Shown: one piece after another, positions 1 to 37,817 of the stretch
Layout: each line of letters opens with the position of its first letter
Numbering within the stretch: position 1 is the stretch's first letter
Source: Acetonema longum DSM 6540
GTDB lineage: Bacteria; Bacillota; Negativicutes; Sporomusales; Acetonemataceae
NCBI RefSeq assembly: GCF_000219125.1
Contig: NZ_AFGF01000076.1
Location: 4,769-42,585, forward strand
Direction of reading: 5' to 3'
DNA: 37,817 nucleotides
Made by a program: the position numbers and the translations under genes
The notes under the pieces: generated by a model
Seen by the model: the letters and a program-made list of their open reading frames with translations, nothing else
Databases searched by the model: none
What the model was told of the DNA's origin: nothing

Positions 1-401
1 GACCCAAGCATTTCATAGCCTCTCTGCTCGATTCGTTCCAGCAGATGAAAGTGTTTTTCCGGGAACAAATAGCGGAAAACCCTGCTGTTTCCCTGTTTTC
101 CCGGATGCATGGAGACCCTGAAAAGCGCCTGGAACATCAGCCGCAGTTGCTGCGGCGCCGGCTGGCAGCGGTCGATTTTATCACATTCCCGCATGATCAT
201 GGTAAAATAACGGACGGCAATGGCATCGAGGATTTCTTCCTTGGTTTGAAAATAGTAATAGAAAGTCCCCTGGGCCACCCCGATCTTTTTGACAATGTCA
301 CTGACCGAGGTTTTATCGTAACCATTAGTCAGAAACAGCTCTTCCGCCGCGTCAATCAGTTCATTGGTACGCTCCTGGGGATCTTTTGTCACTCTTGCCA
401 T
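1..401 (-). CDS. TetR/AcrR family regulator, C-terminus off the window edge
   Basis: The 133 visible residues begin MARVTKDPQERTNELIDAAE and contain a complete TetR-type N-terminal helix-turn-helix: the SVSDIVKKIGVAQGTFYYYF stretch is the classic recognition helix followed by the YYYF tail. The ligand-binding half starts but runs off the left edge, so the ligand cannot be guessed. The ATG at 399-401 follows a GGTGG-type ribosome site. A sigma-A-like promoter and a short palindrome lie just upstream (422-471), which suggests autorepression. It follows the Lpt/caspase-like operon on the same strand with about 100 bp between. Family call is firm; role is unknown. Confidence 0.9.
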   Translation of the reverse strand, partial: MARVTKDPQERTNELIDAAEELFLTNGYDKTSVSDIVKKIGVAQGTFYYYFQTKEEILDAIAVRYFTMIMRECDKIDRCQPAPQQLRLMFQALFRVSMHPGKQGNSRVFRYLFPEKHFHLLERIEQRGYEMLG

Positions 402-424
402 AAAAACCACCTCTACCATTCGAC

Positions 425-471
425 TGACTATCAGTCAACAACAGTATATGCAGATCCCTTCTATCTGTCAA
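425..471 (-). promoter_or_regulatory. Promoter and candidate operator of the tetR gene
   Basis: On the minus strand TTGACA (466-471), a 17-bp spacer and TATACT (443-448) form a near-consensus sigma-A promoter. The 13-bp palindrome TGACTATCAGTCA (425-437) sits at the expected transcription start, between promoter and start codon. That placement is typical of TetR autoregulation. Operator function is inferred from position. Confidence 0.6.
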
Positions 472-498
472 TGGGTTTTGCTTTATGTAAGGCGAAAT

Positions 499-1392
499 CT
501 AATCCAGCTTTATCACTTGGATGTTTGGTTTTTTTCCTTTATATATGCGGGGATGTTGAACGCCGATATGCTGTATGGTTCTTAGGCTGCCGTACTCAAA
601 CGCCTCTGTCAGATGAATCGAATGATCCTGATTCGTATCAGCCGGGCCTGCCAGTCCTTCGATGAAATATTGGGTGAATATGCCCAGGGTCAAGCCTTTA
701 AATGAATCGTCATAGGCGGTTTCCGCATAGTCAGAGGAAACGATCACGGTAAAGCCATACATGCTCAAATCTCTGAATGCCCGATAAGGGCGTTTGGCGC
801 GGGATCTCTCAGAAAAGGTGTGGATTGTCTGATACCCGCGATTTTTGGAATAGCTGGGATCAATGATCACGGTCACGGTTGCCGGCAGTTTTTTTAAGAT
901 CATGGATAATTCCGAGGTGGTTACATGGCTTGCTTTGTCATAGCCGGCATCATAAGGGATCAGTGTCTCTTCGTACATATATTCGGAGCGGCCCCGGGCC
1001 AAGGTGCGGTCCGCATCGTATGACTGCCAATAAACCTGATTATAACCGCCGTGTCCGGAATAATAGATGATGAGATGATCTTCTGTCGTTAACAAGGCCT
1101 GATAACTGTATAGCTTGGCAGTAATGGCTCTTTTAGTCGCTCGGCTGTCGGTTAAAACAGCCACATCCTGCGCTTTACCTGAGAAGAACGCACCAAAAGC
1201 TTCGGCGTTTAGCAAGGGCGATTTTAACTCCGGCATATATTTGTACCGGCTGATCCCTATTGCCAATACATAGGGGGCGCGAGACGACGCAGCCGCGGGT
1301 TGGTCCGCCGCACCGGCCAGGACGGTTCCGCCAACCGGATTTATGCTGAGACAGATCAGGGCCGTCACTATATATTTTATCATTTTTTTCAT
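499..1392 (-). CDS. Secreted caspase-fold (peptidase C14-like) protein lacking the catalytic cysteine
   Basis: The 297-residue protein opens with a signal peptide (MKKMIKYIVT..., cleavage near residue 27-30) and then a caspase/metacaspase-like domain: YVLAIGISRYKY for strand 1 and LIIYYSGHGG carrying the catalytic His114. Where caspases have D-x-C-[FY]-S-G, this protein reads VIIDPSYSKN, so the nucleophile position is Ser180 (AGC codon, 853-855). The only cysteine is in the signal peptide. Proteolysis by the usual mechanism is therefore unlikely, and a binding or scaffold role is more plausible. The start was chosen at the second Met because GGAGGAG lies 8 nt before it. It is the last gene of the lpt-like operon, 30 bp after the lptC-like gene, so an envelope role is inferred from context. 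Confidence 0.8.
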   Translation of the reverse strand: MKKMIKYIVTALICLSINPVGGTVLAGAADQPAAASSRAPYVLAIGISRYKYMPELKSPLLNAEAFGAFFSGKAQDVAVLTDSRATKRAITAKLYSYQALLTTEDHLIIYYSGHGGYNQVYWQSYDADRTLARGRSEYMYEETLIPYDAGYDKASHVTTSELSMILKKLPATVTVIIDPSYSKNRGYQTIHTFSERSRAKRPYRAFRDLSMYGFTVIVSSDYAETAYDDSFKGLTLGIFTQYFIEGLAGPADTNQDHSIHLTEAFEYGSLRTIQHIGVQHPRIYKGKKPNIQVIKLD

Positions 1393-1422
1393 AAAACAGG
1401 CTCCTCCCTCAGTGATTCCCAA

Positions 1423-2364
1423 TCAATCCTGCCCGGTATGGACATTATATTGAAACTCAGATGTTCCCCGTTCAATATCATAGACCATTTTTTCCGAACG
1501 AATCCACCTCTTGTTGACTTGACAGGCCTTTACATTCTCTTCGAATGAAATTTGCCGCAACGTTCCGTCATAAACGGCTGTGTCACTATACACCTCGGCG
1601 CCGCCGGTTTCTACAAACAAAACGCCTTCAGCAAAAGTCAAGGCCCCATCACCGTCAGACTGATAATAAAACGAGCCTGCCGTCATGTCGCCGGCTTTCA
1701 TGGATAGCCTGGCCTCTTTCATCCGAAAAGTATTGTTTGTTACTGCAGCGGCATTAGACGCCTCATTCCGGTACGCCCCCTGAGGCGCTGATATTGTAAT
1801 GGCGTCGGCCGGGTCGCTATTCACCTGGTAGATCAGATCACCGAACCAGAAAACCTGTTGCGAATCCGGGTAAAAAACAAATTTTCGGGCGGTAATGGCG
1901 TCGCCATTTTCCCGCATAATCCGGACGTCAGAGCCTTTCAGTTCATGGTTCTTGGCATTCCAAACGGCTTGTCCGACAGTTAGGGTCATGGTATCCATCA
2001 TAAAGGTGATTCCCTCGGGGAAATCCACGTCACCGCTTAAAATATTATGATGGGCAGTCGAGGCGATAAAACGGACGGGGGCCGCCTGTTTACGAAAAAA
2101 ATGGCCTTCTTCAATATCAACAATGGTGGCCAGTGACTCCCCCTCTTTTTGTATGCTGTTGACCCTGGCCTGCCACTGCAGCTGCCCGCTGTGCCAGCCT
2201 GCTACGCGAGAATCCTCCACAATCATTTTTTCTTTAACCGTCGGCGCCGGAACCAAAGGGTCGTCGGCAAGACCACCAAAAACAAAGAGAGCGATGAAAG
2301 GCAGGGCAATCACGATCACGCTGAATTGTTCCGCTGACAGGTTCAGGTCTTTCCTACTTCGCAT
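1423..2364 (-). CDS. lptC: LptC-like LPS-transport protein with extended LptA/OstA-like C-terminus
   Basis: The 313-residue protein has a short cytoplasmic N-terminus and one membrane helix (about 15-33, VIVIALPFIALFVFGG), then a periplasmic all-beta region. W-x-A-type strands (GQLQWQARVNSIQ) and repeated 'hxGDVxF... hTLxxGxAxW' strands match the LptC/LptA jelly-roll superfamily. LptC tethers the LptA bridge to the LptBFG transporter in the inner membrane. At 313 residues it is longer than typical LptC (about 190), and the second half (from about residue 200, DMTAGSFYYQ... and YSDTAVYDG) looks like another OstA-like unit. It lies between the lptD-like and caspase-like genes on the same strand. 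The symbol is tentative because no sequence search was possible. Confidence 0.7.
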   Translation of the reverse strand: MRSRKDLNLSAEQFSVIVIALPFIALFVFGGLADDPLVPAPTVKEKMIVEDSRVAGWHSGQLQWQARVNSIQKEGESLATIVDIEEGHFFRKQAAPVRFIASTAHHNILSGDVDFPEGITFMMDTMTLTVGQAVWNAKNHELKGSDVRIMRENGDAITARKFVFYPDSQQVFWFGDLIYQVNSDPADAITISAPQGAYRNEASNAAAVTNNTFRMKEARLSMKAGDMTAGSFYYQSDGDGALTFAEGVLFVETGGAEVYSDTAVYDGTLRQISFEENVKACQVNKRWIRSEKMVYDIERGTSEFQYNVHTGQD

Positions 2365-2392
2365 GTTTCATATTCCTCATAGTCCGGCCTGG

Positions 2393-4582
2393 TTAGGGAT
2401 TTTTAAAGATGAGTTCGGCAAAATACAATTTCTCTTCCGGATAAAATGACAGTATCAAATCACGACAATGGTATTTTCGAGTCAGCCAAATACCGGAAAC
2501 CACGGACACGTTGGACATTCTTTCAACCTTTACGCCATAAGACCAAATATCGGACAATACTCCCTCCAGATTGACCGAGGCCTCCGTCACCGCCTGGCGT
2601 TGAGTCTCATACTTCATTTGGATATACCCCGTCAGGGCGCTGTCGGGATTAAAGGTCAGATAGGCATGGTATTGATTCCATTCTTCCAAATAGGTGTCGT
2701 AGGCCGCGGAAACACTCCAATTCCAGAAGGGAAAGGTCCGGCCCTCCAGAGTCAGAGCGGTTACGGCTGCGGTATCCTCGGAAAAATTATGCTCCCCTTC
2801 TATTTTAAAGCGGTAATCTTCATCAAAGACATAATTCATGTCCCAGGTAGCCTTTTCTACATCCCTATATAGCCTGGTTTGATAAACCGAATTGTAGCCC
2901 TTGGCTGATTCCCGGGTCACGCCGGTAGTGAAATAAATTTGCCGGTTCAGGTTGATGAGAAAATTGGCGGAATGCCGCGTGTTGGTCATTCTGTTGTCAT
3001 CGCTGAATACCGTCTCGGTTGCATTGGCGGTATGCAGAAAAAATATCTGATCGCTTAGCTTCACCGGCAGGGAACGATAGGAAACTTCCATATCGGTTTG
3101 CTGCACCCGCGGCCGGTCTCTCCAGGAAACCTGCGAGGTGGCCAGGGCATACTGGAAGGGTGAGTCGGAGATCGTTCTTAGACTGAGTTTGGGTACTTCC
3201 CGCAGTTCATCCAGGGAATCGCTGGCGGATAATTGAGCGGACAGCCAATCACGCCGATAGTCCAACATCAGATTGTACCCGTTCTTTGTATTTTCCGCCG
3301 AAAATTGCTCTTCCCGCCGCCAATTCACCATTGCGTGCCCGGTCAAATTTTGGTCCAATCGTAAGGATTGAGACAGACTGCTGTTAACGACGGAGTAAGG
3401 CGCCAGTTGATTGTCCTGAAAAAAATATGTGGTGTTAAAATTAGTAGTCCGGAAATCATCCGAGGCCAGATAGCTGGCAGAAGCTTCCCATAGATCAGCT
3501 TTCCCAAACCAGCCGTTTTCCCGCCTCTCAAAGGATATGCGCTGGGACGAATCAACATGACTTAACTGCCATTCCCCCCGGAATATTTGGTTGTCCCGCC
3601 CGGGAGTGCCTGAGGCATACCAATACAGCTCGTTTTGGGATTTTTCTCCCTTACGGTATTCTCTGGCGCCAAAGCCAAGGCCTCTGCGGCTCATATAATC
3701 GCGATAACTCAAGCCATAATCCCGCCGATTCATGTCGTAACGGTTCTGAGTCTTAAGGTACCAACCTTCGTCGTCGTCATACCCTGCCGTTACTTTATCG
3801 TACAAAGGCAGAGTGACGGCTTCCAATTCAATGATTTTATGCTGTCCTTCCCAGTAAGCAGCCTTGGTGAGCCTCAGCTTTCGCGAAGAGGGATAATAAT
3901 CGGCTGTTTTGGCTGTATAGCGAAAGTGAGGCGGGTCTTGGTCGCATACCGTGACAGAGGCGTCTTCAGTGTGATAGGTATTGGACATGCAGGTCAGCTT
4001 TGAGCCTGATAATCTATAAGTTACCTCATCCAGGGTGAACAAAAAAGAGTATTTTTGAGCGTCGCTCACTTCACGCTCGGCATCATAGACTAAGGTGTCG
4101 GCGGATAGTATCTCGCCGGTTTTTAAATAGTGACGAACCCGGCCTGACATTTGAAATTTTTTTGTCTTGAGGTTGTATTCCAGCTTGTCGCCTTTATAGG
4201 TATCACCCTCATATTGCAGGGTAAAGTCATAAAAGATGTACACGCCGGTATTTTTATCGTACTCCATGCTATCGGCCTGCAGTTCACAGGTCTGATTCCG
4301 CTCGTTCATATTGCTGATGACTGCGGTGACAGAGCCTTTGGCGATCATCCTGCCGCTCTGCTCGTCATATTCCAGCGTATCCGAGGAGAATGAGCCGTCC
4401 TGATCGCTATACCGGATGTTGCCGGAGGCCGTGAAGCGATTCGACTGCTGATCATAGTGCAGTCTTTCCGATTTCAGCGATTCAGCGCTGGCGACCGAAA
4501 AGAAAGGATGTACGCCACCGGCACAGAGAATAGGAATCAACCCGATCATGAACCATTGCAAAATAATGGCTGCGTTAGGCAC
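2393..4582 (-). CDS. lptD: LptD-like outer-membrane protein (OstA N-domain plus beta-barrel)
   Basis: The 729-residue protein begins with a signal peptide ending near ASA (about residue 33). It continues with OstA-like repeats to about residue 250 (SERLHYDQQSNRF, SDTLEYDEQSGRM, ADSMEYDKNTG, GDKLEYNLKTKKF, ADTLVYDAERE), then about 470 residues of alternating aromatic strands ending AELIFKNP, like a barrel closing strand. LptD inserts LPS into the outer leaflet. Its N-domain receives LPS from the LptA bridge. The start is a GTG overlapping the lptF stop by 8 bp (GTGCCTAA), implying translational coupling. No LptE or LptB gene is in the window. Divergent members are sometimes annotated 'OstA family' or 'LPS-assembly protein'. 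Confidence 0.8.
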   Translation of the reverse strand: MPNAAIILQWFMIGLIPILCAGGVHPFFSVASAESLKSERLHYDQQSNRFTASGNIRYSDQDGSFSSDTLEYDEQSGRMIAKGSVTAVISNMNERNQTCELQADSMEYDKNTGVYIFYDFTLQYEGDTYKGDKLEYNLKTKKFQMSGRVRHYLKTGEILSADTLVYDAEREVSDAQKYSFLFTLDEVTYRLSGSKLTCMSNTYHTEDASVTVCDQDPPHFRYTAKTADYYPSSRKLRLTKAAYWEGQHKIIELEAVTLPLYDKVTAGYDDDEGWYLKTQNRYDMNRRDYGLSYRDYMSRRGLGFGAREYRKGEKSQNELYWYASGTPGRDNQIFRGEWQLSHVDSSQRISFERRENGWFGKADLWEASASYLASDDFRTTNFNTTYFFQDNQLAPYSVVNSSLSQSLRLDQNLTGHAMVNWRREEQFSAENTKNGYNLMLDYRRDWLSAQLSASDSLDELREVPKLSLRTISDSPFQYALATSQVSWRDRPRVQQTDMEVSYRSLPVKLSDQIFFLHTANATETVFSDDNRMTNTRHSANFLINLNRQIYFTTGVTRESAKGYNSVYQTRLYRDVEKATWDMNYVFDEDYRFKIEGEHNFSEDTAAVTALTLEGRTFPFWNWSVSAAYDTYLEEWNQYHAYLTFNPDSALTGYIQMKYETQRQAVTEASVNLEGVLSDIWSYGVKVERMSNVSVVSGIWLTRKYHCRDLILSFYPEEKLYFAELIFKNP

Positions 4583-5645
4583 GGTCCGCCCACCACACCC
4601 CTAAGCCGCCCAGGCCGCCGAACAGGATCACCGGCAGCCAGGCAGCCCAGACCGGCGGCAGGACTTTGGCGCGGCCGGCTGAGACAAACCAGGAAGAGAC
4701 CCCGAAAAACACAAAGATAAACAGCAGGCAGCCGGCGGCAAAATAGTACTTATGCTGCATTTTAGCCCGGATGAAGGGAGGGGAGCAAAGCAGGACAAAC
4801 AGGAACGGCGTCAGGGGCCGGGTCATCTTCAAATAGTAATCCACTTCATAGGAAGTCGTAGGAATCCCCTGGCGGTGCAGGTCCCGGATCATCTGAGCCA
4901 GTTGCGCCAGGTCCATATCGGAGGTAGTCCTTTCCGACCGGAACAGCTGGGTGTTGGCCTCGGTATGAAACTGCATCTGCTGATAGCCGGTCTCGTAGGC
5001 CATGCGGCCCTGTTTGTCGTATTCCTGTATCAGTCCGGCCCGCAGAGTCCAGGAATGACCCTGGAGGCTGCCGCTTTCCGCCGTAATGACCCTGGCGATT
5101 TTATCGTCTTGCAGCTCGTAGATCATAACATGGCTCAGCATTTGCGTTTCCAAGTCAATTCTGCCGATATAGATCACCCGGTTTTTCTCCCGGACAAAGA
5201 CATTTTGCACCATTTCCGGCGGCGGCGACAGAAAAATAATTTTCCGCAGCAGCAGTTCGCTTTTCGGATAGACCACCGGCATGATTTTGTCGCTGCAATA
5301 AAAGGAAACGCCGCTGAAGATCAAAGCAATCGTCAAATAAGGCATTAATAATTTCCGGTTGCTGACTCCGGCCGTACGCATGATCACCAGTTCTTTATCC
5401 TTTTCCAGCCTGCCGATAGAAAAGAGAATGGCAAAAAGCAGACTGATCGGCAAAGCGTTTACGAAAAGCAACGGCAAGCGATAGAGCAACAGGGTAAGAA
5501 TCCAGGCCAAAGGCACCTTATTGACAAAAACATATCTTCCCATCTCAAACAGCAACTCGCCTAAAAATATCAGACAAATCCCCAGAATCGATAATAGTAA
5601 GGGAAAGACAAGTTCTTGAATTTGATAACGCAATAAAATGAACAT
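4575..5645 (-). CDS. LptF/LptG family LPS export permease
   Basis: The 356-residue inner-membrane protein has the LptF/G layout: N-terminal helices (about 10-30, 55-75 and 95-115), a roughly 150-residue periplasmic jelly-roll (SDKIMPVVYPKSE... to MIRDLHRQG), and three C-terminal helices. The conserved RLEKDKELVIMRTAGVS loop, which contacts the LptB ATPase, is at about 77-96. LptF and LptG form the transmembrane channel that lifts LPS out of the inner membrane. Negativicutes often carry one such permease gene, so I do not choose between F and G. It is first in the operon, with GAGGAT 9 nt before the ATG. An intrinsic-terminator-like hairpin lies only about 12 nt upstream. Confidence 0.88.
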   Translation of the reverse strand: MFILLRYQIQELVFPLLLSILGICLIFLGELLFEMGRYVFVNKVPLAWILTLLLYRLPLLFVNALPISLLFAILFSIGRLEKDKELVIMRTAGVSNRKLLMPYLTIALIFSGVSFYCSDKIMPVVYPKSELLLRKIIFLSPPPEMVQNVFVREKNRVIYIGRIDLETQMLSHVMIYELQDDKIARVITAESGSLQGHSWTLRAGLIQEYDKQGRMAYETGYQQMQFHTEANTQLFRSERTTSDMDLAQLAQMIRDLHRQGIPTTSYEVDYYLKMTRPLTPFLFVLLCSPPFIRAKMQHKYYFAAGCLLFIFVFFGVSSWFVSAGRAKVLPPVWAAWLPVILFGGLGGLGVWWADRA

Positions 5646-5657
5646 CGTTTTATCCTC

Positions 5658-5700
5658 AAAAAAGAGTGCCTGGAGAATTATGCAACCCTCCAGGCACTCT
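5658..5700 (-). terminator. Intrinsic terminator after lipoprotein gene, just upstream of lptF
   Basis: On the minus strand the 12-bp perfect stem GAGTGCCTGGAG / CTCCAGGCACTC (12-nt loop) is followed by TTTTTT. It ends the 5752-6171 gene. Because only about 12 nt separate the T-tract from the lptF start codon, it could also attenuate lptF. Confidence 0.85.
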
Positions 5701-5751
5701 TCCAGTAATCAGTGGTGCAAGCAAGCTAAGTCGTGCCTTTAGTTTGTTTGT

Positions 5752-6171
5752 CTAAAAGTATACGCGCTTAACCTCCAAACTCCTCGATTCAATAGTAATC
5801 TTGTACTTAACCTTCACATTGTTGTTAATCTCGCTCTGGCCATTCCACTGCAGTATCAGGTCGCGCCCGACGAACGCTGCAGTATACGTCTCTCCCTCAT
5901 ATATAAAGTGAGTCAGTTTATAATTTCCTACTTGGGTAGTAAATGTAGTAAACGCTCCATTTTCATCAGATGTTGCTTCACCTGGCGTCCCATCCGGCGC
6001 CTCATAATAGAACTTTACTCCTGGCAGATTCTTCTTTCCCGTGTAATCCGTTACCACGAAAGACGATGTGACACCTTTAGTACCGCCGCCGTCTCCGCTG
6101 CCGCCTCCGCAACCTGTGATCAAAAGAGTCATCGCAAAGAGTGTCAGGAGCACCAATGCAATCTTCTTCAT
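5752..6171 (-). CDS. Lipoprotein with one Ig-like/CarboxypepD-regulatory-like domain
   Basis: The 139-residue product starts MKKIALVLLTLFAMTL and has a lipobox (LITGC, Cys about 21) followed by a Gly/Ser-rich linker. A single beta-sandwich domain follows, recognisable from LPGVKFYYEAPDGTPGEATSDEN and GAFTTFT, the pattern of carboxypeptidase-regulatory or bacterial Ig-like folds that decorate surface proteins. No catalytic motif is visible. The start was chosen at the Met 5 nt after GAGGTG. It is paralogous to the upstream gene at 6399-7106, and the two share 3'-flanking sequence, so the pair arose by tandem duplication. Function is unknown; likely outer-membrane or periplasmic lipoprotein. 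Confidence 0.75.
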   Translation of the reverse strand: MKKIALVLLTLFAMTLLITGCGGGSGDGGGTKGVTSSFVVTDYTGKKNLPGVKFYYEAPDGTPGEATSDENGAFTTFTTQVGNYKLTHFIYEGETYTAAFVGRDLILQWNGQSEINNNVKVKYKITIESRSLEVKRVYF

Positions 6172-6398
6172 AGGAACACCTCTTTCCAAATAAAAAATAG
6201 TTCAACAAATACGCTGTATCGATCTTGCGTCGTTCCCTGCCATAAATCTACTCCGGTTGCGCTATGAATAAAGCCTGGCAGAAATTGCGGGAAGAGATGC
6301 ATCATCCTTCCCGTTTTGACTCACACGTATATTTAACTAAGTATAGGGGCAAGCAAGGTAACCTGTGCCTTTAGTTGACGCCAGGCGCTTCATTAATG
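6172..6398. other. Intergenic region between the paralogous lipoprotein genes
   Basis: About 230 bp without a gene. Positions about 6353-6381 (GCAAGCAAGGTAACCTGTGC...) resemble about 5716-5744 (GCAAGCAAGCTAAGTCGTGC...), so each paralog is followed by the same roughly 29-bp tail. No convincing hairpin terminator is visible here, unlike after the downstream copy. Confidence 0.5.
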
Positions 6399-7106
6399 CT
6401 AAAACACGAGACTCACCTTGCCATCCGCTTGGATTTGGAGAGTGAATTCTTTTTGGTAAAGACTGATGCTCGCAGAATAGCTCCCGGACGGAGTTGAAAT
6501 GCTAATCACCGTGATGTTTCCTGGTTGAGTAACAGTTATGGAAGCAGAACCGCTTGCATTAGTCATTACAGTTTTCGACGTTCCATCCGACTCTTGATAA
6601 GAGATAGTTGCCCCGGATACCATGGCCCCGTTGTGATCTTTTACCCGTATAACCCGGTTGTCGCTGCTCGGGTTGTCACTACTCCCTCCAGATAATTCAG
6701 TAATTTTAAAACTATTGATGCCTATTATTTCACCTGTAGCGGTATTAATCTGAATAGGAAGCGGAATTGTGCCACCAGGCAACCCACCCTCCAATGTCAT
6801 AGGAATTCCATCTGGATATGACGAATGCGTATAGGCATTACCTTGATATACAATAGCATCTATCATAGTCGATCCCGTTTGGGTAATATATATACTGGCA
6901 ATGCCATTGGCATTGGTTTTTGCATTTTTTTGCGTCCCATCCGGGTCTCTATATTGGATAGTCGCCCCAGACACTGCATTAAGGGATTGATCTCCCACGC
7001 CAATTTGCAAAGTAACTCCTTTACTGCCGCCATCATCCCCGCCGCAACCTGCCGCCAAAAGGGCTAATGTGAACATTGCAAGTATTAAAAATGCCGGTTT
7101 CTTCAC
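6399..7106 (-). CDS. Lipoprotein with two Ig-like/CarboxypepD-regulatory-like domains
   Basis: The 235-residue product has a GTG start (VKKPAFLILAMFTLALLAAGC) 6 nt after GAGGTG and a clear lipobox (LAAGC). Two repeats of the same beta-sandwich follow: AVSGATIQYRDPDGTQKNAKT...NGIASIYITQ (about 45-85) and MVSGATISYQESDGTSKTVMT...SGSASITVTQ (about 160-200), joined by a Gly/Ser/Asn-rich linker. The single domain of the neighbour at 5752-6171 is the same unit, so the region contains three related domains. The fold suggests a surface adhesin or structural role, but there is no direct evidence for a ligand. Confidence 0.75.
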   Translation of the reverse strand: MKKPAFLILAMFTLALLAAGCGGDDGGSKGVTLQIGVGDQSLNAVSGATIQYRDPDGTQKNAKTNANGIASIYITQTGSTMIDAIVYQGNAYTHSSYPDGIPMTLEGGLPGGTIPLPIQINTATGEIIGINSFKITELSGGSSDNPSSDNRVIRVKDHNGAMVSGATISYQESDGTSKTVMTNASGSASITVTQPGNITVISISTPSGSYSASISLYQKEFTLQIQADGKVSLVF

Positions 7107-7145
7107 TTTTGCCACCTCTTTTGAATTGTTAAAACTAAATCTCAA

Positions 7146-7365
7146 GACTGTTCCAGTCTTGGGTGCTCCCCTATCGGGATGTCTTCTCGCTGCATTATGG
7201 ATAAGTATTATAAAACCTGCTTGCCACTATATTTATTAATAAGTTCCGCATATCATTGGAAATTCCTTTAGAATAAATTGGTTGAAACATGCATTTCTTG
7301 TAATATTTTATCGAAAAACGATCTAATTTGCCATAAATAAAAGGGCACCCGCCAGCGCCCTTTAC
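7146..7365. other. Intergenic region upstream of the lipoprotein pair
   Basis: This AT-rich stretch holds the adh terminator at its right end, a small hairpin CAAGACT-GTTCC-AGTCTTG (7143-7161) and a possible minus-strand -10 TATAAT (7207-7212) with only a poor -35 (TAAATA) 17 bp upstream. I see no gene. Confidence 0.4.
7337..7363 (-). terminator. Intrinsic terminator of the MORN-adh transcript
   Basis: On the minus strand AAAGGGC (7357-7363) pairs with GCCCTTT (7340-7346) around a 10-nt loop and runs into a T-rich tail (TTTTATTTAT), 2 bp after the adh stop codon. Confidence 0.7.
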
Positions 7366-8526
7366 TTACCCCATTGCTCTTTGAACGATAGTCCGCAGAT
7401 CGGCAATCGTCAGCTGACGCGGACTGTTAGGCAACAGTCTGTAGTTGGCAGCGTCTTTGACAATATCCTCAGCTTTGTCTTGGGGCACGCCTGCTTCAGC
7501 CAAAGTCTGAGGAATACCGATGTCGGTCTCCAGGTCGCGCACGGCACTAACTGCCAAATAGGCTGCATCCCGCAGGGACAGGCCGGTCACATCCTGGCCC
7601 ATGGCCACGGCGATATCGCGGAACTTCGCATAATCGGCCATCAGGCAGTACTCCATTACATACGGCAGCATAATGCCGTTAGCCACCCCATGGGGCACAC
7701 CGAACTGAGCTCCCACCGGATGGGCGATGCCATGGACCGCGCCCAGACCGGCGTTAGTAAAGCCGGCGCCGGCAATCAGGCTGGCTGCCGCCATTTGGGA
7801 TCTGGCCTCAATATCCTTGCCGCATGCTACTGCCCGCCGCAGATGGGACCCAATCAGGCGAATGGCGTGGAGGCATAAGGCATCGGTAATCGGTTCGGCC
7901 TGAGTGGCCACATAGGCCTCAATGGCATGAGTCAGGGCATCAATGCCGGTAGCAGCCGTAACTCCTGGCGGCATGCTGACATGCAGTTCCGGATCGATCA
8001 CGGCCAGTTTCGGCATCATATAGTCATGGGATAATCCGATCTTTTCCCTGGTCTTGGTATCGGTTGTCACAGCCGCAGCCGTTACTTCACTGCCGGTGCC
8101 GGCCGTGGTGGGAATGCAAATAAGGGGCAAGCCCGGCCGGCTGATGGTCTTTCTGCCTCGGATATAGTCGCTGATGGAACCAGGATTGCCCTGGAGCATG
8201 GACATGGATTTGGCGGCGTCCATGGGACTGCCGCCGCCGAAGGCAAACACCGTATCGGCGCCAAACTCTTTAATCAGGGCTGCTCCCCGGTCCACGGTCT
8301 CCACGCTGGGGTCAGCCTCGACTTCAGCGAACAGCCGGACGGTGATACCGGCCTGTTCCAGAGATTCGATCAAAGCGGCCAGATGCGGCGAACCTTTGGT
8401 GGAGGTCCTGCCAGTCACCAGAAAGGCCTTTTTCACACCCCAGGTTACGCATTCGACGGCAATACTGCCAAGAGCGCCCTGTCCGAACATGACTCGAGTG
8501 GGCAGTCGAAACAGAAAATGGTTCAT
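7366..8526 (-). CDS. Iron-containing (group III) alcohol dehydrogenase
   Basis: The 386-residue length is normal for this NAD(P)-dependent family (EutG/FucO/YqhD/butanol dehydrogenase-like). Visible motifs are the nucleotide-binding GGGSPMDAAK, the TTAGTGSEVT segment, and the Fe2+ ligands in GIDALTHAIEAY (Asp, His), AVHGIAHPVG (His) and GVPHGVANG (His). It interconverts an aldehyde and an alcohol in the cytoplasm; the sequence does not identify the substrate. The ATG at 8526 was chosen because GGAGGGAAGG lies immediately upstream and the protein then begins MNHFLFRLPTRVMFG as relatives do. It follows the MORN gene by 23 bp with a shared terminator, so the two are probably co-transcribed. Confidence 0.93.
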   Translation of the reverse strand: MNHFLFRLPTRVMFGQGALGSIAVECVTWGVKKAFLVTGRTSTKGSPHLAALIESLEQAGITVRLFAEVEADPSVETVDRGAALIKEFGADTVFAFGGGSPMDAAKSMSMLQGNPGSISDYIRGRKTISRPGLPLICIPTTAGTGSEVTAAAVTTDTKTREKIGLSHDYMMPKLAVIDPELHVSMPPGVTAATGIDALTHAIEAYVATQAEPITDALCLHAIRLIGSHLRRAVACGKDIEARSQMAAASLIAGAGFTNAGLGAVHGIAHPVGAQFGVPHGVANGIMLPYVMEYCLMADYAKFRDIAVAMGQDVTGLSLRDAAYLAVSAVRDLETDIGIPQTLAEAGVPQDKAEDIVKDAANYRLLPNSPRQLTIADLRTIVQRAMG

Positions 8527-8549
8527 GGTTTTCCTTCCCTCCCCGGGTA

Positions 8550-9542
8550 TTAGAGTATCATAGTAACCGGCCAAAGGCCGCCGGAATGTTCCGTTTGAAA
8601 GGCATTCTGCAAATTAACAGCGTCCAGTTCCTTCACCTTACGTAACGGTTTGCTCTGATAATTGGCCAATGTCAGATGGACCAATTGCTGGCTGGGCCGG
8701 TCAAAGTAACGGATCCCATTGTCTTCAAAATATAGATACAGGGCATTGGCGGCCGGCAGGTCTTTGACATTCAGCATATCTCCCTGCCGGCTATAGGTAT
8801 AGAGCAGGGTTTTGGCTTGACCGCCGGCGTTCTTCTGCCCCGTGATCACTGCAAGCAGTTTCCCTTTATCTGTTTGCAGCGATCCCCGGAAACCGTCGGT
8901 CAGGTAGAGCGTGTCCAGCTGTTTGATCCACCGGTCCCGTCCATCGGCGCCAACCGACAGGAGGTAAAGTCCCTGCCGGCTGGGCTGGTAGCCTGACCCT
9001 GACGGATCATTGGCTGCTTTCGGGCTGACCAGCTGAGATATCAGCACATACATGCCATAGGGGTGAGTCATGGCGTCGTGGACCTGCCAGGGAGGCTGCC
9101 GCAGCGCTTGAATCCGTTTGACAAAAGGCTGGTATTTGCCATCCAGCCATTCCCCTTCCCAGACGCCGCCATTGACAAAAGTGAGCTTTCCCTGCCCATG
9201 ACGCCGGTTTTCCCAGTAGGTTCCTTCAAAAATCTGGCCCCGGTTCAAAAACTCTACTTTCCAGCTGCCTTTCATTTTCCCCTGGTTCATGCCCCCCTGG
9301 CCGCGCTGCACCAAACGTCCATGGGTAAACCATTTTAATTCTCCCCGGCCTTCGGCATACCCTTCCTCACTGCCACCCGACCATCTTACCGTTTCATTGG
9401 GCGCCGGCTCCGGATTCCACACCTTTACCCCGGTGACATTATCCCTAATCCACTCAGCAGCCAGAACTTCGCGGCTGACCGTCAGTCCGATCAGACAGAT
9501 CAGAGTTAAACAAAAAAGCTTGACCGCAGATTGTTGAACCAT
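8550..9542 (-). CDS. Exported MORN-repeat protein
   Basis: The 330-residue product has a signal peptide (to about residue 28, VLAAEW). Two or three MORN-type repeats follow: EGYAEGRGELKWFTHG (about 60-75), FEGTYWENRRHGQGKLTF and VWEGEWLDGKY (about 107-140). MORN repeats form elongated beta-hairpin stacks used for binding. The C-terminal 190 residues (LYLLSVGADGRDRW... LLAVITGQKNAGGQ... LYLYFEDNGIRYF) look like beta-propeller-style strands, but I cannot assign a family. Start: ATG 5 nt after GGGGGG. It precedes the alcohol dehydrogenase by 23 bp. No enzymatic motif is visible. Confidence 0.75.
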   Translation of the reverse strand: MVQQSAVKLFCLTLICLIGLTVSREVLAAEWIRDNVTGVKVWNPEPAPNETVRWSGGSEEGYAEGRGELKWFTHGRLVQRGQGGMNQGKMKGSWKVEFLNRGQIFEGTYWENRRHGQGKLTFVNGGVWEGEWLDGKYQPFVKRIQALRQPPWQVHDAMTHPYGMYVLISQLVSPKAANDPSGSGYQPSRQGLYLLSVGADGRDRWIKQLDTLYLTDGFRGSLQTDKGKLLAVITGQKNAGGQAKTLLYTYSRQGDMLNVKDLPAANALYLYFEDNGIRYFDRPSQQLVHLTLANYQSKPLRKVKELDAVNLQNAFQTEHSGGLWPVTMIL

Positions 9543-9666
9543 GCTAACCCCCCGCTTATGTTATAATGCTTCTGATCGTTTTTAATAGCATGCAACATAT
9601 TCTCAAACATTCTATATTTTTCCGGCTCATTCCTGCTTTATGGATGAACTGCCGGATACAGCTATA

Positions 9667-9709
9667 AGAAAAAGCCTCCTGCCGCAAAATCATCTGCAGC
9701 AGGAGGCTT
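9667..9709 (-). terminator. Intrinsic terminator of the RND efflux operon
   Basis: On the minus strand AAGCCTCCTGC (9699-9709) pairs with GCAGGAGGCTT (9672-9682), though the plus-strand arms also contain a few extra bases in the loop. The stem is followed by TTTTTCTTAT. It lies about 45 bp after the RND stop codon. Confidence 0.85.
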
Positions 9710-9751
9710 GGATTCATCGGAACAAGATTCTACGTAATCCAGTCCCTGATC

Positions 9752-12700
9752 TTATCTGAGGGAAACCTTTTTGTCTTTACGCCCGCTTATTTTAGCCACA
9801 ATACGTTCAATCACGACAAACAGAACCGGCACTAAAAATATTCCGATCACTGTGGCGCTGATCATGCCTCCTACTACCGCCGTTCCCATGGCGGTTCTGG
9901 AGCCCGCGCCGGCGCCTTTGGCCAGAGCCAAGGGCAGGCAGCCGATAATAAAGGCCAGAGACGTCATCAGGATAGGCCGCAGCCGCAGGCAGCAGGCTTC
10001 TATCGCCGCCTTCACCGGATCCATGCCCCCATCCACCCGGACTTTGGCAAATTCAACGATCAGAATGGCGTTTTTGGCCGCCAGTCCGATCAGCATGATT
10101 AAGCCGATCTGCATGTAGACGTTCACATCCAGTCCCCGGGCATATTGAGCCAGCACGGAGCCCAGCAGTCCGGTGGGAATGGATAAGAGCACCGCAAAAG
10201 GAATGCTCCAGCTCTCATAGAGAGCAGCCAGACACAGGAAGCTGAACAGGATGGCAAAGCCGAAGACAATGGGAGCGCGACCGCCGGATATTTTTTCTTC
10301 CCGGCTCTGGCCCGACCATTCATAACTAAAGCTAGCCGGCAGGGTCTGCCCCGCCACTTGCTCCAGGGCGGTTATGACCTGACCGGAACTGTAGCCGGGG
10401 GCGGCATTGGCAGTGATCTGGATAGACCGGGAGGCGTTGTAGCGGGTGACAACGGTAGGCGCATTGATCATCACCGGCTTTACCAGGGTGCTTAACGGCA
10501 CCATAGAGCCGCCGGAGCTGCGCACATGCAGAAAGCGGACAGCATTGGCATCGGCGCGGAATTCGCTTTCAGCCTGCATGATCACCTTGTAGGTACGGCC
10601 GAACCGGTTCAGGTCATTGACCTGCAGACCGCCGAGGAAGGTCTGCAGGGCGTTGAAGACATCCTGCACCGGCACTCCCAGGGCCTTGGCTTTTTCCCGG
10701 TCTAGCTCAAAACGGTAGCCGGGCGTATCACTGCGGAATCCGGAATAGATTACAGCGATTTCCGGGCGCTGACGGGCAGCGGCGACAAATTGCTGGGCTA
10801 CCTGGCTCATTTCATCCATGCTGCCGCCGCTTCTGTCCAGGAGCATCAGGCTAAGGCCGCCGACTGAACCCACACCGGGCAGAGCCGGCGCATTAAAGGC
10901 CATGATCACGGCTTCCGGGATATCTTTGGTTTTACCCATTGCCGAGCGCAGCAGGGAGTTCACCTGAAGAGACTTATCCGCTCGTTTCTCCCAGGGTTCC
11001 AGAGCTGAGACCACAAGGGCTGAGTTAGGCTTCATGGAGCCGGATAGGATGTCAAAGCCGGTAATTTCCAGGGTATTTTCTATGCCCGAAATGGAGCGAA
11101 AATTCTCGCCGACTTTGTCCACTACGGCGGTGGTCCGGTTCATGCTGGCCGCTTCCGGCAGCATCACCGAGGAGAAAAAGTATCCCTGGTCTTCATCGGG
11201 GACGAAGGATGAAGGCAAGGCTGTAAACAGACCTGCCGTCAGAACCACAATGACCACTAAGCCCACCAGCCAGGCGCCGGAACGGCGGATGGAGCCGGCC
11301 ACACCCCGGCCGTATTTCTCAATGGTGGCGTCAAACCAGTCATTAAAGCGCTGAAACAGTCCGCCCAGCCGGCCGGAATGAGCCGTGCCGTCATGGGGCT
11401 GCAGCAGCATGGCGCACAATGCCGGGGTCAAAGTCAGAGCCACCAGGGCCGACAGGGCCATGGACACCGTGATGGTCAGGGCAAATTGCTTATACAGTAC
11501 GCCAACCGTACCGCCGAAGAAGGCCACCGGAATAAACACCGAAGCCAGCACGAAAGCGATGGCAACGACCGGTCCGGCCACTTCCTCCATGGCCCGGTAA
11601 GTGGCCTGGCGGGGATCAAGACCGGAATAGCGGATATGATACTCCACCGCCTCCACCACGACGATGGCGTCGTCAACCACCAGACCTACCGCCAGCACCA
11701 TGGCGAATAAAGTCAGGGTATTGATGGTAAAACCCATCATCAGAAAAACGGCAAATGTGCCGATAAGGGAAACCGGAATAGCCAGCATAGGAATGAGGGT
11801 GGCCCGCCAGCTCTGCAAAAAAAGGAACACGATAATCAATACCAACACTAACGCTTCGCCGAAGGTTTTCAGCACTTCCTTGAGGGATTCCTGCACGAAG
11901 ATGGTGTTATCCACCACAATTTTGTGCTCCATATCCGGCGGAAAACGCTTGGCCGCGTTTTCGATAACCTCCCGGACCTGAGCTACTGTTTCCAGGGCAT
12001 TGGCGTCTGAAGTCAGCTGAACCGAAAAGGCGGTGGACTCTTCGCCGCTGATATTGTTTTTAAACGTATATTCCCTGGCGCCCCACTCCGCTCTGGCTAC
12101 GTCCTCCAGACGGACAAAGGAGCCGTCAGGCTGGGAGCGGATAATGATTTTGCCGAATTCCTCCGGTTCCGCCAAGCGTCCTTCCACTCTGGCGGTATAC
12201 TGAAATTCCTGCTGGGCCGCCGTGGGCAGCTGGCCGATATTGCCGGCCGGGGACTGAACATTCTGCTCCTTGACGGCATTGTAGACATCACTGGCCGTAA
12301 TCCCTAAACGGGCCATCTTATCAGGTCGCAGCCAGATTCGCATGCCGAAGTCCGGTCCGAACTCCATGACGTTGCCGACGCCTTTGACCCGTTTCAATTC
12401 TTCTACCACATAGATGCTGCCATAGTTTTTGAGAAAAACACTGTCATAGGTTTTATTGGGGGAAAACAGGGCAAAAAACATGACATTATCAGGGGAAGTC
12501 TTTTTGGTGACCACACCGGCCTGCAATACTTCCTGGGGCAGCTGAGAGTTGGCCTGAGCCACCCGGTTCTGGACCTGAACCGCTGCGTTATCAGCGTCAA
12601 CTCCTACCTCAAACTGCACGTCCAGGGAGTATCTGCCGTTATCGGAACTGGAAGACTTCATGGATACAGCGCCTTCCACTCCGTTGACCTGCTGCTCGAT

Positions 12701-12892
12701 AATCTGGGCGATGGACTGTTCCACCACTTCCGCGTTAGCGCCTACATAAGAGGCGCTGACATTGACAATAGGCGGTGAAATCTGCGGGTACTGGGCAACC
12801 GGTAAAACGAAGATGGAAATTAAGCCGCCCAAGACTATCAGAATCGACAGGACGATGGCAAATACCGGCCGGTCGATAAAAAATTTAGCCAT
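9752..12892 (-). CDS. RND multidrug efflux transporter, HAE1 (AcrB/MexB) type
   Basis: The 1046-residue length matches AcrB (1049). It starts MAKFFIDRPVFAIVLSI as HAE1 pumps do, with 12 predicted helices in two halves and two large periplasmic loops. The proton-relay residues are present: the TM4 Asp pair in VLAVGLVVDDAIVVVE and the TM10 Lys in GLAAKNAILIVEFAK. It exports hydrophobic compounds across both membranes by proton antiport, as a trimer with the adaptor encoded 11 bp upstream and an outer-membrane channel not encoded here. AGGAGG precedes the ATG by 7 nt. Its presence in a Firmicute supports the diderm assignment. Substrates cannot be read from the sequence. Confidence 0.96.
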   Translation of the reverse strand: MAKFFIDRPVFAIVLSILIVLGGLISIFVLPVAQYPQISPPIVNVSASYVGANAEVVEQSIAQIIEQQVNGVEGAVSMKSSSSDNGRYSLDVQFEVGVDADNAAVQVQNRVAQANSQLPQEVLQAGVVTKKTSPDNVMFFALFSPNKTYDSVFLKNYGSIYVVEELKRVKGVGNVMEFGPDFGMRIWLRPDKMARLGITASDVYNAVKEQNVQSPAGNIGQLPTAAQQEFQYTARVEGRLAEPEEFGKIIIRSQPDGSFVRLEDVARAEWGAREYTFKNNISGEESTAFSVQLTSDANALETVAQVREVIENAAKRFPPDMEHKIVVDNTIFVQESLKEVLKTFGEALVLVLIIVFLFLQSWRATLIPMLAIPVSLIGTFAVFLMMGFTINTLTLFAMVLAVGLVVDDAIVVVEAVEYHIRYSGLDPRQATYRAMEEVAGPVVAIAFVLASVFIPVAFFGGTVGVLYKQFALTITVSMALSALVALTLTPALCAMLLQPHDGTAHSGRLGGLFQRFNDWFDATIEKYGRGVAGSIRRSGAWLVGLVVIVVLTAGLFTALPSSFVPDEDQGYFFSSVMLPEAASMNRTTAVVDKVGENFRSISGIENTLEITGFDILSGSMKPNSALVVSALEPWEKRADKSLQVNSLLRSAMGKTKDIPEAVIMAFNAPALPGVGSVGGLSLMLLDRSGGSMDEMSQVAQQFVAAARQRPEIAVIYSGFRSDTPGYRFELDREKAKALGVPVQDVFNALQTFLGGLQVNDLNRFGRTYKVIMQAESEFRADANAVRFLHVRSSGGSMVPLSTLVKPVMINAPTVVTRYNASRSIQITANAAPGYSSGQVITALEQVAGQTLPASFSYEWSGQSREEKISGGRAPIVFGFAILFSFLCLAALYESWSIPFAVLLSIPTGLLGSVLAQYARGLDVNVYMQIGLIMLIGLAAKNAILIVEFAKVRVDGGMDPVKAAIEACCLRLRPILMTSLAFIIGCLPLALAKGAGAGSRTAMGTAVVGGMISATVIGIFLVPVLFVVIERIVAKISGRKDKKVSLR

Positions 12893-12903
12893 CAGATTGC
12901 CTC

Positions 12904-14067
12904 CTACTTAGCCGCCGGCTGAGATAAATCGTCCGGCGTAATCATCGTTACCGCAAGAGGCGTTCCGGGGGGAGTTTTCATAAAGCCTTCCACGATTACC
13001 CTGTCCTGAGACGTCAATCCTTCTTCCACGATCTGCATATTGCCGATACGGGGCCCCAGTGTGACCGGACGGGTCTCGGCCTTATCCCCTGCCGCCACGA
13101 CGGTAATCAGGGTTTTGCCGAGGAGCTCCTGCACGGCTCTTTGCGGCACCAGAAGAGCATTGGCGCGTATTTCACCGGTAGCCTGGATACGGGCGAACAT
13201 ACCCGGTACCAGCAGCTGATCCGGATTCTCAAACAAGGCTTTTAAGGCCAGAGTTCCGGTTTGCTGGGCCAGACCCCGGTCCACCTGCTCCACCTTGCCC
13301 GGCAATGGATACCGGACGCCGTCGCCAAGAATCAGGACCAGCCCTTCGCCCCATTCGGCGGCTGAATTGCCCGCCCGGGCCAGACGCAGGTATTCGGTTT
13401 CACTCATGTTAAAACGGACCCGCACCGGGTCTAAAGAAGAAATGGTAGCCAGTATCGTTTGCCCGGCCTGGACAAAGTTGCCTTCGCTGAGAGTCTCCAC
13501 ATCCACCCGGCCGTTCAGGGGTGAAACCACTGTCGTGTCCTCCAGATCGATCCGGGCCTGTTCCACCCTGGCCTGGCTGGCATTGACCCTGGCCAGGGCC
13601 TGTTGCTCTTCCGCCAGAATATTGTCTACCATTTGCTGGGCAACCGCCTGCTGGGTAACCAGGGTCTGATACCGGACCACATCCCGGCGCACCCGGCTCA
13701 AGGCCGCCTCGGCCTCGGCCAGTTGGGCCTGGTAATCACTCTGGGCCGCCTCATAGGGGCGGCGGTCAATTTGAAATAAAGGCTGCCCTTGTTTTACGGC
13801 ATCGCCGCCTTTGACCATTTTAGCGGTAATATTGCCGGACACTCTGGCCCGTACCTGGGCCTCGTCTCTGGCTTCCACCTCGCCAATAAATTCATATGTA
13901 ACAGGTGTCGCCTGTTGCAGGACCTGCATGGCTTTCACTGCAACCGCCTGAGAGGGCAGATCTGTCGACTGCTTACCGCCGCATCCTGTCAGAGTCAGTA
14001 ACGCAAGTACACCGGCGCACAGGGCCACGCCTCGCATTCGTAAACTCATGGATGGTTGAATGAACAT
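12904..14067 (-). CDS. RND periplasmic adaptor (membrane fusion lipoprotein, AcrA type)
   Basis: The 387-residue lipoprotein has a lipobox (LTLTGC, Cys about 29) and the adaptor order: barrel-sandwich/lipoyl half (VRARVSGNITAKMVKGGDAVKQGQPLF pattern, about 70-105), an alpha-helical coiled-coil hairpin (about 105-170, Ala/Gln/Arg rich), the second lipoyl half (VVSPLNGRVDVETLSEGNFV), then beta-barrel and membrane-proximal domains. It couples the RND trimer to a TolC-like channel. AAGGAGG lies 9 nt before the ATG. It sits 119 bp after tetR and 11 bp before the pump gene. Confidence 0.95.
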   Translation of the reverse strand: MFIQPSMSLRMRGVALCAGVLALLTLTGCGGKQSTDLPSQAVAVKAMQVLQQATPVTYEFIGEVEARDEAQVRARVSGNITAKMVKGGDAVKQGQPLFQIDRRPYEAAQSDYQAQLAEAEAALSRVRRDVVRYQTLVTQQAVAQQMVDNILAEEQQALARVNASQARVEQARIDLEDTTVVSPLNGRVDVETLSEGNFVQAGQTILATISSLDPVRVRFNMSETEYLRLARAGNSAAEWGEGLVLILGDGVRYPLPGKVEQVDRGLAQQTGTLALKALFENPDQLLVPGMFARIQATGEIRANALLVPQRAVQELLGKTLITVVAAGDKAETRPVTLGPRIGNMQIVEEGLTSQDRVIVEGFMKTPPGTPLAVTMITPDDLSQPAAK

Positions 14068-14186
14068 ATTGTGTTTCCTCCTTATGCGGTTGTATGTATA
14101 TAATAACGTCCTCCCGGCACCGGTTGTCTTCGACGCCGCAAGAACGATGACTGGAAAACTGAGACGGCTATTTCCCGCCGAATTTA

Positions 14187-14744
14187 TTATCCTCTCGGAA
14201 TCAGCCCGTAGAGCAGGAGATGAACCGTGGAGGATTTGGCCTCTTCCAAAGAGATATTATGCTGCGCCAAAAAGCGATGATCAACGATTTCACTCATACA
14301 GCCTTTAATTATCTTTTTTAACAGAGTCAGATGCATCAGACAGAGCTCTCTTCTGTCCATAGCGGCCTGCAGGAAATCCGCCATGATCGCCCAATCCTGT
14401 TCAAACAGATGCTCGATCCTATGCCACTCCTCCGGCATAAACCGTTTTATTTCTTCCCCCATCCTGCCGGTAGTGGGAGAAAATACGGTAGGGGTTACGC
14501 ATAAAATGTCTCTCAATTTTTGCTGAAAGGGTAAAGCCGGATCGGCGATAATTTTCTTATGCTGCTCCCGGATATCCAGAAAGATGGCATATAAGATGGA
14601 CCGAATCAAATCCTCTTTCGATTCAAAGTGCTCATAAAGGCAACGTTTGCTGACGCCAAGCTGACGCGCCAGATCACCCATAGTAAATTTTAAGCCTCGC
14701 TCACTCATTTCCTCCACAGCGGCAGTCATAATCCTTTTTCGCAC
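14187..14744 (-). CDS. TetR-family repressor of the RND operon
   Basis: The reading frame is open upstream to 14786. I prefer the GTG at 14744 (185 residues, VRKRIMTAAVEEMSERG) because GGGTGGGG precedes it and TetR proteins usually start just before this helix; an ATG at 14759 is an alternative. The N-terminal helix-turn-helix is clear (FTMGDLARQLGVSKRCLYEHFESKEDLI). The C-terminal domain is divergent and should bind the inducer. A strong promoter and a palindromic operator lie directly upstream, and the MFP and RND genes follow on the same strand. This is the standard layout of an autoregulated efflux repressor. Confidence 0.88.
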   Translation of the reverse strand: MRKRIMTAAVEEMSERGLKFTMGDLARQLGVSKRCLYEHFESKEDLIRSILYAIFLDIREQHKKIIADPALPFQQKLRDILCVTPTVFSPTTGRMGEEIKRFMPEEWHRIEHLFEQDWAIMADFLQAAMDRRELCLMHLTLLKKIIKGCMSEIVDHRFLAQHNISLEEAKSSTVHLLLYGLIPRG

Positions 14745-14790
14745 CGATACCCCACCCATCTCGCCAAAATTGCCTGCAAAAGTCACTCGC

Positions 14791-14816
14791 GGTACTGAAA
14801 TAGTTTTTCTAGTACC
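14791..14816 (-). promoter_or_regulatory. Palindromic operator of the tetR-efflux operon
   Basis: GGTACT-GAAA / TTTTCT-AGTACC forms an interrupted palindrome with perfect GGTACT/AGTACC outer arms. It begins about 10 bp after the -10 box, spanning roughly +3 to +28, where bound repressor would block transcription. Confidence 0.65.
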
Positions 14817-14825
14817 ACGGGTTTA

Positions 14826-14853
14826 ATTATATCATATGGGGCACTGCTGTCAA
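14826..14853 (-). promoter_or_regulatory. Sigma-A promoter of the tetR-efflux operon
   Basis: On the minus strand TTGACA (14848-14853), a 16-bp spacer and TATAAT (14826-14831) are both perfect hexamers. It reads toward tetR, MFP and RND. Confidence 0.8.
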
Positions 14854-14942
14854 CAGAGGCACGGGTGCTTCAATGCCGCGCAGTGTCCCGAAAGCTAGGA
14901 TTTTGTTCTTGTTTTCTAATCTTCTTGTATAAAATTTACGAC

Positions 14943-16193
14943 TTACTCTTGCTGTCTCTCTTTTTCGAAGTAGTGGCTGAAGCTGCCGATGGTAAGACCA
15001 GGGACCCAATCCTGAAGCTGACGAACAAAGCGACTGATGCCAACCGCCTTGGCCACAGACTGAGGCATGATGCTCAGGAAGGCGTCCGGATCCAGATTCA
15101 AGTTGCGCAACTGGATCATGGGCACAGAAGTTTCCCGCAAAAAGTCCCGCCAGGCCGCCAGTTCTTCCGGCCGGTCATTCAGGCCGGGAAACAGCAGCAT
15201 ATTCAGGGATATGCTGACGCCTTTGCCCTGGGCGTAAGCAATGGATTGCTTTACGTCATCCAGAGAGTAGGAGGAACGGTAATAGGCCTGATAAGTGGCC
15301 GGAATGGCGCTGATGATGCTGACCCGCATGCTGTCAAGGCCGGCGTCGACGATGGCCCGGATTCCTTCCGTAAAGCCGGCGTTGGTATTGATATTAATGA
15401 TCCCACGTCCGGTCTTTTCCCGCACGGTCCTGATGGCTGGCGCGATCTGGGCATAGGCCAGGGAAGGTTCCCCCTCGCAGCCCTGACCAAAGCTGATGAT
15501 TGGCTCCGGAGCGTAAGTCAGGTGATAGGCGGCCACAGCCGCGATCTCTTCACTGGTAGGGCTAAAGTCGATCCGGTTTTGGGGGGACGGACAGCATTCG
15601 GCCGGCTGCAGGGAGATACAGCCGAAACAGTTGGCGTTGCAAACCGGTGAAGCGGGAATGCCGGCTTCCCAGCGGCGATAGAACAGATTCTGGGCCGTGC
15701 AGCAGTGCCAAGTCAAAGAACAGCGGGCTAACTGTCTGACAATCCGGTTGTCGGGAAGCTCTTTTTCCACTGCCTTGACCTTTTGCGCCAGGTCCGGCGA
15801 ATTATAGCGCCAAGGATGCCATTTATGGTTATTGTCGGTCTTCATGGCGGCCACCATCATCTGGTCCTTGCGCAAGGCCACGGCGGCATAACCATAAAGA
15901 GGCAGAACCGGCGCTTCCTGCTGCCGGACAAAAGCCGGCAGCAGGGTACGGGTATAGCCCACCGGCAGCATGGCCGCCACAGCCAGCAGAGGGCCGGCAA
16001 TAGGCTGAATCTGCCCCTTGCGGGCTGCCAGTGCGCTTCTTCCCGGCAGGAACATTAACTCCGCCCCTTCAGGCAGCGGAATTACATCCTTGTCGGTCAA
16101 TACCGTCTGGTCATACCCACTCCGGCCAACAGCCTGATACCCGGGAGCATCGTAGATTTCCCCTTTGGAGTCTGCGTATAATGCAGTCAGCAT
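14943..16193 (-). CDS. Radical SAM protein of unknown function
   Basis: The 416-residue protein carries a CNANCFGC motif (Cys185, Cys189 and Cys192), the CX3CX2C ligand set for the radical-SAM 4Fe-4S cluster. A partial TIM-barrel follows, with the GQGCEGEPSLA glycine-rich SAM motif, an INTNAGF strand, SIISAIPATYQAYYR and LLFPGLNDRPEE. About 160 residues precede the cluster and include an extra CysCys-rich patch (CSLTWHCC). No SPASM-type Cys cluster is obvious at the C-terminus. The start is 10 bp after the pth stop; GGGGG overlaps that stop and serves as the ribosome site, so it is probably the last gene of the glmU-prs-pth transcript. Substrate is unknown. Confidence 0.85.
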   Translation of the reverse strand: MLTALYADSKGEIYDAPGYQAVGRSGYDQTVLTDKDVIPLPEGAELMFLPGRSALAARKGQIQPIAGPLLAVAAMLPVGYTRTLLPAFVRQQEAPVLPLYGYAAVALRKDQMMVAAMKTDNNHKWHPWRYNSPDLAQKVKAVEKELPDNRIVRQLARCSLTWHCCTAQNLFYRRWEAGIPASPVCNANCFGCISLQPAECCPSPQNRIDFSPTSEEIAAVAAYHLTYAPEPIISFGQGCEGEPSLAYAQIAPAIRTVREKTGRGIININTNAGFTEGIRAIVDAGLDSMRVSIISAIPATYQAYYRSSYSLDDVKQSIAYAQGKGVSISLNMLLFPGLNDRPEELAAWRDFLRETSVPMIQLRNLNLDPDAFLSIMPQSVAKAVGISRFVRQLQDWVPGLTIGSFSHYFEKERQQE

Positions 16194-16203
16194 GCCGTTC
16201 CCC

Positions 16204-16764
16204 CTACTTGTTAAACTCATTCATGGCTTTAGTCGCCCCATGTTTTAGGATATACTCTACGGCATCAACCGCTCTGGTAATGCTCGCTTCCATGGGGGCT
16301 TTTTCCTCGGCAGTAAACCGGCCCAACACATAATTGGCGGTCTCCCAGCCGGCAGGTGGACGGCCGATGCCGACCCGCATCCGGATAAAGGTATCTTTAT
16401 CCAGATGCACCAGCAAGGATTCAATGCCCTTGTGGCCGCCGGAGCCTCCCTGGAGTCTGAGCCGCAGTTTGCCGGTTGGCAGATCCATGTCGTCGAAGAC
16501 TACGACCACATCCTCCGGCTTTAACTTATACCAGTTAAGCACCGAAGCCACAGCCACTCCGCTTAGATTCATATAGGTCTGGGGCTTCACCAGGATCACC
16601 GGTTCAGCACCGCCCCGATATTCGCTGACCAGAGCTTCATGTTTAAAGCGCCAGTTCTCACACTGCCAGCGCTCAGCCAACTGATCTAAAGTTATAAAAC
16701 CCACGTTATGCCGGGTCTGGCTGTACTCCTGTCCCGGATTGCCCAATCCCACAACTACCTTCAT
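16204..16764 (-). CDS. pth: Peptidyl-tRNA hydrolase
   Basis: The 186-residue enzyme starts MKVVVGLGNPGQEYSQTRHN, with the active-site Asn9 and His19. VVFDDMDLPTGKLRLR supplies the catalytic-loop Asp, and GGSGGHKGIESL the conserved glycine loop. It releases tRNA from dropped-off peptidyl-tRNA in the cytosol. The start was set at this Met, with GGTGA 5 nt upstream; the longer open frame upstream translates repeat E1 and is not coding. It lies downstream of glmU-prs, a common Firmicutes order, with E1 inserted between prs and pth. Confidence 0.97.
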   Translation of the reverse strand: MKVVVGLGNPGQEYSQTRHNVGFITLDQLAERWQCENWRFKHEALVSEYRGGAEPVILVKPQTYMNLSGVAVASVLNWYKLKPEDVVVVFDDMDLPTGKLRLRLQGGSGGHKGIESLLVHLDKDTFIRMRVGIGRPPAGWETANYVLGRFTAEEKAPMEASITRAVDAVEYILKHGATKAMNEFNK

Positions 16765-16784
16765 CAGATTCACCAACTTTATCG

Positions 16785-16910
16785 GAGACCGTTGAAAAAG
16801 GCCCATCTGCGTCGTTGCTCCTGCGGGCGGGCGTTCGACGTACCATCCGAACGTACAGTCTCACGCCCGTCCTCGTCGCGCCTAGCATCTGAGCCTTTTT
16901 GAACGGTCTC
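16785..16910 (+). repeat. Intergenic palindromic repeat E1 (short form)
   Basis: This 126-bp copy has terminal arms GAGACCGTTGAAAAAGGC / GCCTTTTTGAACGGTCTC (one mismatch) and the internal stem CGGGCGT-TCGAC-GTAC-loop-GTAC-AGTCTC-ACGCCCG. It lies between prs and pth inside their operon, 20 bp before the pth start. It lacks the second hairpin of long copies. Plus orientation is defined here as the strand that begins with the GTTGAAAAAGG arm. No target-site duplication is evident. Confidence 0.85.
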
Positions 16911-16928
16911 TATATTATATTAAAATGA

Positions 16929-17882
16929 TTACTCGTTAAACAGCTTGCTTACGGATAAATCGCCATAAATACGGATAAGAGCTTCGCCAAACAAAGGAGC
17001 CACAGACAATACTTTCACCTTGGCGGTGCGTTTTTCCGGCAGCACCGGAATGCTGTTGGTCACCACCAATTCTTTAATACAGGATGCTTCGATGCGCTCA
17101 ATAGCGGGAGGGCTAAGCACCGGATGGGTACAGCAGGCATAGACTTCTTTGGCCCCATGGGCCTTTAAAGCGGCGGCGCCTTCCGACAAGGAACCGGCCG
17201 TATCGACAATGTCATCTACGATGACAGCGGTTTTTCCCTCTACCGAACCGATCAGGTTCATGACTTCGGCCACACCAGGGGCCGGACGCCTTTTTTCGAT
17301 GATGGCGATAGGAGCATGGAGACGGTCGGCCATTTGTCGGGCGCGGGTCACGCCGCCCAGGTCGGGGGATACCACCACAATATCACTGAGTTTTTTCGAT
17401 GTAATATAATCAGCCAGGATCGGCACTCCCAGCAAATGATCCACCGGAATGTCAAAAAAGCCCTGGATTTGACCGGCGTGCAGGTCCATGGTAACCACTC
17501 GGGTCACCCCGGCCACTGTCAGCAGGTTGGCCACCAGTTTGGCCGAAATCGGTTCCCGGCCACGGGTTTTCCGGTCTTGGCGGGCATAGCCGTAATAAGG
17601 AACCACGGCTGTAATGTGCCGGGCCGAGGCCCGTTTGACCGCATCCACCATAATTAAAAGTTCCATCAGGTTTTCATTGACCGGCTGACAGGTGGGCTGA
17701 ACAATAAAGACATCAGCACCCCGTACGCTTTCATCTACCAGGACCTGAATTTCCCCGTTATTAAACCGTCCCACAAAAGCTTCGCCTACGGAAAGTCCCA
17801 GATAAGCCGCGATTTCATCTGCCAGCTCACGGTTCGCATTACCGGTAAGGATCCTGAGTTTTTTCTCGTCTTCTAACACCAT
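16929..17882 (-). CDS. prs: Ribose-phosphate pyrophosphokinase (PRPP synthetase)
   Basis: The 317-residue class I enzyme makes PRPP from ribose 5-phosphate and ATP for purine, pyrimidine, His, Trp and NAD synthesis. Diagnostic motifs are [20 protein letters not shown], the ATP loop [47 protein letters not shown] and the PRPP loop [19 protein letters not shown] lies 9 nt before the ATG. It follows glmU by 35 bp, as in Bacillus, and the nearby purR product is a PRPP-sensing regulator. Confidence 0.98.
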
Positions 17883-17917
17883 GTCGTTTTTCTCCTCCAG
17901 AATTAAGATCAGCCTGG

Positions 17918-19276
17918 CTATTTCTTGACCCAGCCCTCAATATTGGTTTGGCGGGCACGGGCCACCCCTAATGAAGCGGCAGGCACTTCTTTGGTTATAG
18001 TCGATCCGGCAGCTACATAAGCGCCCTGCCGGACAGTCACAGGCGCAACCAAATTGGCATTGCAACCGATGAAAGCGTCATTCTCTATTGTTGTGCGGTA
18101 TTTTTTCTTACCGTCGTAGTTCACGGTAACAACACCGCAGCCGATATTAATTCCGGACCCCATGTCGGTATCGCCGATATAGCTCAAATGAGGAATTTTG
18201 CTTCCTTCACCCACATGGGAATTCTTCACTTCCACAAAATTTCCGATCTTCACGCCGTCCGCGAGGACCGTATCCGGCCGAATATGGACATAGGGGCCGG
18301 CTGTCACATGATTGGCGATACGGCAATCATGGGCATAGGCAAACTGAAGGGTAACCTGATCGCCGATGCTTGAGTTTTGAATGCGGGTATTGGGACCGAT
18401 CTTACAGCCGGAACCAATCACTGTGTCGCCTTCGATCCAGGTGAAGGGATAGATGACGCTGTCGGCGCCGATCTCTACGGCAGCATCAATAAACACACTG
18501 GCCGGATCCATGATGGTAACGCCGCTTTCCATCAGACTGTCGAGTTTTTTCCGACGCAGGATGGTTTCGGCCTGAGCCAGCTGCAACCGGGAATTAACGC
18601 CTAAGGTTTCTTCAAAATCAGGCGCCGCCACTGCCGCCACCGGCAGTCCTTTCGCGCGAAGAATGGCGATGCAGTCGGTGAGATAATATTCGCCCTGGGC
18701 ATTATTGCAGGTCAGTTCATCCAGGGCGGCAAACAAATGCTGTTGCTCAAAGCAATAAATAGCGGTGTTTACTTCCCGGACAGCTAATTCCGCCGCATCG
18801 GCATCTTTCTGCTCCACGATTTTCACCACCTGCCCCGCCCCGTCGCGGACCACCCGCCCGTAACCGGTAGGATCGGGCATCAGGGCCGTCAGCACCGTAG
18901 CCGCCGCCCGGGAATTTGCGTGGACCCGCTGCAACAGTTCCAGCGTATCCCGGCTCAAAAGCGGTGTGTCACCGCAGAGAATCATCACCGTTCCCTGCTT
19001 TCCGGTTAAAGCCGGCTTGGCCTGCATCATCGCATGGCCGGTTCCCAGCTGTTCGGCCTGCACTACGAATTGAGCCTGCCCGCCGATTGTTTCAGCGACG
19101 CTTTCAGCGCCAAAGCCGATAACTACAATGCATTGATTGGCGCCGGCGCCCCGCGCCGCATCCAGCACGTGTTGCACCATAGGCTTGCCGCCCACTGTAT
19201 GCAGCACTTTCGGCAATGCCGACTTCATGCGGGTTCCTTTGCCTGCCGCCAGTATCACTGCCGTAATATCCGCCAT
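17918..19276 (-). CDS. glmU: Bifunctional UDP-GlcNAc pyrophosphorylase / glucosamine-1-P acetyltransferase
   Basis: The 452 residues comprise an N-terminal uridylyltransferase ([20 protein letters not shown] signature, CGDTPLL) and, from about residue 250, a left-handed beta-helix acetyltransferase (repeated I/V-G hexapeptides, [35 protein letters not shown]). It acetylates glucosamine-1-P and then forms UDP-GlcNAc, precursor for peptidoglycan and lipid A. AGGAGG lies 7 nt before the ATG. It starts a transcript with prs, pth and the radical SAM gene. Confidence 0.98.
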
Positions 19277-19310
19277 CCTAGTTCCTCCTATCCACTATCA
19301 GGCCAGTATC

Positions 19311-19359
19311 ATTATATAACTGCTGTTGCCCACTCTGTAATCTTTCGCAAGCGGGCAAC
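19311..19359 (-). promoter_or_regulatory. Candidate promoter of the glmU-prs-pth operon with overlapping inverted repeat
   Basis: On the minus strand TTACAG (19335-19340), an 18-bp spacer and TATAAT (19311-19316) precede glmU. The inverted repeat GTTGCCC (19325-19331) / GGGCAAC (19353-19359) brackets the -35 and could be an operator. The -35 is weak. Confidence 0.45.
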
Positions 19360-19439
19360 CATAAATGATTTCTCTTGTTTTTTTTCACTTTCCTGCTAAA
19401 ATCCTACAATAGGAAAAAAGTTTCAATGCAAATTATTTC

Positions 19440-20648
19440 TTATATAACCCGAACCGTATACCCTTCCTGGCGCAGTGTCGTCAAAATGGTTTCGGTATGC
19501 ATGGCATCCTGGGTCTCCATGCTGACTTCCACTACGGCCTGCCCCAGGGGCACGTTCCGTTCCACCCGGTCATGGTATACATGGACCACATTGGCCTGGA
19601 GCTTGGCGATAATGGTCATGAGCCGCTGCAGAGCACCAGGCCGGTCCAGCACCAAGGTGGATATTCTGACCCGGCGGCCGGCCTTCACCAGGCCCCGTTC
19701 AATAATCCGGGAAATAAAGTTTACGTCTATATTGCCGCCGGAAATAACGCAGGCTACTTTGCCCTTGGCCGGCAGCTTATGATGCAGCATGGCGGCCAGG
19801 CTGACCGCCCCGGCCCCTTCCACCATCAGCTTGGCCCGTTCCAGGAGCATAAGGATGGTTCCGGCAATAGCCTCATCGTCCACTACCACGATATCATCCA
19901 CATATTTTTCCACCAGGGACCAGGTTATATCGCCCGGCATCTTGACCGCAATGCCGTCGGCGATGGTAGAAGCCTCAACGGTAGCCTTAAGAGACTGGGC
20001 GCGTTTTGACATATACATAGCCGGCGCACCTTGGGCCTGCACACCGTAGACCTTCACATGGGGGGCGCGCTCCTTCACCGCCAGAGCAATACCGGCAATC
20101 AGCCCGCCGCCGCCTACCGGCGTGACAATTGCAGCAACATCCTCCAGCGCGTCCACGATCTCCAAGCCGATAGTACCCTGGCCGGCAATGACGTCCCGGT
20201 CATTAAAAGCATGAATATAGGTTTGGCCGGTCTGAGCCTGAAGCTCCTGAGAACGCTGATAGGCTTCGTCGTAAACGGTTCCCGCCAGGACCACTTCCGC
20301 CCCATAGCCGCGAGTGGCAATGACCTTGGCCAAAGGCGCTGTCTCTGGCATGACAATAGTGGACTTAATGCCGGCCAGCGTGGCGGCATAGGCGACTCCC
20401 TGAGCATGATTGCCGGCTGAAGCGGCAATCACCCCTTTTTCCCGTTCAGCCTGGGAAAGAGACTGTATCTTATTATAGGCGCCGCGAATCTTAAAGGAGC
20501 CGGTCTTTTGCAAATTCTCCAGCTTCAGATGCAGATCGCAGCCGGTCATGTCGCTGAAAGTGCGGCTCCGGTCAAGGGGCGTGTCATGGACCACCTCTTG
20601 CATCCTTTTTTTAGCCTGCTCGATATCCCGAAGCGTCAATGACTCCAT
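19440..20648 (-). CDS. ilvA: Threonine ammonia-lyase (biosynthetic/TdcB type with ACT domain)
   Basis: The 402-residue PLP enzyme converts threonine to 2-oxobutanoate and ammonia. GSFKIRGAYNKI contains the PLP Schiff-base Lys, SAGNHAQGVAYAA is the substrate loop and PVGGGGLIAGIA the phosphate-binding Gly loop. About 75 C-terminal residues (VRISTLVLDRPGALQRLM...) form one ACT-like regulatory domain. This length and single ACT are typical of the shorter Firmicutes enzyme, annotated ilvA or tdcB; allosteric behaviour cannot be read here. The ATG lies 15 bp after purR, so the two share a transcript. Confidence 0.93.
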   Translation of the reverse strand: MESLTLRDIEQAKKRMQEVVHDTPLDRSRTFSDMTGCDLHLKLENLQKTGSFKIRGAYNKIQSLSQAEREKGVIAASAGNHAQGVAYAATLAGIKSTIVMPETAPLAKVIATRGYGAEVVLAGTVYDEAYQRSQELQAQTGQTYIHAFNDRDVIAGQGTIGLEIVDALEDVAAIVTPVGGGGLIAGIALAVKERAPHVKVYGVQAQGAPAMYMSKRAQSLKATVEASTIADGIAVKMPGDITWSLVEKYVDDIVVVDDEAIAGTILMLLERAKLMVEGAGAVSLAAMLHHKLPAKGKVACVISGGNIDVNFISRIIERGLVKAGRRVRISTLVLDRPGALQRLMTIIAKLQANVVHVYHDRVERNVPLGQAVVEVSMETQDAMHTETILTTLRQEGYTVRVI

Positions 20649-20663
20649 TTGACATCCCCCACA

Positions 20664-21482
20664 TCATATTGGCATTTTGGGTGTAATGACGACTTTTTTA
20701 GTTTGTTCATCTACTTCGGATAAAATAAGCAATGTGACATAATCATCCACCAGTTTATGTTCCGGTTCGCTGGTAGCCACCAAAACGCCAGTTCCGACCA
20801 CTTCGGCGCCTACTTCCCGGGCCAGATCAATCATTCCCCGGGCCGTGCCGCCGGCTTTCATAAAGTCATCGATGATGAGCGCTTTTGCCCCGGAGGCTAA
20901 AGCCCGTTTGGGCAGAGACATGGTCTGAATGCGCTTGGAGGAACCGGTCACATAGTTGATGCTGACGGCCGGTCCTTCGGTGACTTTGCTGCCGCGGCGC
21001 ACAATGACCAGGGGAATATTAAAGGCTCTGGCAGTCATCATGGCCAGGGGAATCCCCTTCGTCTCCACTGTCATCACTACATCCGGCGAGGTATGAGCGA
21101 ACAGGGTCATGAATATTTCTCCTACCCGGGCCATCCGGTGAGCATCATAAAGTATATCGGACATGTATAAAAAACCGCCGGTAATAATGCGGTCTGAGGT
21201 CGACATCTTTTCCGACAGCTCAGTCAAGAGGCTGCCCATAGAGTCCATAGACCGGCAGGGCAGGTAACGCACCCCGCCGGAGGCTCCGGCCACAGTCTCC
21301 AGTTTTCCCAGTCCGAATTGTTCCAGAGACTGGCCAATGGCTTCCATATCTTCCGACAGGGTGGACTTCGCGGCTTCAAACAAGGTGCTGAAATAGCTGA
21401 GAGAAAATAACTGACTCGGTCTGCTGGTCAGTATTTTAGTGAGCGCGACGCGGCGCTCGGTGCGTTTAATCTTTTCGGTCAT
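20664..21482 (-). CDS. purR: Pur operon repressor, Firmicutes PurR type
   Basis: The 272-residue protein has an N-terminal winged helix (KRTERRVALTKILTSRPSQL... STLFEAAKSTLSEDMEAIGQ) and a C-terminal phosphoribosyltransferase-fold domain whose loop ALIIDDFMKAGGTARGM binds PRPP. In Bacillus, PRPP relieves repression of purine genes. The start was set at ATG 21482, 5 nt after AGGAGG. The same frame stays open to 21824, but those 114 codons translate repeat E2 and are not PurR-like. It is followed by ilvA (15 bp). Confidence 0.95.
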   Translation of the reverse strand: MTEKIKRTERRVALTKILTSRPSQLFSLSYFSTLFEAAKSTLSEDMEAIGQSLEQFGLGKLETVAGASGGVRYLPCRSMDSMGSLLTELSEKMSTSDRIITGGFLYMSDILYDAHRMARVGEIFMTLFAHTSPDVVMTVETKGIPLAMMTARAFNIPLVIVRRGSKVTEGPAVSINYVTGSSKRIQTMSLPKRALASGAKALIIDDFMKAGGTARGMIDLAREVGAEVVGTGVLVATSEPEHKLVDDYVTLLILSEVDEQTKKVVITPKMPI

Positions 21483-21494
21483 GGCATCCTCCTG

Positions 21495-21733
21495 GGAGAT
21501 TGCCGCAAAAAGCCCATCTGCGTTGTTGCTCCTGCGGGAGCGCGCTTGCCGTACCCTTTCGAACGTACTATCTGCGCGCGCTTCCTCGTCGCGCTGTATC
21601 AGAATTTGTGACTTTCCGGGAGATTGGTGGTAGCGGATATTTTTCTCATAGGCCGAAAAGTCACCTAAATTCTTCAGTACGGCAACGCAAACGTTGCTCT
21701 TACCTAGCATCTGGACCTTTTGCAGCAATCTCC
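21495..21733 (+). repeat. Intergenic palindromic repeat E2 (long form)
   Basis: This 239-bp copy has arms GGAGATTGCCGCAAAAAG / ...TGCAGCAATCTCC; both ends differ from E1 but match each other. It contains the GTAC stem (GCGCGC outer arms) and the second hairpin AGAATTTGTGACTTTCCGG / CCGAAAAGTCACCTAAATTCT. It fills the purR 5' region, ending 3 bp from the purR ribosome binding site. Confidence 0.85.
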
Positions 21734-21816
21734 AACTGTAGAAACTATAGTTGATTCTGCATTTGACATTCTCTGTCCAGTCGGTAATCCCTGCACAAAG
21801 ATTGCGAACTTTACAC
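21734..21816. other. Remaining purR upstream region
   Basis: These 83 bp lie between repeat E2 and the terminator-like hairpin of the nucleotidyltransferase gene. The purR-ilvA promoter should be here or further upstream, but I find no good -35/-10 pair; a minus-strand TATAGT is the only weak -10 candidate. Confidence 0.35.
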
Positions 21817-21866
21817 AAAACCACGCGGGAGGAAAGCAGCAGCTGCTATCCGTCCGGCGTGGTTGT
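21817..21866 (-). terminator. Terminator-like hairpin after the nucleotidyltransferase gene
   Basis: On the minus strand ACCACGC pairs with GCGTGGT across a long partly self-complementary loop (GCAGCTGC core), followed by TTTTGTG. It begins 2-3 bp after the stop codon. Confidence 0.55.
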
Positions 21867-21868
21867 TT

Positions 21869-22636
21869 TCATTTATGAGTCGGCAGCAAATCCCGAAAAC
21901 GATCATTCACCAGTTTCAGGTCACTGGGTTTATCGACATCAATGCCTAGTTCCGGATAACCTGATTGGATGACTGTCCCCCGGATCTGCAGCAAGTCTGA
22001 CACCCGTTTTTCAACCAGTTTCAAGCTGAGAGTCCGGGTTAAAAAGCGCCAGATAAAGGTCCATCCCAAGATGCAGCATAGTTTCCAGGGATTTTTGCGA
22101 TGCTCAATCAGACGGTTGCCGATGGCCAAACAACTAGGTACAATTGCAGGATTTACTAAAAAAAGATTGCCGCCGGTAAAGACGCCTTCCCTAAGTCGGA
22201 CATAGGTCCTCCTGGTCCCGGGGTAATACCGTTCATTCATCTCACGGTTCACGATAGGATAGTATAAATCCGCGTCAATCATAGAGCAGTTCGCCAAGAA
22301 ATCATTCACTGCCGCCGCGGTCAGAAGAGGGATATCCGCTGTGGCCACAATGACCTTATCCTGATGTCCCAGCGCGTTCATGCCAATCATAATGGTCTCC
22401 ATGATGGTCCTTCCTCCGGCCAGCAGGGTAGTATTAGCCGGAAAGCGGCAATTTGCGAGAGCATCAGGACCACAGACGAAAATCCGGTCAATTTTATGAC
22501 TGTCAGCCAGGGCCTGAGCGACAAATGTCACCATCGGCCTGCCGTCAATTTCAATAAGCGCCTCATATCGCTGCGGCGACACCCCAGCCAAATCTTTTCT
22601 GTTTTCTCCCCCCGCCAGAATGATGGCGTCATACAT
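21869..22636 (-). CDS. MobA-like nucleotidyltransferase family protein
   Basis: The 255-residue protein has the N-terminal NTP-transferase signature MYDAIILAGGENRKDL... (LAGG nucleotide loop), then YEALIEIDGRPMV and a metal-binding Asp in VATADIPLLT, as in MobA/IspD/GlmU-type GT-A enzymes. The C-terminus (GIDVDKPSDLKLV) is also typical and binds the sugar or acceptor side. The acceptor is not recognisable. GGAGGA precedes the ATG by 8 nt. It lies between GntR and purR on the same strand but is bounded by repeats E3 and E2, so operon membership is doubtful. Confidence 0.85.
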   Translation of the reverse strand: MYDAIILAGGENRKDLAGVSPQRYEALIEIDGRPMVTFVAQALADSHKIDRIFVCGPDALANCRFPANTTLLAGGRTIMETIMIGMNALGHQDKVIVATADIPLLTAAAVNDFLANCSMIDADLYYPIVNREMNERYYPGTRRTYVRLREGVFTGGNLFLVNPAIVPSCLAIGNRLIEHRKNPWKLCCILGWTFIWRFLTRTLSLKLVEKRVSDLLQIRGTVIQSGYPELGIDVDKPSDLKLVNDRFRDLLPTHK

Positions 22637-22694
22637 GGATTGAGTTCCTCCGTGTTATTCCTATTCTGTACAATCCATCTGTCGCCTCGCAACA

Positions 22695-22929
22695 GGGACC
22701 GTTCAAAGAGGTCCAGATGCTAGGTAAGAGCGATGCTCAGCATCGCCGTACTGAAGGATTTAAGGAACTTTTCAGCTTTAGCAGAAATCTTCTATTACCA
22801 CTTCCTCCTGAAAAGTTCTAAATTCTGTCAGAAGGTCGAGGACGCGCATGAGACTGTACGTTCGGGAAGGTACGTCGAATGCGCGCCCGGAGACCTGACA
22901 ACGCAGATGGGCCTTTTTCAACGGTTCCC
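22695..22929 (-). repeat. Intergenic palindromic repeat E3 (long form, inverted)
   Basis: This 235-bp copy has outer arms GGGACCGTTC... / ...CAACGGTTCCC. In the reverse complement the internal stem reads CGCGCAT-TCGAC-GTAC-loop-GTAC-AGTCTC-ATGCGCG, changed on both sides relative to E1. The second hairpin (AACTTTTCAG / CTGAAAAGTT) is present. Its right arm encodes the last Asn-Arg-stop of the gntR gene. Confidence 0.85.
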
Positions 22930-23619
22930 CTCTTCGGTTTTGGTGCGGCGCTCATCCAGGTCCAGCAGCAGGGTTTGCTCGGAATTCTCCATATGCTCAC
23001 GGGCTAGCTGCTGAGCCAGATCCGCATTGCGCTGAGCGATGGCTTCCACCATGCGGCTGTGTTCTTCCAGGGTCCGCTTCATGCGCCCGGGATACTGCAT
23101 GGAAATCGAGCGGAACCGGGTAAATTGTTCCCGTAAATTGCTGATAATGCCTACTAAACGGTCATTGCGGCTGGCCCGATACAGAATGTCATGAAACAGA
23201 GTGTCAGCTTCGATCAGCTTTTCAATATTGCGCTGTTCAATATGGGTGCTGATCTCAACCAGGGCCCTTTCCAGGGCTTCCATTTCTTCTTCGGTAATAC
23301 GCTCTGCGGCCAGGCCGGCGGCCAGCACGTCGAGAGCCATGCGAATTTCGTATATTTCATTGATATCCTTGATGGACACATCCGCCACATAAGCACCGCG
23401 ACGCGGCACCATAATCACAAAGCCTTCCAGCTCCAGTTTGCGGATGGCTTCCCGAACCGGCGTGCGGCTGACTCCCAGTTCTTCCGCCAGTTGGATTTCC
23501 ATCAGCCGTTCTCCGGGTTTCAGCGCCCCGCTGATGATGGCTTCCCGTAACGCTTCACTGACCACTTCCCGCAGCGGCTTGTAGCTGTCTAATTTTATAG
23601 GCAATAACCGGCGTTCCAT
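22918..23619 (-). CDS. GntR-family (FadR subfamily, FCD domain) transcriptional regulator
   Basis: The 233-residue protein has an N-terminal winged helix (LREAIISGALKPGERLMEIQL, then ELGVSRTPVREAIRKLELEGFV) and a C-terminal all-helical FCD ligand domain whose metal-ligand pattern is visible (EIRMALDVLA, DTLFHDILYRAS, EEHSRMVEAI). The family senses small organic acids; the ligand here is unknown. The ATG at 23619 follows GGGGGG by about 8 nt. The TGA stop lies inside the arm of repeat E3 (codons GGG-AAC-CGT-TGA), so the final residues come from the repeat. Neighbours do not reveal a target. Confidence 0.92.
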   Translation of the reverse strand: MERRLLPIKLDSYKPLREVVSEALREAIISGALKPGERLMEIQLAEELGVSRTPVREAIRKLELEGFVIMVPRRGAYVADVSIKDINEIYEIRMALDVLAAGLAAERITEEEMEALERALVEISTHIEQRNIEKLIEADTLFHDILYRASRNDRLVGIISNLREQFTRFRSISMQYPGRMKRTLEEHSRMVEAIAQRNADLAQQLAREHMENSEQTLLLDLDERRTKTEEGNR

Positions 23620-23648
23620 GACTATGTCCCCCCACAAATCAATCTCGA

Positions 23649-23706
23649 GGAGACCGTTGAAAAAGGCCCACCTGATTCTAGACTGCAGATGAGTTTACAA
23701 CGGTCT
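23649..23706 (+). repeat. Mini/hybrid copy E9 of the palindromic repeat
   Basis: This 58-bp element has an E-type left arm (GGAGACCGTTGAAAAAGGCC), then the R2 core (GATTCTAGACTGCAGATGAG, TTTACAAC), then a short right arm CGGTCT. It lies between gntR and ispE, 1 bp from the ispE stop codon. Confidence 0.7.
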
Positions 23707-23707
23707 T

Positions 23708-24598
23708 TTAACGGCGGCCGGCAATTGTACTGGTTACATACACCTGCGCCTGAAATTCTTTTTTTATTGCCTCTGCGATGGATTCAGCCTGTGACTGATC
23801 AGCCGCCACACCGAACACGGTGGGCCCGCTGCCTGACATTAGGCTGTTTATCGCGCCATGCCGGATCATTGCACTTTTTAGCCTGCCGATATCCGGGTGG
23901 TCCATTAGGGTCACTGTTTCCAAAACGTTCCCCAGGCGTCGGGCGATTCCGGCAGCATCACTGCTGCGGATGGCCTCCAGCATACCATCTGTATCCGGAT
24001 GATGCAGCGCGGCATCCGGACGATAACGCTGGTAAACGGAAGCGGTAGAAACAGCCACCGGCAATTTGGCCAGTACCAAATGCAAAACCGGCGCATCAGG
24101 CAAGGGCTGTAACAGTTCACCCCGGCCGGTAGCCAGCATAGTACCCCCATATAAACAGAACGGAACATCCGATCCCAGTGTCGCCCCCAGTTCAGCCAGG
24201 CGATTCAGTGAAAGATTGAGCCGCCATAAGCGATTGAGTCCCAGCAGCACAGCCGCGGCATTAGCGCTGCCGCCGGCCATGCCGGCGGCAACCGGAATTC
24301 GCTTATACAGATGAATGTGAACCCCTTGACGCAGACGACAGGTCTCTGCTAGTAAGACTGCCGCCCGGCAGGCCAGATTGGTCGAGTCCATCGGTACAGC
24401 ATCGTTTGCCTGATCCGATGCTGTATCAGTCGTCAAAGCAATGCCGTCAGAAGCGTCCTGGCAAGTCAGCCTGACTGTATCAGCCAGGTCGATAGCCTGC
24501 ATGATCATCTTTACTTCGTGGAACCCGTCTTTTCGTTTATAGAGTACATCTAAGGTAAGATTAATTTTAGCGTAGGCTTCCAGCTGATATGTATCCAT
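23708..24598 (-). CDS. ispE: 4-diphosphocytidyl-2-C-methyl-D-erythritol kinase
   Basis: The 296-residue GHMP kinase of the MEP isoprenoid pathway phosphorylates CDP-ME. It starts YQLEAYAKINLTLDVL with the conserved A-K-I-N-L-x-L motif, carries the ATP loop PVAAGMAGGSANAAAVLLGLN at about 102-122, and ends with the GSGPTVFGV motif. GSDVPFCLYGGT holds the catalytic Asp. It starts 7 bp after cheW, an unusual partner, and repeat E9 follows its stop. Confidence 0.97.
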   Translation of the reverse strand: MDTYQLEAYAKINLTLDVLYKRKDGFHEVKMIMQAIDLADTVRLTCQDASDGIALTTDTASDQANDAVPMDSTNLACRAAVLLAETCRLRQGVHIHLYKRIPVAAGMAGGSANAAAVLLGLNRLWRLNLSLNRLAELGATLGSDVPFCLYGGTMLATGRGELLQPLPDAPVLHLVLAKLPVAVSTASVYQRYRPDAALHHPDTDGMLEAIRSSDAAGIARRLGNVLETVTLMDHPDIGRLKSAMIRHGAINSLMSGSGPTVFGVAADQSQAESIAEAIKKEFQAQVYVTSTIAGRR

Positions 24599-24605
24599 TA
24601 CTCCT

Positions 24606-25088
24606 CTACTCTTCGACAGCCATCTTCTTTAATTCAATTGTCTCCTGCGTGGTCAGAATTTTATCCAGATTTAAAAGAATGATCAGTCGGTCCTCCAGTT
24701 TACCCACACCGTGAATATACTGGGAATCCAGAATAAAGGCGGGGGGCGGCGGCTCGACGTTATTGGCCTGAAGCCGGACAACCTCAGTCACAGCATCCAC
24801 AATAACCCCCAGGGTCTGGCCGCTGATTTCGATGATGATAATCCTGCTGTCCTCATTATGGTCCGAGGCCGACAGTTGGAATCGCTTACGCAGATCTACA
24901 ATAGGGATCACCCGTCCCCGCAAGTTGATAATGCCTTCAACAAAAACCGGTGTGTGGGGCAGTTTGGTAATCGACACCATCTTGTTGATCTCTTGGACTT
25001 TAGTGATGGGCAATCCATATTCTTCTTTGTCCAGCTTAAAAATAACCAGTTGTAATTCTTGAGCGGATTGTTGCTGTACTTTTTCCAT
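24606..25088 (-). CDS. cheW: CheW-like chemotaxis coupling protein
   Basis: The 160-residue protein consists of one CheW/SH3-like domain: LQLVIFKLDKEEYGLPITKV, then VEGIINLRGRVIPIVDLRKR (the CheW signature), then LGVIVDAVTEVVRL and YIHGVGKLEDRLIILLNLDKI. It would couple methyl-accepting receptors to CheA at the inner membrane. No cheA or receptor gene is in the window, so it may serve a remote system. GGAGGTG lies 4 nt before the ATG, and the gene has its own promoter. It precedes ispE by 7 bp. Confidence 0.94.
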   Translation of the reverse strand: MEKVQQQSAQELQLVIFKLDKEEYGLPITKVQEINKMVSITKLPHTPVFVEGIINLRGRVIPIVDLRKRFQLSASDHNEDSRIIIIEISGQTLGVIVDAVTEVVRLQANNVEPPPPAFILDSQYIHGVGKLEDRLIILLNLDKILTTQETIELKKMAVEE

Positions 25089-25152
25089 ACGACACCTCCG
25101 GATTTAATCATAAAGTCTGCTGTCCATAGCTTCTTAGGCATGCTTCATGTAT

Positions 25153-25181
25153 ATTGTACCCTGTCGAGGTATCGCCTGCAA
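25153..25181 (-). promoter_or_regulatory. Candidate sigma-A promoter of cheW-ispE
   Basis: On the minus strand TTGCAG (25176-25181), a 17-bp spacer and TACAAT (25153-25158) predict a leader of about 60 nt. A TTGACA just upstream is badly spaced for this -10. Confidence 0.55.
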
Positions 25182-25253
25182 CTGTCAACTCGGTAGTTTA
25201 CGGCATTTTTTTCATTTTTATTGGTTTTATTTTACAAAACGGACGAAAGAAAA

Positions 25254-27941
25254 TCACTTGCTTAAGGCTGAACAGGCCCCCACCGCCTGCTGTTCCGGCA
25301 GCTGCCACTGTCCGGAAAAATCGGGCCGGGCGGAATCGTCTCGCCAGGCTTGACGATAGTCCTCAATAGCCTCCATGACCACATGGTATTTCTCGTAGAA
25401 CACAATGATCAAATCGTCGGGTTGCGCGTTTTCAAGCGCTGTCCGCACTGCATCAGTCTCAGACAGAACCAGATGGATCTTGTTTTCCGGGAATCCCGCT
25501 TCTATGACCCCCGCCCGCAAGAGTCCCGCTGTTTCCCCCGGCAGCCTGCCTCGCAAGTCCTGGTCTTCCTTGATATAGATCATATCAAATCCCTTGCCGG
25601 CAATACGGCCGTTATTCATAATCACGTCATCCCGGCGATCGCCGGGGGCGGCTATGACTCCTACCAGCCGTTTGGCTCCCAGGCGTCGGCTGGTATCAAT
25701 GATAGCCTGGTATCCGGCCGGGTTATGACCATAATCCACACAGATTCTAAAATCGTCCAGCCTGATGATATTGAGCCTGCCGGGGTTTTCCGCGAAACCG
25801 GACAATCCCTGGCGGATGCTCTCCAGGGGCAGCTTAAGACTATAACAGGCAGCAGCGGCGATGATGGCGTTTTGCAAATTGTGCAGGGCGATTCCTCCCA
25901 AAGTAGCCGGAATTTCCTCGGCTTTGATGATCGCCTGAGCCTGATTCCCGGTAGCGGCGTAAACAATTCCATCCTTGACGAAAAAAGCCGTGCCGCCTAT
26001 TCCTAAATGCCGCCGTACTAAGATATTGTCCTCGGCCGTACTAAAGTAGACGATCTCGCCCCGGGCTCTGGCGGCTAGTGTGCCGGCACGGGCGTCGTCG
26101 GCATTGACCAGGGCATAGCCCTCAGACTTGACCGTCTCCAAAACCAATGCCTTGGCATAGGCCAAATCATCCATATCTTCGATGCCATCCTGGCCCAAAT
26201 GGTCTTCGGTAATATTGGTAATGATGCCCACATCACAGCGGTCAAATGCCAGCCCGCCGCGCAGAATCCCGCCCCGGGCGGTTTCAAGCACTGCCACCTG
26301 GACGTTTGAGTCGGACAAAATGAGCCTGGCGCTGGCCGATCCGGTGGTATCGCCGTCCATGACACATTGCCCGTCGATATAAATTCCGTCCGTGGTCGTC
26401 ATGCCCACTTTGTAGCCAGCCTGCTGCCAGATATGGCCGATCATACGGGTGACCGTAGTTTTACCGTTGGTACCGGTAATAGCAATCACCGGTATCCTTC
26501 CCTGATCCCCGTCGGGGAATAAAGATTCAACGATCTGTCCGGCCACATCACGGGGTTTACCGGCGCTGGGGTAGTGATGCATCCGGATGCCGGGAGCGGC
26601 GTTCACCTCAATGATCGCCCCGACTTGTCGCAGAGAGCGGGTAATATCCGGCGTTACAACGTCAATGCCGGCCACGTCCAGACCAAGCACCCCGGCGGCC
26701 CGCTCAATCATGCGGCCGGTCTCGGGATGGACAATATCAGTGACATCCACTGCCGTACCGCCGGTGCTCAGGTTGGCATTTTCCCGGATCACGACGGTTT
26801 TATCCGCCAATGGTACCGATTGGCCGTTGAGTCCTTGTTTAGCCAGCACCACCATAGCTACGGCATCCATTCGTATTTTAGTCAGGGATTTTTCATGGCC
26901 ATCACCCCGGCGGGGATCGGCATTCACCGTATCGATCAACTGCTCCACCGTGCTGACGCCGTCTCCCGTCACATAGGCCGGCAGCCGCTCGGCTGCCGCC
27001 ACCAGTTTACCGTTTACCACACACAGCCGGTACTGCCGGCCGCTGATAAACTCCTCTACAATCACCCGTTCGTCATATTCGCGGGCAATGGCAAAAGCCC
27101 GTTCGGCTGCGGCATAGCTCCGGACGTCCAGAGTGACGCCCTTGCCTTGATTGGCATTGACCGGTTTAATGGCCACAGGCCTGTCTAAGTAAGCTAAAGC
27201 GTTAGCCGCTTCAGAAGGGGCGGTCACCACCATCCCTTCCGGCACCGGCAGGCCGGCATCAGCCAGCACCTGTTTGGTCAAGTGTTTATCCCCGGCCAGA
27301 TCCGAAGCTAGCAACCCGGTTTTATTAGTGACAGTCGCCCATACCTTTCGCTGTTTACAACCATAGCCCAATAGCAGGAGATCTTCTGAGCCAATCCGGG
27401 TCACTGGAATATTCCGTTGGCAGGCCGCATCGTATATGGCCTGAGTGCTTGGTCCCAGCCGGTCGGCATCCTTCATCGCCCTCAGCCGGGCAATAAGATT
27501 TGGGAGATCCGCAGCCGGGTTTTGTTCTTGCGCTCCATAGGCGGCAAGCAGAATGTCAAGAGCGGTTTGAGCGGCCGCCCTGGCCAGAGACTCGGACTGA
27601 TAACCGACGACTACATTATAGATTGCTTTTTCGCCGCTCCATCGGGCTTTGCCGAATCGGATGTCGCAACCGGCCAGAGTTTGAAGTTCCAGAACGATAT
27701 GTTCAAAAATGTGGGCCCCATAGGTACCCTCCCGCAAACGCATGACAAAGCCGCCAGGCAGGCCATAAGAACACTGATGTTCAGCCAGGCCAGGCAGCCA
27801 GGCCAGCAGCTTATCGACAAAATCCCCGAAAGCGTTACTGGCAATGCTTTCGTACCCGCCTAAATCCAGCCTCACCTGCAGCACCGGGCGATAGCTGTAG
27901 AGATTCGGCCCCTTTAGGGTTCGTACCGACAAGATCTTCAA
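25254..27941 (-). CDS. cphA: Cyanophycin synthetase
   Basis: The 895-residue ligase starts LKILSVRTLKGPNLYSYRP, the usual CphA N-terminus. It has an ATP-grasp domain (about 210-480; DRPVAIKPVNANQGKGVTLDV, IVEEFISGRQYRL) that adds Asp to the backbone, and a Mur-ligase-like domain from about 485 (P-loop GTNGKTT at 490-496, NLQNAIIAAAACY, VDYGHNPAGYQ) that adds Arg. The product is multi-L-arginyl-poly-aspartate granules, a nitrogen reserve. The start is a TTG, 9 nt after GAGGTG. The frame is open to 28004, but that extension translates the edge of repeat E4. The cyanophycinase gene lies upstream on the same strand. Confidence 0.95.
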   Translation of the reverse strand: MKILSVRTLKGPNLYSYRPVLQVRLDLGGYESIASNAFGDFVDKLLAWLPGLAEHQCSYGLPGGFVMRLREGTYGAHIFEHIVLELQTLAGCDIRFGKARWSGEKAIYNVVVGYQSESLARAAAQTALDILLAAYGAQEQNPAADLPNLIARLRAMKDADRLGPSTQAIYDAACQRNIPVTRIGSEDLLLLGYGCKQRKVWATVTNKTGLLASDLAGDKHLTKQVLADAGLPVPEGMVVTAPSEAANALAYLDRPVAIKPVNANQGKGVTLDVRSYAAAERAFAIAREYDERVIVEEFISGRQYRLCVVNGKLVAAAERLPAYVTGDGVSTVEQLIDTVNADPRRGDGHEKSLTKIRMDAVAMVVLAKQGLNGQSVPLADKTVVIRENANLSTGGTAVDVTDIVHPETGRMIERAAGVLGLDVAGIDVVTPDITRSLRQVGAIIEVNAAPGIRMHHYPSAGKPRDVAGQIVESLFPDGDQGRIPVIAITGTNGKTTVTRMIGHIWQQAGYKVGMTTTDGIYIDGQCVMDGDTTGSASARLILSDSNVQVAVLETARGGILRGGLAFDRCDVGIITNITEDHLGQDGIEDMDDLAYAKALVLETVKSEGYALVNADDARAGTLAARARGEIVYFSTAEDNILVRRHLGIGGTAFFVKDGIVYAATGNQAQAIIKAEEIPATLGGIALHNLQNAIIAAAACYSLKLPLESIRQGLSGFAENPGRLNIIRLDDFRICVDYGHNPAGYQAIIDTSRRLGAKRLVGVIAAPGDRRDDVIMNNGRIAGKGFDMIYIKEDQDLRGRLPGETAGLLRAGVIEAGFPENKIHLVLSETDAVRTALENAQPDDLIIVFYEKYHVVMEAIEDYRQAWRDDSARPDFSGQWQLPEQQAVGACSALSK

Positions 27942-27992
27942 AATGTTTGACACCTCTTTTATTTTTGCAAACTCATGAGCCGTCTCGAGCCA

Positions 27993-28336
27993 GAGACCGT
28001 TCAAAAAGGTTCAGATGCTAGGTAAGAGCACCGCCTGCGTTGCCGTACTAAAGGAATTTAAATGACTTTTCGGCTTATAAGAAATCATTCGCTACTGCCT
28101 ATCTCCCGAAAAATCACAAATTCTAATGCAGCGCAACGAGGACGGGCGTGAGACTGTACGTTCGCAGGGTTCGGCGAAAGCTGGAAAGAAGCGAAGCCTC
28201 ATGAAAGTAGGAGAAAGTAAGGTGCTTTTCGAGTAGTCACAACGAAGTAGCTATCTAAAATAACCCGAAAAGTACTACTTTCTGAACTACCCGCCTCAGG
28301 AAGCGACGATGCAGATGGGCCTTTTTCAACGGTCTT
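27993..28336 (-). repeat. Intergenic palindromic repeat E4 (composite, longest copy)
   Basis: This 344-bp copy occupies nearly all of the cphB-cphA junction. Outer arms are GAGACCGTTCAAAAAGG / CCTTTTTCAACGGTCTT. It carries the second hairpin (GACTTTTCGG / CCGAAAAATC) and, inserted beside the GTAC loop, an extra roughly 110-bp module with its own stem (AGAAAGTAAGGTGCTTTTCG / CGAAAAGTACTACTTTCT). Its right arm encodes the stop codon of cphB. Confidence 0.85.
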
Positions 28337-29138
28337 CCACCATAAATGGTTGACGACGTCTTATATCAAAGCCGAATCCTGCCGGCAAAATGTGCAGGAG
28401 CACGTTAGTAAGGGCCAGCGGGTCATTCGGTTGGGACTCGGATATATTGGAGTGCAGGATCTGTTTGCCGTCGGCAATGGTTACAGTCTGGGTACCAACC
28501 ACCGTCGAGCGCCCCTGAGGATTTACCAGGAGAGCAGTATCTTCATCAATACCCACCCCCAGCACAAAGGGGTTTTGCGCCACCGCCGCCAGGATCCGGT
28601 TCATCCGTCCCCGTTGGGCGAAATGCTGGTCAATTACTACATCGGTCAAAAGTCCCATGCCATGGGCCATGCTGAGACTGGACTTTTTGGGAGTATCGCT
28701 GGAGTCCCCTTCCACGATCATGGTATTGCTCATCACTGAGGCGCCGGCGCTTGTCCCGGCAATAACTGCTCCTCTGGCGTGAGCCCGGCGTATGGCCTCA
28801 TCGGCGCGGGTGCCGCCAAGGATGCTGGTTAGCCGCAATTGGTCGCCGCCGGTGATGAAGATCCCGGTGGCACTGTCGATTTCCCCGGCCTGGCACCGGT
28901 CGTTGGCAGTCTCCCGGTCATCAATGTAAATGATAGAGCAGGAAACCGCGCCCAGGTTTAAAAACAGGCTGCGATATTCACTGCCCACTTCCCGGGGATA
29001 CTCAGTGGCAGTGGTGATCACGGCAATCGCAGCCTCCCGGCCTTGGGCCAGCGCCAAAAAATGGCGCAATATCAGACAATCACCCTGCTTGTCCTCATTG
29101 CCGCCGATGACCAGCAAGTCGCCTTCCCCTTTCCCCAT
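28326..29138 (-). CDS. cphB: Cyanophycinase
   Basis: The 270-residue serine exopeptidase (family S51) releases beta-Asp-Arg dipeptides from cyanophycin. It starts GKGEGDLLVIGGNEDK, has IFITGGDQLRL, and carries the nucleophile motif GTSAGAS (Ser130). GVGIDEDTALLV is also typical. The ATG at 29138 was chosen because AAGGAG lies 9 nt before it and the length then matches the family; the open frame extends 43 codons upstream. The final Asp-Arg-stop is encoded by repeat E4. It is paired with cphA downstream, giving a make-and-break module for the polymer. Confidence 0.95.
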   Translation of the reverse strand: MGKGEGDLLVIGGNEDKQGDCLILRHFLALAQGREAAIAVITTATEYPREVGSEYRSLFLNLGAVSCSIIYIDDRETANDRCQAGEIDSATGIFITGGDQLRLTSILGGTRADEAIRRAHARGAVIAGTSAGASVMSNTMIVEGDSSDTPKKSSLSMAHGMGLLTDVVIDQHFAQRGRMNRILAAVAQNPFVLGVGIDEDTALLVNPQGRSTVVGTQTVTIADGKQILHSNISESQPNDPLALTNVLLHILPAGFGFDIRRRQPFMVEDR

Positions 29139-29369
29139 CGCCAGCTTCTCCTTTTGCCACAACAAATTCTTGTCTTGTAATTTCTCGATCTGTATTATTT
29201 TTGCCAATTCCGGCGGAATTTTATGCAAAAATTGCATCCGGTAAACAGCTGACGGCCAACTGACCAATTCTCAGTCGAAAGCATATACTATCGCGGAAAG
29301 ATCTCCAGATTCGAGGTTGCAGACGAATTTTACAACAGATTCCTAATATTTTAAGAGAGGAGTGAAAAA
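29139..29369. other. Divergent intergenic region between cphB and the L,D-transpeptidase gene
   Basis: About 230 bp. Positions 29306-29345 are a copy of short repeat R2 (CAGATTCGAGG ... CAGATTCCTA). No convincing sigma-A promoter is seen for either gene. Confidence 0.45.
29306..29345 (+). repeat. Short repeat R2, solitary copy
   Basis: This 40-bp unit is bounded by imperfect direct repeats CAGATTCGAGG and CAGATTCCTA around TTGCAGACGAATTTTACAA. The same unit occurs at 33981-34021, partly at 35093-35116, and inside E9. Confidence 0.6.
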
Positions 29370-29783
29370 ATGATTATCCGAATGCTGGGAAAAGAGTCTG
29401 AAATCCAGGTGTCTCGGGAACGCGCCGTCAAGACCGCCGCTCAGGGCCGGATCCTCATTGTAAGATCCAGCCGTCTTTTGACCTTATATAACGGCAATAC
29501 CCCGATGCGGCAATTTCCGGTTGCCTTAGGCAAGGTTGCCACCCCCACCCCTTTAGGTAATTTTGCTATAGCCAGTAAAATCGTCAATCCGGGCGGAGTT
29601 CTTGGCACCCGCTGGATGGGTCTGAATTTTGACGCTTATGGCATACACGGGACCAATAAGCCTGCTTTAATCGGGTCCTACGTCTCCAATGGATGCATCC
29701 GGATGCACAACTCCCATGTGGAGGAACTGTTCTTCTTGGTGGGGATCGGCACGCCGGTCTGGATCCGGGATACACCGGCATAA
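29370..29783 (+). CDS. L,D-transpeptidase (YkuD domain)
   Basis: The 137-residue protein is essentially one YkuD catalytic domain: RILIVRSSRLLTLYNGN at the N-side, TPTPLGNFAIASK, then the active-site block YGIHGTNKPALIGSYVSNGCIRM with His93 and Cys109. Such enzymes make 3-3 cross-links in peptidoglycan or attach proteins to it. There is no visible signal peptide, so it may act in a spore or need another export route. GAGGAG precedes the ATG by 7 nt. Its last 117 bp overlap the HipA-like gene on the opposite strand. Confidence 0.93.
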   Translation: MIIRMLGKESEIQVSRERAVKTAAQGRILIVRSSRLLTLYNGNTPMRQFPVALGKVATPTPLGNFAIASKIVNPGGVLGTRWMGLNFDAYGIHGTNKPALIGSYVSNGCIRMHNSHVEELFFLVGIGTPVWIRDTPA

Positions 29784-30524
29784 ACGTTCCGCCAAGTCCA
29801 TCACCTTAGCCAGGCGCTTCACCATATAGGCGAGCACTGCCTGCCGTTCAGAGGCGTCAGCCAGCCATTCCGACGGTATCTCTTCTATGATCTCTGCCAG
29901 TTGTTCTTGGGTGATATCCCTAAATTTTACAGCATAGTGCATAATATCATCGGCTGTAAAATAGTATTTGAGCAACATCCGAAAGGAGCGGCGATAATCA
30001 ATATGAATTTTATCGGCCAAAAGAGCCAGAGAGTCGGTTGTCCAGCGGCCCCGCCGAAAGAGATGTGAATGATCAATGGCATAGATCCGGTATCCCTGAT
30101 CTTCGCGGCGAATTAATAAATTTTTGTAATTCTGAGTCCGGTCCATATTGTGAAACAAATGATCGAAGAGCACTACCCCGGCCATTTGACGCTTATTGAC
30201 TGCCCTGGGTAGATTAGCTTTCGTCACATAGCGGCTTCCGGCCAGAAACAATGAAGCGAAATGATATCCCGATCCGGCGGCGGAATGGGCCCGATGACGG
30301 TGAAACACTTCCCGGGGCTGGATAAAGATAATGTCACCCGACGGAAAACATAGGTCCGTCAAAATTCCCAATCTGGCGGCAATCAGTTCATTGACCAGGA
30401 TTTTCGGGCCCAGGTGATTATTTTGCAATTTCACCACATAAACTTGTCTGTCATCCGCCAGAAACAGCTGCGGCGATGTTACTCCCAGGCCAACCGGTCC
30501 CAGATATCTGACGGCTTTTAACAT
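29667..30524 (-). CDS. HipA-like kinase-fold protein
   Basis: The 285-residue protein resembles the HipA_2-type family: VYVVKLQNNHLGPKILVNEL carries the putative ATP-binding Lys and Glu, and FDHLFHNMDRTQNYKNLLI is the catalytic-loop D/N motif (N-x-D-R-x-x-N-x-x-N). YAIDHSHLF follows as the metal-binding Asp. No HipB-like antitoxin is adjacent, so a toxin-antitoxin role is not supported. The ATG at 30524 was chosen because GGAGGAGGG lies 6 nt upstream. The C-terminal 39 codons overlap the L,D-transpeptidase gene tail to tail. Confidence 0.78.
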   Translation of the reverse strand: MLKAVRYLGPVGLGVTSPQLFLADDRQVYVVKLQNNHLGPKILVNELIAARLGILTDLCFPSGDIIFIQPREVFHRHRAHSAAGSGYHFASLFLAGSRYVTKANLPRAVNKRQMAGVVLFDHLFHNMDRTQNYKNLLIRREDQGYRIYAIDHSHLFRRGRWTTDSLALLADKIHIDYRRSFRMLLKYYFTADDIMHYAVKFRDITQEQLAEIIEEIPSEWLADASERQAVLAYMVKRLAKVMDLAERLCRCIPDPDRRADPHQEEQFLHMGVVHPDASIGDVGPD

Positions 30525-30632
30525 ATTGCACCCTCCTCCGGCAGACTCGAAAAGTGATTCTGTTTTTTTGCCGATTGCCGGCACTCTTTTTTTGCATTAT
30601 TACAATATATGATCAACATACTATCTTATAAC

Positions 30633-30661
30633 AAAAAAAGACCACGGTATGAACCGTGGCC
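30633..30661 (-). terminator. Intrinsic terminator after the SPOCS-SH3 gene
   Basis: On the minus strand GGCCACGGT-TCAT-ACCGTGGTC is followed by TTTTTTTG, 5 bp after the stop codon. Confidence 0.88.
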
Positions 30662-30666
30662 TTCTC

Positions 30667-31632
30667 TTATCCTTTGGTTTCCAGCGGAAGCGTCCCTTGA
30701 TCCAAGAGCCAGCCGGCAATCCAGCCGTTTGTCGAGCCATCGGGGAGCATCACCCGATACCATCCAAAGGCCTGTTCCCGCAGAGTGACGACAGTACCCT
30801 GATTTACTTTACTCACAATCGGAAAATTGGTACCCGGACCGCTGCGGACGTTGACTACTCTGCCGCTTACGGTAGCAGTTCCGTTGGTAGTCACCGGCGT
30901 ACCGGCGGTAGGCACCAACGGAGTGACGATGGGTGTAACCGTTTCACTGACCGTGTCCGGCCCATACATGGTTTCACTGGCGACGGCCGTCACATCTCCG
31001 CCGCCGGTGGAAGAGGCGGATACTTTATCCGTAGTGGAGAGTGTGGCGCTGGGACTACCGGTATCGCTGACATAATCTACCGGCGTCAGAGCGTATACCT
31101 CCATTTGGGTGGTACTGACCACTCTAGCCCAAGCCTTAAAGACAATCGTTATGTGCACTTTCCGATCATCGTGCCGACGGTGGAAATCATAATCCACAAA
31201 TTCCACGGCTACATCGGCAGTGGCGTCCATCTCCGGCCTGGCGCCTTCAATTTCGATATCCCGGGTCCAGCGGACATGTCTCTTCTCAAAAGCGTGTACC
31301 GGTTGGTTGGGCAAATCGGCCACATACATCACTTTTACCGCCAAATCGCCCCGGACTATGACTTTGTCGCGAATAACCGTTACTTCTTTTATTTCGAGAT
31401 CTTTAATATAGACGTCGATGACCTGCTCAATCGGCGGCTTCCGCTCCGGTACAAACATATCGAATTCCAGGACCCGCTGCGCCATTTGCGCGCCCAGCAC
31501 CTGTTCGACTTCAATTGTTTCCGGGCCGGGTTCAAAGCAGACGCATGCATCCTGATCCCCGTCAATAGTGCGGATATTGGCGGCATTTACTTCTTCACCT
31601 TTATCTTTTCCTGCTTTGGTATCTTCGCTCAC
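30667..31632 (-). CDS. SPOCS (DUF3794) protein with C-terminal bacterial SH3 domain
   Basis: The 321-residue product has a SPOCS/DUF3794 domain (about 40-190: PIEQVIDVYIKDLEIKEVTV, DKVIVRGDLAVKVMYVADL, ATADVAVEFVDYDF), a Ser/Thr-rich linker (about 195-245), and an SH3b domain (about 255-315: VVNVRSGPGTNFPIVSKVNQ, GWYRVMLPDG, GWIAGWLL). SPOCS domains occur in sporulation proteins such as SipL, and SH3b domains bind wall peptides, so a spore-envelope role is likely but inferred. The start is GTG, 9 nt after GGGGGG. It follows its paralog at 31681-32358 on the same strand. Confidence 0.85.
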   Translation of the reverse strand: MSEDTKAGKDKGEEVNAANIRTIDGDQDACVCFEPGPETIEVEQVLGAQMAQRVLEFDMFVPERKPPIEQVIDVYIKDLEIKEVTVIRDKVIVRGDLAVKVMYVADLPNQPVHAFEKRHVRWTRDIEIEGARPEMDATADVAVEFVDYDFHRRHDDRKVHITIVFKAWARVVSTTQMEVYALTPVDYVSDTGSPSATLSTTDKVSASSTGGGDVTAVASETMYGPDTVSETVTPIVTPLVPTAGTPVTTNGTATVSGRVVNVRSGPGTNFPIVSKVNQGTVVTLREQAFGWYRVMLPDGSTNGWIAGWLLDQGTLPLETKG

Positions 31633-31680
31633 GCATTTTTTCCCCCCTTCTTTCGGAGTTTCGGGAACTACTGTGTCCTT

Positions 31681-32358
31681 TTATCCTTTGGGTGTTGATG
31701 GTAGAGTATAACCGCCGCCGCCAAGCATTACCTCGCGGTCTGCCATAACTTTCGCGGTGATCTTCAATACGACAGAGACCATAAAGTCACGGAAGTAATG
31801 ATGGTGGTGATGATGATCATTGCAGTTATCGTTATCATCGTTGTCACAATCCGAGTAATCGTTGCAGTCGTCATCGCAATCATAGTGATGATGCCGTTCA
31901 TCGCGATGATGGTGGTGGTGATGCTTCTTGCAGCCGCAATCGTCTTCATCCGTATCATAGTCCACAAATTCGACAATTACGCTGGCATCTGCGTCCATGC
32001 CGCGTCGAGCGCCGGGAATTTCAATATCCTGGGTAAATCTGAAATGCCTTATTTCCACCGCATGAACCGGCTGGTCGGGCAGGGCTGCAACATAGATAGC
32101 CTTGATTTCGAATTCACCGCGCACGATCACTTTATCGGTGATGACTTCCACATTGCATACTTCCACGTCTTTGACAAAGACATCCACAATCTGTTCAATA
32201 GAGGGCTTGGGATCAGGAACCACTACCTCAATATCCAGAACCTTCTGCCGCTCTCTTTCGCCAATAATCTGGCGTACAACGATGCTTTGCGGTCCGGTCT
32301 CGGCTCCCAGGACGCACTGATTATTGTTTATATACGCGCGTTGATCTTTATCGTCCAC
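31681..32358 (-). CDS. SPOCS (DUF3794) protein with His/Asp/Cys-rich insertion
   Basis: The 225-residue protein aligns with the SPOCS part of its downstream neighbour (SIEQIVDVFVKDVEVCNVEV, DKVIVRGEFEIKAIYVAALP). Between two conserved strands (VEFVDYD and FRDFMVSVVLKI) it carries about 55 residues of His6 runs, Asp/Asn and Cys (DCGCKKHHHHHH, DCDDDCNDYSDCDN, HHHHHH) in the place where the neighbour has only about 10. The insert looks able to bind metal. There is no SH3 domain. The start is GTG after GGGGGG; an in-frame extension to 32652 has no ribosome site. The promoter region faces that of yitT. A spore-coat or exosporium location is inferred. Confidence 0.8.
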   Translation of the reverse strand: MDDKDQRAYINNNQCVLGAETGPQSIVVRQIIGERERQKVLDIEVVVPDPKPSIEQIVDVFVKDVEVCNVEVITDKVIVRGEFEIKAIYVAALPDQPVHAVEIRHFRFTQDIEIPGARRGMDADASVIVEFVDYDTDEDDCGCKKHHHHHHRDERHHHYDCDDDCNDYSDCDNDDNDNCNDHHHHHHYFRDFMVSVVLKITAKVMADREVMLGGGGYTLPSTPKG

Positions 32359-32556
32359 ACAGATTCCCCCCTTTATCGGTTTCTGTTTATATATATGCGC
32401 CGACTTCATGTTGTGTGCTACGTCCGACGGCTGTAGAAAATAGCTCAGCCGCGACATTGGCCTTATTTTCACTTTTCGGATAAAATCCCCTTGCCGGCAA
32501 AGATTAGGCCCGGTATGATATAGGAAGATACTCTGTATTTGAAAAATAGGAGGGCA
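32359..32556. other. Divergent regulatory region between the SPOCS gene and yitT-like gene
   Basis: The plus strand holds a good sigma-A promoter for the YitT gene (32491-32519). On the minus strand, GCAC followed 17 bp later by CATATATAT resembles a mother-cell (sigma-E/K) promoter for the SPOCS gene, but the match is weak. Confidence 0.4.
32491..32519 (+). promoter_or_regulatory. Sigma-A promoter of the yitT-like gene
   Basis: TTGCCG (32491-32496), a 17-bp spacer and TATGAT (32514-32519) lie about 38 bp before the start codon. Confidence 0.65.
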
Positions 32557-33399
32557 ATGACTTTGACGTTTGATATCCGACGTTTTTTGATGATTGGACT
32601 GGGCAGTATGATTTCCGGTATAGGAATCAATGCCTTTCTCGTGCCGCACCATATGCTGAGCGGTGGGATCAGCGGCCTGGCAATGATCTTTTACTTCCTG
32701 TTTAACTGGCCACTGGGCATGATGATTGCCATTGGCAATCTTCCTCTCTTTTATGCCGCTTATCGCCTGCTGGACCGGGAATATTTGTACTGCTCCCTAT
32801 ATGGCCTGCTGGTCTTTTCCCTATCCGTTGACGGCACCCGTTTTCTCGCTAATATCAACCTTGCTGACGATATCATGCTGGCCGCCATCTTTGGCGGCGT
32901 CATCTCCGGCATCGGCGCAGGCCTGATCTTCCGCAACAACGGAAGCTCCGGCGGCACGGACATCATCGCCATCATTGCTAAAAAATATTTCTCCCTGAAC
33001 ATAGGAATTGTGGTTTTTAGCATTAATTTTTGCATTATGCTGATCGCCGCTTTTCTCTTCGGCGCGAAACCGGCTATGTATACCCTGATATCCATGTACG
33101 TGGGTTCATCCGTGACTGACAAGGTCATTGAAGGATTTAACCGAAAAAAAACCGTTATGATCATCTCCGAACACAGCGGGGTAATCGCTCAGTCGGTCCT
33201 GAGCGAAGTAGGCCGCGGGGCTACTTTCCTGAACGGGGAAGGCGCTTATACCCGTCAGGACAAAAAAGTTTTATTTATCGTTGTGACTCTCACCCAGATT
33301 GCCCGCATTAAAGTAATCGTGGAAAAAATCGATCCCCATGCGTTTATGATTGTGCAGGATGCGGCAGAGGTAGCCGGCAAAGGCTTCAGCCGCCGTTAA
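32557..33399 (+). CDS. YitT-family membrane protein (DUF161/DUF2179)
   Basis: The 280-residue product has about five membrane helices (starting FLMIGLGSMISGIGINAFLV, then SGLAMIFYFLF, LGMMIAIGNLPLFYAAY, DDIMLAAIFGGVISGIGAGL, IGIVVFSINFCIMLIAAFLF). The FRNNGSSGGTDIIA loop is characteristic of the family, and a cytoplasmic C-terminal DUF2179 domain follows (TVMIISEHSGVIAQSVL... to DPHAFMIVQDAAEV). Transport function is suspected for the family but the substrate is unknown. The start is uncertain: ATG 32557 lies only 2 nt after GGAGGG, while TTG 32563 has better spacing. Confidence 0.9.
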   Translation: MTLTFDIRRFLMIGLGSMISGIGINAFLVPHHMLSGGISGLAMIFYFLFNWPLGMMIAIGNLPLFYAAYRLLDREYLYCSLYGLLVFSLSVDGTRFLANINLADDIMLAAIFGGVISGIGAGLIFRNNGSSGGTDIIAIIAKKYFSLNIGIVVFSINFCIMLIAAFLFGAKPAMYTLISMYVGSSVTDKVIEGFNRKKTVMIISEHSGVIAQSVLSEVGRGATFLNGEGAYTRQDKKVLFIVVTLTQIARIKVIVEKIDPHAFMIVQDAAEVAGKGFSRR

Positions 33400-33416
33400 G
33401 CGGGACGGTGACACGA

Positions 33417-33444
33417 CAGGCTCAGTTTCAAGACTCTGAGCCTG
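33417..33444 (+). terminator. Hairpin after yitT-like gene
   Basis: CAGGCTCAG (33417-33425) pairs perfectly with CTGAGCCTG (33436-33444) across a 10-nt loop, 17 bp after the stop. No T-tract follows, so termination is uncertain. Confidence 0.4.
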
Positions 33445-33554
33445 ACACTGATTCCCGGAACTGCATTGCCTGTCATCTCGCTGGAACATAACATTTTGAC
33501 TTTTCATAGAATATAGCAGTGCTGCATGATATTTTATGAGGAGGTTTGTCTGAA

Positions 33555-33854
33555 ATGAAGGGCATGGATAAGATGGACTACTGTAAGCCCAGCGGCGTCA
33601 ATGATCTGGATAAATGCTGCCACCAGCCGAAATGGACCCATCAATGCGACTGCCAGGAAGATATGCACCACACGGATTGCTGCGAAATGCCGCCGATGAA
33701 ATGCAAGACCGAAAAAGAATGCGTCAAAGTCTTTAAATGCTACTATAAACTGTACCGGATCTGTCAGTATCGCCTGTATAAGGTATGTCCACGCTGCGGT
33801 CAGGAATATGATTATTATCAGCAGCGAGGGGTGTGCAACCGCTGCGGTTTCTAG
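33555..33854 (+). CDS. Small Cys/His-rich protein with C-terminal zinc ribbon
   Basis: The 99-residue protein is not a family I recognise. The N-terminal 55 residues are rich in Cys, His, Met and Asp (DKCCHQPKW, HQCDCQEDMHHTDCCEM, MKCKTEKEC). The middle is basic and aromatic (CYYKLYRICQYRLYKVC). The end is a compact CPRCG...GVCNRCG pair spaced as a zinc ribbon. The ATG at 33555 follows GGAGG by 10 nt. Repeat E5 begins one base after its stop codon. A metal-binding or disulfide-rich spore-coat role is possible given neighbours, but is not shown. Confidence 0.75.
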   Translation: MKGMDKMDYCKPSGVNDLDKCCHQPKWTHQCDCQEDMHHTDCCEMPPMKCKTEKECVKVFKCYYKLYRICQYRLYKVCPRCGQEYDYYQQRGVCNRCGF

Positions 33855-33855
33855 A

Positions 33856-33981
33856 GGGACCGTTGAAAAAGACCCATCTGCGTTATCAGATCTCCGGGCG
33901 GCTGTTCGACGTACCCTCCAAACGTACAGTCTCACGCCCGTCCCCGCCCTTCCTAGCATCTAGACCTTTTCGAACGGTCCC
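33856..33981 (+). repeat. Intergenic palindromic repeat E5 (short form)
   Basis: This 126-bp copy, the same length as E1, has arms GGGACCGTTGAAAAAGAC / ...TTTTCGAACGGTCCC and the GTACCCTCCAAACGTAC apical hairpin. It lies between convergent genes. Short repeat R2 follows it directly. Confidence 0.85.
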
Positions 33982-34021
33982 AGATTCTAGGCCGCAGGTG
34001 AGTCTTGCAACAGATTCTAGG
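33981..34021 (+). repeat. Short repeat R2, copy abutting E5
   Basis: Perfect direct repeats CAGATTCTAGG (33981-33991 and 34011-34021) flank CCGCAGGTGAGTCTTGCAA. The unit starts at the last base of E5. Confidence 0.65.
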
Positions 34022-34030
34022 ATTTTCGTT

Positions 34031-34079
34031 AAACAGACGCACTGTTTACTTGTTATGTAAACAGTGCGTCTGTTTTGAT
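34031..34079. terminator. Perfect 19-bp hairpin between convergent genes
   Basis: AAACAGACGCACTGTTTAC (34031-34049) and its exact complement (34057-34075) surround a 7-nt loop, with TTTT at the right edge. It can terminate the Cys-rich gene on the plus strand, and possibly the CAP gene on the minus strand, whose stop is 88 bp away. Confidence 0.65.
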
Positions 34080-34163
34080 GCCAGGCTGTAACCACTTATA
34101 GGTTTTCCTAAACTGTTTGTAAACTGCAATCTGATTTGTGTTGTCTGTTCTTAATTTGAACTG

Positions 34164-34829
34164 CTATTTTCCAATGAATTCCTGAACCACATACGCCGAA
34201 CCCTTGGAATTGTAGCGAACGCCAAGTCCTACGTGGGTATAATTAGGATTCAGAATGTTGGCCCGATGTCCGGAGCTGCTCATGAATGCCTTTTCAGCGC
34301 CTTCTACGGTTGAGTTGATAGCCAGATTTTCACCTGCATGAACGTAACTCACGCCGTATTGCTTCATCCGGTCAAAGGGAGACTGACCTTCCGGATTATA
34401 GTGGGAGAAAAAGTTCCGGTCAATCATATCCTGGGCGTAGTCTCTCGCCAAAGCGGTCAAAGTGCCGTTTAAGGCAAGAGCCGGTAACCCGTTAGCCTGC
34501 CGGTCGGCATTTAAAAGTTGCAACGCCTTTTTCTCTGCGGCGGCGGACGATACAGCCGATTGGCCTGATCCATTGTTGCCGGCTGTGCCTCCTGGCGTAG
34601 TCTGCTTGTCTTCCTTCTTGTCTTTATGCCCTGCCAGAATGGCAACCAGTCCTAACGTCGCCAGACCTATCGCTACTTCTTTCTTCACGACACTATCCTT
34701 TTGTTCCGTATCGGAAGAAGGAGAAGCAGCATAGGCGGCCGTCAGGAAACTTCCACCAATCGACGTGACTGACAAGGTGAGGATTAAAAGACTACTAGCA
34801 AATAATTTGAGGATTGAGTTTGCTAGCAC
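34164..34829 (-). CDS. Secreted CAP (SCP/PR-1) domain protein
   Basis: The 221-residue protein begins with a signal peptide (LANSILKLFASSLLILTLSV..., cleavage near AYAAS), then a low-complexity Gly/Ser linker, then a CAP domain from about residue 95. Visible motifs are ALQLLNADRQANGLPALALN, FFSHYNPEGQSPFDRMKQYG, AGENLA, SSGHRANILNPNYTHVGLGV. This is the YkwD-like bacterial form found in spore and envelope proteins; biochemical activity is unclear. The GTG at 34829 was chosen because GGTGGAG lies 6 nt before it. yabG lies upstream on the same strand. Confidence 0.9.
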   Translation of the reverse strand: MLANSILKLFASSLLILTLSVTSIGGSFLTAAYAASPSSDTEQKDSVVKKEVAIGLATLGLVAILAGHKDKKEDKQTTPGGTAGNNGSGQSAVSSAAAEKKALQLLNADRQANGLPALALNGTLTALARDYAQDMIDRNFFSHYNPEGQSPFDRMKQYGVSYVHAGENLAINSTVEGAEKAFMSSSGHRANILNPNYTHVGLGVRYNSKGSAYVVQEFIGK

Positions 34830-34942
34830 GGTATGCTCCACCTTTCGGTCTAAAATGATTAGTGGTTACAGCCTTGTTATATATATTCTCCTTTTATGTA
34901 AACTTTCCTGTTCCCTGGCCCTTTGTAAATAATACCTCTGTT

Positions 34943-35092
34943 GGGAGACCGTTGAAAAAGGCCCATCTGCATCACTCCATCCTCCTGTGGGCGCACGCTG
35001 TATCAGAATTTGTGACCTTTCGGAAGATAGGCAATAATACGGCAACGTAAGGGTTGCTCTTGCCTAGCATCTGGACCTTTTTGAACGATCCC
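34943..35092 (+). repeat. Intergenic palindromic repeat E6 (internally deleted long form)
   Basis: This 150-bp copy has arms GGGAGACCGTTGAAAAAGGC / ...CTTTTTGAACGATCCC. It keeps one half of the second hairpin (CAGAATTTGTGACCTTTCGG) but lacks the partner arm and the GTAC stem, so an internal deletion is likely. R2-like sequence follows (35093-35116). Confidence 0.75.
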
Positions 35093-35116
35093 TGTTTCGA
35101 GGCTGCAGATTTTTAA
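35093..35116 (+). repeat. Partial R2 repeat abutting E6
   Basis: TGTTTCGAGGCTGCAGATTT matches the first half of R2 and directly follows the right arm of E6, the same arrangement as E5-R2. Confidence 0.45.
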
Positions 35117-35154
35117 ATCGGTCAGGCTGATACTGACAGTTCTTAGTACCCCTT

Positions 35155-36030
35155 CTAATAGGGAGTCTTAGGCATTCCCAGGCGGAACTTGCCGCGGGTT
35201 TCGACTCCGCCCACACCGTCTACGCCGGTTACTGAGGCGCTGATGGCATCGGTAATATCCACTGTCTTATGAATCGGCGTAAAAGCTACTTTTTCAGCGA
35301 TAAACACCGGATCATAGGCGTGAATGAAAATCCGGGTAGGCGAGCTGGCAAAGTTGGCGCCGGCCTCCAGGATGGCCTCAAAATAGGATTGACAGGCGCC
35401 GGCGAAGATCACCAGATCATCCTTAGAGGGCTGAAATAAACGGGCAATACGGACCGACTGCACGAAATATTTGGAGTTGCGATAACTGTCCAAGCTGCGA
35501 AAATCTTTTTTGCTGCCGCCGGTTAAGGCGTCATGGCCGGTCAGTATGACTATGTCGGGACGGTATTCCTCCAGCAGCTTGGCGATTTGCTCGGGTTGCC
35601 TTGCCTCATCCACAAAAACCCCGGCAGCCTGGATTCGCAGCTGCTGATATGTTTTTAAACACATCTTAAGATAATCCTCGTCGCCATCAATGTGCAAAAC
35701 CCTGCCGGGTACGTCAAAAACCGGATATTTTTTCCCTGTGTCGCCGCGCAGGAACTGGCTTTCTTCCCGCATCATCCCCCGCCGTTTCATCACCCGGTTC
35801 AGATTCTCATTATGGCTGTTTTCCATATCAATAATCGCCTTGCGCAGATGCTCCGCTCCAACCGGTTCCAGGTCGTGCTTGGGCGCATCAGCCAGCAGGC
35901 GCAGATGAAGGCCTTTCAGTACATATTCCTCCACACCGTCTTCGTTTTGCACACATTCGGTCACTTTGAATAAGATATCACCACCGTGGGATTTACGGAT
36001 CACCAGATCGCCGACTTGTATCTCAGACAC
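35155..36030 (-). CDS. yabG: Sporulation peptidase YabG
   Basis: The 291-residue length equals that of Bacillus YabG (290), a spore-coat protease acting late in the mother cell. The N-terminal domain starts SEIQVGDLVIRKSHGGDILF. The C-terminal half contains PDIVILTGHDALTGGSKKDF, YFVQSVRIARLF, VIFAGACQSYFEAILEAGANFASSPTR and the family's highly conserved IFIHAYDPVFIAEKVAFT. The start is GTG, 5 nt after GGAGGGGG. In Bacillus the gene is sigma-K dependent; no clear sigma-K promoter is readable here. It is strong evidence for sporulation. Confidence 0.95.
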   Translation of the reverse strand: MSEIQVGDLVIRKSHGGDILFKVTECVQNEDGVEEYVLKGLHLRLLADAPKHDLEPVGAEHLRKAIIDMENSHNENLNRVMKRRGMMREESQFLRGDTGKKYPVFDVPGRVLHIDGDEDYLKMCLKTYQQLRIQAAGVFVDEARQPEQIAKLLEEYRPDIVILTGHDALTGGSKKDFRSLDSYRNSKYFVQSVRIARLFQPSKDDLVIFAGACQSYFEAILEAGANFASSPTRIFIHAYDPVFIAEKVAFTPIHKTVDITDAISASVTGVDGVGGVETRGKFRLGMPKTPY

Positions 36031-36052
36031 AAATGCCCCCTCCCTTCGCGTA

Positions 36053-36217
36053 TTACATCTTATGACGGCTATGATCAAACTGCCACTTGAAGAAGGCTAA
36101 GCCCACCTGGCGCATATTTCCCGCATCACACTGTAGCAGAGAACTCCCCTGCTCCATATACTGTAATACAACTGAATAAATGCCGAATCTGCTGTCAGAC
36201 TCATCTGTGCCCTCGAA
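36053..36217 (-). pseudogene. Possible small gene or gene remnant cut by repeat E7
   Basis: A protein-like frame, FGIYSVVLQYMEQGSSLLQ then CDAGNMRQVGLAFFKWQFD, runs from the edge of E7 to a TAA 22 bp before yabG. It has plausible codon use and amphipathic character, but I see no start codon with a ribosome site. E7 may have removed its 5' end, or it may simply be chance. Confidence 0.3.
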
Positions 36218-36220
36218 CCT

Positions 36221-36455
36221 GGAGCCGTTCAAAAAGGTCCAGATGCTAGGTAAGAGCAACGCCTGCGTTGCTGTACTGAAGAATTCAGGTGACTTTTCGC
36301 CTTACGAAAACTATCCGCCACTGCTGATCTCCCGAAAAGTCACAAATTCTGGTACAGCGCGAGGACGCGCGTGAGACTGTACGTTCGCAGGGTATGTCGG
36401 ACGCGCGCCCGCGGGAGGCTGAAGTGACGCAGATGGGCCTTTTTTCAACGGCTCC
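36221..36455 (-). repeat. Intergenic palindromic repeat E7 (long form, inverted)
   Basis: This 235-bp copy has perfectly matched ends GGAGCCGTTCAAAAAGG / CCTTTTTTCAACGGCTCC. Stem arms in the reverse complement are GCGCGT ... ACGCGC around the GTAC-type loop. The second hairpin GTGACTTTTCG / CGAAAAGTCAC is perfect. It ends 4 bp before the ribosome site of the glycosyltransferase gene, within the divergent yabG-glycosyltransferase interval. Confidence 0.87.
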
Positions 36456-36470
36456 CTGCGAGGTGATAGA

Positions 36471-37250
36471 GTGATATCCGTTGTAGTCCCGGCAAGGAAC
36501 GAGGCAGGCCGAATCAGTATTGTTCTGCAAAACCTGGGCATACTTCCTGTCGATCATATTATCGTGGTACCAAATGGGTCGAAAGATGACACCATGCGGG
36601 AAATACTGCAAATGCGACTCCCCAAACTTCAAATCCTCTATTTTCATGATTCTCTGGGAATCGACACTCCCAGGGCCATCGGGGCCAAAGTGGCAGCCGG
36701 CTTGGGAAGCGACGTGGTGATCTTTGTTGACGGTGACATGGTAGGCACATTTTCGGAGAATATCATGGAACTGGCGGATGGGATATTATGTAAACATTTG
36801 GATATGGCCCTGACAAACTGCTACCCCTCGCCCCCTCGCCATATTGAACGACATAACCCCACATTTCAATGGCGCCTTAACCTCAATAAGGAGCTGGGGT
36901 TAGACAAGAAAATCGGATTAGCGACACCGGCTCACGGCCCTCACGCCGTATCCCGGCGATTTTTAGAGACCATCCCTCTGAAGGAATTGGCCATTCCCCC
37001 GGTAAGCATGGCGATGGCCCGTTTGCAGAAATTAAAAATCGATGTGGCAACCACCATTCCCCATTACCGTCTGGGATCATCCATTAAAAATCAAATTCAT
37101 ACCAATAAAATTATTGATACCATTGTCGGAGACTGTTTGGAGGCAATCGCGGCCTATAAAAACGAGCCCCGTACCCGCAAATGCCAAAACAACCATTATA
37201 TCGGGTACCATGGTGACCGACGCTTTGATCTTATTAATGCTTTGTTATAA
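36471..37250 (+). CDS. Family 2 glycosyltransferase
   Basis: The 259-residue protein is a GT-A fold: ISVVVPARNEAGRISIVLQN at the N-terminus, IIVVPNGSKDDT, and the DxD metal site VVIFVDGDMVG at about 81-91. The acceptor half contains LATPAHGPHAVSRRFLETIP. No membrane helix is evident, so it is probably cytoplasmic or peripheral. Sugar donor and acceptor are unknown. The start is GTG, 5 nt after GAGGTG, which lies right after repeat E7. A strong hairpin follows. Confidence 0.9.
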   Translation: MISVVVPARNEAGRISIVLQNLGILPVDHIIVVPNGSKDDTMREILQMRLPKLQILYFHDSLGIDTPRAIGAKVAAGLGSDVVIFVDGDMVGTFSENIMELADGILCKHLDMALTNCYPSPPRHIERHNPTFQWRLNLNKELGLDKKIGLATPAHGPHAVSRRFLETIPLKELAIPPVSMAMARLQKLKIDVATTIPHYRLGSSIKNQIHTNKIIDTIVGDCLEAIAAYKNEPRTRKCQNNHYIGYHGDRRFDLINALL

Positions 37251-37305
37251 CCTTTCTTCCCTTATGCCGCCCGCTCTGCGCAGAAAATCAACTCACCCCT
37301 GACCA

Positions 37306-37338
37306 AAGGACCCCCTGTCGGAATGACAGGGGGTCCTT
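37306..37338 (+). terminator. Hairpin terminator of the glycosyltransferase gene
   Basis: The 14-bp perfect stem AAGGACCCCCTGTC (37306-37319) / GACAGGGGGTCCTT (37325-37338) has a 5-nt loop. The T-tract is poor (TTAAAT), and A-rich sequence on the left would favour the minus strand equally. Confidence 0.65.
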
Positions 37339-37344
37339 AAATGA

Positions 37345-37454
37345 GGAGACCGTTGAACAAGGCCAGTGGCGGATATTTTTTTTCGCAAGGCGGAAAGCCA
37401 CCTGAATTCTTCATCAGTACGGCAACGCAGGCGTCGCTCTTACCTGGCATCTGT
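37345..37454 (+). repeat. Truncated palindromic repeat E8
   Basis: The left arm GGAGACCGTTGAACAAGGCC is joined to the distal part of the long form (AGTGGCGGATATT..., CCACCTGAATTCTTC, CAGTACGGCAACGCAGGC, CTTACCTGGCATCTG). The GTAC stem and the right terminal arm are missing. Confidence 0.75.
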
Positions 37455-37817
37455 ATTCCAACTAAGTGGAGCGTACGCCAAGACGTTTCACTCCAGGCGC
37501 ATAATTTTTTTCGTCGTGGGGGATTGTTCGGTTTTTTTCTATTCCCTTGTGGCTCATCCTCCTTGACTCTAGCCTTACATCGTTAGGTGCTTCCGTATTT
37601 GATAAAGTCGCACCACATCTGCATATCCTCTCCTTGCTTTTCTTTTGGATGTCGGACTTTTCCGGGTATGGTTATCACCTCTACTTTTGAGAATATCACT
37701 TTATTGGCTGCTCGTCAACAGAACCGTCCCCTTGAGTCACCTTTATGGGGTCAGCGGTCGTGCTTTGTTGTACACATTAGCCGAAAAAGGGAGCTTGTCG
37801 TTAGAGGATGTCCAAGT
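37455..37817. other. Gene-free right end with possible mobile-element debris
   Basis: No frame here gives a recognisable protein. The minus strand contains a short frame (EDMQMWCDFIKYGST, stop) preceded by AGGAGAGG, then further open codons past the stop. Positions 37714-37740 read GTCAACAGAACCGTCCCC TTGAGTCAC, which resembles a motif I associate with REP-like repeats in some Clostridia-related genomes. The stretch may be a decayed insertion. Confidence 0.35.

Follow-up and report, generated by a model that had tools for sequence, protein, structure and literature searches.

Why should a gene for a caspase-fold protein stand at the end of an operon for lipopolysaccharide (LPS) transport, and what could its product do there when the residue that would make it a protease is gone? 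The question is raised by a stretch of 37,817 nucleotides from Acetonema longum DSM 6540 (hereafter the window), in which such a gene follows lptF, lptD and lptC. Its reading frame runs from an ATG, with GGGAGGAG as the ribosome site 5' of it, to a stop codon, and the product matches the caspase/Peptidase C14 domain profile PF00656 with 49.7 bits (E 5e-13; cut-off 21.4). The motif YYSGHGG contains His114, whereas in the motif VIIDPSYSK the nucleophile position is taken by Ser180, such that the His-Cys dyad of an active caspase-type cysteine protease is lacking. The sole Cys of the protein, C14, lies inside a predicted signal peptide, a call made by eye rather than with a predictor. A preliminary description had reported the retained His114 in SGHGG, the Ser in place of Cys, the lack of any other Cys in the mature protein and an export signal; its statements about the sequence are all correct, and the export signal is supported at the level of inspection by eye. 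With a prokaryotic p20 domain and a substituted dyad, the product is a putative pseudo-orthocaspase.

A search of PDB sequences with the product returned no match at E 1, and its fold was assessed from an AlphaFold (AF2) model (pLDDT 80.6, pTM 0.79). Foldseek matched this model to MALT1 at E 6e-12, and its best VIA Z score, 21.4 over 212 residues with an rmsd of 3.0, was obtained against GSU0716 (3bij_C); the other structural matches are metacaspases and caspases. The predicted model thus has the three-dimensional fold of a caspase, and here the profile and the model bear out the caspase-like fold first proposed for this protein.

Among 60 genomes searched, the window's own included, an ortholog was found at L093:11944-12837 (E 1e-47) in a genome of the same order and a different family (G013; the window genome is G000); besides this ortholog, the same genomes gave one weak half-length match, in G043. 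The window and G013 caspases are 36% identical over their full length, with YYSGHGG and RDLSMYG unchanged in both. In G013 the nucleophile motif reads LDCAYS: Ala occupies the place of the nucleophile, and the residue before it, right after the conserved Asp, is a Cys (Cys175). Loss of the nucleophile is hence a property of the pair and no isolated mutation, and a single mutation or sequencing error at Ser180 is ruled out. The preliminary description had named the case that would reduce the substitution to one mutation, namely Cys kept by orthologs in the same context; the only such ortholog, that of G013, has Ala. An alignment of 92 rows, comprising the two proteins and 90 homologous ORFs of other genomes from a scan of genome contigs, has Cys in the nucleophile column in 89 rows, with Ser in the window protein, Ala in that of G013 and Gly in L051. 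One of the patterns used to gather the homologues contained SGHG, which biases the count of His but leaves that of Cys unbiased. The contig scan yielded only caspases of 23-35% identity. A plasmid origin was also considered and rejected, with only two distant caspases found.

Two readings would keep catalysis in the family despite these substitutions. The first is that the nucleophile has moved, with G013 using the Cys one residue earlier and the window copy being its dead derivative. The place of Cys175 directly behind the conserved Asp speaks for this; however, several homologues have Cys at both places (LDCCHA in L049), the second of them aligned as the nucleophile, and adjacent side chains at the end of a strand generally face opposite ways. 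We regard a moved nucleophile as scarcely credible. The second reading, that the window protein is still an enzyme, a serine hydrolase of caspase fold with Ser180 as nucleophile, can draw on the retained His114 and SGHGG and on the fact that Ser is a chemically possible nucleophile. Yet the Ala of G013 means that a Ser mechanism is not common to the orthologs, and the available text of PMC6426788 treats dyad losses in the family, His-Ser among them, as pseudo-enzymes, so that this reading seems very unlikely to us.

To see how far the pairing extends, Negativicutes were surveyed, as the preliminary description had advised. A profile built from the caspase pair gave full-length matches only in G000 and G013 among 380 genomes of the class, with partial matches in four others. 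The missing nucleophile thus recurs in the one ortholog, but the module is rare (2/380), and the pseudo-caspase as a general trait of the class is ruled out. A PF00656 scan of the same 380 genomes found caspases in nine and failed to recover the known gene of the window, so the negatives of such scans are to be read as lower bounds.

The genes around the caspase are listed in Table 1. They run in the order lipoB, lipoA, lptF, lptD, lptC and caspase, the last being fourth counting from lptF, as first described and in agreement with the coordinates and junctions: lptF and lptD overlap by 8 nt, and gaps of 28 nt and 30 nt separate lptD from lptC and lptC from the caspase gene. The G013 locus reads lipoprotein, lptF, lptD, lptC and caspase, followed by a convergent lipoprotein gene, and stop and start codons overlap there at three junctions, including that between lptC and the caspase gene. 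Every type of module gene has its homolog in the other genome. The LptC-like protein is 27% identical to the G013 protein at the same position (L093:10694-11947); alone it has no Pfam match, and a profile of the pair retrieves LptC (PF06835) proteins in other Bacillota lpt operons. The LptD-type protein is 30% identical to its G013 copy and matches LptD_N (E 2e-9) with no match to a barrel-domain model; its putative identity as LptD draws further on its place in the operon and on partial similarity to LptD-like proteins from other Bacillota. A full-length match to it was found only in G000 and G013 among the 380 class genomes. Of the lipoproteins, lipoA is homologous to those flanking the G013 module on both sides, and lipoB is homologous to lipoA as well as to the G013 lipoproteins.

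Table 1. Features of the caspase-lpt locus, with positions counted along the window
Feature	Position	Strand	Basis
Pseudo-caspase, predicted to be exported, 297 aa	499..1392	-	PF00656; His114 kept, Ser180 at nucleophile position
LptC-like bridge protein, 313 aa; single membrane segment at the N-terminus (by eye)	1423..2364	-	Place and pair profile
Putative LptD-type outer-membrane protein, 729 aa, GTG start, LptA/OstA-like N-terminus	2393..4582	-	PF03968
LptF-type permease of second Lpt set, 356 aa	4575..5645	-	PF03739, E 9e-72
Perfect 20-bp hairpin and U tract, terminator- or attenuator-like	5660..5703	-	Fold energy against shuffled sequences
lipoA, small Gly-rich lipoprotein, Ig/SpaA-like domain	5752..6171	-	PF17802, E 4e-4, below cut-off
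lipoB, lipoprotein, two Ig-like repeats, CarboxypepD_reg/Big_1	6399..7106	-	PF13620, 39.3 bits, and PF02369, 41.9 bits, both over cut-off

The hairpin ends about 15 nt before the lptF start and folds at -35.7 kcal/mol, against a mean of -22.7 for shuffled sequences (z -4.2). Since no room is left for a promoter between the two, it may serve to attenuate the operon; as a strong terminator-like element between the lipoprotein genes and lptF, it may also mean that these are not co-transcribed in the window. Beyond the caspase gene, positions 3-419 (minus strand) and 443-471 hold a TetR regulator gene with a near-consensus promoter of its own (11/12) and, beside that promoter, a palindrome; the caspase gene is hence probably the last of the operon. 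No match to Rfam was found in the window. Elsewhere on the minus strand of the window, genes for a cyanophycin-synthetase-like protein (25254-28004) and a peptidase family S51 protein (28326-29267) adjoin and probably form a pair for cyanophycin synthesis and breakdown, and a YabG peptidase (PF05582; 35155-36078) suggests a spore former with an outer membrane.

The surroundings of the caspase gene had been described as an LPS-transport operon. That the gene sits in an lpt operon holds, but the operon is not the housekeeping one. The window genome has a separate lptA-lptB-lptF set away from the module, and G000 and G013 each encode a further LptF elsewhere, adjoining LptB and an LptA-like gene. 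The module has an LptF/LptG-type permease (PF03739) but encodes no LptB ATPase: an LptB of the LSGG type is absent from the window, from L095 and from the G013 locus, and is present beside the housekeeping lptF. An ABC-F protein is present in L093. Between G000 and G013 the housekeeping LptF proteins are 71% identical and the module LptF proteins 39%, while module and housekeeping LptF share 23-26% (23-25% for the window's LptF). In a tree of 30 LptF proteins, three of them from long frames trimmed to 420 residues, the module pair (support 100/100) does not group with the class's housekeeping LptF, and its neighbors are LptFs of other classes in the phylum, which have the order lptF-lptD-lptC in common with the module; the LptF clade of the class (100/100) holds housekeeping and other duplicated copies, together with one LptF from another class (L171). 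A recent duplication of the housekeeping operon is ruled out by the separate set, the tree and these identities. As judged from its genes, the module is a second, foreign-looking Lpt set. Its type is known from classes elsewhere in the phylum, and two families of this class probably gained it or have kept it since ancient times. Rapid divergence or independent gain would explain the distance between its two copies. Seven genomes of the window's order (L098-L104) have a different second LptF, which falls inside the class's own LptF clade, and no caspase match was found in the stretches fetched around these copies.

The divergence of the module also bears on whether the caspase is simply a decaying gene, a protease that became useless after acquisition and has drifted since. 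Decay would fit its presence in so few genomes of the class, the different residues that the two copies carry at the nucleophile position, and the far greater divergence of the module LptF than of the housekeeping LptF. It fits poorly with frames that are intact, similarity that spans the full length, two motifs without a change and a core fold that is confidently predicted, and we consider decay improbable.

Relatives of the module were traced through the phylum. LptD-type genes were matched in 58 of 398 phylum genomes, counting the window's own (E 1e-15 or better); the matches in the 57 others are partial, at E 1e-16 to 4e-35. Surroundings were fetched for 18 of the 57. At these Bacillota loci lptF is adjacent in 16/18 and an lptC match occurs in 10/18, sometimes with lptA, such that the order lptF-lptD-lptC(-lptA) is common to the module and other Bacillota. 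None of the 18 lpt loci has a caspase nearby, which makes the link between caspase and lpt specific to G000 and G013.

Of 299 phylum genomes, 26 match the caspase pair profile; one of these is the window genome, and 23 of the 25 others are also among the 58 with an LptD-type gene. In all 23, on comparison of the two listings by eye rather than by script, the related caspases are encoded away from the lpt genes, and common descent alone could account for the co-occurrence of the two. From those 23 genomes 25 related caspases were aligned, some in frames that end at contig ends. By a simple pattern 17 of them have a lipobox, with one further match (G649a) judged spurious and left uncounted. An N-terminal CarboxypepD_reg-like domain was found at E 0.01 in 9 of 10 that were scanned, 5 of the 10 at or over the cut-off, and 8 of the 10, from genomes with an LptD-type gene, combine it with PF00656 (E 0.01). 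The same CarboxypepD_reg domain occurs in lipoB of the window. The His-Cys dyad is kept in 20 of the 25; in the other five, which come from a single family, at least one of its two residues is missing. A tree of 66 caspase domains gives the module pair good support (100/99) and shows the lipoprotein caspases as its nearest neighbors by path, joined by a branch with support of only 77/83. Of the 90 homologous ORFs, the 39 that span most of the query entered this tree and the alignment behind the structure model.

Some of these relatives have features of their own. A clade of lipoprotein caspases from one Bacillota family (L217, L223, L227, L228 and L213), with SGYA beside LDVAYA and SGHA beside LDANYSG, is apparently an independent pseudo-caspase lineage. 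The neighbors of the lipoprotein caspases are varied, and none is common across families. Four loci (L215, L221, L222, L224) share genes that resemble, by eye, a MacAB-type efflux set near the caspase, and in three (L214, L216, L218) the caspase has, encoded beside or near it, a further and longer member of its own protein cluster (531-569 aa).

These relatives supply the chief rival to a role for the pseudo-caspase in the transport machinery, namely that it is an envelope or surface protein unrelated to the Lpt bridge, in a module inherited as a block with surface lipoproteins. That related Bacillota caspases are often lipoproteins, located away from lpt with varied neighbors, is consistent with such a passenger, as is the occurrence of the C14 fold in many types of operon according to the portion of PMC3501461 available. 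Against it, the caspase gene is joined to lptC in both genomes, by the short gap or the codon overlap, though the proteins of the module are only 27-39% identical. We consider a passenger unlikely, if still a serious contender.

The reading that we favor, tentatively and a little short of calling it probable, is that the pseudo-caspase serves, without catalysis, as an envelope subunit in a second Lpt-like bridge, one that uses the housekeeping LptB. It is suggested by the loss of the nucleophile in both orthologs at so low an identity and by the terminal position of the caspase gene in both operons, together with the predicted fold, the separate housekeeping set, the lineage of the module LptF and the fusion of caspase and CarboxypepD_reg domains in related lipoproteins. 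LptF-type permeases work with LptB, and a periplasmic bridge made of LptC, LptA and the LptD N-terminus leads to the LptD barrel. Lacking an LptB of its own, the module would need the housekeeping ATPase; an LptF homodimer would work with that LptB, and the periplasmic bridge would consist of the LptC-like protein together with the N-terminus of LptD, which is LptA-like. Even when inactive, a caspase fold has a cleft that can bind peptides, which is why a non-catalytic binding subunit is proposed: the nucleophile-less caspase would hold a polypeptide in the old substrate cleft and in this way help to assemble or gate the second bridge. The most likely polypeptide would be one of the module's lipoproteins or a loop from either LptD or LptC. 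We infer the protein's envelope location, its inactivity and its partner, as we do the module's cargo and its use of LptB. A role in outer-membrane assembly, as first suggested for this gene, is plausible. A bolder version, in which the second bridge carries to the surface the module's Ig-like lipoproteins, or some lipid that is bound to these, with the dead caspase as a peptide-binding gate or receptor, strikes us as rather unlikely. Were this version true, a protease fold would have been recruited as an adaptor in lipid-transport machinery. Most of the known bacterial pseudo-caspases lack an assigned function; the one described here is linked by its position, in two families, to a defined machine, which makes the case testable.

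Pseudo-orthocaspases as such have been described before (PMC6426788, PMC3501461, as far as their available texts go). According to the former, 8.6% of bacterial orthocaspases are without the dyad, His-Ala occurs, and the groups described are mainly from Cyanobacteria and Alphaproteobacteria. The window and G013 proteins share with them a p20 fold that has lost its His-Cys dyad; they differ in that the pair is His-Ser or His-Ala, in apparent export (by eye) and in their place in an lpt operon, a context that does not appear in the available portion of PMC6426788. Nor did the literature on lptF with caspases, on pseudoproteases with LPS transport or on second Lpt copies, to the extent that its text was accessible, report a caspase-fold protein in an lpt operon, and with no earlier report found, the arrangement appears to be a new variant of known systems.

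Closest among the caspases are the CarboxypepD_reg-caspase lipoproteins of other Bacillota classes, which, as lipoproteins with an Ig-like domain, are reminiscent of genes that stand apart in the module. In contrast to the module they are fused, they usually keep His-Cys, and they do not lie beside lpt; the two halves of these fused proteins have their likeness in the module's Ig-like lipoproteins and its caspase, which are encoded separately. For the transport genes, the accessible part of PMC5007114 describes diderm Bacillota Lpt systems with a single LptF/G-type permease and OstA-like proteins, both of which the module shares, and, in Negativicutes and Halanaerobiales, a cluster of four genes that includes LptB but has no clear counterpart of LptD/E. 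The module differs from these in having a gene for a putative LptD-type barrel, in lacking LptB and in being a second copy, and it indicates that some outer-membrane Bacillota keep a second, differently descended Lpt set beside the housekeeping one. Such a set bears on non-LPS cargo of Lpt systems and on the evolution of the outer membrane in the phylum. Borrelia, which is without LPS, has an Lpt-like system for which the authors, in the text available of PMC10353723, favor a glycolipid cargo and argue against lipoprotein. That text mentions neither a caspase nor a second Lpt set, in which the Borrelia system differs from the module, but it does suggest that the cargo of such a bridge may be other than LPS.
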